From a virus: DNA of 64,000 nt. Position numbers and translations under genes: made by a program. Each line of letters opens with the position of its first letter. Position 1 is the first letter of the stretch. This document shows, piece after piece, positions 1 through 64,000 of the stretch. The stretch lies in IMG/VR virus record IMGVR_UViG_3300042894_008159, positions 1 through 64,000 of that record, one strand, 5' to 3'. The notes under the pieces were generated by a model. The model ran no database searches and was not told the origin of the DNA. It worked only from the letters and a program-made list of their open reading frames with translations.

Positions 1-1130
1 TCCGGAAGAACCTGATGATCCAGAGGATCCACTTGATCCAGAAGATCCACTTGATCCGGATGAACCTGAAGTTCCGGAAGAACCTGCACCTCCGGATGTT
101 CCGGAAGAACCTGATGATCCAGATGATCCACTCGATCCGGATGAACCCGAGGTTCCAGAAGAACCTGCTCCTCCAGAGGTTCCAGAAGAACCCGATGATC
201 CAGAGGATCCACTTGATCCAGAAGAACCTGAGGTTCCGGAAGAACCTGTTCCACCAGATGTTCCAGAAGAACCCGATGATCCAGATGATCCACTTGATCC
301 AGAAGAACCTGAAGTTCCTGAAGAGCCAGAAGTCCCGGAAGAACCTGCTCCCCCGGAAGTACCCGAAGAACCCGATGATCCAGATGATCCACTTGATCCA
401 GAAGAACCTGAAGTTCCTGAAGAGCCAGAAGTCCCGGAAGAACCTGCTCCCCCGGAAGTACCCGAAGAACCTGATGATCCAGAAGATCCACTTGATCCAG
501 AAGTTCCTGAAGAGCCAGAAGTCCCGGAAGAACCTGCACCTCCGGATGTTCCGGAAGAACCTGATGATCCAGAGGATCCACTCGATCCGGATGAACCTGA
601 GGTTCCAGAAGAACCTGATCCTCCGGATGTTCCGGAAGAACCTGATGATCCAGAGGATCCACTTGATCCAGAAGAACCTGAGGTTCCGGAAGAACCTGTT
701 CCTCCGGAAGTTCCAGAAGAACCCGACGATCCAGATGATCCACTTGATCCAGAAGAACCAGAAGTTCCAGAAGAACCAGAAGTTCCGGAAGAACCTGCTC
801 CACCGGAGGTTCCGGAAGATCCCGATGATCCGGAGGATCCACTTGATCCGGATGAGCCCGAGGTTCCTGAAGAACCAGAAGTTCCAGAAGAACCTGCTCC
901 ACCGGAGGTTCCGGAAGATCCAGAAGTACCAGATGAACCTGTTCCTCCAGAAGTTCCGGAAGATCCAGAAGTCCCAGATGAACCAGAAAACCCGGATGTT
1001 CCAGATGATCCAGAAGAACCTGAAGTTCCGGATGTTCCTGTTCCACCAGAGGTACCAGATGATCCAGAAGTCCCAGAAGATCCAGAAGTTCCAGAAGTAC
1101 CATTTAAACCTGAAGTACCGCTTGTTCCTG
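1..1130 (-). repeat. Distal Gly-X-Y coding repeat block
   Basis: A second run of 9-bp Gly-Ser-Ser/Gly-Thr-Ser codon units, in the same frame as the proximal block and richer in GSS. It is separated from the proximal block by the globular domain and is still open at base 1. Confidence 0.88.
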
Positions 1131-4100
1131 AGGTTGATGTATAGGCAGCTGCTGCTACTCCTATATTTTTAATATTAACAATTACAGAAGGAGCTGCTGG
1201 AGCAACATAGGGAGTAGTAATAGCAGGAAAGGCAACAATCTCGCCAAATTCAGTGGATGCCGCAAATATTAATTCCAAATAATCTCCCTGTAAAAGCTCA
1301 ACTATTATGCTTACAAAAGGAAGTTGGATGACAGAATTTGAAACTAGGTCAATGTATGAATCTGTTCTAATAATGTCTGTTCCATTTTTTCTCAGCCAAA
1401 AATTCATCAGGCAATTTGTTCCTTGTGATTTTTGAACTTGTGGAGAAAAAGAAAATTCATAAATCCCAGAATAAGTTGGAGTAACCCTTGAATTACTGAC
1501 CAAAGAAAATCCATTTTCTATTTCAACCGTATTGTAAGTTATTATGGTTGGAGTATCTTCCGCTGTTACTGTTTGAGTAGTAGAATCACTATAAGAAGCA
1601 TAATAATTCATGATTCCGGCCCCGCTGGTCCCACTTGACCCAGAAGTTCCGCTGGTTCCAAAAGAACCATTTATACCAGATGTTCCAGAGGAACCCGATG
1701 TTCCGGTAGTACCGGACGAACCCGAAGTTCCAGAAGTTCCGGTGGTACCTGAAGATCCGGAGGTTCCAAAGGTTCCATTCAAACCAGAAGTACCAGATGA
1801 TCCAGTTGTTCCAGAAGAACCCGATGTTCCTGATGTTCCATCGGTTCCAGAAGTCCCTGCTGTTCCATCGGATCCAGAGGTTCCTGAAGTTCCAAAAGTC
1901 CCATCTAGACCAGAAGTTCCAGAGGTTCCATTGAATCCAGAAGTTCCAGAAGAACCAGTAGTTCCAGAAGAACCCGATGTCCCGGAGGTACCGTCAGAAC
2001 CAGAAGTTCCAGAAGTTCCATCTAAACCAGAAGTTCCAGAAGAACCCGATGTTCCAGAAGTACCGTCAGAACCAGAAGTTCCAGAAGTTCCGTCGAAACC
2101 AGAAGTTCCAGAAGTTCCAAAAGTTCCATCTAAACCAGAAGTTCCAGAGGATCCCGATGTTCCAGCAGTCCCATCTGATCCAGAAGTTCCAGATGAACCA
2201 GATGTTCCAGAAGAACCGGTAGTTCCAGAAGATCCCGATGTTCCAGCAGTCCCATCTGATCCAGAAGTTCCAGATGAACCAGATGTTCCAGAGGATCCAG
2301 TAGTTCCAGAGGATCCCGATGTTCCAGCAGTCCCATCTGATCCAGAAGTTCCAGATGAACCAGATGTTCCAGAAGATCCACTAGTTCCAGATGATCCCGA
2401 TGAGCCAGAAGTTCCGGATGTTCCATCTGATCCAGAAGTTCCAGATGAACCAGATGTTCCAGAAGAACCAGTAGTTCCAGAAGATCCCGATGTTCCAGCA
2501 GTCCCATCTGATCCAGAAGTTCCAGATGAACCAGATGTTCCAGAGGATCCAGTAGTTCCAGAGGATCCCGATGTTCCAGCAGTCCCATCTGATCCAGAAG
2601 TTCCAGATGAACCAGATGTTCCAGAAGATCCACTAGTTCCAGAGGATCCCGATGTTCCAGCAGTCCCATCTGATCCAGAAGTTCCAGATGAACCAGATGA
2701 ACCAGAAGATCCGGTAGTACCGGAGGATCCGGAAGAACCAGAAGTTCCGGAAGTTCCATCTGATCCAGAAGTTCCAGATGAACCAGATGTTCCAGAAGAT
2801 CCACTAGTTCCAGATGATCCCGATGAGCCAGAAGTTCCGGATGTTCCATCTGATCCAGAAGTCCCTGATGATCCTGATGTACCCGAAGATCCGGTAGTTC
2901 CAGAGGATCCCGATGTTCCAGCAGTCCCATCTGATCCAGAAGTTCCAGATGAACCAGATGTTCCAGAAGATCCAGTAGTTCCGGAGGATCCCGATGTTCC
3001 AGCAGTCCCATCAGAACCAGAAGTACCCGATGAACCTGATGTACCTGAAGAACCAGTAGTTCCAGAGGATCCCGATGAGCCAGAAGTTCCAGAGGTTCCA
3101 TCTGATCCAGAAGTTCCTGATGTACCTGAAGAACCAGTAGTTCCAGAGGATCCCGATGAGCCAGAAGTTCCAGAGGTTCCATCTGATCCAGAAGTTCCTG
3201 ATGTACCTGAAGAACCAGTAGTTCCAGAGGATCCCGATGAACCAGAAGTTCCTGAAGTCCCATCTGATCCAGAAGTTCCCGATGAACCTGATGTACCTGA
3301 AGAACCAGTAGTTCCAGAGGATCCGGAAGAGCCAGAAGTTCCGGATGTTCCATCTGATCCAGAAGTTCCAGATGATCCAGATGATCCAGAGGATCCAGTA
3401 GTTCCAGAGGATCCCGATGTTCCAGCAGTCCCATCTGATCCAGAAGTTCCAGATGAACCAGATGTTCCAGAAGATCCAGTAGTTCCGGAGGATCCCGATG
3501 TTCCAGCAGTCCCATCAGAACCAGAAGTACCCGATGAACCTGATGTACCTGAAGAACCAGTAGTTCCAGAGGATCCCGATGAGCCAGAAGTTCCAGAGGT
3601 TCCATCTGATCCAGAAGTTCCAGAAGAACCTGATGTACCTGAAGAACCAGTAGTTCCGGATGATCCAGATGAGCCAGAAGTTCCAGAGGTTCCATCTGAT
3701 CCAGAAGTTCCAGATGAACCTGATGTTCCTGAAGAACCAGTAGTTCCGGATGATCCAGATGAGCCAGAAGTTCCGGATGTTCCATCTGATCCAGAAGTTC
3801 CAGATGAACCAGATGTTCCTGAAGAACCAGTAGTTCCGGATGATCCAGATGAGCCAGAAGTTCCGGATGTTCCATCTGATCCAGAAGTTCCAGATGAACC
3901 AGATGTTCCAGAAGATCCAGTAGTTCCAGAGGATCCCGATGAGCCAGAAGTTCCGGATGTTCCATCTGATCCAGAAGTTCCAGATGAACCAGATGTTCCA
4001 GAAGATCCAGTAGTTCCAGAGGATCCCGATGAGCCAGAAGTTCCAGAGGTTCCTCTTGTACCATCAGATCCAGAAGTTCCTGATGATCCACTGGTTCCAG

Positions 4101-4548
4101 AAGTACCAGAACTTCCTGTTGTTCCAGAAGATCCACTGGTTCCGGTAGATCCAGAAGTACCAGAGCTGCCTGAAGTACCAGAACTTCCCGAGCTAGATCC
4201 TCCGGTTCCACCACCGCTAGAATCCCCACTCATGTTAGAGAAAATCACGGTTACACCTGGGTCCCAGGTAAAATCTAAAATTCCTTCGTTAGAGATTGGA
4301 TCAGTAACTACATCACCTATAGCCTGAATACATTGTTGATATAGGTCATATCCTTGACCGGTTTTAGTAATATAAACTACAGTTCCATAATAAAATCTAG
4401 AAGCTGTAAGAGGTCCAGAATTGTAAACAGTAGTGAAGTAAAGGTAAACCCCGTTTTCGACCGCAATAATTTCCGAGAGTGTGTCTAACTCGAAAGAAGT
4501 GGCCAGTGTTTGTGAACCAGAAATATATTGTATTACAATCTTTTTCAC
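1..4548 (-). CDS. Collagen-like (Gly-Ser/Thr-Ser) tail fibre, 3' end beyond window
   Basis: The minus-strand frame from the GTG at 4548 stays open to base 1, so at least 1516 codons are present and the C-terminus is missing. About 110 ordinary residues (start MKKIVIQYISGSQT) lead into roughly 285-290 Gly-X-Y triplets, almost all GTS or GSS with rare charged residues and no proline. A globular segment of about 160 residues follows (about 1131-1611; NYYASYSDSTTQTVTAEDTP, later SGIYEFSFSP, FWLRKNG) that resembles C1q/TNF-type jelly rolls of phage and bacterial collagen-like proteins. At least 125 more triplets run off the edge. The GTG abuts the stop of the previous gene (TAGGTG), which implies translational coupling; an internal ATG at 4233 is a possible alternative. 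Inferred role: trimeric fibre stalk with a receptor-binding or trimerising head. Reading frame certain, function inferred. Confidence 0.8.
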   Translation of the reverse strand, partial: MKKIVIQYISGSQTLATSFELDTLSEIIAVENGVYLYFTTVYNSGPLTASRFYYGTVVYITKTGQGYDLYQQCIQAIGDVVTDPISNEGILDFTWDPGVTVIFSNMSGDSSGGGTGGSSSGSSGTSGSSGTSGSTGTSGSSGTTGSSGTSGTSGSSGTSGSDGTRGTSGTSGSSGSSGTTGSSGTSGSSGTSGSDGTSGTSGSSGSSGTTGSSGTSGSSGTSGSDGTSGTSGSSGSSGTTGSSGTSGSSGTSGSDGTSGTSGSSGSSGTTGSSGTSGSSGTSGSDGTSGTSGSSGSSGTTGSSGTSGSSGTSGSDGTSGTSGSSGSSGTTGSSGTSGSSGTSGSDGTAGTSGSSGTTGSSGTSGSSGTSGSDGTAGTSGSSGTTGSSGSSGSSGTSGSDGTSGTSGSSGSSGTTGSSGTSGSSGTSGSDGTSGTSGSSGSSGTTGSSGTSGTSGSDGTSGTSGSSGSSGTTGSSGTSGTSGSDGTSGTSGSSGSSGTTGSSGTSGSSGTSGSDGTAGTSGSSGTTGSSGTSGSSGTSGSDGTAGTSGSSGTTGSSGTSGSSGTSGSDGTSGTSGSSGSSGTSGSSGTSGSSGTSGSDGTSGTSGSSGSSGTTGSSGSSGSSGTSGSDGTAGTSGSSGTSGSSGTSGSSGTSGSDGTAGTSGSSGTTGSSGTSGSSGTSGSDGTAGTSGSSGTTGSSGTSGSSGTSGSDGTSGTSGSSGSSGTSGSSGTSGSSGTSGSDGTAGTSGSSGTTGSSGTSGSSGTSGSDGTAGTSGSSGTTGSSGTSGSSGTSGSDGTAGTSGSSGTSGLDGTFGTSGTSGFDGTSGTSGSDGTSGTSGSSGTSGLDGTSGTSGSDGTSGTSGSSGTTGSSGTSGFNGTSGTSGLDGTFGTSGTSGSDGTAGTSGTDGTSGTSGSSGTTGSSGTSGLNGTFGTSGSSGTTGTSGTSGSSGTTGTSGSSGTSGINGSFGTSGTSGSSGTSGAGIMNYYASYSDSTTQTVTAEDTPTIITYNTVEIENGFSLVSNSRVTPTYSGIYEFSFSPQVQKSQGTNCLMNFWLRKNGTDIIRTDSYIDLVSNSVIQLPFVSIIVELLQGDYLELIFAASTEFGEIVAFPAITTPYVAPAAPSVIVNIKNIGVAAAAYTSTSGTSGTSGLNGTSGTSGSSGTSGSSGTSGGTGTSGTSGSSGSSGTSGFSGSSGTSGSSGTSGGTGSSGTSGSSGTSGGAGSSGTSGSSGTSGSSGSSGSSGSSGSSGTSGGAGSSGTSGSSGTSGSSGSSGSSGSSGSSGTSGGTGSSGTSGSSGSSGSSGSSGSSGTSGGSGSSGTSGSSGSSGSSGSSGSSGTSGGAGSSGTSGSSGTSGSSGSSGSSGSSGTSGGAGSSGTSGSSGTSGSSGSSGSSGSSGSSGTSGGAGSSGTSGSSGTSGSSGSSGSSGSSGSSGTSGGTGSSGTSGSSGSSGSSGSSGSSGTSGGAGSSGTSGSSGSSGSSGSSGSSGTSGGAGSSGTSGSSGSSGSSGSSGSSGSSGSSG
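1612..4212 (-). repeat. Proximal Gly-X-Y coding repeat block
   Basis: About 2.6 kb of degenerate 9-bp units, mostly GGA-(A/T)CN-TCN on the minus strand, arranged in higher-order near-identical blocks (the stretch decoding to GTSGTAGTSGSSGTSG recurs many times). The frame is kept throughout. The repeat creates long spurious open frames on both strands. Confidence 0.9.
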
Positions 4549-4878
4549 CTACGCCTGAACTATTGTTTGTGAAAAAATATAACCCTGTGATTGAAAATCC
4601 AAAGTCACAATTTGGGCCTCTATTAAAAGATTGTCGGTGGCTGCCAGCCAGGCTTGCTCCATGGCTTGGGCATCAGCAAAAGATGTCCCAAAGAAGGACA
4701 GCTTAGTTGAAAAATTGTTGATATTAGGTTGGACAACTGTTGTGTTAACAGAGTCTAGAAAAATGAAAAAGCCGGTAGCTCCCGTGGAAATAGATCCTAC
4801 AGAAGACGGATTGATAGCTAAGGAAAGAATTTTACCTGCACTATCCTTGCCGTATTTTATTTCGATGAGGCCTAACAT
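4549..4878 (-). CDS. Small hypothetical protein upstream of collagen-like fibre
   Basis: 109 aa, start MLGLIEIKYGKDSAG. No family recognised. It contains a short GSISTGATGFF stretch like the Gly-x-Thr-Gly runs scattered through the tail proteins here, and looks like a compact, mostly beta domain with a helix (FADAQAMEQAWLAATDN). Its TAG stop directly touches the GTG of the collagen-like fibre, so the two are probably co-translated. A fibre-attachment or assembly role is only a contextual guess. Confidence 0.7.
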   Translation of the reverse strand: MLGLIEIKYGKDSAGKILSLAINPSSVGSISTGATGFFIFLDSVNTTVVQPNINNFSTKLSFFGTSFADAQAMEQAWLAATDNLLIEAQIVTLDFQSQGYIFSQTIVQA

Positions 4879-4892
4879 TTATGTTCACCGCC

Positions 4893-5138
4893 TTAAAGGT
4901 TGGGTTCAACGGCTTGTCCTACTTTCCCCGTGTAGTTGTAAACTTTGACAAGATTATCGTAGCACTTTTTCATCTGCTCGTCGGAGAGACAGTCTACCAC
5001 GTCGTTCAAAACTCTTTGGTCGTTTCCAGAAGCGGCAACCAGCAAATTCTTCATGTGCTGTTTCATGTCATTTTCTCCGTACATGGGTTGACCATATTTC
5101 ATTTCATTCATCTTCGTCAGTTCAGAAAATTTTCTCAT
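4893..5138 (-). CDS. Small protein, possible capsid-targeting-like N-terminus
   Basis: 81 aa, start MRKFSELTKMNEMKYGQ. First gene after an AGATATATA motif at 5160-5168. The N-terminus (F-x-E-L-T-K-M-N-E) recalls the short amphipathic leaders ending in (L/I)xE seen in the right-hand gene cluster, though with Met at the key position. The rest is helical and acidic, with two cysteines (CLSDEQMKKCYDN). No family recognised. Confidence 0.65.
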   Translation of the reverse strand: MRKFSELTKMNEMKYGQPMYGENDMKQHMKNLLVAASGNDQRVLNDVVDCLSDEQMKKCYDNLVKVYNYTGKVGQAVEPNL

Positions 5139-5159
5139 AATATTGTGTTTTTTCTTTCT

Positions 5160-5168
5160 TATATATCT
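5160..5168 (-). promoter_or_regulatory. AGATATATA motif, candidate phage promoter
   Basis: Minus strand AGATATATA followed by AGAAAG, 21 nt between the motif and the ATG at 5138. Same motif and spacing as at the other operon heads in this window. Confidence 0.55.
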
Positions 5169-5727
5169 AGTTTCTTTTCTGTACTTCCATGTCTAACTCC
5201 ATGAAGTTACATTTAAAAGAAACAGTGAATGTGTTCACACTAGGTGCATTTTGGGTGTAATTCAAGGTGATTCCGTTTATCCCCGTTAGGTTGACTTCTT
5301 TAAATACAACCGAGACAATTACTCCTCCTTCGTTGTTCAAAATTCTAAGAGGTAAAACGGGAGTAAATAGGTCATCATTCTGGAAAGCTAGTTTATCTAA
5401 AACAGTTTCCAACATGATAAAATAATTTACAAATCCCTCACCTATTCTAAACGAAACATCGAAATCTCTGGTAAATAAATCTTGGACTGGGGTTGCGCTT
5501 TGATAGTTAATTTGTTTTCCCAAGTTCTTCGTCTGTGATACCAGATTTGTACTCATAGTAGGGAACCCCACCGACTGAATACTGGAATTCATGAAGGAGG
5601 TGATCGTGTCGTAAGGGGTTGGCTGTTTTTTTAAATAATCAATCCATCGATTTTCTACACTAGGTGGAAAAAACCCTTTGGGAAAGTTGAAGTAAAATGA
5701 ATTGGATCTTGCGTTTAAAATTGCCAT
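5167..5727 (-). CDS. Tail structural protein, possibly tail-tube fold
   Basis: 186 aa, start MAILNARSNSFYFNFPKGFF. Alternating beta pattern with PVQDLFTRDFDVSFRIGEGFVNYFIMLE in the middle and a C-terminal strand TFTVSFKCNFMELDMEV. Size and the 'FDVSFR...G-x-x-NYFI' pattern recall tail-tube-type proteins (T4 gp19 is 163 aa), but similarity is weak by eye. Its stop overlaps the AGATATATA motif that serves the next gene. It could instead be a baseplate-to-tube adaptor. Confidence 0.6.
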   Translation of the reverse strand: MAILNARSNSFYFNFPKGFFPPSVENRWIDYLKKQPTPYDTITSFMNSSIQSVGFPTMSTNLVSQTKNLGKQINYQSATPVQDLFTRDFDVSFRIGEGFVNYFIMLETVLDKLAFQNDDLFTPVLPLRILNNEGGVIVSVVFKEVNLTGINGITLNYTQNAPSVNTFTVSFKCNFMELDMEVQKRN

Positions 5728-5744
5728 CTTAAATTGTTAATTTT

Positions 5745-8303
5745 CTAGAATCCAGCCCTTGGTCTAAAACCTCCCAAGGGAGGCCTGGTATTTGAGCTTC
5801 CCCCTCCTCTTGGAAAAGTTGGGCGATTTGGACCTCCAGAATCAGATCCACTTTGATTTCCGGTACTTCCACCTTGAGCAGCAGTACCTCCTGTGTCCAA
5901 TCCACCTTCAGTGTTACCATAGGCTGCAAGCTGGTCCATAAATAGTTGTCCAGATATTCCATAATTTGCAAAAAGACCAGAAACTGCGTCGGTGAAAATT
6001 TGCTTTGTTATTCCAGAATATATTTTGTACCCAAGAGCGGATGGATTAAGGAAATAATCAATAATTTGTTGATTTGACCAACCGGAATCTATTTTACCTT
6101 GTACGTCAGAAGCTATTGCCGCCTTGAATGCAGTAATTCCCAAAACATTAAGAGTTTGGGTTTGTACCGAAGAATTTTCAGTTGTCGTTGTTCCAGAAGT
6201 ACCAGAAGTGCTACCACTTGCCACTGGAGCTCTTTGCCAGTAACTTTGAACTGATGTTAAATAGGGGGAAAATATTGTTGATTCACGAGGAATTTGACCC
6301 GTAATTAAAGCAAGGTCTGATCTGGCTTCTACACCACCTGTTGGACCGGTTTCAACTGGAATTGCAGGGGGGGTTGGCTCATTGTCTTTCAACCAATTTC
6401 CATAATATAAAACTGAGGAAGAAGAACTCGAGATTCTAGCCGTTCCTGAATTGTTATTTGGTGATGTAAAATTTCGTGCTAAAAGCTGAATGTCACTAAT
6501 AGAATCAGATGAAGATAAAGATCTTCTAGCCAATCTGGATCCAATACTGGAAAATCTTGAGAATAAGTTTTGCCCAGATACTGGTGAAGATTCGGTTATC
6601 ACTGGCTGATTGGAAATATAAAATTTACGATTTGTAAATGTTAAAATTTGGGCTGACAAACTTTGGTCAACTTTAAAAGCAAGTTCACCTTGAGAAGCAT
6701 TGGCTAGGTTTTTATCTGATATAGATGGGGCAAACAATTTGTTATTTTTATTGTCTATGAAGACAAGTTTAAAAGTCCCGGATGAAGTTAAATCTATTTT
6801 CTCTGTTACTCCATTGGGATTCTTTTTAAAGAAAGTGAACTTGTAATAATTATCGAATGGTAAAATTCTTATGTATGCTTGGCCCAATCCATAAGAAATA
6901 GTTTGAGCTACTCCACCATCAGCTTGGCTTATTGTTGTTCCAGTAACAGTTAGATTTGACATTGTTAAATTAACCGTGCTATTTTCAACAAACACATTTT
7001 GATATTTCACAATTTCCATAGGAGCAATTGATGAAGATGGAACAGTGATATTGGATTGATTTGCCAATTTGTTGTAAATCTTCTGAGTCTGCGGAAAAAC
7101 GGAAAGCTGCAATGGAGCGATAAAAGCTCCATATCTACCAGGATTGATGGAAGTAAAAGAAGCATTTCTTACCAAACGAGATTGATCCACAGAATTTACT
7201 AGTGTCATAGTATAACGCAACGTAAACGAAGCAGCCACCGATGGATATCTAATAATAGGTCTGTAAAGCAACGGAATATCAAATGCCGTTGTTTGTATTG
7301 TTGAAAAATTGTTGGTAATAATGAAAGCCGCTCCGATTTGCTCCGCCGTTTCAACCTTGTGGTCTACGTAATATTGGTTTCCAATAGAATTTTGAAATAG
7401 GATGAAATTTTCAATAAATCCTCCATTGTCAGTAGCAAAATATTCGAAATAATCTCCATTTTCGGCTGGACCTACATAGGCTCCAACATTAGAAAAAGGA
7501 TCTTCAGATTCTAAAGAAAGAGCTGCATACAAAGTAACCCCATATTGGTTATATCCGTTAACTTGGGTTATATCATTTATTTGCCATACAGAAATCCGCA
7601 TTGGAGAACCAGTTACATATCCTCTTCCACTACGAGATGTTTTTCCAGCCAAAGTATCTGGTTTGTTCGAAAAACTAGCCGCTGCATATTGGTTGTTCAT
7701 GTCCACTAATGAAGGGACGTTGATCTGAAAATACTTGTCGTAAATGTTCGACCCAATTGTTAGAGGATTGGGATCCAAAGTATAATTTTGAGCCGTTCCT
7801 GAACTCAATTCAATTTGTGAAAAAGTAACGTAGGATCCGTCTTGATCTAAGAATGCAATAGATAAAACCAGTCCGTCGATATTTTCCAAATTATATCCCT
7901 GTAAAATGTGATATCTCACGGTGTCATAAATCACCGAAATATTCGAAGGGAATGTAATTTCAAGATCTGCAGTGGGGGTTAGCTTTGGGTTAAAATCATT
8001 GTAAGGTACAATCAAATTTGGGTTCAATGGAATGAAAGAGTTTTCAGAAGTTTTAACCACATTGTTTAAAGCGGTGTTCTGAGTGATAGAATAATTTTCA
8101 TCCAAATTGAAAATTTGGACCTCGTTGGTTGGAGATCCTTTATATTCTATAATTCCGTTGATTAATTTGTTAAATCCTACGGTTGGGCTTCCTCCCCCGT
8201 TGTTTACAAAATAAGTTTCTGGATTTGGCTGAGCAGCATACATGTACTCCATAACCAAATAAGGAGTTAATTGTACATATTTAGATGTTGTGGTGTATGC
8301 CAT
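5745..8303 (-). CDS. Large virion structural protein, Gly-rich C-terminus
   Basis: 852 aa, start MAYTTTSKYVQLTPYLVMEY. Beta-rich, few cysteines, with a Ser/Gly-rich linker (about 590-740) and a C-terminal tail of Gly, Ser and Arg (SGGPNRPTFPRGGG, ending GFRPRAGF). The start is preceded by A-rich DNA (AAAATAAAAAACAAAAAA) and no Shine-Dalgarno. No specific family recognised. Placement between tail fibres and the candidate tube protein favours a tail or baseplate role. The basic Gly-rich tail might bind nucleic acid or a partner, which is inference. Confidence 0.75.
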   Translation of the reverse strand: MAYTTTSKYVQLTPYLVMEYMYAAQPNPETYFVNNGGGSPTVGFNKLINGIIEYKGSPTNEVQIFNLDENYSITQNTALNNVVKTSENSFIPLNPNLIVPYNDFNPKLTPTADLEITFPSNISVIYDTVRYHILQGYNLENIDGLVLSIAFLDQDGSYVTFSQIELSSGTAQNYTLDPNPLTIGSNIYDKYFQINVPSLVDMNNQYAAASFSNKPDTLAGKTSRSGRGYVTGSPMRISVWQINDITQVNGYNQYGVTLYAALSLESEDPFSNVGAYVGPAENGDYFEYFATDNGGFIENFILFQNSIGNQYYVDHKVETAEQIGAAFIITNNFSTIQTTAFDIPLLYRPIIRYPSVAASFTLRYTMTLVNSVDQSRLVRNASFTSINPGRYGAFIAPLQLSVFPQTQKIYNKLANQSNITVPSSSIAPMEIVKYQNVFVENSTVNLTMSNLTVTGTTISQADGGVAQTISYGLGQAYIRILPFDNYYKFTFFKKNPNGVTEKIDLTSSGTFKLVFIDNKNNKLFAPSISDKNLANASQGELAFKVDQSLSAQILTFTNRKFYISNQPVITESSPVSGQNLFSRFSSIGSRLARRSLSSSDSISDIQLLARNFTSPNNNSGTARISSSSSSVLYYGNWLKDNEPTPPAIPVETGPTGGVEARSDLALITGQIPRESTIFSPYLTSVQSYWQRAPVASGSTSGTSGTTTTENSSVQTQTLNVLGITAFKAAIASDVQGKIDSGWSNQQIIDYFLNPSALGYKIYSGITKQIFTDAVSGLFANYGISGQLFMDQLAAYGNTEGGLDTGGTAAQGGSTGNQSGSDSGGPNRPTFPRGGGSSNTRPPLGGFRPRAGF

Positions 8304-8314
8304 TTTTTTGTTTT

Positions 8315-9148
8315 TTATTTTCCAAATTGAAGAAATTTTGGGGTGTAAGTTAGCCCCACACCCAAATTAGGTCCTCTTACAATATATCCGTTTGATCCTG
8401 CTGTAAATCCAAAACCTACTGACATTCCAATACCAAAAGATTTTCTGGAATTACGCAAAGCCTTTCTAGATTCTTCATCATCCAATAAGTTAATTGAATT
8501 TAATTCATTAAATGTTATACCAGGAAAATCCGTAGAAGCTCTGACATACAAACGTTTGGTTTGTGGATCTCTGAATAACCCAGTTACCAAATCGATTTTT
8601 TGTTCGATTTCAAGATGAACCATACCCGGGGTAATTGAAGGTTGTATTTTCCAATTCACCCCATTGGAATCAGATTTTGACTCGCAAGTATCATAGGAAA
8701 TTGAATAAGGTAAAACTCCAGAGATAGACATCCTATTTTTCCCCTTCAAAGTCGGGTTGTATTTGAAATTAAAAGCTGGCTTATTGTTTTCAAAAGAAGA
8801 TGTAATTGGAATATAGATTGAAGTGTCGCGATATTCAATTTCAGTTTGAATGATTACCTTCGCCTTTTTTTTCTTTTCAAGATCTAACCTTCTTAAAAGA
8901 TCAATGTTTTCTTCACTCAATTCAGAATAAAAAAGATCCATTGATGATTTTTGTGCCAACAAAGTTTCATTTTCCGAAGAAATAACATCAATAGAATCAT
9001 GTGACGCCAGATAATTATTTAAATGTCTTTGAGAATCTACTTTGGCTTGCTGCAATTCCTGATTCTGCCAAATTGAACCTAGAAAAAGAAGACAAGTTAA
9101 AAGAGATAGAGAAACAATAATTTTGAGTTTTGAATCAAAGTTTTTCAT
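8315..9148 (-). CDS. Membrane-anchored coiled-coil protein, candidate spanin
   Basis: 277 aa. Residues about 8-27 form one hydrophobic segment (IIVSLSLLTCLLFLGSIW) after a basic start (MKNFDSKLK), giving N-in/C-out topology. Residues about 30-95 are a heptad-rich coiled coil ending in KKKKAKVIIQTEIEYRDTSI. The rest is beta-rich and ends GVGLTYTPKFLQFGK, with alternating residues and a terminal aromatic cluster as in outer-membrane strands. An inner-membrane anchor, periplasmic coil and possible outer-membrane-active end would fit a unimolecular spanin; I recall similar single-TM coiled-coil proteins in Bacteroidota phages. The start overlaps the upstream coiled-coil gene by 14 nt. Function is inferred. 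Confidence 0.7.
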   Translation of the reverse strand: MKNFDSKLKIIVSLSLLTCLLFLGSIWQNQELQQAKVDSQRHLNNYLASHDSIDVISSENETLLAQKSSMDLFYSELSEENIDLLRRLDLEKKKKAKVIIQTEIEYRDTSIYIPITSSFENNKPAFNFKYNPTLKGKNRMSISGVLPYSISYDTCESKSDSNGVNWKIQPSITPGMVHLEIEQKIDLVTGLFRDPQTKRLYVRASTDFPGITFNELNSINLLDDEESRKALRNSRKSFGIGMSVGFGFTAGSNGYIVRGPNLGVGLTYTPKFLQFGK

Positions 9149-9371
9149 AGGAAAGAGTGAGAGGATTTAATTTACCTGGGCCATATTTTTCTTTTAATTG
9201 ACCCATAAAATTTTTTTCTTGAAGTCTCAAATCTTCCAGATGGTTGATCAGAGACTCTGTTTGAGAATTCAAAGATTTCATTTGTTCTTCGACTACATGA
9301 ATTCGATCCTTGACTTGAACGAATCCTTCTTTTAAAGATTGTGCAATTTTTTTTTCAGATTGTGTTAACAT
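9135..9371 (-). CDS. Short coiled-coil protein overlapping candidate spanin
   Basis: 78 aa, start MLTQSEKKIAQSLKEGF. Almost entirely one coiled coil (VKDRIHVVEEQMKSLNSQTE), ending in a short non-helical tail. No signal peptide or TM. The 14-nt overlap with the membrane-anchored gene downstream implies coupled expression and perhaps pairing of the two coils. No family recognised. Confidence 0.65.
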   Translation of the reverse strand: MLTQSEKKIAQSLKEGFVQVKDRIHVVEEQMKSLNSQTESLINHLEDLRLQEKNFMGQLKEKYGPGKLNPLTLSYEKL

Positions 9372-9374
9372 AAT

Positions 9375-10973
9375 TTAAATTGGAGAAGTTGGAGATGATG
9401 GTGTTCTAGTTATAGAATATGGGATAAATCCACAACGGGGAGCGGAAGTGGTTGCGTATGTTGTAAAGGCAGTGTAGCCAATTTGAACTTCGGATAAAAA
9501 TTGGAGTCTTATGTGTCTACACCCTTCATTAATCCCAGTTCCAGTATCCAAAATTTGGACGGATGTTGAAGTAAAACCACTAGGCCCCGGATAAACACTT
9601 CGAATACCACCAAAACACAAAGTATTGTTGTTCAAAAAAATATCGAAGGTTCTTCCTCCTGCAATTGGTCCTCTCCAAATACCTGAAAAATTTTCGATCT
9701 GTAAATAAATTCTGTCTATTCTATTATCAGATGATATTGGACCTGTTAGATCTGGTTGAATCGATATTAAATCAGAAGATTGTTCTGTTAGTGGTAACGA
9801 CATTAGATTGTTTGTAAAACTATTTCTAATGAAAGTTGAACTTGTATTTACTTTGTTGGCAAAAGATACCATTTTAACAAAATTTCCAAAAGCTGAACCA
9901 GATGGTCCAGAAACTCCTACCACATTTAATCCATCAGGCCTGGATTCGAAAACCCTATAAGAAAGATTGTTTGTGAATCTTACAATTGGATCGGTAGATG
10001 AACCTATTAGATTTACTTTCACTCCAGACCCAGCACTGGATGAATTAGTAATTCGAAGAATTGGGTTAGTGTTTACCGTTCCACTAACAGAACTACCGGT
10101 TCCCGCCGAAAATTGAAAAGATAAAGACTGTGGGGTTAAATTTATGTTATTTGATGTTAGTTGGATCGTGCTAGCGGTTGAAGCCAAAAGATATCCACCA
10201 GAAATTGGAGCATTTAAATTTATATTTTGTCCAGGGTTTTGTGCAGAGTTTAATCTGAGAGACTGATTAGGAAAAAAATAAATGCTGGATAAAGATCCTG
10301 TTGGCCCGAAAGAGGCAGTAGCCCCGCTAGTGATTTTTAATTCTTGCGGGGAAGAAAAAACGAAATCATAAGATGGACCGGTACCTGCCCACAAAAAAGA
10401 AGGAGGATTCGATCCGGAATAAAAAGTTTTATCAAAAGTTAAAGATGGGTATTTTTGCTGACTTGCGTCTGTTGCAATTAATAATTTAGCCAAATTTGGA
10501 TTGGCGTCATTCAAAGTAGATTGAGAGTCAGAAAGAACCAAAGTTGTGGTTTCCGGATAATTTGATATTTCTATTGCATTTTTGTCTGAAGATTGTCCTG
10601 GACCGCTTATTCCTAAAACCAAAGAAAAAATTGAATCGTCTAAAAGAGTTTCTCCTGAATAAATCCACGAGGTAGGTCCGAAAACAAATATATCCCTCCC
10701 TCCAGTAGGTCCTTCATTTACCCAGATATCACCGTTTCTTGAATCTGAAGGAGAAGGCTCTATGCCAGAAAAAAACCATTGGGTAGCGGGGTTTCCGTTG
10801 GCTCCAAATATTCCATCTGCTCCAACTTCTCCGCTAATTCCTGTAGGTCCTACATTTCCAATTGGTCCATCATATCCAACCCCATTGAATAAAATTTGTT
10901 GAAAATTGAAATTTATTTTGGAGATAATTTGATCCTTATCATCACCAGGTAAAATGAATTTAGTGTTAAACAT
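9375..10973 (-). CDS. Tail fibre with short collagen-like segment (paralogue A)
   Basis: 532 aa, start MFNTKFILPGDDKDQIISK. Layout: N-terminal attachment segment (about 1-33), a Gly-X-Y run (YDGPIGNVGPTGISGEVG, about 35-65), a WFF/DIWVNEGPTGG module, then a long Ser/Asn/Thr beta region and a compact C-terminal domain (about 385-532). The N-terminal half parallels the neighbour at 10989: 'IISKINFNFQQILFNG' matches 'IRNKVNANFDSLVLNG', and both have LLIATD motifs. Likely a trimeric short fibre; the C-terminal domains differ, as expected for divergent receptor-binding tips. Confidence 0.78.
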   Translation of the reverse strand: MFNTKFILPGDDKDQIISKINFNFQQILFNGVGYDGPIGNVGPTGISGEVGADGIFGANGNPATQWFFSGIEPSPSDSRNGDIWVNEGPTGGRDIFVFGPTSWIYSGETLLDDSIFSLVLGISGPGQSSDKNAIEISNYPETTTLVLSDSQSTLNDANPNLAKLLIATDASQQKYPSLTFDKTFYSGSNPPSFLWAGTGPSYDFVFSSPQELKITSGATASFGPTGSLSSIYFFPNQSLRLNSAQNPGQNINLNAPISGGYLLASTASTIQLTSNNINLTPQSLSFQFSAGTGSSVSGTVNTNPILRITNSSSAGSGVKVNLIGSSTDPIVRFTNNLSYRVFESRPDGLNVVGVSGPSGSAFGNFVKMVSFANKVNTSSTFIRNSFTNNLMSLPLTEQSSDLISIQPDLTGPISSDNRIDRIYLQIENFSGIWRGPIAGGRTFDIFLNNNTLCFGGIRSVYPGPSGFTSTSVQILDTGTGINEGCRHIRLQFLSEVQIGYTAFTTYATTSAPRCGFIPYSITRTPSSPTSPI

Positions 10974-10988
10974 GATTAGAAATAGGAA

Positions 10989-12446
10989 TTAAAATTTACC
11001 ACAAAGTCCCCCACATGTATTGTAAAAAACAAGATAATTAGTAGCTGAGTTGTTTCTAATAATAGTTAAGTTGATAAATCTTTGTTCCGTCCCAGACCCA
11101 AAATCAACAGCGCTACCAATTATTGCGTTGCTAGAATCTCCTAATGCTAAATATCTGATAGCGTTACCGAGGTCCACTACTGAAATCGAAAGCTGAATAG
11201 ACTCGTAATTTTGTAGATAATTTGACCAGCTACCCGAAAAACTTCCCATTGAGATCATCAACCCTTTGGAACCACCAGAAACAGGAGGAACAAAAAGAAC
11301 AGTGTTTCCGTGGTTAACTGTTGATGTATTCAGCAACCAATATTGGGTAAAAGATATGGTTAAGTCAGAAGATGAACTGATTGATTTAACAGAACTGGCA
11401 GTTTGTTTCATATAAACCTTTCCCTGCCCATTAATAGAAAATTTAGTTTCTCCGCCTGACTGAAAATCAACTATATTAGTAGAGGAACTGGTTGAATTAG
11501 AAAATACTTGAAGTCCACCTCCTGTTCCAGAATTTGATATCTGTAAAGCAGGATTAGTTGTGTTTGCATTCACCGAAACCTGGGTAAAAATTGACATTGC
11601 ACTGGAACTCATCTGGAAATTATTGGACGAAAAAACAATCTGTTCGCTCTGTAACAAAATTTGATTCGCAGCGTACATCAAAATTTGAGATTGTGAATCG
11701 ATCTCGATATCTTGTGGGGCAGTAATTTGAATATCCCCGCCGGTACTTTGTATTGACATATTTCCCCCAGAATTAAATTGCATAGAATCTTGAGGAACAG
11801 AAAATAAAAGATTATAATTCTGCTGGTTTGGATTCATCCATCTGAATTGAGGATGTCTTGTGTAATCCGATGGAGTTCCAATCCCTACAGCATTTGTTTT
11901 AGCAAATTCCAATAATGGAAAATCATTCGCCGAATCAGTTGCAATTAATAACTTTGAATAAGAAGGATTGGCAGTAGATTGTGTAGAAATAGCATCAGAT
12001 AAAACCGTAGTGTATAAATTTGGAAATGGCGTGTTTAACACAATAGCATTTGCACCAGCTGTTGGACCGGTGATTCCAGAAAGAGTGGAGAAAATCCCAG
12101 AAGTTTGCAAGGTGTAACCAGTTGATACCCAACCTGAATTATCAAATTGATAAATTGAGTTGTCGTTAAGTGTGTCAACCCAATAATCACCCACTAATAT
12201 TTCGTCTCCAGATCCACCAGATGGCTGGGAGGGTTCAACAAACCACTTAGTTCCTCTGGTACCTTGTTCACCAGGATCCCCTTGAGATCCAGCAGATCCA
12301 ACTGGTCCTTGATCCCCTTGAGGGCCTTGAACCCCTTGAGGTCCACCTCCATTTAACACCAAAGAGTCAAAATTCGCATTTACTTTATTGCGAATATCTT
12401 CTTGTGTATCACCCTGATTTAGGGTCAGAATGTTTAGTGTTGGCAT
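10989..12446 (-). CDS. Tail fibre with short collagen-like segment (paralogue B)
   Basis: 485 aa, start MPTLNILTLNQGDTQEDI. After an N-terminal attachment segment it has a classical proline- and charge-containing Gly-X-Y run (GPQGVQGPQGDQGPVG, about 35-65), then TKWFVEP and DYWVDTLNDN modules shared with paralogue A, beta-helix-like stretches (NMSIQSTGGDIQITAPQDI) and a compact C-terminal domain. First gene after an AGAATATATA motif at 12465-12474. Likely a trimeric tail or baseplate fibre. Confidence 0.78.
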   Translation of the reverse strand: MPTLNILTLNQGDTQEDIRNKVNANFDSLVLNGGGPQGVQGPQGDQGPVGSAGSQGDPGEQGTRGTKWFVEPSQPSGGSGDEILVGDYWVDTLNDNSIYQFDNSGWVSTGYTLQTSGIFSTLSGITGPTAGANAIVLNTPFPNLYTTVLSDAISTQSTANPSYSKLLIATDSANDFPLLEFAKTNAVGIGTPSDYTRHPQFRWMNPNQQNYNLLFSVPQDSMQFNSGGNMSIQSTGGDIQITAPQDIEIDSQSQILMYAANQILLQSEQIVFSSNNFQMSSSAMSIFTQVSVNANTTNPALQISNSGTGGGLQVFSNSTSSSTNIVDFQSGGETKFSINGQGKVYMKQTASSVKSISSSSDLTISFTQYWLLNTSTVNHGNTVLFVPPVSGGSKGLMISMGSFSGSWSNYLQNYESIQLSISVVDLGNAIRYLALGDSSNAIIGSAVDFGSGTEQRFINLTIIRNNSATNYLVFYNTCGGLCGKF

Positions 12447-12464
12447 GACTGTAAATTCTTTGCT

Positions 12465-12474
12465 TATATATTCT
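12465..12474 (-). promoter_or_regulatory. GAATATATA-type motif, candidate phage promoter
   Basis: Minus strand GAGAATATATAAGCAAAG, 18 nt between the motif and the ATG at 12446; same core and spacing as the other operon-head motifs. Confidence 0.5.
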
Positions 12475-12487
12475 CAAGTCAAAAATC

Positions 12488-15400
12488 TCAAATTTTTTGG
12501 ATTCTGAAAGAGAAGGTCAAAGAATAATTTTGTGATTCAGTCAAGGAATACTCAAAGGTGTAAATTAAATCTGTGATTTTAGTTAGCTTGAAATTTGGCT
12601 GTGGATTGTAGGCATATCTAATTCTATCAGGATTGATCAAATCCCCTCTGACCAAAATTTCAGTGGATGACAAAGCTTGCCCGGTTTTCTTCACGAACAA
12701 ATCAAAAGTGATACCTTCATAAATTGGGTTAATATTTTCTTGTATGTAAGTGTCTATATCATCATTTATGTTATTGGGATTACCAACACCAAATTCGCTA
12801 ACCATATTGTTTACAAAGACTGTAGAAATACCAGAATTCAAAAGATATCTTCTTAAAATTCTATCTAATCGGATTGAACCACTAACGGTATTGGTAATGG
12901 GATTTTTCTGCCATAAAACTTCTACCTGGGGAAAAATGTTTTCATCCAAAACTGATAGATCAACGCTACTCAGATATGTTCCAAGCTGACCTACTCCAGT
13001 ATTAGATGTGATCGAATTTAAATTCTGTATAGATGAAATTGAGTTGTTGGCCAACAAGTTAATCTCTTGAACATCTGTGGTTCCATTTGTTCTAGATATT
13101 TCTAAAGTGATGAATGTGTAAATTGTTATGGTGTAGGGTGTTTGCATCATTTTAGAACCTAAGAATGACTTCAATTCTTTCATAGATCTAGTTCCGGCAA
13201 CCGGGGTTTGTTGTGTAGATGAAGTATACAAATTATAATAACCTGGATCCCAACTAGACAAAAAGACAGAAAAATCTTTGTAGAAAATTGGACTTTGACC
13301 TACATATGGATATTTAGGACCTTGCGGTAAATTTTGAGAATCTTGTAAAATATCAGCTCCTAAAGAAACCTTAGAATAACCCAAATTAACTATCTTTCCA
13401 AAATCAAGCTGTTCAGGAGCAAAAGTGCAATTTCTAAAACTCAAATCAACAGAAGGATAGTTTGTCAAGGTGTCGGTCTTATCCTCCTTGAATTTAAATA
13501 TTTTTTTGAATAAAGGTTGGTAAGGCCCACCATATCTTAAAATATCAGAGGAGTAATTTGATCCTCCATTAACAATTTCAAATCCGCTTGGTTTGCTTCT
13601 ACCTAAAGTTTGAGGACCACTATAACTTGGCTGAGGATAAACTCCAGTTGGTTTGTAAATAGATGTTGGTTTAGTTAAGGAAATCTGAAAATAATTTGTA
13701 GTTGCTTTGGTTGTTGAACTTTGCTGGTCCCACTCATAGGTTGTGTATTTAATGTATGGGCTGTCTCCGTTTACTCTTTCAAAAATCTGGGATAGGGAAA
13801 TTCTCTTCATGATAAATTTGAAATAATTTTCTCCCCCCTCTACTTGAAAAACTGGATAATTGGCATATGCTGATCTTGGTCCTACAGGAATTGTTACTGG
13901 ATTACTAAAAGCAAATGGAATATTAAAAACATAATCTGGAGATTGGACGGCCTGGAAATTTACCAAATTTTGAGATCTTCCAGTAGGCCAAGGATAAGTA
14001 TAATTTTGACTTGGTACCACAAAACTTCCTGGTCCAGTAACCCCCACACTTCCGGTAGATCCAGCAGGGTAAAAAAGGTTAATTTCTTCCCTGAGGTCAG
14101 TGTCAAAGTTTTGGTTTGGAATTAAATAAACTGGATTTAAATTTCCTGCTGTACCAACAAAAGAGTTAGAAGTAATAGATAAATCCAAAGCAGAAGAAAG
14201 TTTGATATCCGAAATCTCATACAATAATGAACCCGTTGGACCTGGATCTCCAGTTGGACCAATTCCGGAATCCTGTTTCTTATCACCTAAACTGTATAAC
14301 AAAAGATAATCTAAATAAGGATCTGCCCCAGTTCCACCCGTGTATCCAAGAGGAAATGCCCGGTAATCCTGTATAACAACAGTTGTGACAAATATCACAA
14401 ATTTTTGTTGAACGTTTTCGATTACTTCATATGAAACTGGAGCCTGTATAATATTTGGATCTTCCGGTACAACTCTCAAAATAGATGAAAAATTGTAACC
14501 TTCGAACCCTCTATAATTCAAAACAAATTTATCAAGATCTGATGGTGGATTGGGTAATGTGCTCCTTCTTTTCAATGAAATTTTCACCCCCCTGAAAACT
14601 GTATCATAAAATCCAGAAGCTGGGTTGTAATTGAATGGTGTGAAAAATTCTTTTGTGAAATTACTTGGGTCATAATAAGGACTTGGATAGTCGCTAGGCT
14701 CAACTGTAAAAAATGAATAGGCATACAGACTCAGGTTTGGATTGGCATCTCTAATTGAATCTAAATCAATCTTACCTGGTAAATAACTGTTTTGCTCTAA
14801 AATTTTGTTAGCAGGAAATTGTCTAGGAACACCTTCCAGAAGAAACCACTCGTGTGTAAAATATCCAGGGTTTTGTGAATCGTTTTCGAAGCTCGGGGAA
14901 AAATTAGTTGGCGCAAAAGCAGGAGAAGAATTCAATCGATAAGGATTACCTCTTACATCGGTTCCACCAAGATATCCCCATTTATTAATAAATGGTACTA
15001 CTCTAGAAACATTTGCTCTCGGAACGGTGAAGTTTTCTTGGAGGTATTGATATTCTGTTTCTAATTTTCCATAATTGAAAATTTCTTCCTTGTTGTTTTG
15101 ATTTGGAATTGGATTCACACTAGTTATTGATTGTATTCCATAGAAACCAATAAAAGAATTCAAATTTTGTTCTGCCTGTATCTGTGACATGTTGTATGGA
15201 TAAGTATCATTCACCCATCCAACCTGTGTAAAAATAGCTGGAAGGACAACAGCAGTAAATCCCGTTGTCGAAGAACCAGCGTCAGTGAAAAAATCTGTTG
15301 TGGTTCCTATGAAAGATTCTCCAGACACATAATTAGTAGTTTCGTATCTAATCTGTCCCTGTCTCACCAAATATTTCACCCCATTTATAATTTGACCAGA

Positions 15401-18064
15401 TTGACCTGGAATTAATTGAAAATATCTGTGAAATTCTGGGGTTGGGGTCATCCCATATGTTGAAGATAAAAAATCAAAATCAAAATCTTTCAAATCAAAA
15501 AATGAAAAAACACCGCTTTCTAAACTTACAATTTCAAATAAATTGAAATTACCATCAGATCCCAAATTGATAACAGCATTCTTGTCTTGGAGGTGAGCAA
15601 TCAGAAGTTCACCATAACCTCTGAACCCAGAAATCAAATCCGATCCATTGGCATAGATAGGATCCTCAACATATGGTGTTATTTCAGTTATCATTGAAAC
15701 AGAACCGGTTACACCACGCCCACTTTCTACCTCTATCCATGTACCAGGGACAATCTTATCTTTTTCTTCAGAAGAGAAAATTACTCTAGATTTAATTTCT
15801 TTAGAACCACCTCTAAAATTAACAATTCCAGATAAATCTGAGGCATCTAAACCAGCAATTTTCAAAAAACCTTCTTCAGTGAAAGTTTGATAAGGTAACC
15901 AGTCAAGATTCGAAATTGGTTCAGGATTTAGATTTCCTAAAGCGGGTGTACTAATTGGATTCAAAGCTTGAAAGTAGGAATCGAAGAAAGAAACAATGTC
16001 TCCGATATTATAAGAAGAGGTGTTGGACCAAATTCCTACATACGAATTTTCAAAAGAAGAATAATCGGAGAAAACGCCAATTTTGAATTGTGTGTTGGAA
16101 TTAGGTCCAGGATTTTTAGCCCTAATTATAGAAGAATTTTTCGAATTGGCAGAATTCCAAACAATTGAACTTATATTGTTAACACAAGAGCAAAATGAAA
16201 AGGCAACATCAGTTGTAGTTCCCTGTGACAAATTGAAGTAATTGATATTTCCGGAGTTATAAGAAGAACCAGCTTTCCATCCCAAAACAGTACCTCCCAA
16301 TTTTCCAGATTGAATTAGATCATATTTTTCTATCAGATTTCCCTGACTACCTCCAGGCCAAATCACTTTAAAAGTTACAGGTTTATTTGGATCAGAGACC
16401 TTGAGAAATTCTATGTCGATGTTAGCATGTCCTTCAGAAGTTGGTAAGATCCCGCTATATCCTCCTATTTTTTCCCCTGGACCAGTGAAATCTAAAAGAT
16501 TAACGCTACGATTTGGAATTACTAGATTACCAGTTTTCCACCCAGAAGTAGCACCGGTTGAAAATGTTCCGTTAGTGAAGGGTCCAAATTGTGCCTCTAC
16601 CGGGGTGTTGTCTATCCAGGAATTGGTGTTTGAATTGTAATTTTCAAATCTTTTCAAACTGTAAAATCTATCAAACTTATCAGTGATATAAAATAATTTT
16701 TGTGGATCTGCCACATTAACATCATAAGATCCTGGAATCCATCCAGTGGCACCTTCATAATAAAGTCTAACTCCGGTAGTGCTACTTTGAAAATTATTTT
16801 GAGTAGAATTATAAAATCCAACATTGTTCAAAGATGGCTTTGGTAGGTTATTGTTACCAGCTGAATCCCTATAGGTATAAAAGAAATTTCCATTCATTTT
16901 AAAACTACCCAAACAGTTTTTCGACACGTAAGCACCGAAATATCTGTTTATGGTGTAAAGGTTTGAATCTGGATCATCGAAAAGAAATTCTAAATTAAGA
17001 AGATTCGGAGCTATGATTCCATTTCTAGAAAAACCTTCAGTCACATAATTTTCGAAATCGATTTGAGGTGTTGATTCGTTTGAAATTAAAAAATCATACA
17101 AAAGCTCACCTTTCTTCGTGAAGGCACCGGTTTGAATATCTATTCCGTTGAAGTATGTATAGGCATTTAGTTGATAAGAAAAGTCGATTGGTGATTGTGA
17201 AAAAGAGGGATTGTTTACAATTGATCGAATGTATTTCCCGATCTTCGTATTTGACCTTAAATCAAAAGTAGAAATAACAGAAGCATAAGGAAGTATTTTA
17301 GAATTGAAATAAGAATCAACGTCATCCACTTGAGGCTGGAATAACAACTCATCCATTAGAACTACTTTACCAGTACCAGAAATTATATTATAAGATGAAT
17401 AAACTGTGTTTCCGGTAAAAAATTGTCCGGCAGAATAAACAATGGGATTCCCAAATAAGTCAACTCCATAAGTAATCGAAAAGGTTTCTGTTGATGAAAT
17501 TTCTTGTATAACCTTGTATTGAGAACCGTCTACAATTTGTGTTTGATTTGTAGAATATGGGTAGCTTAAAGGTTCGGGAACTTTAAAAACGACAAAAAAA
17601 TCAGGTAATTCATCTTTCAACCATAAAGGCTGAAAAAATTTGAAATTTTCAGCATAATTTCTATCGACTAAAGTTGAAGCTCCAGATCCATAAAAAAAAT
17701 CATATTGGGATGCAAAATTCTCTACCGGTTTATTTTCCCCGTCGGTAAATTTACCAACTTCGAAAATAACATCAGGATTTAAAGAAATTCGTTGGATTTT
17801 TCCTCCTGAGAAAAATTTTTGAATATCTTTTCCATAAGAAAGTTCTCCGCTTACCCGATATTTTTTGTATTTCTGATCACTCAAAGTAGGATTTGCATCC
17901 ATAGAATTTAACCAAACTTCTCCTTCGGAATCCAAAGTAATTTTTACATTTCCTGTTATTTTTGGATTTGTTCTTAGAACACCAAAAGATGAGTTAGAGT
18001 CAAATAGTTTGGGGCCAGGTCCACAGATTGGTCCAGGGATGGGTGTTGAGATTGGTGTGCTCAT
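12488..18064 (-). CDS. Giant tail structural protein (1858 aa)
   Basis: Start MSTPISTPIPGPICGPGPK. Beta-rich and soluble throughout, Tyr/Asn/Gly/Ser-rich, with no TM. Short Gly-x-Thr-Gly runs occur near the middle (TGDPGPTGSL; AGSTGSVGVTGPGS), apparently as linkers. No enzymatic motif was recognised. The start lies next to the stop of the 1194-aa gene (stop 18066, ATG 18064), so the two are translationally coupled. By size and context it is a baseplate-peripheral or long-fibre protein; I cannot name a T4 counterpart. Confidence 0.75.
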   Translation of the reverse strand: MSTPISTPIPGPICGPGPKLFDSNSSFGVLRTNPKITGNVKITLDSEGEVWLNSMDANPTLSDQKYKKYRVSGELSYGKDIQKFFSGGKIQRISLNPDVIFEVGKFTDGENKPVENFASQYDFFYGSGASTLVDRNYAENFKFFQPLWLKDELPDFFVVFKVPEPLSYPYSTNQTQIVDGSQYKVIQEISSTETFSITYGVDLFGNPIVYSAGQFFTGNTVYSSYNIISGTGKVVLMDELLFQPQVDDVDSYFNSKILPYASVISTFDLRSNTKIGKYIRSIVNNPSFSQSPIDFSYQLNAYTYFNGIDIQTGAFTKKGELLYDFLISNESTPQIDFENYVTEGFSRNGIIAPNLLNLEFLFDDPDSNLYTINRYFGAYVSKNCLGSFKMNGNFFYTYRDSAGNNNLPKPSLNNVGFYNSTQNNFQSSTTGVRLYYEGATGWIPGSYDVNVADPQKLFYITDKFDRFYSLKRFENYNSNTNSWIDNTPVEAQFGPFTNGTFSTGATSGWKTGNLVIPNRSVNLLDFTGPGEKIGGYSGILPTSEGHANIDIEFLKVSDPNKPVTFKVIWPGGSQGNLIEKYDLIQSGKLGGTVLGWKAGSSYNSGNINYFNLSQGTTTDVAFSFCSCVNNISSIVWNSANSKNSSIIRAKNPGPNSNTQFKIGVFSDYSSFENSYVGIWSNTSSYNIGDIVSFFDSYFQALNPISTPALGNLNPEPISNLDWLPYQTFTEEGFLKIAGLDASDLSGIVNFRGGSKEIKSRVIFSSEEKDKIVPGTWIEVESGRGVTGSVSMITEITPYVEDPIYANGSDLISGFRGYGELLIAHLQDKNAVINLGSDGNFNLFEIVSLESGVFSFFDLKDFDFDFLSSTYGMTPTPEFHRYFQLIPGQSGQIINGVKYLVRQGQIRYETTNYVSGESFIGTTTDFFTDAGSSTTGFTAVVLPAIFTQVGWVNDTYPYNMSQIQAEQNLNSFIGFYGIQSITSVNPIPNQNNKEEIFNYGKLETEYQYLQENFTVPRANVSRVVPFINKWGYLGGTDVRGNPYRLNSSPAFAPTNFSPSFENDSQNPGYFTHEWFLLEGVPRQFPANKILEQNSYLPGKIDLDSIRDANPNLSLYAYSFFTVEPSDYPSPYYDPSNFTKEFFTPFNYNPASGFYDTVFRGVKISLKRRSTLPNPPSDLDKFVLNYRGFEGYNFSSILRVVPEDPNIIQAPVSYEVIENVQQKFVIFVTTVVIQDYRAFPLGYTGGTGADPYLDYLLLYSLGDKKQDSGIGPTGDPGPTGSLLYEISDIKLSSALDLSITSNSFVGTAGNLNPVYLIPNQNFDTDLREEINLFYPAGSTGSVGVTGPGSFVVPSQNYTYPWPTGRSQNLVNFQAVQSPDYVFNIPFAFSNPVTIPVGPRSAYANYPVFQVEGGENYFKFIMKRISLSQIFERVNGDSPYIKYTTYEWDQQSSTTKATTNYFQISLTKPTSIYKPTGVYPQPSYSGPQTLGRSKPSGFEIVNGGSNYSSDILRYGGPYQPLFKKIFKFKEDKTDTLTNYPSVDLSFRNCTFAPEQLDFGKIVNLGYSKVSLGADILQDSQNLPQGPKYPYVGQSPIFYKDFSVFLSSWDPGYYNLYTSSTQQTPVAGTRSMKELKSFLGSKMMQTPYTITIYTFITLEISRTNGTTDVQEINLLANNSISSIQNLNSITSNTGVGQLGTYLSSVDLSVLDENIFPQVEVLWQKNPITNTVSGSIRLDRILRRYLLNSGISTVFVNNMVSEFGVGNPNNINDDIDTYIQENINPIYEGITFDLFVKKTGQALSSTEILVRGDLINPDRIRYAYNPQPNFKLTKITDLIYTFEYSLTESQNYSLTFSFRIQKI

Positions 18065-18065
18065 T

Positions 18066-21000
18066 CTATCCTAAATTTGTTCCGCCTTGAGAAGAGAAAT
18101 TTCTAGAAGATAGAGTGTCATTTTTGTATTTTGCGCTTACTTCTAAGTCAAACGAAAATGTGCTTTGATTTCTTACCTGAATGTCTAATCCCATTTTTTT
18201 GGTGTAAGTAATATTGGTAGGATTTCCAGCGGCATTAAATCCGCCAATATATCCCAGCTTATCTGTTGCTCTAAATTGGAAGATGATGGGTATAATAATA
18301 GCATTATTTATTCCCTGTTGAACCGTTTGATTGGCCAAAGAAGTTGATCCTTGTACTTGTACCAAAGAAGAAGTAGCTGGTCCTAAAAACAAATAAGAAC
18401 CACATGAGTACTTTCCGATAAGCCATTCATCGTTACTTTCGAAACCTAATTTGAGAGGGTACATGGAATCTTCTCTAGAGGCAGTTGCTCCCTGTACAAA
18501 ATCTTGAGTCACTGGGGTATATCCTAGCTGCATCCAATAATTGTTAAAGGTAGAATCCGTGTAGAAATAATCAGATTGTCTAAAATAAGGATAAACAACC
18601 GTACCATTATTAGCATAGTTAGGTTTAACTAAATTAGTGAAGGACAAACCAGTATTTAAAGCAGGATGGTTTTTGTGAACACAAAATTCACTTAGAGTAC
18701 CATTTCCCAAACCCACCCAAGCACCAGTTGAACCAGTATAACCACCATTCCAAACAGATCCATTTGATCCAGATGCCGTGGGAACAGAAGAATCTGTAGG
18801 GTCAAATGGAATAAGTGATGGTCCATTTAAGGGCTGGCCGTTTCCGTTACCCGAATAATCATAACCGGAAGTGTAAGGTTGTGTTTCAGCATTAAAATAA
18901 AGTTCCTGGTCCAAACCTACACTTTTCCATCTGGGATAAATAAATTGGCTGTTAGCGTTTCCTGAAGCATATGGTGTAGCTTGTCTTAACTGTTCAAAAG
19001 ATTGATTGTTCGCCGATCCAGTAGATCCTTGAGGAATAATGTCTGCTGCAGTTAAAGAAGTTACAGAAATACCAATTTCTCCATATCGTAAATTTTGGGA
19101 ATATCCAGGAGGTAAAGTGTACGCAGTTGAAACCCCGGCAATTACGTCTAAGCCTCCCGGCAAAGAAGATGACAATTCCAATAAACCAGCAGCTGTGTTT
19201 ACTAATTTTAGCTGATAAATTTTAGCAGCAATTTTTCCTGCGTCACTTGTAGTGGCATTTAAGAAAATTTGGTTGTAATAACCTGCATTCACCCTCAACG
19301 TCTGACCGCTTGTAATAATTTGGGTATTTCCAGCTTCATCAACCAGTTGAACTTCCAAGATTCCAACTGACTTATCTATCATAGCTTTTAAAGAAGCAAT
19401 TTCATTTTGAAGATCTGTTAGTTTTTGGAAAAGATCTACTGGATTTCCAGAAGCATCTGTAAAACCACTAGAAATTACTGGAGCATCGATCAAAAAAGTT
19501 TTAGATCCGGCTGTGAATTGTCTATTCAATAAAGCATCTACTCCTCTAGAAGAAAGGTCCTGCTGTATAGCAAGTAAAGCTTCATCTTTCAAATTTGTAG
19601 TTAATGAAACAACTGCACTTTCTGTTGTTGCATCCGCTGGGAATGAAACTGTCACAGATTCAGACCAATCCGAAGTAATCGGATTTTCTGGCCACCCAGC
19701 TTCCGAAACAGACTTAATCCTAATTTCTACCTGTTCGCCGCTAGTAATTGGAATATCCAATTGATTGATGTTATTGGCATCGGCATCGGCAGTAATTTCT
19801 GGAGCCCAAACATAAGTACCAGAGCTCGCATCATAAACTTTAGATCTTATATTAGTTATAATTCTATTCCAGTTACTGAAAGCTCCTGTTTTTTCCTGAC
19901 CGTTATTATCTTGATAAGATATTTGCTGAATAGCAGGGGCTACCCCTGAATCACTTAAATATCTGTATTCGATAATAAATTGAATTACCTGCTGTTGCCC
20001 TGTAGTAGGATTTACTTTGGGAGGAGGGATAGGCCAAAAACCTCTAACACGATATTTAGGTTCTGCCAAAAGTTGTGGAGTAGAAGAAGAAGTTGTAGAA
20101 ATTTGACTGATTGTCGAAGCTAATAGTTGCTGTTTTTGAACTCTTTGCTGTGTTAAAGAATTCAAATTAGCTTGTAAAGCCTGTACATTTTGCGTTGTGT
20201 TGGTCAAATTTGTAGCTGTAGAAGCTCCTAGTGATGCTATACCGACTTGAGTTTGAGCAATCACAGAAGTATTACTCGCAGAATTGATTTGTGCTCTAGT
20301 TGTGTTTATGGCAGTGTCTAACTGAGAAATTTCACTTTGAAGAGTTGCCTTCAAAGCAACTTGGTTATTCAGTGTTTGTACATCAGTAGACTGTGTTAGT
20401 TGTGTGTTGATAGGAACAACTCTAAAGTTTGTTGGAACAATAGTAGGAGCATCCGGAGTCAATCCAGAGATGGCAGAAATCTTTTTTTCTTTCGCCATAG
20501 CTAACATCTGTTGACCCAAATCAGCTACGGAATTAAGATAAAATTGTTCTAAAGTTTGTACCCCACCTGTTGTATTAATTCTAAGTTGGTTGCTCCAGAA
20601 AACAACTCCAGGTGACCAAGACGAAGCAACAATGTTGTAGTTGTCGTCGATTTTTTTAAAGAAAACCCCTTGTCTTTCGTTATATCCAACATTTACATCT
20701 ACGAATCTTGGATTAAATTGGGTAGAAAGTAAAGTGAGGGAATTTGGGCCTATGCTTACGGGTTGAAATCCAGATGTTCTTTTTAGTTGAACTGAGGTCT
20801 GGTTAATATTAATGGAGATAATTTCATATCTAGTTCCATCTGGAGTTAAAAGAAAATTTCCAACATCTAAAGTCCTACCGTTTGTTACACCAGTACTAGT
20901 ATCTGTATATTGAACAGAATTCAACTTGTAATTTCTCCTGGTCTCTTGAACAGTTTGTCCATTTGAATCTGTTGTGCTGACCGTGTCATCGTAAAATGAT

Positions 21001-21650
21001 AAAACACTAAAATTCCCAGTATTTCTAATGGTTCTTAAAGGTAAAGGAATAACTTCTTCATCAACAAAATAGAAAATTCCATTATCTGTCAAAGAATTAA
21101 TAAATTCTTGCTCTCCTATGTTGTTTCTACCGTTCAGATTGGCATCGAAATATGCTTTTTGTTCATCAGTCTCGGTATTGGCTATAATTCTTTTAATCAG
21201 AATTCTATCCGCATCGTCAGGTAGCTGCCCCGTTACATCTATACTAATGTACAATAAAGGTGTTAGAAAACTTTCGAAAAACCAATTATCTCTGGTTGCA
21301 AATGTGCTGGGAACTTGCAAGTTAACAAAAGGTTTAGGATCGCGAAGTGGCTCTGACTTATAAATTTGAGAATAAGTACCATCTGGGTTTCTTACTGTAG
21401 AAAAGTTGTCACCTAACCCCGCTAAAGCCTGAATATTTGAATCAAGCCTTTGGATCTGAGAACTTAAATAGCCATAAGCGGGAATGCTAACATTTGTTGG
21501 TAATCCCGCTTCATCCAGCATTTCAATTTGTACTGTCTGGTTCGTAGAGGTCGCAACCTCATTCAAGCCATTTATAATTTCCAACGCGTTCTTTTGCAAT
21601 CTCAGGAATTGAGCTACTAAAGAACTAATACTGTTTTGTGTGCCTGACAT
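18066..21650 (-). CDS. Large tail/baseplate protein with coiled coil and FN3-like domain (1194 aa)
   Basis: Start MSGTQNSISSLVAQFLRLQK, with a helical N-terminus. In the middle (about 400-520) an Ala/Ser/Gln-rich coiled coil (LQSEISQLDTAINTTRAQIN) interrupts what looks like a fibronectin-III-like fold (PTNFRVVP before it; EIRIKSVSEAGWP and SDWSESVTVSFP after it). A second short coil follows (LTDLQNEIASLKAMIDK). The C-terminal third is beta-rich. Twelve nt separate it from the 736-aa gene upstream. Probably a baseplate or fibre-network component; specific identity unknown. Confidence 0.75.
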   Translation of the reverse strand: MSGTQNSISSLVAQFLRLQKNALEIINGLNEVATSTNQTVQIEMLDEAGLPTNVSIPAYGYLSSQIQRLDSNIQALAGLGDNFSTVRNPDGTYSQIYKSEPLRDPKPFVNLQVPSTFATRDNWFFESFLTPLLYISIDVTGQLPDDADRILIKRIIANTETDEQKAYFDANLNGRNNIGEQEFINSLTDNGIFYFVDEEVIPLPLRTIRNTGNFSVLSFYDDTVSTTDSNGQTVQETRRNYKLNSVQYTDTSTGVTNGRTLDVGNFLLTPDGTRYEIISININQTSVQLKRTSGFQPVSIGPNSLTLLSTQFNPRFVDVNVGYNERQGVFFKKIDDNYNIVASSWSPGVVFWSNQLRINTTGGVQTLEQFYLNSVADLGQQMLAMAKEKKISAISGLTPDAPTIVPTNFRVVPINTQLTQSTDVQTLNNQVALKATLQSEISQLDTAINTTRAQINSASNTSVIAQTQVGIASLGASTATNLTNTTQNVQALQANLNSLTQQRVQKQQLLASTISQISTTSSSTPQLLAEPKYRVRGFWPIPPPKVNPTTGQQQVIQFIIEYRYLSDSGVAPAIQQISYQDNNGQEKTGAFSNWNRIITNIRSKVYDASSGTYVWAPEITADADANNINQLDIPITSGEQVEIRIKSVSEAGWPENPITSDWSESVTVSFPADATTESAVVSLTTNLKDEALLAIQQDLSSRGVDALLNRQFTAGSKTFLIDAPVISSGFTDASGNPVDLFQKLTDLQNEIASLKAMIDKSVGILEVQLVDEAGNTQIITSGQTLRVNAGYYNQIFLNATTSDAGKIAAKIYQLKLVNTAAGLLELSSSLPGGLDVIAGVSTAYTLPPGYSQNLRYGEIGISVTSLTAADIIPQGSTGSANNQSFEQLRQATPYASGNANSQFIYPRWKSVGLDQELYFNAETQPYTSGYDYSGNGNGQPLNGPSLIPFDPTDSSVPTASGSNGSVWNGGYTGSTGAWVGLGNGTLSEFCVHKNHPALNTGLSFTNLVKPNYANNGTVVYPYFRQSDYFYTDSTFNNYWMQLGYTPVTQDFVQGATASREDSMYPLKLGFESNDEWLIGKYSCGSYLFLGPATSSLVQVQGSTSLANQTVQQGINNAIIIPIIFQFRATDKLGYIGGFNAAGNPTNITYTKKMGLDIQVRNQSTFSFDLEVSAKYKNDTLSSRNFSSQGGTNLG

Positions 21651-21662
21651 GTTTTTTGAATT

Positions 21663-23873
21663 TTACGAGTTATTAGTTATGCTTTTACCAACATGATCCA
21701 CCTGGAATATTAAATTTTCCGGATCTACACATATGATATCAAAAACAGGTTTGAAATCATACGGGGCAAATTCATTGTTGGTTAAAGAAAGAATTAAAGT
21801 AGAATATGGTACTTGGGTTGGGTTAGAGAGTGGATATTTACCTTGTGAATTTGTCAAGAAATTAACATTGAAATTACCAGGTATAATTTGATCACCAAAA
21901 CAAAATCTCATGATCTGACCTAGTTTCCAATTTACAGTAGAATCATCTAGTCTTATAACCAAATCAGAGGTCAAAGTAATCGGAACCCCATTGTTGACAT
22001 GCTTGTAATAGTTACCGAATGTTAGGAGAGGAATTCTATTTGGGGAATTATTCTGTAAAGTTACCGTTCCTTTCCTAGGCCCCACGTTATAATCTTGATT
22101 GTTGTTAGAAATCGTTAGTTGATTAGGAACTGATCTATCAACAATTATTCCCTGGCCCTGTTTGATTAAATTTAAGTTATAAGAAATTTCAACTGAGGTT
22201 TCATTGTTAATAATTGCCCGTATCAACTCATAATTTTGGTTGATTAATCCCATTACGGCTTGAGTATTATTGAACAAAGCCTGATTTGCAGCCAATGTAT
22301 TTTCTAGTTGTGAAATCCTTTGATCGAATGTGAAAGTTGTATCTGATGTTAAAACTAGATTTTCTAAAGCGTTGACCCGGTCTTCCAAATTCGCATAAAT
22401 GGCAGCAGTGTTATTCAAAGTACCTGAAGCATCTTGCAAAACATTCATGGCATCCATAAACATGGACAGTGAGAAAGGAGAATAATCGTTTATTGCCTGT
22501 TCTACTCCAGTTTGATCGATATCTACGTCAAATTTGATGTTCAGCTTCAGTCCAAATGAGTTACCATTCAACTTGGTAACAGGATTTGGTTTAAATTTTT
22601 TGAATCCAGGAATTTCGGAAGTTCCAATCCCAGTATCTTGTACATCATCTAGAAAAAGAACTCCGTATAAATTGGTGGCAGAATCGGCAGGAATTGCCGG
22701 ATCATAAACATCATAGTAAATCAAAACAGCATTGAAAGAAAAATCGGTAGATTCGGAAGTAGCATTGAATTCCTCCAATGTAGAAATAGCAGGATTACTT
22801 ACGATCTGTTGATAAGAACTTGGATCAAAATCGATGCCGATAGAATCCAAAGTTGTTCTGACGTATTTTTGATATGCATTGCCAGTGGTTCCGCCGTTAA
22901 ATGATTTTTCTAAAATTTGAGCGGCAGGATTAGTGAATGTAGCATCAGTAAAATAAGAATCAGCAATTGCTCTTGGGGAATACCAATTTCCAGAACCGGT
23001 CGATCCATTGGAAGTATTTTCGAACTCTACGGAAGGTGATCCTAAAACGTCACAGTCAAAAATAGCCAAATTTGTCAAACCACTGGGGTTGAATTCGTTG
23101 TATGATCTTCCGGTCAGATACTCGTCATTTAAAGGATCTTGTGGGTTATTGGTCCACCCAAAATCCATCGGATAATTTTGGTCGACAACATTTTTAAATA
23201 GAACTGTAGGAGTATTACCGTCTTTGGTTGGAACCATCACATACACCTCTGAGTAAGTGTTATTGTTATTCTTAACTGAATTTACAATGTCTAAATTACC
23301 AATGTACTGCACTACCCTATTGTATGTTGCTCCGGTCAATCCATAAGAACCGGTTCCTCCGGATGGATCTCCTTCAACATATCTTTTCTGAGTTACTGGC
23401 AATCCATTTACAGTCAAAACAGTATTTTGGTCTAAAGTCGAAACTACCTGTGAAGAATTAGCTGGCTGAAATCTTATTCCTCCTAATTCCTTTATCCACT
23501 TCCAAAAAACCCTTTCTGAAACGTTTTGTTTTAACGATTGATCATAATTGTTACCGCTTAGAATAGTGGTTTCTAAATTCAAACAATAACTTTGAAAACT
23601 CTGGGAAAAATTAACGTTTTGATTGGATGTAATAATTTGGTTTGCCCCACTTGCTTTATCCAAAAAAGCACTGTCCGGAGCGTTGAGTTTCAAAGTATTA
23701 CCAAGAGGATTTGTGGAATCAATATTGGGGATATTCAACAAGGCAAATTTCGAAAACTTGAATTGATTTATAGAGTTGTTGAATGTAAATGATAGATCTT
23801 CAGCAGCCGAAGAAAAGGCGTAGAAGGTACCACCTTGAACTTGTAATGGACGTATAAAAGGAGTTTTAGCCAT
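21663..23873 (-). CDS. Tail/baseplate structural protein with coiled coil (736 aa)
   Basis: I place the start at ATG 23873 (MAKTPFIRPLQVQGGTFYAF), not at a codon 45 nt earlier, because the longer version overlaps the upstream gene with atypical sequence and the ATG is preceded by an A-rich tract (AACAAAAAAT). Beta-rich N-terminal two-thirds; a coiled coil at about 500-590 (LEDRVNALENLVL, QRISQLENTLAANQAL); then a compact C-terminal domain (PRKGTVTLQNNSPNRIPLL). Co-transcribed with the large genes downstream. Function by context only. Confidence 0.75.
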   Translation of the reverse strand: MAKTPFIRPLQVQGGTFYAFSSAAEDLSFTFNNSINQFKFSKFALLNIPNIDSTNPLGNTLKLNAPDSAFLDKASGANQIITSNQNVNFSQSFQSYCLNLETTILSGNNYDQSLKQNVSERVFWKWIKELGGIRFQPANSSQVVSTLDQNTVLTVNGLPVTQKRYVEGDPSGGTGSYGLTGATYNRVVQYIGNLDIVNSVKNNNNTYSEVYVMVPTKDGNTPTVLFKNVVDQNYPMDFGWTNNPQDPLNDEYLTGRSYNEFNPSGLTNLAIFDCDVLGSPSVEFENTSNGSTGSGNWYSPRAIADSYFTDATFTNPAAQILEKSFNGGTTGNAYQKYVRTTLDSIGIDFDPSSYQQIVSNPAISTLEEFNATSESTDFSFNAVLIYYDVYDPAIPADSATNLYGVLFLDDVQDTGIGTSEIPGFKKFKPNPVTKLNGNSFGLKLNIKFDVDIDQTGVEQAINDYSPFSLSMFMDAMNVLQDASGTLNNTAAIYANLEDRVNALENLVLTSDTTFTFDQRISQLENTLAANQALFNNTQAVMGLINQNYELIRAIINNETSVEISYNLNLIKQGQGIIVDRSVPNQLTISNNNQDYNVGPRKGTVTLQNNSPNRIPLLTFGNYYKHVNNGVPITLTSDLVIRLDDSTVNWKLGQIMRFCFGDQIIPGNFNVNFLTNSQGKYPLSNPTQVPYSTLILSLTNNEFAPYDFKPVFDIICVDPENLIFQVDHVGKSITNNS

Positions 23874-23881
23874 ATTTTTTG

Positions 23882-24766
23882 TTAAAATGTCATATTGGAA
23901 GAGGAAAGTACAACCCAAGATCCTTGCTGTGTTCCAGTTCCCTGGGAAATTCTAGGCTCCCATTGTAAAGTAATAACAGATTGATAAGGTTTTCCAGAGT
24001 CACACGTTATACCAGCAGATGGAAAGTTGGCGTAAGAAGCATCCGTATTGAATCCAGTATAATAGGCTCCAGAATTTTGAACTCCAGTAGCTAAAAATCC
24101 ACCAGTGGCACTAGTATTAACGATTGTAATTCTAGTTCCAGCTACTAAAGCAGATCCCGACGCACCGGTAGTACCTACAGACATGTACCAACCGGGTCCA
24201 CACTGGGCATAAATCACGTCTTCTATTCCAGTAATTTGGTATGGAACAGACAAAGAAGAAGATCTTCCACCTCCTCCAGAAGAAGGCTGTGCGAAAGGCT
24301 GTCCGGCAGTTGCACCAGAATCATAAATGGTATTCTGTCCTACAAAATGACCTCCAAGTAATATATTAAAAGCTCCACTAAGGTTGTTACTTCCCAATAA
24401 ATTTGTGGTTGAACCAAATGTAACTGTACCATTTGAAGTTAGAGTCCCATTGAAAATGCTGGCCCCGCTTGCAGTTAAAGTTGTTGATGCAACACTCACA
24501 AATTGACTCGATCCGTTGGAATTAATTTGTGCTAAAGCTGTTCCACCTACAGGGACTATGATTTGATCGAACTTACCGGTTTTAGCTGAAATTCTTCCAG
24601 TAGAAGCGGCAGATAAATCCAGGATTCCATTCACCGAATCTATTCCGAATACATCAACATACTGGTTAATCCAATTTTGCAAAAGAAGAAAATTGGAATT
24701 GATGGTTGTTCTTGATGCTGAAATGGAATCTGAACCTAAAATTGAGGTTGTACTAACAGTTGACAT
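23882..24766 (-). CDS. Short tail fibre-like protein (294 aa)
   Basis: Start taken at ATG 24766 (MSTVSTTSILGSDSIS); a longer frame would translate through the promoter-like motif. A short helix (SRTTINSNFLLLQNWINQY) leads into repetitive Ser/Thr/Asn/Gly beta-helix-like sequence (GTLTSNGTVTFGSTTNLLGS), then a C-terminal beta domain with a poly-Gly linker. This is typical of short trimeric fibres or fibre tips. First gene of the leftward operon from the divergent promoter region shared with phoH. Confidence 0.72.
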   Translation of the reverse strand: MSTVSTTSILGSDSISASRTTINSNFLLLQNWINQYVDVFGIDSVNGILDLSAASTGRISAKTGKFDQIIVPVGGTALAQINSNGSSQFVSVASTTLTASGASIFNGTLTSNGTVTFGSTTNLLGSNNLSGAFNILLGGHFVGQNTIYDSGATAGQPFAQPSSGGGGRSSSLSVPYQITGIEDVIYAQCGPGWYMSVGTTGASGSALVAGTRITIVNTSATGGFLATGVQNSGAYYTGFNTDASYANFPSAGITCDSGKPYQSVITLQWEPRISQGTGTQQGSWVVLSSSNMTF

Positions 24767-24785
24767 TATTTCAAATTTTAATTTT

Positions 24786-24797
24786 GAATATATATCA
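24786..24797. promoter_or_regulatory. Bidirectional TGAATATATATCA motif between fibre and phoH
   Basis: A near-symmetric element: plus strand GAATATATA (24786-24794) ends 25 nt before the phoH ATG at 24820; minus strand TGATATATA (24797-24789) ends 22 nt before the fibre ATG at 24766. One site could serve both divergent genes. Confidence 0.5.
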
Positions 24798-24819
24798 AAA
24801 CAATTCACAACACTAAAAT

Positions 24820-25521
24820 ATGCCCACAGCAAAAAGCAAACTAACAGCTAAAGATTTTTACGATGTAAATTTCACAGAAAAACAAAAAAATTATTGCGAT
24901 ACCATTTTCAAAAATACAATCACATTTTGTTGGGGTCCTGCAGGTTCTTCCAAAACTTTTTCAGCATGCTACGCAGCTTTAAAGATGGTTCAAAGGGGAG
25001 AAATTGAAAGAATAATTTTTACAAAACCAATTCAAGAATCAGGAGAAAAGCTAGGTAGTTTACCAGGAGATGTTAGCGAAAAAATTAGTCCTTTCATGGA
25101 AAGTTTTTTAATCACCATGGAGAAAATAATCTCAAAGGAAAAATTAGGACAATTAATTTCAGAACGTACTATCGAATTCAGACCTTTGGCTTATATGAGA
25201 GGTGCTACCTTCGATAGATCCATGATGATTTTAGACGAGGCCCAAAATTGCGACATGAAACAACTCATGCTTTATATTTCTAGAGTTGGAGAAGGATCTA
25301 AAGTTTTAGTAGCTGGAGACATAACACAGCACGATATAGCATATGAAAAGGTAGCTTTACCCATCTTTGTAGAACTAGTCAGAGGAATTTCAGGAGTTGG
25401 GGAATTTCGTTTTGCCGAAGAGGATATTGTTCGGAGCAAAATTCTGAAAGAAATAGTTAGGAGATACGAACAATGGAAATACAAACTTGTGGGCGTAACG
25501 GGAAACACAAAACCTAAATAA
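24820..25521 (+). CDS. phoH: PhoH-like P-loop ATPase
   Basis: 233 aa, the usual size for phage PhoH. Walker A GPAGSSKT at residues 39-46, with the family's Ser where many P-loops have Gly; FTKPIQESGEKLGSLPGD at about 67-84; Walker B MMILDEAQN at 135-143; VAGDITQHD at about 164-172. PhoH ATPases are widespread in myoviruses and have been linked to RNA metabolism and phosphate-related host genes, but their job in infection is unsettled. It is the only plus-strand gene within the tail region; its TAA ends exactly where the convergent gene's stop begins. The start is preceded by A/T-rich sequence without Shine-Dalgarno. Confidence 0.92.
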   Translation: MPTAKSKLTAKDFYDVNFTEKQKNYCDTIFKNTITFCWGPAGSSKTFSACYAALKMVQRGEIERIIFTKPIQESGEKLGSLPGDVSEKISPFMESFLITMEKIISKEKLGQLISERTIEFRPLAYMRGATFDRSMMILDEAQNCDMKQLMLYISRVGEGSKVLVAGDITQHDIAYEKVALPIFVELVRGISGVGEFRFAEEDIVRSKILKEIVRRYEQWKYKLVGVTGNTKPK

Positions 25522-28500
25522 TTAGTTTCCTATAAAAGTCGAATTTGGATCGTCTGTTAATTTAAGACCAGACCCATAATTTGAAACATTCTGAGATCTA
25601 ATTATAATTTGGTCTTCTAAAATTTGTCTGTCTAAATCTGCATATTGGGATTCGAAGTCTCTACCAGGAGCAACGTATCCGTAGTCTGCAGAATTAACGA
25701 GCAATGGGTTGGGATCATTGGCTCTTGGTATAGATTGATTAACCACAGACACAAAGGCAGGTTTTGAAACTTGGTAAACATTTCCAGCCGAATCCTCGAC
25801 AGTATTTTGTATGGTATAATAATCTGACTCTGTAAATGTGTAAATAAAATATGGTGTAAATTTAACATCTAAAATTACCTCCCCAGTTCTGGCATTGCTT
25901 AGAATCCATCGGTTGTTTTGTTTTCCAAAAATTTCAGAGGCATAATTAGAAAAGAAAACTGTGGATAACATTGGAACATAAAGACTGTTGTCCGAATTGT
26001 GAACATCTACCCAAGTCCACGCTCCCGATCCCGCACGGGATATGATATTTCCTTCGTCTACTCCCAATGGGGGTTTATAGCTTTCAAGGAAAGAAACGAA
26101 CGGTGAAAAATTAGAAGAGGGATATGGTAAACCCGTCGGGCCAGTCAAACCTTGATTTGTTCCTGTTATGAAAATATTCAAATCAGGAGAAACTGTGAAA
26201 AATAATTCATTTTGTGTTCCGGTTTGCCCAGGTTCAAAGGTGGAAAAAGAATCGATAAATGTTCCAGATATGTTTCTTTTTTGAATTAAATTTCCGCTTC
26301 CTGTTACTCCAGGTTGTAAAGGATAATTCACCGAAAGATAATAATCACCATTTCCTCTTAATCCCTGAACTTCTGTAATTCTTGTAACATAAACATCTTC
26401 GTAAGAAGAAGGAAGAATTTCGAAATTTGATTCAGATTGAATTTTTCCTCCTGGTGAAATGGATAAGATCCCACCCTGAAGTGCTCCAGAAACCCCAGAT
26501 ACAATTTCGTTAGTTCCTCCGCCTTCTATAAGAGCATCTCCTGTAAACAAGAAAGCGGTGTAGTAGGTCGATGTGCTATTAAAAGCTCTAATTGTTTTGT
26601 GCCAACCTGTGTGATAGTTAGAATTATTTATTTGATAGTTACGTACAAATGCACCAGTTATTCCTTCAAAATTTGAATTAGAAAGCAAAACCCAAGGATA
26701 AGAAAATCCAGTTGCTCCGGATGGATGAGAAATGGTAATTCCACCAAAATTAACATCATGGGTGGATGTTCCAGAGGTTAGAAAAGTTTGGGAGTTGGGA
26801 AGACTAACAAGAGAATCAGCAAAAGAACCAGCTCCCGTCATTCCTATTACTTTTGCATTAATCAAAGAAAATTCTGAATTCATTTCCAATACAAATGCAC
26901 TTGGTAAATATGTGTTATTTTGAATTGGACTAAAAATAAATTCAGGTGAAACAGGCAAATCTCCTTCGTTCGAATAATCATTTTTCAATGTGGAATATCC
27001 TCCAATGAAATTGCTCATGAGACGAATTGAATTTTGCGAGATGGATAATTCCGTTCCTCCGCTTACTCCTATACCAATAGGGTAAAAACCAGTAGGACCG
27101 GATATGGGGTTATTCGCAGAATCAATTGCAGGGAAATATCTAAATTTTTTCAAATTGAATCTAGACTGTAAAGACTGGGTGGCAAAATCAATTCCCCCAT
27201 AACTGCATTGATCCCCCAGATCGAAATCAACTTCTGCTATAAAATAGGCTGGTTCATCGTAAAGCAAACCTGGATCTGGAATGTACGCACCGGTTCCAGA
27301 GGTAGGTCCATTCAAAATCCATGGATAATCAAAACTTCCAGTTATTCCAGGTGTTGACAAATTCGAGAATCCAATTGGACCTCCAGTAGGTCCGGTAACA
27401 CCAGTTATGGTCAAATCAGCAGCATTTGGGAATCTTGTATTCCAAACAAATTCTCCTGCTTCCAAATAAGAAGTGAATTTCCCAGCTACGATCAACGAGT
27501 TTCCATCGAATGAAGGTTTGACATCCAAAATTCTAGTTCTTCCTCCGCGGAAAGGTATAACTCCCTGAACCTGTCCTTTATCGGTGTAAAAAGTTAAAAA
27601 TCCAACTTCCCCAGTTGCTCCAGAAAAATTTGGATTTTCAAATATGTATGATTCTTCAGTGTTGCTAGATGGACCAAAGTTTATAAATTGTTCGTTAGAA
27701 TATCCACCTAAAACATTCAAATTTCCATATCTAGTGGTTGATGTAACCACAACTGTTTGTGATGTAGAAGGAGAGGATGTAATTCCAATCATCCAAGAAT
27801 AATCTGGAATTTCTTGTGCTTGGATTTGCTGCTCATAAGTTGTGGTTTGACCCCAGTTCCAATAGTTTTGGTTTCCTGCTTCTCCATTGGCTATAGATTT
27901 AAAATTTGTAGTCAAAAATAAATTTCTAGGATCCATTCCAGGATGGTTTAGGGCCAAGTCTGCATTATCATATCCTTGCCAAGAAGGATAAACCCAATTG
28001 TACTTCTGAACTTTAGGCAGAAGTACTTGACTTGAGGTTGCCCCAGTAGGTGAAGGGGTGTAGCTTAAAAAATTCCATCCAGTGGTTCCTTCGAAATTAC
28101 TGGAAGCATACACGTGAGGTAATACATAATCGAATAAAACAATATTGTTTCCTGAAATGATCCAAAGATTGTAGGGATAAGTGGTAATTGAATTTTCAAT
28201 TGATTTAGTCGTTGCCACATCAAAATCTACAACAATATCCGATGGTAATCCAGAATTTGAAGAATCATAGTGTGTAAAATTAACCCCATTGAAATGATAG
28301 AATCCATTGGTAGTTGGCGGATTCGATTGTGGATTCCCACATCGGAAAAACACGTGTCCATAGGGTACTGAAACAACCTTGGTCACAGGCAAGACAACTG
28401 GAACTGCCCAATTGTAAAACTTTTGGCCATCCCAATATGTTAATCCATCTTCTGTTCCCAACCAGTAATTACCATTCTCGTCAAAATCTACAGAATAGAC

Positions 28501-29847
28501 CCTTTCTGAATTTAACGAGGAGTTGAATTTACTGATTTTTTTCAATTCAGGCAGGTAGATAGTCCCGTCCTGCAAATTTTGAGGTATTAAAGTTCCAGAG
28601 TTGATAATTTGAAGCCCCTCGTCCGTTGCAATATAATAAGACCAATCTGTACCACCCTCTCCCTTCGCCTTGATGTCATGAATTGTTGGCCAAACATATC
28701 CAGGAGAAACCTCTTGCCATTTTTCTGTTATCTTGTTATATTTCCAAAGATATCCTCCAGTTGGACCAGGATTGCACGTAGCTCCAGTTGGAACTCCTCC
28801 GTTCAAGGGAGAAATTACTGCTAAAATTTCTTGACCAAATGGACTTGCATAAATTAAAGGAACCTCCCAATTCGGGGATCCTAAATTAAATTCACTCAAA
28901 TTCCAAGAAGAACCGGTAGCAGCATTGGGTCCTTCTACGGAAAATATTAATACCTGTGATGTAGCAGATGAAACTGCACATCCAACCCATTTGGTGTCGT
29001 TGGTATCAATCGAAATTGACCTTGTATCTAGGTACCAAGGTGAATTGGATGGAACAGCCGAATTTGATGAATCATAAACTGACCAAACACCATCACTGAA
29101 AACAGTTAAATTCCTTCCAACACACCAAACAGATTCGTTGGGTGTATAAACTCCTGCAAATAAAACAGTTGGATCTGCAAATGGAGTGGATGAAGGGGTT
29201 GGAGTTTGCGTAGGTGTTGCTGAAGAAGTAGGAGTTGGAGTTTGCGTAGGTGTATTAGTGGGTGTGGTTGTAGGAGTTGGAGTTTGCGTAGGTGTTGCTG
29301 AAGAAGTAGGAGTTGGAGTTTGCGTAGGTGTATTAGTGGGTGTGGTTGTAGGAGTTGAAGTTTGAGTAGGTGTATTAGTGGATGTGGTTGTAGGAGTTGA
29401 AGTTTGAGTAGGTGTATTAGTGGATGTGGTTGTAGGAGTTGAAGTTTGAGTAGGTGTATTAGTGGATGTGGTTGTAGGAGTTGAAGTTTGAGTAGTTGTG
29501 GGGGTAGGGGTTTGCGTAGGTGTTGAAGTTAGAGTTGGAGTTGGTGTTGGACTTAATGATGGAGATGGTGTAGGTGGTTCTGGAGCAGAACAATCTATCG
29601 GATCTTGATTTACAATACCAACGGTACTGATATTAATTATGATTGTTTTATCGCCAGTTACTCCTGGATATTCTTTAAAAGCCCAATCGGAATTTCCGCC
29701 ATTAAATACAGAGAGTCCTTGCTCGTCTTCCGATATTTGTGTTCCACCAGTAATTCCATTGAAAGTTGGTTCCTGAGCCCAAATTATGGTGGTCCCAGCC
29801 CACAAATCGCAAACACTCGTTTGATTTCCTGTAATTCTAACTGGCAT
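25522..29847 (-). CDS. Adhesin-like tail protein: Thr/Pro stalk plus beta-propeller
   Basis: 1441 aa, start MPVRITGNQTSVCDLWAGTT. Order: a small N-terminal domain (1-88); a Thr/Pro/Ser stalk (about 89-222) built on a 14-aa unit; then repeats like those of 'two-component regulator' propellers (NGNYWLGTEDGLTYWDGQKF; YIATDEGLQIINSG), consistent with a beta-propeller at about 225-600; then a long beta-rich region with Gly-x-Thr-Gly linkers (GVTGPTGGPIG). The Thr/Pro stalk resembles extended, possibly glycosylated, linkers of bacterial surface adhesins. It sits downstream of gp7-like and probably forms a fibre or receptor-binding component. Function inferred. Confidence 0.75.
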   Translation of the reverse strand: MPVRITGNQTSVCDLWAGTTIIWAQEPTFNGITGGTQISEDEQGLSVFNGGNSDWAFKEYPGVTGDKTIIINISTVGIVNQDPIDCSAPEPPTPSPSLSPTPTPTLTSTPTQTPTPTTTQTSTPTTTSTNTPTQTSTPTTTSTNTPTQTSTPTTTSTNTPTQTSTPTTTPTNTPTQTPTPTSSATPTQTPTPTTTPTNTPTQTPTPTSSATPTQTPTPSSTPFADPTVLFAGVYTPNESVWCVGRNLTVFSDGVWSVYDSSNSAVPSNSPWYLDTRSISIDTNDTKWVGCAVSSATSQVLIFSVEGPNAATGSSWNLSEFNLGSPNWEVPLIYASPFGQEILAVISPLNGGVPTGATCNPGPTGGYLWKYNKITEKWQEVSPGYVWPTIHDIKAKGEGGTDWSYYIATDEGLQIINSGTLIPQNLQDGTIYLPELKKISKFNSSLNSERVYSVDFDENGNYWLGTEDGLTYWDGQKFYNWAVPVVLPVTKVVSVPYGHVFFRCGNPQSNPPTTNGFYHFNGVNFTHYDSSNSGLPSDIVVDFDVATTKSIENSITTYPYNLWIISGNNIVLFDYVLPHVYASSNFEGTTGWNFLSYTPSPTGATSSQVLLPKVQKYNWVYPSWQGYDNADLALNHPGMDPRNLFLTTNFKSIANGEAGNQNYWNWGQTTTYEQQIQAQEIPDYSWMIGITSSPSTSQTVVVTSTTRYGNLNVLGGYSNEQFINFGPSSNTEESYIFENPNFSGATGEVGFLTFYTDKGQVQGVIPFRGGRTRILDVKPSFDGNSLIVAGKFTSYLEAGEFVWNTRFPNAADLTITGVTGPTGGPIGFSNLSTPGITGSFDYPWILNGPTSGTGAYIPDPGLLYDEPAYFIAEVDFDLGDQCSYGGIDFATQSLQSRFNLKKFRYFPAIDSANNPISGPTGFYPIGIGVSGGTELSISQNSIRLMSNFIGGYSTLKNDYSNEGDLPVSPEFIFSPIQNNTYLPSAFVLEMNSEFSLINAKVIGMTGAGSFADSLVSLPNSQTFLTSGTSTHDVNFGGITISHPSGATGFSYPWVLLSNSNFEGITGAFVRNYQINNSNYHTGWHKTIRAFNSTSTYYTAFLFTGDALIEGGGTNEIVSGVSGALQGGILSISPGGKIQSESNFEILPSSYEDVYVTRITEVQGLRGNGDYYLSVNYPLQPGVTGSGNLIQKRNISGTFIDSFSTFEPGQTGTQNELFFTVSPDLNIFITGTNQGLTGPTGLPYPSSNFSPFVSFLESYKPPLGVDEGNIISRAGSGAWTWVDVHNSDNSLYVPMLSTVFFSNYASEIFGKQNNRWILSNARTGEVILDVKFTPYFIYTFTESDYYTIQNTVEDSAGNVYQVSKPAFVSVVNQSIPRANDPNPLLVNSADYGYVAPGRDFESQYADLDRQILEDQIIIRSQNVSNYGSGLKLTDDPNSTFIGN
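29182..29583 (-). repeat. Tandem 42-bp (14-aa Thr/Pro) repeat
   Basis: Encodes STPTTTSTNTPTQT-type units; three near-perfect 42-bp copies flanked by shorter TPTPT variants. It lies entirely in frame inside the adhesin-like gene. Confidence 0.85.
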
Positions 29848-29871
29848 TTTATTTTATTTGGAATTTTTCTT

Positions 29872-29880
29872 TATTTATCT
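29872..29880 (-). promoter_or_regulatory. AGATAAATA variant motif, weak promoter candidate
   Basis: Minus strand AGATAAATAAAG, 24 nt from the ATG at 29847. It differs by one base from AGATATATA and is the copy closest to the T4 late consensus TATAAATA. It overlaps the 3' end region of the gp7-like gene's intergenic spacer. Confidence 0.35.
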
Positions 29881-29885
29881 TAATT

Positions 29886-32800
29886 CTACGAGCAAGGAGT
29901 AAGTACTGTTGGCGGAGTTGGAGAAGTTACCACTAACACAGGGAAAGAGGTAAATTGTGTTTGTGTGGGTCCAGTTGTTGGAGATTCATTTCCGGAAGAA
30001 GAAGGAATTACCCTATAGTAGAAATTTGTAATGTGAGTGTCTTCTGATGAATTCAATTGGTTTGCCACTTCATTTAAAGTAAGCGGACTAGGACCAGAAA
30101 AAGTAACACCAACAGGAAACGGAAAAGTCTCATTGCCGGTACTAATTTTAACATTGTCACCAAGTTGCATAGAATGAATCTCAAATCCGCCAAGCCAACC
30201 ATTTTGATATTCTAAATCGTACCATCCGTGGGCGTATGCCTCATCCCAAGTTGACTGGTTGAAAGTGTTCCAGTTCAAATTTTTCGTTCCGTAATACTTC
30301 AAAGATTCAACTGGGAATTCTCCTGATAATGGACTCCATTCTACAAAAGAAGAAGAACCAGTTATACCACCAGAAAGAAAAGGATCAACGGAAACGACCT
30401 GAAGTGATCCGGTAACAGAAACACTCAAAGAATCTCCATTTCCTATATTTCCAGAATCAACGTCAGACACTAGGTTTACAACTGCTGGGATGGATGTTGG
30501 GTTAAAAGTCTGTGCAAAGTAGTCTGGCTGAGTTACAACCGAATTTATTTGCTGAACGATAGAATTCACAGTTGCTTGCAAATTGGATCCAGAAGATGTA
30601 GCCCCCACGACACGATTATTAATGGATACCGATATATTCCCGCTTCCAGTAACCGTCTGACTGTTCCACACAGAAGGATCAACAAAGTATGCGGTTGCTC
30701 CGGCTATAGAACCAGGTCCACCCGTTAAACCAACTCCTGCAGTTGGTCCCAAAATATAAGGGATTTGAAAAGAATATCCAGTTGAACCTGATGGAATAAT
30801 AATATTCCAATTGGAGTTTATTTCGGGCATGAAACCACCTAGATAAACACCTTGACCCGAAACGTAGTTGTGTGGAACTGAAGTAAAAATGTTCAAAAAT
30901 CCAAACTGAGAACCGGTAATTAAAAGAGAATAAGCTTTAGTTACGGTTAGAACATTTTGGCTTATTGTAAAATTTCCAGAAGCACCAACCGCGGGGGTTG
31001 AGGCAAACACTTGCAAATTTTGTACTTGATTACCGTTGTTACCATAAACAGCAAAATTGAGAATTTCAGGGGGAATTTCTTTTGCAACTTCATTTTCAGT
31101 CTTACCCTCTGCAGGGTATTCCCAAATAGATTGATAAGAATCCCAATCTCTAATCGTTTGTTCCCAGATGTACAGTTCATTTTCTCTGTAACGTGTCCAT
31201 GCATCCAGAGTTATTTCTTTTGGTGAAACCGTTACTGCTGTTTTTTTAATTTTACGGTTAACAAAATTGAAAGAGTCATAAAGAAGACACGTAACATCAT
31301 ATTGTCCAGTAAATGGTAAAAAATGGGCTAGTTTATTAAAATCTAAAATGTTACCTCTGAAAGAATAAAAATATCCGGTTCCTGGTTGCGTGGAGGATTT
31401 TTGGATGATCCACTCAATTTCGTTGTAGGCAGAAAAATCAATTGTGTCCCAGGTGAGGGCTGTAGGTTGAGTTGTGAAAGTTGGCAAATTCAAAGAATTC
31501 CAAGACTGACCCATTTCATCCCAAACCCACCTGTCCACCGCCAACTCCAAAATCAAAGGCATTCCGATTGGATTAACATATAATTGTCCAGTACTTGGAT
31601 CTACAAATTGAATAGGATCCTGACTTGAATCACCTAAAAATTGAAGCTGTCCGTTTTCTTTGAAGTAGTAAAAATTAGCAATTGCAGTTTGCATCGCCGA
31701 GTTTTGCTGTCCGGTGTAATTTTGATTGTTTGTTAAAGGGGCAACAGTATTACCAAAATCCGAGATAGGAGAAGGACTTAGTATAATTTGGCCATTCAGT
31801 AAAGAAGTATTGACTGACGAATAATAGTATAGGTTCGTTTGTTCCTGTGGATTTACTTCTAGCGAAACCGTTCCTCCGCTTGCTCCATTGTTTTCAACCC
31901 CTAAAGGATCTATCTGTGACAAATTAGATTGAGTAGTCAAATAAAAATCATAACCAGGAGTTATCAAGTTGAAATTGTAGGTTTTTCCTAAATTCAAATT
32001 CAAAGTGGGGTTGTTACCAGAAGCTTGGAACAAAGAGGTTGATGTTCCAGTTGCATCAGAGAATCGAAATACGTTGCCAGAAGGTCCTGCTACCGTAACA
32101 TTAATGTCGATCACATCGTTGTAGTTCATTGGAGCTTGAATTCCATATGGATCCTGCCTTATGCCAAAGGCTCTGAGATCTTCAATAAAACCAAAATCCG
32201 GATTTGCAATGAAGTCTACATTATTTCCGGATTCAATGTCGCTTCTGTCCAGAAAATCTGTCCATTCTTTTGTGTTGTAAATGTTAAAATAAACTCCTTC
32301 CCCGGTAATATCTACGATTCTAGCATTTAGAGGAAGATAAGATTGTTTTAGTCTTTGCATCAAAGCAAACAATTTCAACAAAACTTCTTCTTGAGTGAAT
32401 GAAAAGGTTTCCTGCGTGATTGGATATCCATAAGGGTCTAATTCATCGTTTGCTCTAACTATATCATAGTACAATCCAAATAAAGCAGTTTTCTTGTATG
32501 TCCTGCTTGGAACTAGAGTTTCTTCCCCTGAAATATCTAATACATATTCTCCATCATCGTTGGGTCCATAAGTTTGTATAAGACGATATTTTCCGGTATT
32601 AGGATTATCCAAAACATCGGCTATCATGGATTGTTGGTTTGGAAACAATGTGTTACCGTAATTATCCAAAAATTCCTGATTCTGTTGCAAAGGCTGCAAT
32701 TTCACCTTGTTAAAATTCAAATTCAGCCAATATTCTTTGATGCGAAGATCTTGATACCCAAAGAATTTCAGGGCTCCAATAAGTCCTTTATAACTTCCAA

Positions 32801-33914
32801 TGTAGGGAAAAATCTCCTCCCCTGCAACCATTAATTCTTTTCTTTTTTCGTTGATTTCAACGTAGTTTGGTAGAATTTCATTTGGATCATGGTTCTTTAA
32901 AATAACAGAATCTGTTCCAAAAAAAGCGCGACCTAAATTTTGAGTTAATACATCTAACCTAGAATCTTCCCCGATAATCTCTCCATAAAATAAAATTTCT
33001 GCAATTTTATAAGGAGATTCTATACCGTATGTAATGTCTTCTATCACCAATTTTCTTTCGTAGATGTTTGAAGCAACATCTCCGGAATTCAGTCCAATAT
33101 TAATTTGTAAAGCTTTCGATGGAGTCCCAGACTCTGGTGTTTGAATGTAACCTCCAGAATAAACATCACCTGAATTTTGTATAATGGGGACGGCCAAATT
33201 TTGAAAATTCAAAATTGATGGCAAACCATCTATATCTGGGTCATTTTCAACAATTTGGTATGTAAAAATAATATTAGAAACATCAACATCTCCATAGGTT
33301 GAATTTTCCCATCTGGTTCTCCAAAAAGGGGAATTGGCGGAACCAGTAGCTCCAGTGTGAGGGAAACCCAAAAATAAATTAGAAGTAGAAGTATCCTTGA
33401 ACTGCTGAACGATAAACAACTGTTCATTCTCATACAATCCAGCAGATACTTCATCGAAGAAAATAGAACCTCTGTAGTAACCTCCAGATAGATTTTCATA
33501 TTTTGTATCACAGGTAACTGGTGTTCCTGAAGATATAAAGGGTGACCCCAAAATTTGTGCAGATGTTAGAGTAACAACTCCACTAGATATAGTAGCAGCA
33601 GAAATAACACAAACTAAAGTTTGTGCAGGATAGTACGTGAAGGTCAACATTACCTTTGTTCCTTCCGTTAAAGCAGTAACAATAGAATTAAACCAAGGAA
33701 CAATAGAAAAACCGCTTTGATCAGTGTCACTTAGATAAATTGTATTCGAACTTAAATCTAATAAAGACATGAATCCACTAGTGGGTGTAGTGGTTGTAGG
33801 ATCAGATAAATAATTAAACGTTGCAGTTAATGGACCAGAAGCAGTTGGTCCGACATATTCGAAATTGAGAGGATCTCCTCTTTTGTTGAAAAATTTAAGA
33901 TCTAGACCTGTCAT
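29886..33914 (-). CDS. Baseplate wedge protein, gp7-like
   Basis: 1342 aa (T4 gp7 is 1032). Start MTGLDLKFFNKRGDPLNFEY, an opening I associate with large baseplate wedge proteins of T4-like phages. The centre contains NYVEINEKRKELMVAGEEIFPYIGSYKGLIGALKFFGYQDLRIKEYW, typical of wedge-type proteins that pack against gp6. The C-terminal half is a string of beta domains. Order in transcription is gp25-gp6-small gene-this gene, paralleling T4's 25...6-7. Wedge position well supported by context; gp7 homology is inferred. Confidence 0.7.
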   Translation of the reverse strand: MTGLDLKFFNKRGDPLNFEYVGPTASGPLTATFNYLSDPTTTTPTSGFMSLLDLSSNTIYLSDTDQSGFSIVPWFNSIVTALTEGTKVMLTFTYYPAQTLVCVISAATISSGVVTLTSAQILGSPFISSGTPVTCDTKYENLSGGYYRGSIFFDEVSAGLYENEQLFIVQQFKDTSTSNLFLGFPHTGATGSANSPFWRTRWENSTYGDVDVSNIIFTYQIVENDPDIDGLPSILNFQNLAVPIIQNSGDVYSGGYIQTPESGTPSKALQINIGLNSGDVASNIYERKLVIEDITYGIESPYKIAEILFYGEIIGEDSRLDVLTQNLGRAFFGTDSVILKNHDPNEILPNYVEINEKRKELMVAGEEIFPYIGSYKGLIGALKFFGYQDLRIKEYWLNLNFNKVKLQPLQQNQEFLDNYGNTLFPNQQSMIADVLDNPNTGKYRLIQTYGPNDDGEYVLDISGEETLVPSRTYKKTALFGLYYDIVRANDELDPYGYPITQETFSFTQEEVLLKLFALMQRLKQSYLPLNARIVDITGEGVYFNIYNTKEWTDFLDRSDIESGNNVDFIANPDFGFIEDLRAFGIRQDPYGIQAPMNYNDVIDINVTVAGPSGNVFRFSDATGTSTSLFQASGNNPTLNLNLGKTYNFNLITPGYDFYLTTQSNLSQIDPLGVENNGASGGTVSLEVNPQEQTNLYYYSSVNTSLLNGQIILSPSPISDFGNTVAPLTNNQNYTGQQNSAMQTAIANFYYFKENGQLQFLGDSSQDPIQFVDPSTGQLYVNPIGMPLILELAVDRWVWDEMGQSWNSLNLPTFTTQPTALTWDTIDFSAYNEIEWIIQKSSTQPGTGYFYSFRGNILDFNKLAHFLPFTGQYDVTCLLYDSFNFVNRKIKKTAVTVSPKEITLDAWTRYRENELYIWEQTIRDWDSYQSIWEYPAEGKTENEVAKEIPPEILNFAVYGNNGNQVQNLQVFASTPAVGASGNFTISQNVLTVTKAYSLLITGSQFGFLNIFTSVPHNYVSGQGVYLGGFMPEINSNWNIIIPSGSTGYSFQIPYILGPTAGVGLTGGPGSIAGATAYFVDPSVWNSQTVTGSGNISVSINNRVVGATSSGSNLQATVNSIVQQINSVVTQPDYFAQTFNPTSIPAVVNLVSDVDSGNIGNGDSLSVSVTGSLQVVSVDPFLSGGITGSSSFVEWSPLSGEFPVESLKYYGTKNLNWNTFNQSTWDEAYAHGWYDLEYQNGWLGGFEIHSMQLGDNVKISTGNETFPFPVGVTFSGPSPLTLNEVANQLNSSEDTHITNFYYRVIPSSSGNESPTTGPTQTQFTSFPVLVVTSPTPPTVLTPCS

Positions 33915-33917
33915 AAA

Positions 33918-34448
33918 TTAAAAAACTCTTCTGTTGTTAAAAGGAACTGTGTAATTAAAGTAGTTTCGAATTTGCTTTACACTTTCAATGAGAGCATAAA
34001 CAACCCTTTGATAATGTTCTAAAATGAAGTTTTTTGTTGGGTCTCTAAATAAAAGATTGGACATAGTCCTTTCGAAAATTTGGTTCTTATATTCAAATCC
34101 TTCATACCCAAAGTCATTAATAGAATCTCTTATATCGTCGATGTTTTCTTTTGGATCGAAAGCGTACCATCTCCTTTGTGTATTTGAAGGTGTCATCTGC
34201 CTCATGATAGTTTGATATGTTGAAAAATTAGAACACGGAGCGTATTGTATTTGACCTACAGAATTGGTGATAGCAGTTCTATAACCAGAACATCCTAAGT
34301 TATAAGATCGGATTTGAGCTTGCTCAACTGTTAAATACAAATCTGAACTTGTTTCGAAAGAAGGTGTTGTTGAATTGAATTTAACACCGCTCATAGTGTA
34401 AGAGTTAACGGTGTTTTGTGGAAAATTTGGATTAAAATCTTGTGCCAT
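33918..34448 (-). CDS. Small baseplate-associated protein between gp6 and gp7-like
   Basis: 176 aa, start MAQDFNPNFPQNTVNSYTMS. Soluble; a helical C-terminal half (ENIDDIRDSINDFGYEGFEY and FILEHYQRVVYALIESVKQI) and a disordered N-terminus. Its stop and start are within 4 nt of both neighbours. No family recognised. It may be a wedge accessory subunit, by position. Confidence 0.68.
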   Translation of the reverse strand: MAQDFNPNFPQNTVNSYTMSGVKFNSTTPSFETSSDLYLTVEQAQIRSYNLGCSGYRTAITNSVGQIQYAPCSNFSTYQTIMRQMTPSNTQRRWYAFDPKENIDDIRDSINDFGYEGFEYKNQIFERTMSNLLFRDPTKNFILEHYQRVVYALIESVKQIRNYFNYTVPFNNRRVF

Positions 34449-34450
34449 AT

Positions 34451-36181
34451 CTATTGATTTTGGGCTATAATTCTTGCTCTTTGTTCAGAATTCAATTGTG
34501 CTGACAAATTTTTCGGAACGATTGAAGAAATATCAATGTTCAATGCCGAAGGTTTGCCTGGAACAATACCTACTTCATAAAAGGTACCATAACGATCTGA
34601 CCATCCTCCTCGAATTAAAACTAATTCATCGGAGTTAATTACAATATCTCCAAAAGAATTTAAACCAATTTGTCTATTCTTTTGTTCAGCACTGGCGTTA
34701 GGTAGATTGTCTACCGTTTTGTGATATTCTTCATTTGCTTGTCCAACGAAATAAAAAGAAACGGAATCCACACCATCAATAGCCTCAACAATGGCGATAA
34801 TATCAGATTTGGGAATTTTATCTCTTCTCTTCAAATTAATAAAATATTCCGATATAGAAGTTCTTGCCTTATCCTTAATTATTTCAGGATCATAACCTTC
34901 AAAAATAGACAAAACCAAATTTCCAACGAAGTTTTGAATTTCAGGATCTAAAATCTTTACAACTGTCGTGGCAATCATCTGGCCAGAATCTTCTATTAAA
35001 TTTAAAATTGAAAGCTTTTGAGCGGTAGTTAGAACAAAACTTTCTGCAGGAACATCAAAGTAATCTTGCCCACTTAGAATGTTGATTGTTACATCCGGTA
35101 CCAGAAAAAGATACACAACATTATCATCATCTAGAACGTCATCACCAAAAGTTGAAAATGCCTGAATTTGTGAAAAAATATTAAATCTCTGTAGATAGAT
35201 TTCATAATTTTCGGAATTTGCAAACACGAAAGCACGAGAAGTTTTAGGAGCGACCAGACGGGTTAGCTCAATTGGTTCTGGATCACTTCCGAAGGAAGGA
35301 TCAAGTACTCCTAAAATTGTAAGGTAATTATTTAAATTAACTTCTTTTCCAAATAAATCTGTACCAGTATCCATAAACCTATAGGTCAACTGAAGATCCT
35401 TTCTTGAAGCAATATTGCCGCTGAACCCATTGGTTTGGAGATATTCGGCTTTTATAATAGTTCCTCTCAAAGGGGGTTGACCGAAATTTCCGTTTCCGAA
35501 ATAAATATCAATTCCCTCAGAAATTCCAGATTTAACCAAATATCCTTTGCCGTTTAATGGAATATCATAAAGAGAAAAATACATTTTCCATGGAACGTCG
35601 TTAACGGAAATGTCAACATAAAATTGATCAATCAGAGTACCGGATTTTGAAACAACATTGTAACTTTGTAAAGCAGCTCCTGTTCCAGTGAAGGTGGATG
35701 TTTGAAAAGCACCTTGAACCATTTTAAAATTGAATGTTGCTCCTCGATTCAAAGGAACTTTAACTGAAGGTCCATTCAGAAGCAAAGTATAAATCAACCC
35801 ATTTTGTTCACACTGAATTTTAGGTCTACCGGACAAAATTATGGCTCCCCCGCCCACATCAGACTCTCTCAAATTCCAGGTAACAGCAATTTCTCCTTGA
35901 GCAGCCATACCTCTGGCAGGATCATAACCTGCTATTCTGGCCAAGCTTTTAATGGAATAATCCCTGCTGGCCTGATAGATGTTTAATTCTGTGATTGAGT
36001 CTTCAATAAAATACAAAATTAGCTGGGAAATATTTTCCAAGACAAATAAAATTTGTCCCCAGGCAGAAGCCACAGTAAACACATTTCTGGTTTGATTGTA
36101 GGTTCTTTGAAGAAAATTGTAGGTGTCATTTAACAGACCCCGGATCAGAATATTATTTTTCTGGAAAATATTAGTGGCCAT
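34451..36181 (-). CDS. 6: Baseplate wedge protein gp6 (J-like)
   Basis: 576 aa (T4 gp6 is 660). The N-terminal helical half (LLNDTYNFLQRTYNQTRNVF; FYFIEDSITELNIYQASRDYS; SIKSLARIAGYDPARGMAAQG) followed by GEIAVTWNLR and a beta region matches the gp6/baseplate-J layout, where the 'A-x-x-x-GYDP-x-R' element is typical. The C-terminal part (about 400-480) contains VVKILDPEIQNFVGNLVLSIF and RDKIPKSDIIAIVEAIDGVD, the 'initiate-at-interface' pattern of J-like proteins. Gp6 forms the inner ring of the baseplate wedge with gp25 and gp53. It lies directly after gp25 (4-nt gap). Confidence 0.82.
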   Translation of the reverse strand: MATNIFQKNNILIRGLLNDTYNFLQRTYNQTRNVFTVASAWGQILFVLENISQLILYFIEDSITELNIYQASRDYSIKSLARIAGYDPARGMAAQGEIAVTWNLRESDVGGGAIILSGRPKIQCEQNGLIYTLLLNGPSVKVPLNRGATFNFKMVQGAFQTSTFTGTGAALQSYNVVSKSGTLIDQFYVDISVNDVPWKMYFSLYDIPLNGKGYLVKSGISEGIDIYFGNGNFGQPPLRGTIIKAEYLQTNGFSGNIASRKDLQLTYRFMDTGTDLFGKEVNLNNYLTILGVLDPSFGSDPEPIELTRLVAPKTSRAFVFANSENYEIYLQRFNIFSQIQAFSTFGDDVLDDDNVVYLFLVPDVTINILSGQDYFDVPAESFVLTTAQKLSILNLIEDSGQMIATTVVKILDPEIQNFVGNLVLSIFEGYDPEIIKDKARTSISEYFINLKRRDKIPKSDIIAIVEAIDGVDSVSFYFVGQANEEYHKTVDNLPNASAEQKNRQIGLNSFGDIVINSDELVLIRGGWSDRYGTFYEVGIVPGKPSALNIDISSIVPKNLSAQLNSEQRARIIAQNQ

Positions 36182-36185
36182 ATAA

Positions 36186-36557
36186 TTAAGTTACTTTCAG
36201 GGAGACCAGAGGACTTTTACCTCCGTAACTCGGAATAAAAAAATTTAGATACGCAATATCCCTCTGAGTTCCGGCATAAAATTCAACATTGAAATAACCG
36301 TTAAGCTGATAGAAAATTGGAACATAATTTTTAATTTGACGACCAATTTCATCAGTGAGGGATTTCTGAGAGAGCTCTTGGCTGAAAACCAATTCCTCTA
36401 AACTAAGTCCAAATGAAGGATCTCCAAGAACCTCTCCCTTAATTGTCAGCAACAACATTTTGAGCTGACCGATACAAATTTCGATCGGGTCCGTAGTTTC
36501 TAAAACATCGGATTTGTATTGAGGATCTCCTGGGTCTCTGTTGTAAATTTCTATCAT
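36186..36557 (-). CDS. 25: Baseplate wedge protein gp25
   Basis: 123 aa, close to T4 gp25 (132 aa). Hallmark GDPSFGLSLEELVF after a helix (IEICIGQLKMLLLTIKGEVL), then a helix LTDEIGRQIKNYVP and a strand pair (YFNVEFYAGTQRDIAYLNFF). This is the gp25 fold conserved across contractile systems (TssE in T6SS), which anchors the sheath-initiating wedge. First gene of the wedge operon after an AGATATATA motif. Confidence 0.85.
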   Translation of the reverse strand: MIEIYNRDPGDPQYKSDVLETTDPIEICIGQLKMLLLTIKGEVLGDPSFGLSLEELVFSQELSQKSLTDEIGRQIKNYVPIFYQLNGYFNVEFYAGTQRDIAYLNFFIPSYGGKSPLVSLKVT

Positions 36558-36576
36558 CGGGAAATTGCTTTCCCTT

Positions 36577-36585
36577 TATATATCT
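36577..36585 (-). promoter_or_regulatory. AGATATATA motif upstream of gp25
   Basis: Minus strand CCAGATATATAAAGGGAAAG, 19 nt between motif and the ATG at 36557. Predicted to drive the gp25-gp6-gp7 wedge operon independently of the endonuclease gene inserted upstream. Confidence 0.55.
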
Positions 36586-36599
36586 GGCGGAAAAAAGAA

Positions 36600-36634
36600 G
36601 GCAAAAAAATATGCTACTTTATTTTTTTGTTGCC
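36600..36634 (-). terminator. Possible hairpin terminator at end of endonuclease gene
   Basis: On the minus strand GGCAAcAAAAAAATA is followed, after a 7-8 nt loop that includes the stop, by TATTTTTTTGCC and then TTCTTTTTTCC. The stem is AT-rich with GGC/GCC at its base and one bulged C, so it is a weak terminator at best. Confidence 0.3.
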
Positions 36635-37819
36635 CTTTTCGTCATAAATCCAAAATTCGAATAAAAATCCAAGATTGATACAGGCTTTTTTCTTTCTGAT
36701 GTTTATAGTATATCCAGCATCGTACGTATAATCAGATTTCACTTCAATTATTTTATTTTCAGATTTCAAATAAATATCGGGGTAGTATTTTCTCTTTTTT
36801 TGTTCAGAATCCAAGTACCAAATTTTTCCAGTATATTTTTCAATTTCTTTGTTGTTGACGATAATATCTTCCTCTAAATAATCTGAGCTAATCAATTCAT
36901 TCAAGGCAAAACATTCATATCCTTGAATTTTCTCGATTCTACCAAAAGGAAATACAAATAATTTTTTCTTGTAAGATGTATCCAGAGATTTTTCAAAAGA
37001 AGGTGTGTAGTGCATCACCTGCTCAACCCCATATTTTTCCATCATAGTCTCTTTGAATTTAATTTTAAATTCATCACTTTGAACATACCAATCAACACCA
37101 TGTTTTTTACGGTTAGTTTCTTTCGATTTTTCTTTTATCTCGTTTGAACACATACTCGAATTCCCCCCATATTTTTGTTTGTTTGTGTCTTTCGATTTTT
37201 GTTTAATTTCCGGATTATCCAAGGCATTCTCATATCCATACTTTTCCAAATTTGTTTTTCTTTTTTTGTCTTGTGTTTCTTTCAAACTTGTTGGATGCCT
37301 CCCATATTTTTTTTGAAAAGTTTTTTTAGTTTTCGATTTGAATTCTTCCGTAGAAGTGAAAAATTCAGTTCCATATTTTTTTCTGTTGCTTTCTTTCAAT
37401 TTATCCATCGCTCCAGGTACTAACATAGGATTGCTAGTCCCATATTTTTTTAACAAACTTTGTGAGGTCGAAATTTTGTTGTGTTTCTTTAAACAATTTT
37501 CTAACATACATGTTTTGTAGTAATTCACAGGGTTAGTTGGTTTTTCTCCATAACGATCTATAGAAAACTTCGGTATGTTAGCAAATTTTCTAGGGGATCC
37601 ACAATGAAAACAAGTTTCGATTTCATAGAAATCGAACCAAACGTGATAAAATCTCTGTTGGATAGAAATGGATTCCTTGTGATAATGTGAATCTAAAAAA
37701 CTAGTCAACGATTCCAAATCGGAGACATAAATGGGATTGGTCTTTATTAAAAAAAGATAAGAGCCAAAAGCTTGTCCAGGCTTGCCCCTCCAAGATTCGA
37801 TTTTTTGAAGAATTTCCAT
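36614..37819 (-). CDS. Putative free-standing homing endonuclease with KYG repeats
   Basis: 401 aa. A cysteine cluster C-x2-C at 70-73 and C-x4-C at 104-109 suggests a zinc-binding module. Seven spaced repeats at about 120-295 each carry a K-(K/E/Q)-(Y/H)-G core (LKKYGTSNPM, RKKYGTEFFT, QKKYGRHPTS, LEKYGYENAL, KQKYGGNSSM, RKKHGVDWYV, MEKYGVEQVM), a DNA-binding repeat type found in phage homing endonucleases. The C-terminus has a PD-(D/E)xK-like site: P347-D348 and E359-V-K361. It is Lys-rich and breaks the structural gene order between the neck-like gene and gp25. It has its own AT motif at 37847. Family call by motif; target site unknown. Confidence 0.75.
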   Translation of the reverse strand: MEILQKIESWRGKPGQAFGSYLFLIKTNPIYVSDLESLTSFLDSHYHKESISIQQRFYHVWFDFYEIETCFHCGSPRKFANIPKFSIDRYGEKPTNPVNYYKTCMLENCLKKHNKISTSQSLLKKYGTSNPMLVPGAMDKLKESNRKKYGTEFFTSTEEFKSKTKKTFQKKYGRHPTSLKETQDKKRKTNLEKYGYENALDNPEIKQKSKDTNKQKYGGNSSMCSNEIKEKSKETNRKKHGVDWYVQSDEFKIKFKETMMEKYGVEQVMHYTPSFEKSLDTSYKKKLFVFPFGRIEKIQGYECFALNELISSDYLEEDIIVNNKEIEKYTGKIWYLDSEQKKRKYYPDIYLKSENKIIEVKSDYTYDAGYTINIRKKKACINLGFLFEFWIYDEKGNKKIK

Positions 37820-37846
37820 ACAAAAAAATTGATAAAATATTTGACA

Positions 37847-37855
37847 TATATATCA
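37847..37855 (-). promoter_or_regulatory. TGATATATA motif upstream of endonuclease
   Basis: Minus strand TTGATATATATGTCAAA, 27 nt between motif and ATG 37819. The core is symmetric (TTGAcATATATATCAA on the plus strand), so orientation is set only by the gene it precedes. Confidence 0.45.
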
Positions 37856-37871
37856 ATTTGGTGTATATTTT

Positions 37872-38657
37872 TCAATTCCACTGGAGAAAATAAGATGGGG
37901 TGTTCTCGCCATTTATCATGTTCATTACCTCTTGTAACTCTGCAGAAGCCTCTTGACTTAAAGTTGAGGTGTTAACTCTAACTCCTCCTGGAAGGTTGTA
38001 ATCGAAAGCGCTAAGAACCTTAACCAAAGATTGTTTAGCCTTGGCAAAACAATATCTGATGAATAATTCGTCGTTATACAATTCATAATCTTCAATTGCT
38101 ACAAAACAACTTACAACAACAGATTGGGTCAGATTGTAACCGCTAGCATTACTTTGAGGGGAAGATGACCTAATGGGGGGAGTTGGGTCCCTACCCAAAA
38201 TTGTAAGCTTCTTTGTGTTTTTGTTCCAGCTAAAGGCATAAGTAGGCAAAAGATAGGCCTTGGCCAAATCAAAATAAGAATACATAACGGTTCTGTACAC
38301 AAGGTTATCTCCAGTAAAAGGAGACAATAGAAGTTCAGATCCAATCAATTTTGAATCTCCAAAGTCCTTATCAGGGTTGCCAGAAATCCCGTTTCCGTTG
38401 GTTTCCCTGACATCGAAGACTGTCACAATTTTATCTGGGAGTTGAACTTGTCGGGTGTTTCTAAACTGTGGGGTTTGGAAAAAAGCTCCACCTAAAACAA
38501 AATATCTTTTTTCCACAGCGTACTGGTAGTTGTCGTACATCCATGCCTTCGCCCTTGTGATAATCCTAATGATTTCCTGGTCGTTCAAATTGTAAGGCAA
38601 AGCACAACTGGCAGATAAATCATCTTTTATTTCCTGAATCAATTCTTCTAGTGTCAT
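37872..38657 (-). CDS. Neck/tail-connector-like structural protein
   Basis: 261 aa, start MTLEELIQEIKDDLSASCAL. The C-terminal pattern ELFIRYCFAKAKQSLVKVLS, then PGGVRVNTSTLSQEASAELQ, resembles phage neck/completion proteins, in which a helix with repeated small residues precedes a GG loop and a helical 'L-x-x-E-A-x-x-E' end. The N-terminal part is helical with aromatic residues (ITRAKAWMYDNYQYAVEKRY). It begins one base after the stop of the amidoligase-like gene. Specific T4 counterpart (gp13/gp14 type) unproven. Confidence 0.65.
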   Translation of the reverse strand: MTLEELIQEIKDDLSASCALPYNLNDQEIIRIITRAKAWMYDNYQYAVEKRYFVLGGAFFQTPQFRNTRQVQLPDKIVTVFDVRETNGNGISGNPDKDFGDSKLIGSELLLSPFTGDNLVYRTVMYSYFDLAKAYLLPTYAFSWNKNTKKLTILGRDPTPPIRSSSPQSNASGYNLTQSVVVSCFVAIEDYELYNDELFIRYCFAKAKQSLVKVLSAFDYNLPGGVRVNTSTLSQEASAELQEVMNMINGENTPSYFLQWN

Positions 38658-38658
38658 G

Positions 38659-40050
38659 TTAGTAATTGATATTTTTAAATTTGATCTTGGCGATTGGGTC
38701 GTTCAAATTTTTCAACCTTGAATCTGAAATAAAACGTGTGGTACGGATTTCGTTGAAATCTTTGACCTTCTCGGTTTGTTCGGAAATAAGTGAGTTCCTT
38801 CCTAAATCCGCCTTTCTCAATACTCCACCTTTGACTTCACAATCTACCATCTGCTGTGGACAATCGATGTAACAGTTCTCAAGCAAATTTCCATAGTCTG
38901 CTATGGAATTTTGAAATTTGCTGTCGTAGAGCTTGTTGCCAAAAACTAGTTTACAGTCATAAATCTCAGAATTTTTTACCTGTGTTCCATATAAATTACA
39001 GTTCTCTAATTTTCCGTTTTTAACTATGCTGTCAAAAATGTCAACATCCCTTAAAATCAATCCATTTTTGCTTTTGGCATCTTTGATTTGGAATCTACCA
39101 ATGGAAGTATCATAATTGAAAAAACAAGCCTGTATACCACCTTCAACAATTAGATCAAATATTTTTTCCCTAATGTGTGACCAATAAGTTTTAATATTTT
39201 CTTCGTAACCTTTCAAATCAACCAACACGTGAAAATCTGGATAGTTCATGAAGAATGAATCAGGATTTGAAAAACTTCTCACGACCTTCGTGTGCTGTCT
39301 CATCATCTCCTGTAATTTTTGGACGTCCTCTTTTCCGTAGACCTTTTTGCCAGATAGGATATCATGTAACAACAAAGTAACATAATCCGTAACTTCTAAA
39401 ATAGGATTAATTTTCTTTTGGTAGTCCTTTCCTCCAAGATAGCGTATCTCAACATATCCATCTTGTAATTTGGTAAAATTTGCTCCATAATATTTCTCTC
39501 CAGGCAACTTAAACAACTTTGGATCGATCGTGGTGATGTTTTCTAAAATTGAAAATTTGTTGACTGGTACGATCTTCTTTAGAGATTTGGCATACACATT
39601 ATTGGTTCGGTTTCCAAATGACGAATAAACTATACCTTCATCAATTCCTAAAATAAATTTCATACGATCCAAACGTTCCATTTTTTCTAATTTTCTGTCG
39701 TGAGGATCGAAAGAAATAGAAAATTGAAAAGCACACCGATCCGTGGTCCAACCATTGGCTTCAATCCATTTTAAAACTTTGATTAAAACCGGAATGGCTT
39801 CTCCATATGACATGGGTCCAGTGATTAGCTCGTTCATTTTGCTTCCTCCGGAATAGTCTGGTTCTAGCTTGAAACTATCGGCGCTGACTGGAATTTTAGA
39901 ATGATATTTGTCGGACAAAATAACCTTTTTTCCAAGCAGCTTAGAAAGAGATTCGACAATTCGGCCTCTCACCATCTCGGAAAAGAATTCAAATTCGAAT
40001 CCTAGAACGGATGATGAAAGGGCCTGATATTTGTCGAAGTGTGAATTCAT
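38659..40050 (-). CDS. Amidoligase-like enzyme fused to beta-helix-like C-terminus
   Basis: 463 aa. The N-terminal domain has the layout of the glutamine-synthetase-like 'putative amidoligase' family: GFEFEF at 17-22 (paired metal-binding acids), DYSGGSKMNELITGP at 65-79 (the acidic 'G-x-E-(L/I)-(V/I)-T/S-P' element), CAFQFSISFD where the family has its His-rich strand, and YVEIRYLGG further on (the 'E-x-R' element). These enzymes form amide or peptide bonds using ATP. Residues about 330-425 are pentapeptide-like repeats (VDIFDSIVKNGKLENCNLYG) suggesting a right-handed beta-helix. The ATG overlaps the S1 gene's TAA (TAATG). Substrate unknown; a protein or cell-wall target is possible. Some catalytic positions differ from the family, so activity is not assured. 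Confidence 0.7.
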   Translation of the reverse strand: MNSHFDKYQALSSSVLGFEFEFFSEMVRGRIVESLSKLLGKKVILSDKYHSKIPVSADSFKLEPDYSGGSKMNELITGPMSYGEAIPVLIKVLKWIEANGWTTDRCAFQFSISFDPHDRKLEKMERLDRMKFILGIDEGIVYSSFGNRTNNVYAKSLKKIVPVNKFSILENITTIDPKLFKLPGEKYYGANFTKLQDGYVEIRYLGGKDYQKKINPILEVTDYVTLLLHDILSGKKVYGKEDVQKLQEMMRQHTKVVRSFSNPDSFFMNYPDFHVLVDLKGYEENIKTYWSHIREKIFDLIVEGGIQACFFNYDTSIGRFQIKDAKSKNGLILRDVDIFDSIVKNGKLENCNLYGTQVKNSEIYDCKLVFGNKLYDSKFQNSIADYGNLLENCYIDCPQQMVDCEVKGGVLRKADLGRNSLISEQTEKVKDFNEIRTTRFISDSRLKNLNDPIAKIKFKNINY

Positions 40051-41213
40051 TAGACCTGACTAGCGTATATTTTTCCGGCCAATGGATCTACCTGATAGAC
40101 CTGAACCCGAATGGTATCTCCTGCCTGGAGATTTTTGGAATTCTTGCCCAGTTTTTCCTGTGGAACAAGAGCAAGCTGGCCAGAGTCTCCAATTTCAATT
40201 AAGGCACCATTTTTTCTTTTGTGTTTAACGATGGCATCCATGGGTTCTGAGGTGCCGTCTTCTACATTTTTCTTCAATTCGTACATCCATTTATTTTTCT
40301 CTAGAGGTTCCCCGAAGGTCAAAGTCAGACGGTTGTCGTCCTTAATTTCTTTAATGTAAAATTCGATCTCATCGCCTGGATTGAAACCTTCGATGACCTG
40401 ATTTTCAAATTCTGTTTTATGAATCAATCCAGTGAAAATCTCTTCCCATTCAACAAATACACCAAAGGCGGAAGTTCCGGTGACGTGACCCTTGTATTTT
40501 TTGGTCATATCCAATTCTTGGATCTTGTGATCCATGATTTTGTGTAAATACTTCTTGTAAGAAACAACAAAGATGTCTTTAGCAGCAACATAACCATCGA
40601 TCATAACATAAAATCTCTTGCCAATGTAGGAGTCGAAATCTGTGATCTTGTTGGCTGCTGCCAGAGATCCAGGAAGAAAACACTCAACTCCATTGACATC
40701 TACCAGATAACCCCCTTTGTTGATGGATTTTACCCTTGCCTCATATGCTAAGGTTTGCTTTTTGATTTGGTCGAAAAATTCTGCCTTTAAATTTTGAATG
40801 TAACAATCTACGACAGAACCATAATAGGTGCCGGCGATTTGACGAACGGCTGCTTGAATTTCCGAGCCCACTTCAAAGTTGATGGCATCCATCAGGCCCA
40901 ATCTGGCAGCATCTTTGGACTCTTTTTTAAGGTCGATATAGATGGTTTGCCCAGACTCTGTTTGTGCTAAGGCGTGGGTGGAATCAGAAGCCGAAATAAC
41001 ACACGAATATGAACCCCCAGCGGACAAATCCTTTGAAGTTCTAAACCCGCTCATGCTGCCGGTCATCAGATTGTACAATTCCAAAGCATAACTTTCATGA
41101 CAGTAAACTTTGGTCTTCTCGGCGGTTTTAAATTTTGGATTTACCGTGAAGTTGTTGGGAATGTCCCAGTTGAAACTAGAAGTTTCTACTAAAATTTTTT
41201 TGGATGATTTCAT
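40050..41213 (-). CDS. S1-domain RNA-binding protein (ribosomal protein S1-like)
   Basis: 387 aa from ATG 41213. A longer start at 41258 would translate the AGATATATA motif, and the ATG is preceded by an A-tract. At least three OB/S1 domains are readable: about 154-222 (YEARVKSINKGGYLVDVNGV), about 238-302 (KGHVTGTSAFGVFVEWEEIF), about 322-387 (DAIVKHKRKNGALIEIGDSG); a degenerate one may lie at 60-100. Such proteins bind single-stranded RNA; in host S1 they recruit mRNA leaders to the 30S subunit. Genes in this window lack Shine-Dalgarno but have A/U-rich leaders, so a role in phage mRNA translation or protection is attractive but inferred. It heads an operon with the amidoligase-like and neck-like genes. 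Confidence 0.82.
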   Translation of the reverse strand: MKSSKKILVETSSFNWDIPNNFTVNPKFKTAEKTKVYCHESYALELYNLMTGSMSGFRTSKDLSAGGSYSCVISASDSTHALAQTESGQTIYIDLKKESKDAARLGLMDAINFEVGSEIQAAVRQIAGTYYGSVVDCYIQNLKAEFFDQIKKQTLAYEARVKSINKGGYLVDVNGVECFLPGSLAAANKITDFDSYIGKRFYVMIDGYVAAKDIFVVSYKKYLHKIMDHKIQELDMTKKYKGHVTGTSAFGVFVEWEEIFTGLIHKTEFENQVIEGFNPGDEIEFYIKEIKDDNRLTLTFGEPLEKNKWMYELKKNVEDGTSEPMDAIVKHKRKNGALIEIGDSGQLALVPQEKLGKNSKNLQAGDTIRVQVYQVDPLAGKIYASQV

Positions 41214-41237
41214 TTTTTTTGGTTTAAAAAGACCATC

Positions 41238-41246
41238 TATATATCT
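41238..41246 (-). promoter_or_regulatory. AGATATATA motif upstream of S1-like gene
   Basis: Minus strand AAAGATATATAGATGG, 24 nt between motif and ATG 41213. Its position inside the longer reading frame supports the downstream start. Confidence 0.55.
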
Positions 41247-41279
41247 TTTTAAAACCAAGATTCAAACTTCGATTGTATG

Positions 41280-44105
41280 CTAGTCTCTCAAAGCAGGAAG
41301 CAAAATATCTTTAGCAAATCTGAAATTAAAATTAACATAGTATCTCACTTGACTAGCTTTAAATCTAAATTCCGTGGTTTCAATTTCTGGATCGTATTTT
41401 GTAAAAAAAGAATAATCCAAAAAGGATTGGTACAGTGGTCCATTGTTAATTATCTTGAATTCGCTTTCGCCGTTCTCCGTTAAAGCCCAAACTGTAATAG
41501 GAATAGATTTGTTTACCAATTCATTTTGACTTTCATTTCTGATATCATTTGCAATAGAAGTAAGAGGATTTAGACTAGCTAAGAAATCTATGATAGTATT
41601 TGAGTTTTCTTGACTACTACTTGTAGCCCTAAAGGAAAGCTCATATGCAACTCTAGACAAAACTTTCAGATTTTCTCCTATTTGGTTCAGTGTTAAAGAA
41701 TCCCATCTGAAATTAGATTGAAATTCGACAGGAAGATTTGATCTGTAAACACGAGTTGATTTTCCCTCTGCTTGCCTTGCTTTTTGTAAATCCAAAAACA
41801 CTTCTTGAATTCCCCCTTCCGTGTTGGGTGTTTTTTCAGACCCTCCTGGACTTCCTGGATTAATTTCTTTTAATTGAATTTCCCGAAAGAATTCTTCTGA
41901 GGCTTCTCTTCCTTCCCCGGATTTATACTCACCAAAATTTCTTCTATCTGGGTCTAATTCAATGTCCAAAGAAGAAATAAAACCTTGAAGAAAATCCGAA
42001 GAACCCTCTTGTGTCAGAGAAGATGGGGTTTGTTGAGTATTTCTATTTCCAGAAAATATACATTTAAAACATAAAGGAATAAGAGAAGGTATTTCGGAGG
42101 CAAGAGCCACTGTAATAGAAAAAATTCCCTTTATGCTTTCCCAGGCGGCTATGGCCTTCATTGGCAAGTAACGCTCTAAAATAAACAAAAAAGTTTTATT
42201 TGGATTGTTTACACTGATTGATGCTTTAAATTGATCCGAAACAATACCGTTGAAGGCGGATTGGAGCTGTTGATTTTCTTGGGTGGCATAAACTTCGGTT
42301 ACATTCACCGGTTGTACTAAATATTCAAAATAAGTTTGGTTGTTATTTTCAATTAGATTTTTTCCTGAAACCCTAAAATTTTGAAATTGGCCATTAGAGC
42401 TAAGATAAAAGGTGTCACCAATCCCTAGGGAAGTCAAATAGGCAAGACCGTTTTCGACAGTGTCAGTAATTGTGCTAAATCTCATCGATGTATTTTGACT
42501 TAAGATTGGTGATTGCAAACTTACTTCTCCTAGATCTGGAATGGGATTCTGTGTCAAATTATAACTTAATTGAACAATTGGATTTTCTCCTGGTGGGATT
42601 TTTAATTTGGCTGATTCTTGAACGAAAAAATTAGAATCTGGATTGTAATTTGCCAACTTGTTTTTAAATCTTCCACAAATCAAATCAGAAAACAAAGGTT
42701 TTAAACCTCTTCCTCTATCAACAGGATCTTGAACTAGCTCATTCCACTGAATCAAAGGAGCTAAAGGAGGTTCTAAATATACCCTCAGGAATTTCAAAAA
42801 AGCATCTGAAATAATGTCACATAAAAATCTCAAAGGATTAGAAATAATTAGAAAAATAATTCTGATTAAAGAAATTGGGTTACTTATTTGAGAAAGTATT
42901 GTTTTAAATACAGAAACAACGACCTCTATTGGTAGCAACAGTAACTTCAGATAATTCAAAATCATTCGAATCATAAACAAAGGATTATCCGTTCCGATTT
43001 GGATTAAACGAGCCAGGTTTATCATTTCTAACTTGGAGTCCTCTTGTGAACTTCTAAATCTGGGATCCTTTTGTATTTCTTCCCAATCGATAACTGGGAA
43101 AATTCCATCGATCATATCACTAAGAACTTTTGAGAAATCCAAATTGGTTTCCGCCTCTAATTTCTTAACAAATTTGTAAGTTGGATTCGTTTCGCTCAAT
43201 CTATCGAAATTTCCCAATTCTAAGGATATAGGTAAACTAATACCAAATGCCGTAAGAGGAATTATTAATTTTCCCTGTTCATTCAGGAATTGTCTTAATG
43301 AAATTTTTCTAGAAATTCTGAGAGAAACGGAGGAGAATCCAGGAACGAAAACTTTTTCTTGTTGTGATACGAAAGAAGGAGAAGAAGTTGCCTGAAGCTG
43401 AAAAAATAATTGGATGAAATTAGTTTGTATTTCAATTTCTGAAACTTGATATGTATTGGTAAAGTTTTCAAAATCAAGTGAAAAATAATCACCAGGTTTT
43501 AGAAATAACAAAGGAGAATCCCTTTCGCCAGATTCACTCGTGAAATTAACTTTCATTTGTTGAAGATTATCTGGTGATCTATCAGGAGAGGTGATCAATC
43601 CTGGGGGTGGATCCAAAATAGAATCAAATTCTATTTTGTAGTTTAACAATGTATTAACAGATTGAACATCGTTACCTACTGTGTTTATGTCACTTATTAG
43701 ATTCTGTATATCTCCACTAGAAGTTCTAATTCCAAAAAGCAAGGCAACTGGAAACGGAAAATCTTGTGCTAAAGGAATATTTACCGCTTGGTTTAAAAGT
43801 GTTTGTATTGGATTTCGTAACAATTCTGCAACTTCTTCAGTCCTTTCCCTGATGAATTTTAAAACTCTCAATTTAGTGAAAGCTTCTGTTAAAATTTGTT
43901 TCCCTTTTATAATTGGAAGAAAATTCACCAAAATAGATTTTTCAAAAATTTTGATTTGTAACTTAACCAATAAGCCAAGGCCAGGTAATGCCGGGTTGGG
44001 AATTTTAAATTTACTTTCACCTAAAATTTCGTCAGATGTTTTATTAACATTATTTACGAAATTATCAATCTGATCATCAGTTAAACACTTAGGAATTATT
44101 GACAT
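41280..44105 (-). CDS. Large hub-region structural protein (941 aa), unrecognised
   Basis: Start MSIIPKCLTDDQIDNFVNNV. The N-terminal 160 residues are helical (LPIIKGKQILTEAFTKLRVL; ERTEEVAELLRNPIQTLLNQ). Hydrophobic amphipathic helices recur at about 380-470 (MIRMILNYLKLLLLPIEVVV; ISLIRIIFLIISNPLRFLCD) and about 645-680, which could be membrane-active or buried. Beta segments lie between. The gene sits immediately after the gp5-like spike gene (gap of 2 nt). No lysozyme or other catalytic motif was recognised. Candidates: tape-measure-like, tail-tip or penetration protein; all inference. Confidence 0.7.
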   Translation of the reverse strand: MSIIPKCLTDDQIDNFVNNVNKTSDEILGESKFKIPNPALPGLGLLVKLQIKIFEKSILVNFLPIIKGKQILTEAFTKLRVLKFIRERTEEVAELLRNPIQTLLNQAVNIPLAQDFPFPVALLFGIRTSSGDIQNLISDINTVGNDVQSVNTLLNYKIEFDSILDPPPGLITSPDRSPDNLQQMKVNFTSESGERDSPLLFLKPGDYFSLDFENFTNTYQVSEIEIQTNFIQLFFQLQATSSPSFVSQQEKVFVPGFSSVSLRISRKISLRQFLNEQGKLIIPLTAFGISLPISLELGNFDRLSETNPTYKFVKKLEAETNLDFSKVLSDMIDGIFPVIDWEEIQKDPRFRSSQEDSKLEMINLARLIQIGTDNPLFMIRMILNYLKLLLLPIEVVVSVFKTILSQISNPISLIRIIFLIISNPLRFLCDIISDAFLKFLRVYLEPPLAPLIQWNELVQDPVDRGRGLKPLFSDLICGRFKNKLANYNPDSNFFVQESAKLKIPPGENPIVQLSYNLTQNPIPDLGEVSLQSPILSQNTSMRFSTITDTVENGLAYLTSLGIGDTFYLSSNGQFQNFRVSGKNLIENNNQTYFEYLVQPVNVTEVYATQENQQLQSAFNGIVSDQFKASISVNNPNKTFLFILERYLPMKAIAAWESIKGIFSITVALASEIPSLIPLCFKCIFSGNRNTQQTPSSLTQEGSSDFLQGFISSLDIELDPDRRNFGEYKSGEGREASEEFFREIQLKEINPGSPGGSEKTPNTEGGIQEVFLDLQKARQAEGKSTRVYRSNLPVEFQSNFRWDSLTLNQIGENLKVLSRVAYELSFRATSSSQENSNTIIDFLASLNPLTSIANDIRNESQNELVNKSIPITVWALTENGESEFKIINNGPLYQSFLDYSFFTKYDPEIETTEFRFKASQVRYYVNFNFRFAKDILLPALRD

Positions 44106-44107
44106 GC

Positions 44108-44776
44108 TTATCTAGTTTTACTCACAGTAGACAAATGATTGGGAGTAGATGGAACGACAGGAGGTGAAGTGGGTGCACCCAAATTACCAACATGAGTATG
44201 GGAATTAAAATAGGTTTGGAAAGTGTTTCCTTTAATGACTGCCTCAATAGCAGCTTCTCCCAACTCGATGTTATTAGAGTTAATGATTACTTTGTTATTT
44301 TCCATCCGGATTTGATCCTGGCCCATCTCAATAATAACTCTGAGCTGACCTCCGTCTTGTGTATCAAACTGGATCTTTGCATCTCCTAAAGAGAATACAG
44401 CTCCTTTCTTTTTCGTGTAAAATAAAGTCAACGGTCCAGGTTCAGCTTCTGTGTCATACACGATAACCTGTGCTCCCTCGTAGGAATCGGCTATCTCTGC
44501 CAACATGTCTTGGGCATAGTCCTTCTCACCATAATAGTTCATTTTATAGTAATTCTGTCCATCAAACTGAACCACAACTATGGCACCCAACTTAGGGATG
44601 GAGATTGTTCCAGATCCGCCCTTTCCGAAAGAAAGTCCACTTATTTGACTAGCCCATGGAATATCTTCGTGGTCTAGTCCATCAAAAAGTCCAAAAACTC
44701 TAATCCGTGCTCGACCGGATTTTCTGGGATCGTTAATGTCTACGACCTGCCCTAAATAAAATCGAGGATTTGCCAT
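44108..44776 (-). CDS. 5: gp5-like baseplate spike (OB fold plus needle), no lysozyme domain
   Basis: 222 aa. The N-terminal OB-fold (about 1-90: FYLGQVVDINDPRKSGRARI, RVFGLFDGLDHEDIPWASQI, VVVQFDGQNYY) is that of gp5/VgrG-type spikes. A beta-helical stretch follows (FSLGDAKIQFDTQDGG; IRMENNKVIINSNNIELGEA), then HTH at 193-195 within SHTHVGNLGAPTSPP, which matches the HxH metal site at the apex of P2 gpV/phi92-type spikes. T4 gp5 (575 aa) has a lysozyme between OB and needle; this one does not. It overlaps the start of the upstream gene by one base. Confidence 0.82.
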   Translation of the reverse strand: MANPRFYLGQVVDINDPRKSGRARIRVFGLFDGLDHEDIPWASQISGLSFGKGGSGTISIPKLGAIVVVQFDGQNYYKMNYYGEKDYAQDMLAEIADSYEGAQVIVYDTEAEPGPLTLFYTKKKGAVFSLGDAKIQFDTQDGGQLRVIIEMGQDQIRMENNKVIINSNNIELGEAAIEAVIKGNTFQTYFNSHTHVGNLGAPTSPPVVPSTPNHLSTVSKTR

Positions 44777-47136
44777 TACTGTTCGTCTTCTATCTCTTCA
44801 GTAGGATTGAACTTACCTAAACTAGGATTGAATTTAGTAGAAGGTTTCATGTTGCCTAAGTTCAGAGGGGGTTCTACAATAAAATCTCCAACCGTAGGCG
44901 GATATACATCACCCAGTCCCCCTTGCATTGGCCGGGGTGGGGAAGCCTGATAGACAGATCCAGGAGGTTGGGTAAAAGAATTTTCTACAGATCTTAGCTC
45001 TCCGGCCACATTTGACAAAGTACTAGGAGTATAAACTTGTTCTCTAGGAAGTGTGTTTGGAAAAATAGTATCGGTATAAACATCATCACTTGTAATAGGA
45101 TACACTCTATCTGGAACGTCCAAATCAGGTCCAGGTACCCCAGAATAAATGTCTCCAATAGGATCTGTGGGATAAACCCTATCTGGTACACCCAGATCTC
45201 TCCCGGGCACATCCGTGTACACGTCCCCGCCCGGTGGCGGGTACACCCGATCGGGAGATCCCAGATCTGAACCTGGTACGTTGTCATACACATCTCCACC
45301 TGGAGGTGTATATACCCTGTCGGGGACACCTAAATCAGATCCAGGAACATCGGCATAAACATCACCCACTGGATTTGGATAAACCCTATCTGGTACACCC
45401 AAATCTGAGCCCGGAACATCTGTATAAACATCCCCTACTGGATTTGGATAAACCCTATCGGGTACACCCAAATCTGAACCAGGAACGTTGTTATAAGCAT
45501 CTCCGGTAGGGATCGGATATACTCTGTCTGGTACACCTAAATCAGATCCAGGGACAGAATTATAAACGTCTCCTCCCGGGGGTGGATAAACTCTAGAAGG
45601 TGTTCCTAAATCGGTGCCAGGAACTCTAGGATAAACATCTTGTGGGGGAGAAATCGGTGGATATGCTCGTTCCGGAGGTCCACCGAGGCCAACCTTTTGT
45701 GGGTTAGGTAAATTACCCTTAAAGATATTATCAATTCCGGTTGATGCCGCCCCATTGAGAAAATTCTGGGCATCGTTGAAATTAAATCCATTGGGTGTAA
45801 CCAATCGGCCAATTTGTGAAGGATTAAAAGAATAAATGTTTCCAAGTAAAGATTGGTTTAATCCACTTAAAGCGGGATTCACAAATTGATTAATTCCTTC
45901 ATTCACCAGATCGTTAATTGCTGCCGAAGTGAAATTTGTAATCAATTCATTAGCTTGGCTGGCAATTGTTTCCAACGTTAAAGCAGCAGTTTGGACCGAG
46001 GTTCGATCTTGATAGGCACCATCAGCCAGGATCAAAGGTTTTTTGTCGTTTCTAATATTGGGATATTGATTCTTCATTCTAACCTTTCCCACGTGAATCT
46101 TGAAACTTTGTTTTGCCATTAAAGAATCTGCCGAAGAGCTTCCCATGTCTATAGATGAAGCCAAAGGTGTACTGGAACTGAAATCAAATTCACACTGATG
46201 GCACTCGTAAATAAAAACAGGTTTTATGCCACTTTGGTCCTGCTGATTACGAAAAGCCTGAACATCATTTTGCAATCCAGATTGACCAAAAACGTTTGAT
46301 GCAAAAGAGGTGAAAGAGTTTCCTGGATTCCCTGATAAATTTTCGATGGGATCGTCTATTCCTAAATTTTGAATATTAGAACCAGGATTTCGATTAGTTG
46401 TGAGAACATTCGTCAAATTATCCAAAGAAGCTAGAACTGTTGATGATCCGGTCAATCTTGAGGTTTTAAAAAAATTGCGAATCTCCGTCACGAAAATGTA
46501 CATCGTGAATTTTCTTAGATTTCTAGGAACTAACCATCTCATATTGTCAGCATCGAACATGGCTGTTTCATACAAATCGGCCAATGCAGAAATTCTTAGA
46601 TTTAGGGATTCCAAACAGTTGATCGTTAAAGTTTTTCCATCGGTTTTTTGAGGATTGAAATTGTCAAATCCTGCTTCGTCTTGAAACCCTGTTCTGGCAA
46701 TTTTCTCTAACTTATCAAGACCATCAATGGATTGAAAAAACCAAGGCGAATTGTTGTTGATGTTAGCCAATAAAACTTGAAATTGACGCAAAGCATTAGC
46801 TCTTTTGGTTTGATTAGAACCGACCAAGAAACCCCCTTCTCTTTCCAACAAATAATTGAAGGTGGAATAGTAGATTGGACCACCTAGATTGTAGGCATCT
46901 TGCCCAAATGGATTTTCAAGTCCAGAAGCCATACCAGCTCCATTTCCGGCAGTATAATTAGGGATTCTCAGTAAAGGACTAGGTGCCCAACCGTAATCTG
47001 GATTGATTGGCAATACTCCAAAATCAAAGACAAACTTGAATCCCAAATAAGTAGGATCTTCATTTTTGCCCTGATCTGAAAGTCTAAATCCCTTCAGGAA
47101 CAAATTTCTGTTTCTGTCTGTAGCCTGGATTCCCAT
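44776..47136 (-). CDS. Hub/tube-associated structural protein with 23-aa repeats
   Basis: 786 aa. The N-terminal 390 residues form the conserved part: GFRLSDQGKNEDPTYLGFKF, then NPQKTDGKTLTINCLESLNL followed by RISALADLYETAMFDADNMR and NLRKFTMYIFVTEIRNF. I associate this pattern with baseplate hub/tail-tube-initiating proteins of large myoviruses (gp48/gp54 position), not proven. A linker of helices follows, then eight to nine copies of a 23-aa Pro/Gly/Asp repeat (about 488-704; GDVYTDVPGSDLGVPDRVYP) and an acidic tail ending EEIEDEQ. It sits between the gp27-like hub and the spike, so it is probably central to the baseplate. Confidence 0.72.
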   Translation of the reverse strand: MGIQATDRNRNLFLKGFRLSDQGKNEDPTYLGFKFVFDFGVLPINPDYGWAPSPLLRIPNYTAGNGAGMASGLENPFGQDAYNLGGPIYYSTFNYLLEREGGFLVGSNQTKRANALRQFQVLLANINNNSPWFFQSIDGLDKLEKIARTGFQDEAGFDNFNPQKTDGKTLTINCLESLNLRISALADLYETAMFDADNMRWLVPRNLRKFTMYIFVTEIRNFFKTSRLTGSSTVLASLDNLTNVLTTNRNPGSNIQNLGIDDPIENLSGNPGNSFTSFASNVFGQSGLQNDVQAFRNQQDQSGIKPVFIYECHQCEFDFSSSTPLASSIDMGSSSADSLMAKQSFKIHVGKVRMKNQYPNIRNDKKPLILADGAYQDRTSVQTAALTLETIASQANELITNFTSAAINDLVNEGINQFVNPALSGLNQSLLGNIYSFNPSQIGRLVTPNGFNFNDAQNFLNGAASTGIDNIFKGNLPNPQKVGLGGPPERAYPPISPPQDVYPRVPGTDLGTPSRVYPPPGGDVYNSVPGSDLGVPDRVYPIPTGDAYNNVPGSDLGVPDRVYPNPVGDVYTDVPGSDLGVPDRVYPNPVGDVYADVPGSDLGVPDRVYTPPGGDVYDNVPGSDLGSPDRVYPPPGGDVYTDVPGRDLGVPDRVYPTDPIGDIYSGVPGPDLDVPDRVYPITSDDVYTDTIFPNTLPREQVYTPSTLSNVAGELRSVENSFTQPPGSVYQASPPRPMQGGLGDVYPPTVGDFIVEPPLNLGNMKPSTKFNPSLGKFNPTEEIEDEQ
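45025..45675 (-). repeat. 69-bp tandem repeat encoding VPGSDLGVPDRVYP units
   Basis: Eight to nine in-frame copies of a 69-bp unit; the middle copies are nearly identical in protein but vary at synonymous positions in DNA (for example gtgtataccc versus ggataaaccc), which indicates age and selection on the protein. Confidence 0.85.
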
Positions 47137-47144
47137 GATTGTAT

Positions 47145-48647
47145 TTATCCAGTAATAAGATTTATTGGGAATGTTTTGGGGAATTGACCTGCACTATTTA
47201 AAATCCATTCTCTCTTACATAAATCAAGTTGCATGTAAATTCCTCTATAAGATTCATAATTAACCTTAATTCCCATAACAATGTAAATACCAGAAAGAAA
47301 TCGATCTAAGACTGGATTAATGTCCTGCTCTGGATTTTGGTTGTTGTTTGATCCTGTATTTTCTTTTCTTTTCCCTTGATCATTTACGTAGATAAAAACA
47401 GGAATGGCCATTCCCCTGTATATTCCACCATAATAAGAAGCGGTTTCAACTCTCAATGTGAATTTCCTTATATCATCATTGTTAATTTCATTTTGAACTA
47501 GTGCCTGAATAAAATTTTCATGTACTCCACCATCCTGGAAATTATTTAAAATCCCATACCAATTTTTTCGGAATTCTCTTTGGTATAATTTTTCTTTTGC
47601 CCTGCCCCTTTGTAGGATCATGTTCTCACCTACGCTCTCTGTTGTTATTGTTTCAACTGTGTACCTTATGTACTTTTCAATTTCATTTTCCGTGACCAGG
47701 CCCTCATCCCAAAATTGTACTTCGTGGATGTATCCTTGATGGTTGGTGATGTTTCCTGCATTCGAAATCAAAGTATAACCCTGTATATAGGTTGGCAAAT
47801 CGCTATTTCCTTTTTCATTACTAAGAACCAAAGGAATCTGTTGCTCTGATAATTCACTTTTCGGGAAAGCAGTATCGTCTGATGTTCCGGTAGCAGAACC
47901 CCTAACAACCCGACATTCCTGTACAACATCAGATGTCGAAATTTGGTTGTTTAGATTTACAAAATTGAGATTATAATAACAATCTATGAAAGACGTAAAA
48001 AAACTTCTATCATCTTTGTAAGACCTTGATACAACCTCCCGGATAAAATCATAGTATGACATATTAGGACAAATCCACGTCATGTTATCTATTACTTCCG
48101 TTTCATTCGTAGAAAATCCTAAATCTAAATCTTGAGAAACTTGAAATAAGACATCATAAGAAGTGGAATTTCTAAAAGCCTTAGATACCTCATTATATAA
48201 AGCAGGGATTCGACATTCACCCAAAATATTAAATGTAATTCCATTGCCTTCCGAATTACCAGAAACGCCGGATTTAACGGTTAAGATATTAAAGTCCATT
48301 CTCAAAGGTCGATAAACTGAAACCCAGCTTCGAAAATAAACAGATACAATATCACCATCTTTAGGATAATTAACACTGAGGAACATGGGATTTTCCATAG
48401 AAAATTGGAATCTTATTTCTGGCAAAAAACCAGACATGTCCAATTCTAAATGAGATAAATATTTGTCTACAAAATAACCATTAATAAAAACAACAGGTTT
48501 ATATCCGCCGAAAGATTTATCATCGGCGTCCATTAAGGCGTCATCTAAACCTTGGTTGTCTCCTCCGGTTCTATTCGGAACAGCCAACTGATCCAGCTGA
48601 ATACTGGTTCTGGCAACATTATTAATGATGATTTGATCGGCCGCCAT
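47145..48647 (-). CDS. 27: Baseplate hub protein, gp27-like
   Basis: 500 aa (T4 gp27 is 391). Residues about 75-130 form the first tube-like domain (FLPEIRFQFSMENP; DGDIVSVYFRSW). Then SYDVLFQVSQDLDLGFSTNE, DNMTWICPNMSYYDFIREVV and SFFTSFIDCYYNLNFVNLN follow, the typical 'x-NP-x-SY-x-x-FI...FID-x-YY-x-LNFV' signature of hub proteins of T4-like phages. In the virion a gp27 trimer sits on the gp5 spike; here the spike gene is two genes downstream, which supports the call. Confidence 0.8.
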   Translation of the reverse strand: MAADQIIINNVARTSIQLDQLAVPNRTGGDNQGLDDALMDADDKSFGGYKPVVFINGYFVDKYLSHLELDMSGFLPEIRFQFSMENPMFLSVNYPKDGDIVSVYFRSWVSVYRPLRMDFNILTVKSGVSGNSEGNGITFNILGECRIPALYNEVSKAFRNSTSYDVLFQVSQDLDLGFSTNETEVIDNMTWICPNMSYYDFIREVVSRSYKDDRSFFTSFIDCYYNLNFVNLNNQISTSDVVQECRVVRGSATGTSDDTAFPKSELSEQQIPLVLSNEKGNSDLPTYIQGYTLISNAGNITNHQGYIHEVQFWDEGLVTENEIEKYIRYTVETITTESVGENMILQRGRAKEKLYQREFRKNWYGILNNFQDGGVHENFIQALVQNEINNDDIRKFTLRVETASYYGGIYRGMAIPVFIYVNDQGKRKENTGSNNNQNPEQDINPVLDRFLSGIYIVMGIKVNYESYRGIYMQLDLCKREWILNSAGQFPKTFPINLITG

Positions 48648-48649
48648 AT

Positions 48650-49249
48650 TTAGTTGGGGATGGAGTTAAAATTACCTGCAGGATTAGCTGGAGCGTTACT
48701 AACATCTGGGGCCAATCCAATAACAACATTAGTTCTAACTGTTTGTCTTTCTCCAGGCTGGGTAACATTCGGTGGCAAAATTTGATCGGGTGCATTTTTG
48801 GCTTTACCCCTTTGTTCTAAAAATTTCTGTCTTGAATTAGAAATCTTAAATTTCTTCTGTTCTTGAACATCTCTAAATTGCTGATTTGGATTGTTGGTTG
48901 TGTTGGACTGAAGCAAGGTTGCTTGTTTCAAAGCGAAAGAAGCTTCAATTCTTTCCTGTAAAGGAATAACAATCAAGTTCCCTTCTTTCAACGCAAATGG
49001 GTTTGAAATGTTGTTGATTTTCATAAGAGATCCGGTATAAGAAAGATCCCCAAAAGCCTGGAAAGCTAATTGATCTGGTCTCATTTGAAATTCCTCTCTC
49101 ACCAAAAAGTAACGATTAATCTTCAGATTTATATTTCGAAAATCCATCGACCCAGCGGTTAAATCCCAAATCCCAACACCATTGTTCTGTAAATCCTTAT
49201 TGGGATTAAAAACACTTTTGTTCTGATATAAAGTATCAATATTTAACAT
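48650..49249 (-). CDS. 53: gp53-like protein with LysM-like domain
   Basis: 199 aa. Residues about 45-97 (RYFLVREEFQMRPDQLAFQA, FGDLSYTGSLMKINNI, SNPFALKEGNLIVIPL) match the LysM-like module found in wedge proteins such as T4 gp53: 'RPD...FGD..Y...I.K.NNI.NPF....G..L.IP'. A Gln/Asn-rich coil and a disordered Pro-rich tail follow. In T4, gp53 joins wedges around the hub. The domain call is good; equivalence to gp53 is inferred. Confidence 0.7.
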   Translation of the reverse strand: MLNIDTLYQNKSVFNPNKDLQNNGVGIWDLTAGSMDFRNINLKINRYFLVREEFQMRPDQLAFQAFGDLSYTGSLMKINNISNPFALKEGNLIVIPLQERIEASFALKQATLLQSNTTNNPNQQFRDVQEQKKFKISNSRQKFLEQRGKAKNAPDQILPPNVTQPGERQTVRTNVVIGLAPDVSNAPANPAGNFNSIPN

Positions 49250-49252
49250 AAA

Positions 49253-51217
49253 TTATGGGATAGGATTATTTGGGTCTATGAAATTATTTTGAACAGCACC
49301 CGGTGTGAAATTGTTATCAGAAAAAAACAAGTAAGGATTAGCCAACGTTGAATCATTGATATCATAAGGAACTGTGGTACCGTCAACCAGTGCAGTGCTG
49401 GCAGTAGATTGGGTGTTGGAATAGGTGGGTAAAGTAGATTGGTACAATCTTCCATCACCACGGTTAAACATAGATTCAATTTCACCTCTTTCCCGATCTC
49501 TACCATGTTCTAATGTGAATGTGGCTATGATTTCAGTGGGAAAATCATCCGGACCTAATACTTCACCAAATTCTATATCTAAATTAGAACAAATTAAATT
49601 TCCAATCATTGCTATAGGATTCATCGGATTACCTACAACCAAATGCCATTCACCAACAGGAGCTCCAGTTTTAAGTGATAGAGGGGGTACGAATTTTGCA
49701 ATTAAATCATCTGCCAAGGCATAAGCCAAAATGTTTCCGAGCGGGCCTTCAATCTCTTTGGCCAATTTTTCAATTCCACCCCCGGAGGAATCGATTTGTT
49801 GAAGCATACTTTGAACCTGATTTGTAGCAGTTTGTAGATCCGAAGTAAATTTTTTCAGTTGTCGAACTTGAGGATCATCCATCGTAGTTCCATCTGGATC
49901 TGCTAGATATTTAATTGTGGTTTTAACCCATTTAATGGGATCAGAGTAAAAAGCTTTTAATCCTTGATCTCCACCTGGAAAACCTATAGCGGGAAATCCG
50001 TTATCGTATCTAACATCAGGAGTTAGAAAATTTCCATAGTTGGTTCCCAAACCTAGCAAATTTCCAATTATATCAACCAAAGCAGCTTTCGTATTAACCT
50101 GGCCAACAGAAGTTAACTCGTAGTGGAATTTGAGATAAATGGGTCCACCACTAAAAGTTAAACCTCTTCCTCGGTAATAAGTTTTATCTACGGTATCAAC
50201 TGGATTAAAAATAAAATCTGACAGAGGACCATTTGAAGTGTTTTGCATTTTATCCCTTAAAGCCTGATTTATTTTAGGAATAGTTACTGCTCCTCTTCCA
50301 GAGTCAGACGCAGAAACTAAAACGGAAAGAGAATCTCCTAAAGCACCAAATAGTTGTGAAGCGCCGGCTAGATCAGCAGTGGTTCCCAAAGCTCTACCCA
50401 ACACAGTCTTAAAAAAACCTTGATCAAACCCTTCAACCTTTAATATTTCTTCCTGGGTTTTGGATTGGAATACAAGACCCGTTGAAAAGGAAATAATATC
50501 ATTTAAAGTGTTACCAGTCTGCCCTCCCCACCAGGTAACCGCTTGGGCTACTGGCATACCGGCTCCTTTTTGTTTGTATAGATCGGTTTGTATTAATTGA
50601 CTGGGTATGCTCAAATTATCTCTCATTGGAGCTGGGAATCTCCTTAGGGTAATCATGTAATTATTAGGAATTGTGCCATAGTATTTACAATACAAAAAAT
50701 CTCTCCAATAATATGGAGCAGATGCACCTCCTATGATTTTTCCCGGGCTTCCTGTAGTATTGTTTCCAGTATTTGTTGTACTCCCAATTTGTCCAGGCAG
50801 TATAGCAGCTCTTATCTCATTCGCGGCTCTAACCAATTGTCCAGCAGAAGGATTTTTTGATGAAATAGAAGAAATCGAAGAGTTAAATTGGGTTTGCTCT
50901 GATTGATAGTATTCCTGCCGGAAAGTGTTTGAATTATTTGAAAAAGAATAAAAAAGAAATTGACCAAATTTAGCATCTGGACCAAATAGATTAGCAGCGT
51001 TATAAAATAAAGACCTAGCAGTTGGACCTTTATTTGGATTAGAGGATCCCAAATTCGACCATCTTGAAACTTGATCGTTTGCAATTTCTTGTGCAGATGC
51101 CTCTCTAGAACCAAACCAATAATCCTTTAAGATAGGATTTAGCTTTTGATCTGCTATTGAAAAAGTATTTCCTGTGGTAGGTGTGTTTGTTCCCTGAAAA
51201 GAACTATTTTTGGACAT
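49253..51217 (-). CDS. Hub/tube-region structural protein (654 aa)
   Basis: Start MSKNSSFQGTNTPTTGNTFS. Contains YYWRDFLYCKYYGTIPNNYM, ITLRRFPAPMRDNL, and near the C-terminus GEWHLVVGNPMNPIAMIGNL with LDIEFGEVLGPDDFPTEIIA and FTLEHGRDRERGEIESMFNR. The C-terminal block looks like a tube-interacting beta domain ('G-NP-x-NP...F-x-PTEI-x-A-x-x-x-x-x-HGRDR'). With its neighbours (gp53-like, gp27-like, spike) it is a likely tail-tube cap or initiator (gp48/gp54 type). Homology unverified. Confidence 0.72.
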   Translation of the reverse strand: MSKNSSFQGTNTPTTGNTFSIADQKLNPILKDYWFGSREASAQEIANDQVSRWSNLGSSNPNKGPTARSLFYNAANLFGPDAKFGQFLFYSFSNNSNTFRQEYYQSEQTQFNSSISSISSKNPSAGQLVRAANEIRAAILPGQIGSTTNTGNNTTGSPGKIIGGASAPYYWRDFLYCKYYGTIPNNYMITLRRFPAPMRDNLSIPSQLIQTDLYKQKGAGMPVAQAVTWWGGQTGNTLNDIISFSTGLVFQSKTQEEILKVEGFDQGFFKTVLGRALGTTADLAGASQLFGALGDSLSVLVSASDSGRGAVTIPKINQALRDKMQNTSNGPLSDFIFNPVDTVDKTYYRGRGLTFSGGPIYLKFHYELTSVGQVNTKAALVDIIGNLLGLGTNYGNFLTPDVRYDNGFPAIGFPGGDQGLKAFYSDPIKWVKTTIKYLADPDGTTMDDPQVRQLKKFTSDLQTATNQVQSMLQQIDSSGGGIEKLAKEIEGPLGNILAYALADDLIAKFVPPLSLKTGAPVGEWHLVVGNPMNPIAMIGNLICSNLDIEFGEVLGPDDFPTEIIATFTLEHGRDRERGEIESMFNRGDGRLYQSTLPTYSNTQSTASTALVDGTTVPYDINDSTLANPYLFFSDNNFTPGAVQNNFIDPNNPIP

Positions 51218-51234
51218 CTAATTCATACAAATTT

Positions 51235-51567
51235 TTACAACATCTCGATCGAAAATTCAAATTCATTTTCGTATTCCTTTAAAAAAGAATTTAAATTAGA
51301 AATAAAATCATTTGAAAGATTTTTGTGTACGATCATTATGGTGTTGTTCTTTGTATTATATATCCCCTGGTCTATTTTTCTTTGAATAGTATAATTGATG
51401 ATAAATTCAGATTCTTTACTTAAATCTAAGTTATTGTAACCTAAATCCCGAATAATTTTACCAATATCTATCACGGAAAAGTCAATCCCGCCATCAAATT
51501 TTTTTTTGGCTTCTTTGGCCGAACATTTAGCTAGAAAAATCTTAATCTCTGCCAAACAATCAATCAT
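51235..51567 (-). CDS. Hypothetical protein, 110 aa
   Basis: Start MIDCLAEIKIFLAKCSAKEA. Mixed alpha/beta, acidic end (LKEYENEFEFSIEML). One nt separates its ATG from the upstream stop. No family recognised. It could be a small assembly chaperone for the large hub-region protein that follows, by position only. Confidence 0.62.
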   Translation of the reverse strand: MIDCLAEIKIFLAKCSAKEAKKKFDGGIDFSVIDIGKIIRDLGYNNLDLSKESEFIINYTIQRKIDQGIYNTKNNTIMIVHKNLSNDFISNLNSFLKEYENEFEFSIEML

Positions 51568-51568
51568 G

Positions 51569-51892
51569 CTATTTTGGGTTGTCTAGAATGTCATTGTGTG
51601 ACGATTCCTCTGGTTTTAATTCATCTAAAAATTCGAATGAATCCAAATTGAGTCCAAAATTTCCTTCAGTTTGATTTTTTTCTTTCCCTAAATTATCTAA
51701 TTGTGCGTTGGTTAGCAACCTTCCAGATTGAATTTCTTGATTCATAACATTTTGAAGATGAATTGTATGAAATTGTTTACCCATTTGGTTAGCTCTTCTT
51801 ACTCTTTCTCTAAAAGACATCATAGATTCATCTTTCTTCAAATAACCCAAAGATTTAGCAAGTTCTTTTCTGGCTTTTCTAGCTTGACTCAT
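51569..51892 (-). CDS. Hypothetical protein, 107 aa, basic N-terminus
   Basis: Start MSQARKARKELAKSLGYLKK. Strongly basic helix (1-50, FRERVRRANQMGKQFHTIHL) followed by an acidic disordered tail (FEFLDELKPEESSHNDILDN). The charge-split layout resembles small scaffolding or nucleic-acid-binding accessory proteins. No family recognised. Confidence 0.62.
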   Translation of the reverse strand: MSQARKARKELAKSLGYLKKDESMMSFRERVRRANQMGKQFHTIHLQNVMNQEIQSGRLLTNAQLDNLGKEKNQTEGNFGLNLDSFEFLDELKPEESSHNDILDNPK

Positions 51893-51897
51893 AAAAA

Positions 51898-52473
51898 TTA
51901 AATTGAAAATTTAAAACCTTTACTTTTTTCGAGTCCATTCTGTTTGTTCTGAACGTCGAATCCCAACACGAACTTGAACAGCTTTAAAAAAAGACCCGGA
52001 ATAAAAATATCTTTGTGTTTAACGACATCGTTGGCAGAGATGAATTTAAATTCCATGCCATTTTCTTTTTCAGTTTCATCTGGTTCTGGATCGCCTTTAG
52101 GAACATCGGTAACATCTACTGCAAAACAGGGTTGCTCATGGTCCACAAATTTGGAAGATGTAACTGACCCTAAATAAAACCATTTTTTGTTGTCTTGTAC
52201 GTCATATCCACTTTCTTCTTTCAGCTCTCTTTTGGCGGTGGCAAGTAAATCTGGATCTTCCTCTTCAGTAGTTCCCGATATTAAAGAAACCGACATACCT
52301 CCTTCTCTAAAAGGATTTGGCTCTTTTAGAACTCCTATGGACAAAGGCAATCCCTGTTCATCGGAGATAAAAGGCATAATCACCACATTGGTGAAAAGTG
52401 GGATCATACCGGTCGATCCGTTTCTCTCTTCAACACGGAAAAGATTATTTTCAAAAAGAATATTACTGTCCAT
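51898..52473 (-). CDS. NUDIX hydrolase
   Basis: 191 aa. The NUDIX helix REL-K-EESG-Y is at 82-90 (A-KRELKEESGYD), preceded by G67-TTEEEDPDLLATA. The Gly-to-REL spacing is about two residues longer than the strict box, as in several ADP-sugar-type NUDIX proteins. The fold is completed by LPLSIGVLKEPN and GSVTSSKFVDHEQPC. NUDIX enzymes hydrolyse nucleoside diphosphates linked to another group; phage ones act on oxidised dNTPs, NAD/ADP-ribose or mRNA caps. Substrate cannot be read here. It overlaps the previous gene by 11 nt. Confidence 0.82.
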   Translation of the reverse strand: MDSNILFENNLFRVEERNGSTGMIPLFTNVVIMPFISDEQGLPLSIGVLKEPNPFREGGMSVSLISGTTEEEDPDLLATAKRELKEESGYDVQDNKKWFYLGSVTSSKFVDHEQPCFAVDVTDVPKGDPEPDETEKENGMEFKFISANDVVKHKDIFIPGLFLKLFKFVLGFDVQNKQNGLEKSKGFKFSI

Positions 52474-53113
52474 CTTCTACTTGGTCTAAAAATTTATCAG
52501 AAGAAACTAGATTTTTTTTCTTGTCGTAATACGCCAAAATAGAATCTCCCAAAGCGGATTTGATATCATCTATGTCGATCCCTTCCGTCACGAAGTTCAC
52601 AATTTCACGGTCAGCTTCCTCGAAAGAAGTGGTAAGAACCCCATACAAATTCTTGGAAGGTAGATTCAATTTTAAGGTGATGTTCACGTTAACCCAATTT
52701 GTTTTTTGTTTCTTCAATAAGCTATATATCGGAGATTCGGAAAGCTGTACAGATGAAACAGAGTTGGTTTTCTTGTTGGGTTGAGATGAAATATCAGGCT
52801 TGGTTTGTGTAGGAGTATGCGGGTTGGAGGTAGCAACAGCATTGAAATCTATATTTTGTGAAGGGAAAACATCCATATATTCTTGAACCAATTCCACGTT
52901 CATTCTTCCACCAGAGCGAAATGAAATGAAAATTAAACCTGTAGATTCGTCTTTTTCTATGGATTTGAATTTCTCGATATTTCCCATCTGATCTCCCTTC
53001 AACCATTGAAAATCTTTTGTTTGAAAAAAATTTTGTATTTCCTCTAGACTTTTGTCTTTCCAATTCATTTTTTTTGATTTATTGAATATACGTTTTAGCC
53101 ACCCCATGTACAT
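52463..53113 (-). CDS. Hypothetical protein, 216 aa
   Basis: ATG at 53113, or ATG at 53107 (MGWLKRIFNKSKKMNW). Basic amphipathic N-terminus, a compact domain (FQTKDFQWLKGDQMGNIEKF; GLIFISFRSGGRMNVELVQE), a Ser/Thr/Pro/Asn linker (about 103-130), then a second domain (VNVNITLKLNLPSKNLYGVL; DREIVNFVTEGIDIDDIKSA). Two-domain layout, no family recognised. No AGATATATA motif nearby; the 96-bp upstream spacer has only a weak TGATATAAA about 65 nt away. Confidence 0.65.
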   Translation of the reverse strand: MYMGWLKRIFNKSKKMNWKDKSLEEIQNFFQTKDFQWLKGDQMGNIEKFKSIEKDESTGLIFISFRSGGRMNVELVQEYMDVFPSQNIDFNAVATSNPHTPTQTKPDISSQPNKKTNSVSSVQLSESPIYSLLKKQKTNWVNVNITLKLNLPSKNLYGVLTTSFEEADREIVNFVTEGIDIDDIKSALGDSILAYYDKKKNLVSSDKFLDQVEDGQ

Positions 53114-53209
53114 TAATTTAGAAAGAATTTTTTTAAAATTAACAACACAAAATAACTTACAACTTGATTTCTGTTTATATCAGGAACAAAGGTAAAGTTT
53201 CTTATTAGA

Positions 53210-54109
53210 CTAATTTTCGCCTTGCAAAATGTCTTCCAGTAGAGAATTCTCTATCGAATTGCTTAAGACATCTCTCAGATTTTCAATCATTTTTTTTCTC
53301 TTTTCTATCTTATCTGAATTTTTTAGATCCACTTTTTCAGACAAAGTTTCTTTCAACCTCCCGATTAAATGTGATTCTTCTTCTGAGCAATCCATGCCCA
53401 AAACACATTTAGTTAGGTATGTGCAAATTCTATTTTCGAAAAGATCTACGAGTGATTCTTCGGACTCAATAAATTTTCCAGAAGGCCCTCTGAATTCCAT
53501 CAGATATTGGTTGTTTTTTCTTTTAATCCTGATGTCTGGAAATTTAGCATCTCCAGATTTGTAAACTTTCAGTTCAGAAAAAAGTTCAGATCCTTCATTT
53601 TTTTCCATCTCTACCTCCATTCCATTGTCCAATTTCAATTCATAAAGTCCGGGAAACCTCATCTGATTATTTTGTACTTGTGAATGTATTCCAAATAAAT
53701 CCAAAATAATTTGGGTGTTTTCCGATATTCTCTCCAGACCACTTTCTTTTTTAACCGTGTTGGACTCGACGAAATTATCGATAAAATCTTCCATTTCTTC
53801 TCGATTCTTCAATTTTGAAAACCACTTCGTGTAAGGTTTTATGTGGATGACCGCCGATTTTGTATTGGACTTCATTTCACAGCAGGATTTCGGAAATCTA
53901 ACTTTTTTGTCATTGTGTTCCAGCTCGACCCAATTTTCATCTATGGCATATCCAATCATACCCTGATTAGGTTCCGGATATACTTGAAGTTTAAGTGACC
54001 AGTTTGCCAAAGGTCCTATGATGCCTAAATTTTTTTTTCCAGAAGATTTTGACTCATTTAGAGAAAAAAATTCTTCAAAATAGGGAACCAAATTATTCAT
54101 TTTTTCCAA
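53210..54109 (-). CDS. Candidate prohead-targeted protein (N-terminal SLNE site), 299 aa
   Basis: Start at ATG 54109 or the closer ATG at 54100 (MNNLVPYFEEFFSLNESKSS). The first 16-19 residues form an amphipathic F/E-rich stretch ending L-N-E followed by Ser, matching (L/I)xE cleavage sites of T4-type prohead protease and similar in position to those in the 56-64 kb genes. The mature part is alpha/beta, acidic and Lys-rich (NKKVRFPKSCCEMK; NGMEVEMEKNEGSELF). It overlaps the upstream gene by 17 nt or 8 nt depending on start. Function unknown; head targeting inferred. Confidence 0.65.
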   Translation of the reverse strand: MEKMNNLVPYFEEFFSLNESKSSGKKNLGIIGPLANWSLKLQVYPEPNQGMIGYAIDENWVELEHNDKKVRFPKSCCEMKSNTKSAVIHIKPYTKWFSKLKNREEMEDFIDNFVESNTVKKESGLERISENTQIILDLFGIHSQVQNNQMRFPGLYELKLDNGMEVEMEKNEGSELFSELKVYKSGDAKFPDIRIKRKNNQYLMEFRGPSGKFIESEESLVDLFENRICTYLTKCVLGMDCSEEESHLIGRLKETLSEKVDLKNSDKIEKRKKMIENLRDVLSNSIENSLLEDILQGEN

Positions 54110-54527
54110 ACAAGACTGTAACTTTGAAATCCGCTACTTTAGCTGACTTTTTCATATCGATGTGTAAAAAGGTGGGATCGGTTGGAATTAAAGATTCTCC
54201 CTTGCGTATAACTACCAGATTGGAATCAATATTTTCCCCAGGAACAATTTCAAATTCAAACTCTTTCGGATCATCCGGATGGTCGTCCACTTTAACCTCC
54301 AATTCAATTTGGTTTATTTTGAATGATATATCCTGAACTCCTTGTTTTTGTCTTTCAATCGAAATCTCATATTCAATCTCACATTTTAAATCGTCTACAT
54401 CCGACAATTCAGGAGGGCGGTTGGTCAATTTGACATCAACATAATCCAAAGATGCTGTGAAAGTGTGCTCCGAGGTGAACCTTTTTTTCTTTTGAACTGA
54501 ATATGAACCAAAATCTTGAATTCTCAT
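54093..54527 (-). CDS. Hypothetical protein, 144 aa
   Basis: ATG 54527 (MRIQDFGSYSVQKKKRFTSE) is preferred over a TTG nine bases earlier because it fits the motif-to-start spacing at 54547. Beta-rich and acidic (DVDDLKCEIEYEISIERQKQ; HPDDPKEFEFEIVPGE), consistent with a small beta-sandwich. No family recognised. First gene of a leftward operon with the 299-aa candidate head protein. Confidence 0.65.
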   Translation of the reverse strand: MRIQDFGSYSVQKKKRFTSEHTFTASLDYVDVKLTNRPPELSDVDDLKCEIEYEISIERQKQGVQDISFKINQIELEVKVDDHPDDPKEFEFEIVPGENIDSNLVVIRKGESLIPTDPTFLHIDMKKSAKVADFKVTVLFGKNE

Positions 54528-54546
54528 GTATGACAATTACTTTGTT

Positions 54547-54555
54547 TATATATCG
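54547..54555 (-). promoter_or_regulatory. CGATATATA motif, leftward
   Basis: Minus strand GACGATATATAAACAAAG, 19 nt between motif and ATG 54527. Confidence 0.5.
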
Positions 54556-54588
54556 TCAACTCCATTTTCCTTTTTAGGGCTGACTCAA

Positions 54589-54597
54589 GAATATATA
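54589..54597 (+). promoter_or_regulatory. GAATATATA motif, rightward
   Basis: Plus strand AAGAATATATATGATG, 31 nt between motif and ATG 54629. Pairs back to back with the leftward copy at 54547, giving a divergent promoter region. Confidence 0.45.
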
Positions 54598-54628
54598 TGA
54601 TGAATTTCAAAAATTTAAACCAACGGTC

Positions 54629-55339
54629 ATGAAAAATCTCGAGTCCACCTGGTTTCTACAGTTACCAATAGATACCGAACACAAACAGTACATTTTGTTA
54701 GACTTTCTACAAGAAGTAAATGAAGAAATTCGAAGGGACAACATTTATCATCCCATTCAACAAATTTTTTCTTCTATTAAAGGTTTAAAATTGTCTGAAA
54801 AAATTTTGGCAAACGAAAAATTAGATCTTCAAAAAATGGATCAGGAAGAAATTCAGATTTTTGAAAAATTCATAGATTCAAAATTTACAGAAGAAGAAAA
54901 AGAAGAACTTCGGGAAATTGTTGATTTATCTTTGGATTGTTTGTATAAGTACGCCGAGCTGGGAACAAACATTTGGAAAAAGTTAGAAAAAAGAATTTCG
55001 GTTTACAATCTGACTCCAGACAAGAAAAATTCAGATTTAGGTATTTTATTGGTTAGAAATCTTGCCACTGATGAAATTTATTCATACTGGTGGTCCAGAT
55101 ATTCTAATGCTTCTTCCTTTGGAATTATGATGAAAAGAGTTAGAATTTCTAACAATTTTTTTTCAATATCCTATGATCATCTTGTAAATGAAATTTTGGT
55201 TACTGTTGGAGTCCAAGCACCAAATTCAAAAGTCACGGTTATTGAAATTCAAGAAGACTTCAATGAGGAATCTAACATTTTAAAGATCGCCAAAGAACTT
55301 TTCATTAAAGATTTAGAAAGTCAAGTGGCTTTACTGTGA
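54629..55339 (+). CDS. Hypothetical plus-strand protein, 236 aa
   Basis: Start MKNLESTWFLQLPIDTEHKQ. N-terminal half helical and charged (LDLQKMDQEEIQIFEKFIDS; FTEEEKEELREIVDLSLDCL), C-terminal half mixed (EIYSYWWSRYSNASSFGIMM; VTVIEIQEDFNEESNILKIA). No family recognised. One of only two convincing plus-strand genes. Its end overlaps the convergent glycosyltransferase-like gene by 9 nt. Confidence 0.68.
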   Translation: MKNLESTWFLQLPIDTEHKQYILLDFLQEVNEEIRRDNIYHPIQQIFSSIKGLKLSEKILANEKLDLQKMDQEEIQIFEKFIDSKFTEEEKEELREIVDLSLDCLYKYAELGTNIWKKLEKRISVYNLTPDKKNSDLGILLVRNLATDEIYSYWWSRYSNASSFGIMMKRVRISNNFFSISYDHLVNEILVTVGVQAPNSKVTVIEIQEDFNEESNILKIAKELFIKDLESQVALL

Positions 55340-56002
55340 ATTTTTCCAGCAGTCATCAATTAAAGAATGACCCTCGTGTTGGAATGCAGATCTTTCCCAA
55401 GAGATACCGAATTTATTGTTACCGTGTAGCCAATTTATTTCATTGAACCACAAATCCGGAGAATCCCAATTATTCTCTCCTAAACGGTTCAAATAAAATT
55501 CTCTACCAGAACGGTGTAAGATAACACAATGGGCCAAAATAATTTTTGGTGTTGTATAAAATTCAGGAAAATCTGGGTCTGTTTCAGAGACTGGGGACTG
55601 TAAAAATCCATTCACAAATCTAGAGCCAAGGGAAAAATAACGTATCTCGTGTTTGTTACAAAATTCAATAGCCCTATATACTGTCTTCATGAAATCTTCC
55701 GGGGTTACTTCTAGTACACAATCACACTCACACAGGATCAAGGCATCTAGATCATCATCAAAATTTTCCAACATTGCCTTCTTGAACGATTGGAAAGCTC
55801 CATAGTGTCCAGGGCCATGATTGGTAAATTCATTCTGACACAAAGCTTTAGTTAATTTCCAGTCATCTCCAGTATATCTTTGGTTTACTTGTTGAGCATA
55901 TTCTAATCCCATATTTCCAAGGGGAGACAAAGAAGCAATGGAAGCTATTTCCCTAGGTGTATCTATTTCGGTTAAAATGTGAACCAAACGAATTTTGGAC
56001 AT
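55331..56002 (-). CDS. Glycosyltransferase-like protein (GT-A fold candidate)
   Basis: 223 aa, start MSKIRLVHILTEIDTPREIA. Pattern of small GT-A enzymes: GHYGAFQSFKKAMLENFDDD, then DALILCECDCVLEVTPEDFM (an E-x-D in the DxD position for metal-nucleotide-sugar binding), and a later ALHEN-like region (DSPDLWFNEINWLHGNNKFG; RSAFQHEGHSLIDD). Could glycosylate virion proteins such as the Thr/Ser-rich stalks, DNA, or host surface sugars; acceptor unknown. A strong terminator separates it from the upstream operon. I see no AGATATATA motif before it. Confidence 0.6.
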   Translation of the reverse strand: MSKIRLVHILTEIDTPREIASIASLSPLGNMGLEYAQQVNQRYTGDDWKLTKALCQNEFTNHGPGHYGAFQSFKKAMLENFDDDLDALILCECDCVLEVTPEDFMKTVYRAIEFCNKHEIRYFSLGSRFVNGFLQSPVSETDPDFPEFYTTPKIILAHCVILHRSGREFYLNRLGENNWDSPDLWFNEINWLHGNNKFGISWERSAFQHEGHSLIDDCWKNSQ

Positions 56003-56025
56003 ACGACAAATTTAATTCTTATACC

Positions 56026-56057
56026 AAAAAAAAAGGACGAGTTTCAAACCCGTCCTT
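56026..56057 (-). terminator. Intrinsic terminator downstream of the 113-aa gene
   Basis: Minus strand AAGGACGGGTT-TGA-AACTCGTCCTT followed by a run of at least seven T: an 11-bp stem with one G-T pair and a 3-nt loop, 19 nt after the stop at 56076. A textbook rho-independent terminator. Confidence 0.85.
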
Positions 56058-56075
56058 CTATTAAAAACAAAATCT

Positions 56076-56417
56076 TTAGAAATCCTCTAGTCTTTTGATT
56101 TTGGTGTAATCAATTGCCTCAGATTCGTTGGTTGTTGTTGGGGTTAAACCTGGACCACCAATGGCGTTGATGTACTGCCTGTCTTTACCAGCGTTGTAAC
56201 CAGGCAATCCAATACCAGCTTTATCTGGAGAAAAGACGGCATCGGCATAACCCACAAAGTCATAGGCAGGTTCTCTTTTGATCTTGTGAAATCCTGTTCT
56301 ATCGTAAGAATCTTTTTGATTTTCTGCGGCTAACGGTTTGAACGTATTGTCCATAACCTTACCCAGAAAATCTTTAAAATCTAAAATTTCTCTTTTTGAT
56401 ACATCATTTATATTCAT
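56076..56417 (-). CDS. Hypothetical protein, 113 aa
   Basis: Start MNINDVSKREILDFKDFLGK. Short helix, then extended Gly/Pro/Tyr-rich sequence (AYDFVGYADAVFSPDKAGIG; GLPGYNAGKDRQYINAIGGP), ending KIKRLEDF. It shares the F-x-x-F N-terminal flavour of the head-targeted candidates but has no (L/I)xE site there. Last gene before a strong terminator. No family recognised. Confidence 0.65.
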   Translation of the reverse strand: MNINDVSKREILDFKDFLGKVMDNTFKPLAAENQKDSYDRTGFHKIKREPAYDFVGYADAVFSPDKAGIGLPGYNAGKDRQYINAIGGPGLTPTTTNESEAIDYTKIKRLEDF

Positions 56418-56426
56418 GATTTGATT

Positions 56427-57149
56427 TTATTTTTTTGGTTGAAGAAGGGTCGTGAATAAATCCTCCCCTGATGTGTTACCGATTTGGGTTGGGTTTGCCT
56501 GGTTCATTGATCCTAAATTAGAAAAGAAGTTGTCCAACATTGTGTTTTTTTCTTTAGGGTTTTCTGTGGGAATGCCTTTTTCTTTGGCTTTTGCAGCCAA
56601 TTCATTTTCTATTTTCGTTTTTTCCTGGGGATTAAGCGATTTCTTAAAATCTTCTGCAGAAGTTTCTGGTAATCCACCAAACATAGAAAGATAGAAATTT
56701 TCTAATTTTTTTGAGAAATCTTTTTTTGTAACTTCGTTGGTGAGCATCTCCGAAATTGTTCGGTATAAATATCCGTTGGTATCGGTAATTCCTAAATTTT
56801 TTGCTATTCCATCTGGCCCCATTTCTATTAAAAATTCAATTGTTGCTTGTGCTGCTTTAGGAGCCAAATATGGAGCACTAATTTTACCTTTGAATAAAAT
56901 GGCATAATAATCTTTTACTGGGATAGTTTCAACAAAGTTTTGTACCAATTTGGAAAGAATTGATCCCTCTCCAATCCCCAAATATTCAAAAATATGGGCA
57001 GTAACCTTTCCTTTCAGTACATCGGTGAAAGCATCAAATCCTTTTGTAAATAGATTTCCTAAAAAATCGAAGGAAAAAAATGAATCGTTTGCTTCGTTTA
57101 TTTTTTTGGAAGTAAATTCGTCGAAATTTTGAACTTTTTGAATTTTCAC
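56427..57149 (-). CDS. Candidate internal head protein with KINE-A cleavage site, 240 aa
   Basis: GTG start at 57149 (MKIQKVQNFDEFTSKKINEA), supported by the AGATATATA motif 17 nt upstream; an in-frame ATG is not available nearby. Residues 1-19 mirror the T4 capsid-targeting sequence (F-x-x-F...I-N-E followed by Ala, compare T4 IPI/IPIII leader ending FIAE-A). The mature part is helical (FEYLGIGEGSILSKLVQNFV; NFYLSMFGGLPETSAEDFKK) with a disordered C-terminus. Predicted to enter the prohead core and be cleaved; function otherwise unknown. Confidence 0.7.
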   Translation of the reverse strand: MKIQKVQNFDEFTSKKINEANDSFFSFDFLGNLFTKGFDAFTDVLKGKVTAHIFEYLGIGEGSILSKLVQNFVETIPVKDYYAILFKGKISAPYLAPKAAQATIEFLIEMGPDGIAKNLGITDTNGYLYRTISEMLTNEVTKKDFSKKLENFYLSMFGGLPETSAEDFKKSLNPQEKTKIENELAAKAKEKGIPTENPKEKNTMLDNFFSNLGSMNQANPTQIGNTSGEDLFTTLLQPKK

Positions 57150-57165
57150 TAGGTAGACTTTTTTT

Positions 57166-58602
57166 CTATATATCTACTTCTACTTTTGAAAATGATTCGG
57201 TTTGTTCAACTTCAAGAAAAAGGTCAACTGCCTGTTGACGATACTTCAATTTGTTCTCTTTGATTTTTGGATTTTTCAAAGCCTCTTTAGGACGATCCAC
57301 AATTTCAGAGGGAAGTAGAGGCCCAAATGTATCTTTCAGAATTTTTTTATCTGTTCTCCATTCTCTTGGTAGATGTAAAGCAAATCGAACTATGTCAAGG
57401 TGTAAAAAAGGATTTCTAAGTTCCAATGTGTGTGCCATTGAAAGCTTGTCCAATCTGGGAAGGTGGTAAAATCTCAATTCATCGAATATATCAGAAAACT
57501 GGGAATCATACTCGTGAATTCTTGAATAACCTCCGAAAAGTTCATCTGCTCCGTCTCCACTTAAAACAATTCTAGAATTTCCTTGATTTTTAACCGATTC
57601 AAAGAGAAAAAATTGAGGTACTACTGAACCCAAATCAATAGGGCTTTCATTCCATTTTTGATAGATTTTTTTAATTTTAGACTCATCCATGTTGTACTCC
57701 AAAAAATTAACATCCTTTTGGTAAAATTCAGACAGGATTTTAACAAACTTGGATTCTCCATTTTCTATAGAAAACCATTTTACCTCTGGAGACATTTGTG
57801 ATAAGATCCCAGCAATGATAGATGAATCTAAACCACCAGAAACAAGTAGTGAAATAGGATAATTTTTAGAAATTAATCTGTTTTGAACAGATTCAAAAAG
57901 TTTTGCCCACAGCCACTCCATGTGAGCTTCATAATCTCCGGGTGTTAGATTTTCAATTGGGAAGTTAAATCCTCTATAATAATTAGAGTAAGTAGATTTA
58001 AAACCGGGAACTTCCAAATTGTAATAATAAATCGTGTTGGGTAAAATTCTTTTAACGTCTCTGTAGGGGGTTGAATCGTCGGTTACATATCCAAATTTTC
58101 TAACTGTCGAAATGAAATGTGAATCTTGAGGGCTAAACCAATGTTGAACCGCCTTTATTTCGGAAGCTAGCTCGCCATCATCGTTGGTGTATAAACATTT
58201 TTTCCCAAGCGGATCGGTAAAACAAATAATGTCTTTAGATTTGGAATCATAGATAGCTATCGCCCAAAATCCATCCCAGGTTTGAATTCTAGGAACGAAC
58301 AAAGAACAAAACATTTGGAAAGATCCTCCCTTCCAAGGGGCAAATGTTTGACAAAGATATTCTATGTCTGAACCAAAGACTGTGGTGTCATAGTTAAAGA
58401 TCTCACCATTGTAAAGCAAGAAAATCCCTGGTGAAATTTCAATTGGTTGTTTCCACCCATCCCCTTCTTCTGTTTGGATTGGAAGTCTAGTGTGGGATAA
58501 AAAAACTCCATCTCTTTCAATCGTATTTGATTCTATACCTCTATGTGACATAGAATTTAATCTCGAGGTTTCCCCGTCTATATTAATAAAAATACCACAC
58601 AT
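57166..58602 (-). CDS. asnB: Asparagine synthetase B-like (glutamine-hydrolysing)
   Basis: 478 aa, slightly shorter than bacterial AsnB (about 550). N-terminal glutaminase: MCGIF puts the nucleophile Cys at 2; RGIESN at 21-26; LLYNGEIFNYD at 62-72. Synthetase domain: PPi-loop SGGLDSS at 255-261 and SGDGADELFGGYSR at 348-361; both catalytic halves look intact. Known reaction: Asp + Gln + ATP to Asn + Glu + AMP + PPi, but homologues also amidate sugars and peptides. It abuts the P-loop kinase gene upstream. The last codons (GAT ATA TAG) form the promoter-like motif of the next gene. A phage could use it for nitrogen metabolism or for modifying a virion or surface molecule. Confidence 0.9.
   Translation of the reverse strand: MCGIFINIDGETSRLNSMSHRGIESNTIERDGVFLSHTRLPIQTEEGDGWKQPIEISPGIFLLYNGEIFNYDTTVFGSDIEYLCQTFAPWKGGSFQMFCSLFVPRIQTWDGFWAIAIYDSKSKDIICFTDPLGKKCLYTNDDGELASEIKAVQHWFSPQDSHFISTVRKFGYVTDDSTPYRDVKRILPNTIYYYNLEVPGFKSTYSNYYRGFNFPIENLTPGDYEAHMEWLWAKLFESVQNRLISKNYPISLLVSGGLDSSIIAGILSQMSPEVKWFSIENGESKFVKILSEFYQKDVNFLEYNMDESKIKKIYQKWNESPIDLGSVVPQFFLFESVKNQGNSRIVLSGDGADELFGGYSRIHEYDSQFSDIFDELRFYHLPRLDKLSMAHTLELRNPFLHLDIVRFALHLPREWRTDKKILKDTFGPLLPSEIVDRPKEALKNPKIKENKLKYRQQAVDLFLEVEQTESFSKVEVDI
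57167..57175 (-). promoter_or_regulatory. AGATATATA motif embedded in asnB stop region
   Basis: Minus strand AGTAGATATATAGAAAAAAAG, 17 nt before the GTG at 57149. Overlaps the Asp-Ile-stop codons of asnB. Confidence 0.55.
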
Positions 58603-58603
58603 A

Positions 58604-59140
58604 TTAAATCAAATGAATTAAATTCTTTGTGGTCATATGGGTAAAGTCATTAGTAAGTTTCACAACTTCTAAATCAGGCTGAAGAAATTGAACAGCAGAA
58701 ATTATATTTAAAAGAGTTTCTTTTTCCTCTGCAGACCCCTCTCGAAAATCCCATTGGTCTTTAGTTCTGGATTCTGGGTTTGTGCCTTCAACTAGAACTA
58801 TCTTTAGGTTTACCAAAAGTCCTTTATCCCTCAAAAGATTAAGTTGTTGTGAAGCTTCCTGCTGAGTGATTCTTTTGCTGATAATCCCCCAGGTTAAAAC
58901 AGTGAGAAATCCCCGATCCAAGATAAAATGAGGCAGGAGTCCATCTCTATTGAGCTGAAGTAGCATGGCCTCTTTTCCTAATGCAAAATAATGTGTCTTT
59001 GGATCTTCGTCTGGAATCATCAATCCAGAAAACCATCCAGCAAATTCAAATTTGTAAATTTGCATTCCCGTTTGCTGGGAGTATTTGTTCGCCAGAAAAG
59101 TTTTACCAGAATTTCTTGCTCCTTCAAAAATTGTGATCAT
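58604..59140 (-). CDS. P-loop kinase, (deoxy)nucleoside monophosphate-kinase-like
   Basis: 178 aa. Walker A GARNSGKT at 7-14 right at the N-terminus, a later LDRGFLTVLTWG in the position of the 'D-R' motif of thymidylate and deoxynucleoside kinases (about 98-109), and IVLVEGTNPESRTKDQWDFR as a lid-like Arg region. Size fits the dNK/dTMP-kinase or polynucleotide-kinase superfamily; substrate not determinable. First gene of the operon with asnB (one-base gap). Upstream lies TATCTTTG at 59159-59166, matching the Bacteroidota -7 consensus TAnnTTTG. Confidence 0.75.
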   Translation of the reverse strand: MITIFEGARNSGKTFLANKYSQQTGMQIYKFEFAGWFSGLMIPDEDPKTHYFALGKEAMLLQLNRDGLLPHFILDRGFLTVLTWGIISKRITQQEASQQLNLLRDKGLLVNLKIVLVEGTNPESRTKDQWDFREGSAEEKETLLNIISAVQFLQPDLEVVKLTNDFTHMTTKNLIHLI

Positions 59141-59158
59141 GTGAATTTAATTAAAACA

Positions 59159-59166
59159 CAAAGATA
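59159..59166 (-). promoter_or_regulatory. Possible host-type (Bacteroidota) -7 element TATCTTTG
   Basis: Exact match to TAnnTTTG, 18 nt before ATG 59140. No good -33 TTTG is visible at 19-21 nt upstream, so this is weak. The kinase-asnB operon lacks the AGATATATA motif, so use of a host sigma (earlier expression) is plausible. Confidence 0.3.
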
Positions 59167-59248
59167 ATGTTTCGAAAAAAATTCACACTTTAGAATAGAT
59201 TGTAAAACTGATGGTGTATTCAATTGATATAATCTTATTTCTATAAAT

Positions 59249-59605
59249 TTATTGATAAGTTTTTATAGAATTAATTGAATTCAATTTCTTTTCATTATTA
59301 CCTAGTTTCTTCCAAATTTTTCTGAACTTATGATTCCTTTTCAAAAAATTGGCTCTTTCTTTATCCCCTCGTAAACTTTCGAATTTTCTGAATTCATTTG
59401 GGAATTGACTATGAAAAACGGCCAAACTTGAATTTAAGGGATAAAAAAGAGAATCTCTGCTTAGAATTTTTGCTTGATCTAAAGCTGGTTGAATTATCTC
59501 TTGGTTTACTAAATCTTTCGAATATTTTGGATCAATTGGTTTTATATCCAATTCTTTCCGGCAAGAAACAAAAGTAAGTAGAATGAGAAAAAGTATTTTA
59601 TTCAT
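59249..59605 (-). CDS. Small lipoprotein
   Basis: 118 aa. Signal peptide II: MNKILFLILLTFVSC-R, with the lipobox T-F-V-S-C and modified Cys at 15, then KELDIKPIDPKYSKDLVNQE and a Lys/Arg-rich helical C-terminus (GDKERANFLKRNHKFRKIWK). No family recognised. The only exported lipoprotein in the window. Phage lipoproteins often act in superinfection exclusion or as outer-membrane spanin subunits; the basic helical body is unlike typical Pro-rich o-spanins. Flanking genes give no further clue. Confidence 0.7.
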   Translation of the reverse strand: MNKILFLILLTFVSCRKELDIKPIDPKYSKDLVNQEIIQPALDQAKILSRDSLFYPLNSSLAVFHSQFPNEFRKFESLRGDKERANFLKRNHKFRKIWKKLGNNEKKLNSINSIKTYQ

Positions 59606-59647
59606 GATTGGGGCTAAAAATAAGAATGAAACATCAAATTTTTAACA

Positions 59648-62107
59648 TCAATCTAAATTAACCACAAACACATTCTTAGAGTCGAATGTTTTAATGTCTT
59701 CCTTCTTCTTGTAATTCATTCTATCTGCATGTCTTTCGACTAAAGGAACAAGAACTTTAGAGGCTCTTTCTAAATTTTCTTTGAAGATTTTTTTGGAGTT
59801 ACCATCATATCCCTTAGTCAATATCTCTATTCCTTGTTTATTCAATGATGGGATTGGCGATTTGGGATCATTTTCTACCACTTTAACATCCGAGATTTTC
59901 TTTAAAACACCCTCTGTCAATACCTTATTCTTCAAAATATTCAAAGCTGAATCCCATTTTTTCTTTTCAGAATTCCAAGCTATGGAAGATCCACAAAGGA
60001 ATACACAGATCGAAAGCATCAAAAAATCATAGAATCCTAAATCTGGCTCTTCATCATCTATTTGTGCAGCAGTTGAAGCAGCCTCTAAGATTTTTGCCAT
60101 GGCTTCAGAAGTCAAATATCCCTGTTTAAAGTATTCATATGAATCTGAATCCGGTGAAGATTTACCTGCCTTAATTGCATCTTTTATGTCATCATAAAAA
60201 CTAGCACAATCGTTGAAAGAATCAGCCAATTTTGGATTAACCATAGAGGAGTTTTTTGGATTTGAATAGAAGTCAAGTAGTTCTTTAATTACCTTTTCTT
60301 TTTGAATGTCTTCTAAACCACCAAACCCTGTGTAGTAGCTCGTGTACCATCTTGCGAAAGAATCTTTTTCTTGTGAAGTTTCCCCTCCTGAAAATTCCTT
60401 CCATTTTTCCCAATTATATGGTTTTTTGTAATTACCTGCCAATCTTTTAGTTGAATAAAGAGCACCCGTTTTTTCATCAGGCTCTTGGAACCAAAAGAAG
60501 CCAGGTTTATCAGATGAGCTAGAGTTTTCTTCTAGTGTACTAATCCACGCACTCACGAATTCATTCGGATAAGAACTCTTAAGTGTTCCATCTTCTTTCA
60601 AAAAATCCTCCTCTTCTGCATTTTTGTTGTAACCGTTTCTTAACAGCTTTGATAATTTTTTTGCTAATTTAGAATCTTCTGATGTTTTCTCTTCTTTATC
60701 TTTTGCAGAACTATTTTCGGGCATATTAGCCAAATCTGCTGAATTTTTTTGGATTTCTCTTTCTAGATCATCATCATCGATAAAAATGGCTTCAAATAAT
60801 TTTGAGAAATTCTCTATTCCTAAAACCTTGGATTCTGACATAGCATATGTTTTTTTCAAAACACCCAAAGCATTTGTTAACATTTTTTTGTTTTCGCCGG
60901 AGATTTGCTCCATTTTCAGGAGAGAATCGAAAAGGGGTTTATCCAATTCACCATTTGCGTTTTTATTTCCAAGTAAAGATTGGATAGACTTGATTGCAAT
61001 TGATGTTGCTTTACCGTATTTACCATCCGCCCCTCCATGTTTTTGTAAGAAAGTTTTAAAAGAGGGGAAAGATGACATTAAAGATTTCTGTACAGCAGTG
61101 ATAATACCAGACTTTTTAAATTTCAGGTCTGTGTCCTTTGCTCCAATTTTTATCGGGAAAATTTTTTGAATCACCTTCTGCTCCATCTCATCCATTTCTT
61201 CCCTGATAGTTTTATCTATCAATAACTCTTGACCATTTGCTTTTGCTATAATGTCCAAAGCATCGGTAATAATTTGATTCACATCTGAATATTTTGTCAC
61301 AAGTTCATCGTCATCAATGATCTTTTTCATACTCATCTCTGCAGTTCTAATCTTGTAATTGTAATATTCTTCGGAAAGAGAATCTGTTTGTTTTTCTAGT
61401 TCAGACAAAGTTTTTCTGTCTTTCTCGCCAGTTAAATCTTTGGAGTCTTCAATGGCTTCTAATTTTTGTTCCAGTGAAGAAAACAGTCTTTGCCAGTCTC
61501 TCCCATATCCATTTTTTGCATCCTTTCCTTTGGAATCAGAAATCAAATTAACAAGTTTTTTTCTTAGTTTTTCGATTCTACCGCTAAACCCTACGAGAGA
61601 CTCGTTCAAAGAATTTGAATTAAAATCAAAACTTGAAGATTCATTAGTCGCTTTCTTTTTTGAAAAACTTAATGCAATAGAATCCAAAGAGGAAATTAAT
61701 CGATTAGCTGAAGTTTTGTAAGAATCAATAATAGAATCCTCTAATTTAGAATCAATTTCAACCAATCTTTTCAATGCATCACCCATAGAATTTAAGGCAT
61801 TCATATACATATTTTTAACCTTAGAAAATCTAGAATCTGCCAATTCAGACTCCCCTGCATAATCTTTGATTTTGGCAACTAAGCTTTTGACAGTTTTGGC
61901 GGATGCAATATCCAACAACATGGATCTTAAAACATCAGGGTTGCGATTTTCTTGAGAGGCAAGATCAAAAACAATTTTTTTGAATGTATCTAAGCAAATC
62001 TCTGTTGCTCTTTTAAGAAGATTGTCCACCGAGGCATTTTCATTAAGCTTCATAAAATCTGTAATAATAGATTTTGCAGCAGGGTTGTGAGTGAAATAAT
62101 TTCTCAT
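59648..62107 (-). CDS. Large internal head-protein candidate, PG-binding-like segment (819 aa)
   Basis: Residues 1-23 (DFMKLNE at 17-23, followed by Asn) form a leader ending L-N-E; a second S-L-N-E-S lies at 166-170. Long helical coiled-coil stretches (about 170-320). At about 345-400 a segment like PG_binding_1 modules occurs (KHGGADGKYGKATSIAIKSI, with the 'DG-x-YG-x-x-T-x-x-A-I-x-x-x-Q' pattern and a later D-x-x-LFDSLL). The C-terminal half is acidic with a hydrophobic stretch (FLMLSICVFLCGSSIAW). Large, coil-rich and Lys/Glu-rich like ejected internal virion proteins. The upstream gene ends 2 nt away. Head location inferred from the leader. Confidence 0.72.
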   Translation of the reverse strand: MRNYFTHNPAAKSIITDFMKLNENASVDNLLKRATEICLDTFKKIVFDLASQENRNPDVLRSMLLDIASAKTVKSLVAKIKDYAGESELADSRFSKVKNMYMNALNSMGDALKRLVEIDSKLEDSIIDSYKTSANRLISSLDSIALSFSKKKATNESSSFDFNSNSLNESLVGFSGRIEKLRKKLVNLISDSKGKDAKNGYGRDWQRLFSSLEQKLEAIEDSKDLTGEKDRKTLSELEKQTDSLSEEYYNYKIRTAEMSMKKIIDDDELVTKYSDVNQIITDALDIIAKANGQELLIDKTIREEMDEMEQKVIQKIFPIKIGAKDTDLKFKKSGIITAVQKSLMSSFPSFKTFLQKHGGADGKYGKATSIAIKSIQSLLGNKNANGELDKPLFDSLLKMEQISGENKKMLTNALGVLKKTYAMSESKVLGIENFSKLFEAIFIDDDDLEREIQKNSADLANMPENSSAKDKEEKTSEDSKLAKKLSKLLRNGYNKNAEEEDFLKEDGTLKSSYPNEFVSAWISTLEENSSSSDKPGFFWFQEPDEKTGALYSTKRLAGNYKKPYNWEKWKEFSGGETSQEKDSFARWYTSYYTGFGGLEDIQKEKVIKELLDFYSNPKNSSMVNPKLADSFNDCASFYDDIKDAIKAGKSSPDSDSYEYFKQGYLTSEAMAKILEAASTAAQIDDEEPDLGFYDFLMLSICVFLCGSSIAWNSEKKKWDSALNILKNKVLTEGVLKKISDVKVVENDPKSPIPSLNKQGIEILTKGYDGNSKKIFKENLERASKVLVPLVERHADRMNYKKKEDIKTFDSKNVFVVNLD

Positions 62108-62109
62108 CT

Positions 62110-62379
62110 TTAGTATATGTTTGTTTTATCTCCAGATTTTTCTTTAGCTTCCATTGATGTTGCCAGTTTATTCAGCATAGCAGGTAATGCAGCATATAGA
62201 GTCGCTTGTTTTTTTAAACTGGCAGTTTTTTGAGCTACCTCTGATTGATTCTTTTCATTTTGGATTTCGTCCCTAATGGCTTGCAATTGATCATTCACCG
62301 CCTTCTTAGCATTTACTAAATCTGAATTAACATCCTCGTTCAAAGGGAAATCCCCAAGATTTAAAATAATTTTAGTCAT
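62110..62379 (-). CDS. Small candidate head protein with PLNE-D site, 89 aa
   Basis: Start MTKIILNLGDFPLNEDVNSD; LNE at 13-15. The rest is one helix rich in Lys, Gln and Ala (KAVNDQLQAIRDEIQNEKNQ; TASLKKQATLYAALPAMLNK), like small scaffold or core proteins (compare T4 gp67/gp68 in size only). It overlaps the upstream gene by 8 nt. Confidence 0.65.
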   Translation of the reverse strand: MTKIILNLGDFPLNEDVNSDLVNAKKAVNDQLQAIRDEIQNEKNQSEVAQKTASLKKQATLYAALPAMLNKLATSMEAKEKSGDKTNIY

Positions 62380-63280
62380 ATCTTCTGGCTATTGTTATTT
62401 TCGTTCTGACGTCACCTATTTTGTCGGTATGCTTTGTTTTCAAGTCTCTAATTTCTCTTTTAAGCTGAGCATCGCTCATACCAATTTTAGCCGCGTCTGC
62501 TTCTAATCTTTCCACATCTAGATCTCTAATAGCACACATTTCATTTTTAACCCGTGTCAATTCTCTTATTAGATCTTTTGTGTTTTCTTTACCTAATTCT
62601 TGTGCGTATTTTTCAAATTCAGTTCCAGAATAACCCAAAATTTTATTGAGAGTAGATTTGGCAATTTTAGAAGGACCGTAATTTTTAGACATTTTTACAG
62701 AAGAAGACTTAACGAATTCTTCGGTTGGCAATTTCATCTCGCCATATTTTTTTCTGAAATCCTCATCTTTTTCTTTGGCAATCAAAGCAGCCTTTTTGTA
62801 CTTATCATATAGTTCTTCTCCTAGATCTGTGTTGGTAAGTTTTTTTGCCACATCATATAAGCGTTCAGCAATTTCTTTTTCTGCCCTGCTTTTCTTCAAA
62901 TTCCAATAAGAGACTAATTTAGAATTTTTTTCCACAATTTTTCTAACCTTTTCCTCTATATCAGAAATAGATGAATTTTTCTTAACTAACATAGACTGAA
63001 GTAGTTTTTCGTTCCTATCAATCATACGATCCAACTTTCTAGATTCCGCTGGATCGTTTGTAATTTGGGCCTTTTGTACCTGAAGAGCATCTATCTCGGT
63101 AGCAATTTTATCCCATTCTTTTGTGTAATCTTCTTCTATTTGGATAATGTCTTCCAAATATGAATCAATCTTACTTGTTTTTCCACCAAAAAAGTTTCCA
63201 AACCAATTTAAAATATCTTTCATTGAGTTTCCTTCATTCAATGAATTGTGAAGGTCCCATTGTTTAAAATTATAAACCAT
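62372..63280 (-). CDS. Coiled-coil candidate head protein with SLNE-G site, 302 aa
   Basis: Start MVYNFKQWDLHNSLNEGNSM; LNE at 14-16 followed by Gly, a favoured P1' residue for T4-type prohead proteases. Residues about 40-180 are continuous heptad coil (LEDIIQIEEDYTKEWDKIAT; DRNEKLLQSMLVKKNSSISD), and a second coil sits near the C-terminus. Lys/Glu-rich, no Cys apart from one, as expected for a core or internal protein. Confidence 0.7.
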   Translation of the reverse strand: MVYNFKQWDLHNSLNEGNSMKDILNWFGNFFGGKTSKIDSYLEDIIQIEEDYTKEWDKIATEIDALQVQKAQITNDPAESRKLDRMIDRNEKLLQSMLVKKNSSISDIEEKVRKIVEKNSKLVSYWNLKKSRAEKEIAERLYDVAKKLTNTDLGEELYDKYKKAALIAKEKDEDFRKKYGEMKLPTEEFVKSSSVKMSKNYGPSKIAKSTLNKILGYSGTEFEKYAQELGKENTKDLIRELTRVKNEMCAIRDLDVERLEADAAKIGMSDAQLKREIRDLKTKHTDKIGDVRTKITIARRYD

Positions 63281-63294
63281 ATTTTGTGTTTATT

Positions 63295-63876
63295 TTAAGG
63301 GGTAGTCAATTTATTTATCATTTCCTGTGCTTCTTTCTTTGCCTGATCTAAAGCATCTTTTAGATTTTCAATTTCTGAAGCTTCTGCAGAAATTTTTTTA
63401 GCCAAATCATATTCAAATTCAGCTAAATCAATTTCTAACTCAGCCATTTTTGCTTTTATAACTTCTTTTAAACGTGGAGATTTCGCTCCCTCTTTTCTTA
63501 ATAATTCTTTCGCTTTTTCAATTGCTGTAGATTTTGATTTAACCATAGCTTTATATTCATTTTTCTTCGCTTCAATTTGTTCTTTGATTGATTCGACTGC
63601 ATCTTGATTGATTGGTGTTCTATCACGAATACCTTTCAACTTAAGATCCATATTACGCAAAGTTTTTTTCAAATCATATTTTGCTTGAAGCAAATCTTTT
63701 TCATATTCCAAAATATTATCTACTATATAATTAATTGTTTTGGTCTTAGAATAAGGCATTATTGAATCTATTGCATTTGCTAAAGAATCCATAAACCCTT
63801 CTTTGAGGTGAGAATCGTTGGATTTTGAGCCAAATTGTAAATCTATATAGGAATTAAAATCCTTTACTTTTGACAT
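63295..63876 (-). CDS. Coiled-coil candidate head protein with HLKE-G site, 193 aa
   Basis: Start at ATG 63876 (MSKVKDFNSYIDLQFGSKSN); the 15-residue longer frame reads through the AGATATATA motif and is rejected. L-K-E at 24-26 followed by Gly-Phe. The rest is almost all coiled coil (IVDNILEYEKDLLQAKYDLK; KKISAEASEIENLKDALDQA). First gene of the 59.6-63.9 kb cluster, just after a strong terminator. Confidence 0.7.
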   Translation of the reverse strand: MSKVKDFNSYIDLQFGSKSNDSHLKEGFMDSLANAIDSIMPYSKTKTINYIVDNILEYEKDLLQAKYDLKKTLRNMDLKLKGIRDRTPINQDAVESIKEQIEAKKNEYKAMVKSKSTAIEKAKELLRKEGAKSPRLKEVIKAKMAELEIDLAEFEYDLAKKISAEASEIENLKDALDQAKKEAQEMINKLTTP

Positions 63877-63897
63877 GACTTGGGTTTTATTTTTATC

Positions 63898-63906
63898 TAT
63901 ATATCT
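63898..63906 (-). promoter_or_regulatory. AGATATATA motif upstream of head-protein cluster
   Basis: Minus strand AAAAGATATATAGATAAAA, 21 nt between motif and ATG 63876. When translated in the longer frame it reads KRYID, as does the copy at 41238, showing that the same DNA word was being read through. Confidence 0.55.
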
Positions 63907-63920
63907 TTTCTTCACAAACA

Positions 63921-63951
63921 AAAAACCCCAGACCGAAGCCTGGGGTTCTTG
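63921..63951 (-). terminator. Intrinsic terminator after the partial gene at the right edge
   Basis: Minus strand AACCCCAGGC-TTCG-GTCTGGGGTT followed by TTTTTT: a 10-bp stem with one G-T pair closed by a UUCG tetraloop. It ends transcription entering from the right, just ahead of the AGATATATA motif at 63898. Confidence 0.85.
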
Positions 63952-63968
63952 TTGTTATCTGGTTAGGA

Positions 63969-64000
63969 TTAAACCAGACCGCCAGTAGGCAGGTTAACAT
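63969..64000 (-). CDS. C-terminal fragment of an upstream gene
   Basis: In the minus strand, the frame ending at the TAA (63971-63969) reads VNLPTGGLV-stop, directly followed by the strong terminator. Only about ten codons lie inside the window, too few to name the product; a virion protein with a Gly-rich C-terminus is possible. Confidence 0.5.
   Translation of the reverse strand, partial: VNLPTGGLV

Follow-up and report, generated by a model that had tools for sequence, protein, structure and literature searches.

Six genes on one strand of the window, by which we mean the whole 64,000-nt stretch of DNA analysed, encode proteins that begin with a short leader ending in (L/I)-x-E, and the question is whether these leaders send otherwise different proteins into the phage head and are cut off there. 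In T4, a handful of internal proteins carry leaders, the capsid-targeting sequences (CTS) of IPI, IPII, IPIII, and Alt being cut by gp21. The original prediction drew this parallel, and all six genes and leaders were found where it had placed them, on the minus strand (Table 1). We conclude, with a probability of about 0.85, that the leaders are removable capsid-targeting propeptides working as in T4.

Table 1. Leader genes, predicted cut sites (marked by a slash), and head genes; positions refer to the window unless marked as genome positions.
Feature	Position	Strand	Description
g043 leader gene	63295..63876	-	start at ATG 63876; predicted coiled-coil head protein
g043 leader	63799-63876	-	26 aa; predicted cut SHLKE/GFM; Glu in 100% of 35 sequences
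g042 leader gene	62372..63280	-	302 aa; rich in coiled coil
g042 leader	63233-63280	-	16 aa, MVYNFKQWDLHNSLNE/G; predicted cut NSLNE/GNS
g041 leader gene	62110..62379	-	89 aa
g041 leader	62335-62379	-	15 aa, MTKIILNLGDFPLNE/D; predicted cut DFPLNE/DVN
g040 leader gene	59648..62107	-	819 aa; probable polyprotein
g040 leader	62039-62107	-	23 aa; predicted cut FMKLNE/NAS; no aromatic pair
g040 internal site	61601..61609	-	L167-N-E169/S; Glu 100% conserved; disordered linker of variable length
g040 internal site	60791..60799	-	L437-F-E439/A; Glu 100% conserved; disordered linker
g038 leader gene	56427..57149	-	240 aa
g038 leader	57093-57149	-	19 aa, VKIQKVQNFDEFTSKKINE/A; predicted cut SKKINE/AND
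g037	56076..56417	-	113 aa; conserved N-terminal aromatic pair LDFKDF, no LxE site
g034 leader gene	53210..54100	-	296 aa counted from ATG at 54100
g034 leader	54053-54100	-	16 aa, MNNLVPYFEEFFSLNE/S; predicted cut FFSLNE/SKS
gp23-type major capsid gene	genome 63969-65696; 3' end 63969..64000 in window	-	PF07068, E 2e-36
S77/gp21-type protease-scaffold fusion	genome 65722-67755		PF03420, E 3e-10 (genome search); phrog_207, E 2e-38
g046, large protein	genome 67821-70463		conserved internal sites
g047 leader gene	genome 70473-71243		beyond window edge
g050, probable leader gene	genome 72927-73409		beyond window edge; no aromatic pair

It had been argued that the co-occurrence of such leaders is improbable by chance, and this argument fails for the tripeptide: the bare motif [LI]xE[GASDN] lies at residues 5–34 in 21 of the 84 called genes of the record (shuffled mean 7.1, maximum 15), 14 of them outside the leader-gene set. 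The bare motif was therefore dropped as evidence, and the case rests on conservation rather than on chance co-occurrence.

In alignments of families drawn from 80 related contigs, the bodies have diverged to some 25–40% identity (the proteins of the six window genes average 30–43% pairwise), the predicted leader Glu is kept in 86–100% of family members, with few conserved Glu elsewhere, and where it is present the residue two positions before it is hydrophobic in 78–100%. E16 of g042 is invariant and F5 and W8 are almost so; E16 of g034 is one of three invariant columns among 16 sequences, in front of a body that diverges strongly among relatives, and the structure model of this protein has a disordered leader and a folded body. 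Relatives of g043 have propeptides of about 40–50 aa with several LxE sites each. Across 143 leaders, N precedes the Glu in 93, and S (34), A (26), or G (25) most often follows it, D or N standing there in two of the six window leaders. An aromatic-x-x-aromatic pair is found in 121 of the 143 against 27 (maximum 41) after shuffling; the site lies 9 to about 50 codons from the start codon.

A leader profile trained on relatives, with each family held out in turn, placed the held-out families in the top 10 among some 260–275 ORFs of the record. The g040 leader is the exception (rank 31–58, not recognised); what speaks for it is the conservation of its site. Since the training set was selected with a pattern, the hydrophobic position of the site is fixed in the profile, but the alignments show it to be conserved independently. 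The whole leader discriminates; the tripeptide alone cannot.

These data bear on two readings in which the leaders would have nothing to do with packaging. The abundance of the bare motif would suit a background signal that the six genes share by chance or composition, but the shuffled controls, the ranking with families left out, the conservation of the site across families, and the excess of the aromatic pair make this very improbable. A late promoter or translation signal at the DNA or RNA level that encodes the peptide incidentally would fit the location at gene starts in late-type clusters. However, codon choice at the site is unconstrained, every synonymous codon for N and E and many for L and I being in use (GAA 79 and GAG 65 for Glu; AAC 57 and AAT 36 for Asn), so that selection acts on the protein; the spacing from the start varies, and the same peptide also occurs within genes. 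We consider a nucleic acid element excluded by this free codon usage.

The capsid and protease genes just upstream, across the window edge, together with g047, g050, and the internal sites of g040 and g046, were not part of the original prediction. The capsid protein carries the N-terminal site YCHYHSLNE/SAGAY (SLNE43/S), identical in every listed relative with a locus long enough to include it. Absence of a prohead protease from the genome had been named as grounds for rejecting the prediction, and a gp21-type protease was indeed found: an S77 enzyme with the GELxHP and SSR motifs common to T4 gp21, detected in 22 of 22 relatives tested. It is fused to a scaffold part that is an array of 14-residue YSEYLAEN-type repeats with many LxE sites. 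The start of g043 lies directly past a terminator-like hairpin that trails the capsid gene. The suggested search for further leaders yielded g047 and, probably, g050.

Sites of the leader type also occur within two large proteins. Each of the three conserved hydrophobic-x-Glu sites of g040 (E23, E169, and E439) falls in or beside a linker modelled with low confidence, and residues 155–172 and 423–440 have pLDDT <50 in the structure model. Together with the sites of g046, this implies that both proteins are probably polyproteins cut into several pieces. A PG_binding_1 domain is present in 20 of 26 g040 homologues. Fold searches of the PDB with the g034 and g040 models gave no match at E ≤ 0.001, and a ribosomal-protein-L6-like fold considered for g034 was discarded because the matches were weak (E 2e-3, TM 0.13).

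The T4-like reading of the leaders gains from mutagenesis of T4 IPIII, in which residues 4 and 7 serve targeting and residues 8 and 10 cutting (PMC9026906): the leaders described here have both parts, and the capsid site is of the same form. By analogy with T4, the aromatic pair (F/W/Y-x-x-F/W/Y) would dock the precursor onto the scaffold core during prohead formation. The S77 protease–scaffold protein would then cut after the Glu of [L/I]-x-E, a site defined by conservation, with a preference for N before the Glu and S, A, or G after it; the same enzyme would cut the capsid protein at LNE/S and the scaffold at many LxE repeats. The leader would depart and the mature body remain in the head, some bodies probably being delivered to the host along with the DNA. 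Cleavage, packaging, and injection of the leader proteins are steps that we infer from these comparisons.

The likeness to the T4 CTS comprises a short conserved N-terminal leader before diverging bodies, an aromatic pair three residues apart, an [I/L]-x-E motif with a small residue after it, a gp21-type protease, and a gp23-type capsid protein whose cut motif has the leader form. The capsid propeptide KAELLNKWKPLLE resembles the T4 gp23 propeptide EAEIFDTWSPIIE, and the scaffold is rich in LxE sites; in T4, gp22 and gp23 are the core scaffold and capsid substrates of the protease. Unlike in T4, protease and scaffold form one protein, the latter being a 14-residue repeat array, cut-type sites lie inside two proteins, N is favoured before the Glu, the spacer from docking to cut is 1–16 residues, and the larger relatives of this phage have far more leader genes. 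The profile, which contains no T4 sequences, ranked T4 ipI first of 468 T4 ORFs, and first in five of six trainings; IPII and IPIII ranked about 26th–86th of some 350–390 scored T4 ORFs, which is not significant, so the profile is no general T4 detector. No Pfam or PHROG match to the bodies of IPI, IPII, IPIII, or Alt was obtained; the proteins would thus act like internal proteins without belonging to those families.

Two further readings accept a role in head assembly. In one, the leader serves to tether proteins to a phage structure, be it the scaffold or another, and the Glu is not cut. Such docking without cutting may exist, since g037 has the aromatic pair and no LxE site; g037 is possibly an uncut head-core partner. 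As an account of the leaders it is improbable, because the Glu is their most constant residue in a context matching the capsid site, sites recur at disordered linkers inside proteins and many times in the scaffold, and the protease is present in relatives. In the other, the proteins are packaged and cut, and only the last step differs: the mature bodies would be structural parts of the head core that are not injected. The six proteins are encoded beside the capsid protein and scaffold, two of them are rich in coiled coil, most window leader proteins are conserved clade-wide, as core parts should be, and no body matched a known injected protein in Pfam or PHROG. Against this stand the T4 internal proteins with such leaders, which are largely ejected (PMC9026906), the strong divergence of g034, and the enzymes behind leaders in relatives, which have no plausible structural role. 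We regard structural core parts as a tenable but rather doubtful outcome. An anti-host effector role for the six window genes is a guess.

Among other large phages, the S80 proteases of phiKZ and SPN3US process head ejection proteins after a Glu motif, AxE in SPN3US, where propeptides are mostly >100 residues, and SxE in phiKZ (PMC5694885, PMC10052503). Large phages, numerous inner head proteins, and some multi-site propeptides are shared with our system, but the leaders here are 9–50 residues long and end in L/I-x-E, and the window leaders (15–26 aa) do not have the long propeptide with A/S-x-E. The closest named capsid relatives are the uncultured huge phage LR756500 (43.5% identity) and Lak (38–44%). 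The Lak capsid protein also has an LNE site, and N-terminal LNE, INE, or IYE sites occur in capsid proteins of Lak, Tenacibaculum, and Flavobacterium phages. PTm1 has an annotated scaffold–protease fusion, as here, and moraphages, huge phages of Bacteroidota, encode a prohead core protease (PMC12619734). The xE site is retained in the capsid proteins of Lak, PTm1, and MaF61, but nothing scored >4 with the leader profile in the 38 kb surrounding the capsid gene of Lak, or near the capsid genes of PTm1 and MaF61, indicating that the leader form is lineage-specific.

The capsid-targeting mechanism is already known from T4; the scale and the polyproteins are new. Larger relatives have 18–46 leader genes per genome (1–3 after shuffling), so that a single criterion singles out many more genes in uncultured large and huge phages than the handful of T4, and offers a means of predicting packed, possibly injected proteins from sequence. 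Should the tag prove to be a packaging signal, a genome sequence would give a list of probable head cargo and of likely first-wave proteins, and packaging and injection would become open to direct proteomics tests; the tag with its matching protease may serve as a portable kit for loading proteins into phage heads.

For this clade of large T4-like phages as a whole, we give even odds to the reading that the leader is a portable tag marking a cargo of about 18–46 head proteins per genome for delivery to the host, alongside the two protease-cut polyproteins. Most leader genes of relatives have no assigned function; others encode many cell-wall enzymes (CHAP, glucosaminidase, SLT, lysozyme, and L,D-transpeptidase-like), adenylate kinase, a RimK-like ligase, a DnaQ-like exonuclease, and an AAA ATPase, and the proposed cargo includes such cell-wall hydrolases and the latter four. 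A 230-kb relative has a second leader cluster, for which the 124-kb record yielded no orthologues, probably because this record is partial. An annexin-like stretch in the leader gene at 146126 of relative G003 was not confirmed by Pfam, a phage lysozyme being found instead. That leaders stand before unrelated domains favours capsid targeting, an example being the adenylate kinase, with about 20 extra residues ahead of an ordinary adenylate kinase fold. Some leader-bearing enzymes of relatives, adenylate kinase among them, are not obvious head cargo and count against capsid targeting.

The six genes of the window whose products begin with a leader ending in [L/I]-x-E lie directly downstream of the head block, in which a protease-scaffold gene is followed by the capsid gene and then by the leader genes. 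The window covers the first 64 kb of an IMG/VR phage record of 124,012 bases; of the 88 genes called, 84 are on the minus strand, and the portal, large terminase, sheath and tube genes are located elsewhere in the record, outside the window. The original prediction called for a gp21-type protease in the rest of the genome, and such a gene is indeed present immediately upstream of the capsid gene, with the GELxHP and SSR motifs common to T4 gp21. The scaffold half of this fusion is a 14-residue repeat of the YSEYLAEN type (12 units by pattern search) with hydrophobic-x-Glu in every unit, and cutting by the protease at these sites would give 14-residue peptides.

Coordinates of the head genes, leader genes and candidate polyprotein
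Feature	Position	Remarks
Protease-scaffold	genome 65722-67755 (L002 5722-7755)	PF03420 and phrog_207 matches
gp23-type major capsid protein	genome 63969-65696	PF07068, E 2e-36
Leader genes of the window	at 63295, 62372, 62110, 59648, 56427, 53210	
g046	genome 67821-70463 (L002 7821-10463), just outside the window	880 residues, two conserved internal leader-like modules
Adenylate kinase behind cleavable-type leader	L094 5365-5997, L106 6476-7105, L141 14132-14800, L152 2200-2820	four large relatives
Leader before DnaQ-like exonuclease, CHAP, glucosaminidase, Tlde1/YkuD-type domain	L127 5912-6757, L129 1858-2679, L129 3234-3959, L133 15235-16041	434-kb relative

The capsid propeptide of the studied phage resembles that of T4 gp23, and its site YCHYHSLNE|SAGAY (the bar marks the predicted cut) is identical in all listed relatives whose locus extends that far. 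Related sites occur in the capsid proteins of Lak-B5 (AKLNE|D), PTm1 (INE) and MaF61 (IYE|S). Because the capsid sites are conserved or related in this way, the protease of the clade very probably cleaves after L/I-x-E, the motif at the end of the leaders.

Co-occurrence of the leaders had been considered unlikely by chance. This does not hold for the bare tripeptide, since [LI]xE[GASDN] is found within residues 5-34 in 21 of 84 genes (shuffled mean 7.1) and does not discriminate by itself; the deciding test is conservation. Searching viral contigs with the capsid protein as query yielded 80 related loci; the contigs are metagenomic, with gene calls and start choices made in this analysis. In alignments of relatives less than 80% identical to one another, the predicted Glu is retained by 100% (53210), 92% (56427), 97% (59648), 86% (62110), 100% (62372) and 100% (63295) of sequences, and by 96% for a seventh family, g047 (70473-71243). 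Where the Glu is present, a hydrophobic residue stands two positions earlier in 78-100%, at a mean pairwise protein identity of 0.30-0.50 in the same seven families. Across 16 members of the 53210 family, which share about 24% identity with the protein of the window, E16, W93 and N99 are the only invariant residues; the 62372 family keeps E16 in all sequences, with F5 and W8 almost unchanged. Synonymous codons at the leader site vary freely, which indicates that the site is kept as protein, not as DNA.

Among 143 distinct leaders from relatives of five families, N precedes the Glu in 93, and the residue that follows is S in 34, A in 26, G in 25 and D in 19. An aromatic-x-x-aromatic pair, mostly 3-10 residues ahead of the Glu, occurs in 121 leaders versus a shuffled mean of 27 (maximum 41), where shuffled controls ignore relatedness and the hydrophobic position of the site is fixed by the training pattern. 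In the 10-residue leader of the T4 internal head protein IPIII, mutational analysis assigned residues 4 and 7 mainly to targeting and 8 and 10 to processing (review PMC9026906); read from the T4 sequence, these positions correspond to a Y/F pair spaced by three and to I-x-E.

A profile of the 143 leaders, with T4 and window sequences left out, placed IPI first among 468 T4 ORFs; neither IPII nor IPIII was conspicuous among the T4 ORFs scored, so that IPI is a single positive and the profile is not a general detector. When each family in turn was omitted from training, it still came 3rd to 9th among the ORFs of the studied record, and with the full profile the capsid LNE|S site and g043 (63295), both outside training, came near the top. 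All seven genes scoring at least 5 fall within a 19-gene block at 53-74 kb (chance 8e-6, a value that is partly circular because five of these genes come from training families sampled near the capsid gene).

The search for more leaders added g047 as a clear case and g050 (72927-73409) as a probable one: INE or LNE is conserved at its residue 9, and the grading is lower because the aromatic pair is lacking and F follows the Glu in the studied phage. The strongly conserved g037 family (window 56076-56417) keeps an aromatic pair of the docking type and has no cut site. The block of leader genes also contains an asparagine-synthase-like amidotransferase gene (window 57166-58602, by eye; phrog_16728) that has no leader.

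Two proteins look like protease-cut polyproteins. The 819-residue g040 (59648) contains conserved sites at E23, E169 and E439, all three at or beside low-confidence segments separating folded parts in the predicted model. Its LNE|S at 169 is retained though the preceding linker ranges from none to about 20 residues in relatives; PG_binding_1 matches 20 of 26 homologues and is weak in the window protein. In g046, an aromatic pair followed by hydrophobic-x-Glu occurs near residues 110-117 in 40 of 43 relatives (shuffled 14), and near 575-630 an xNE site precedes VLSFxxF in 30 of 43 (shuffled 1.75); hydrophobic stretches rich in Gly/Ala are also present.

Counted as a score of at least 5 within the first 60 residues, leaders are carried by 18 of 285 genes in a 230-kb relative (shuffled 1.1), 27 of 355 in a 271-kb (1.85), 32 of 471 in a 343-kb (2.6) and 46 of 622 in a 434-kb contig (2.1). 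In all four contigs, by sequence, leaders precede adenylate kinase and a RimK-like ATP-grasp ligase, with Pfam matches on two; the kinase fold begins at about residue 23, and therefore about 20 residues are added ahead of ordinary adenylate kinase. Other leader-fronted domains are PG_binding_1, SLT, phage lysozyme, DnaQ-like exonuclease, CHAP, glucosaminidase, OmpA-like, AAA and, just under the curated cut-off, a Tlde1/YkuD-type domain. This variety, together with one PG-binding domain that bears a leader in one contig and none in another, indicates that the leader is portable. Orthologues of the second leader cluster of the 230-kb relative were not detectable in the studied record, which is probably partial. 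In the 434-kb relative, similar leader proteins in tandem (L132 6730-7878 and 7880-8992) suggest a duplicated cargo gene.

The leader is best read as a capsid-targeting propeptide of the T4 kind, in which one part serves for docking and another is the site of cutting. Its anatomy and conservation, the protease and matching substrates are observed here; by analogy with T4, the leader would dock on the scaffold and be cut by the protease, and the protein would be retained and then ejected. The internal proteins of T4 are diverse and have only the targeting sequence as a conserved part; one of them, IPI, is injected to counter a restriction enzyme (PMC3012670). An anti-host role of the six window genes is a guess, and for the coiled-coil proteins a structural role in the head core is equally likely. 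The mechanism is already known; judged from the open literature searched, what is new is the lineage, how many genes are tagged, which kinds of enzymes carry the tag, and the polyproteins; an earlier description may exist in subscription journals or preprints.

Near both ends of the record, long and repetitive open frames have extreme codon scores (window 2130-4229; genome 115710-119921 and 121730-124003); they are probably off-frame readings of genes with collagen-like repeats.
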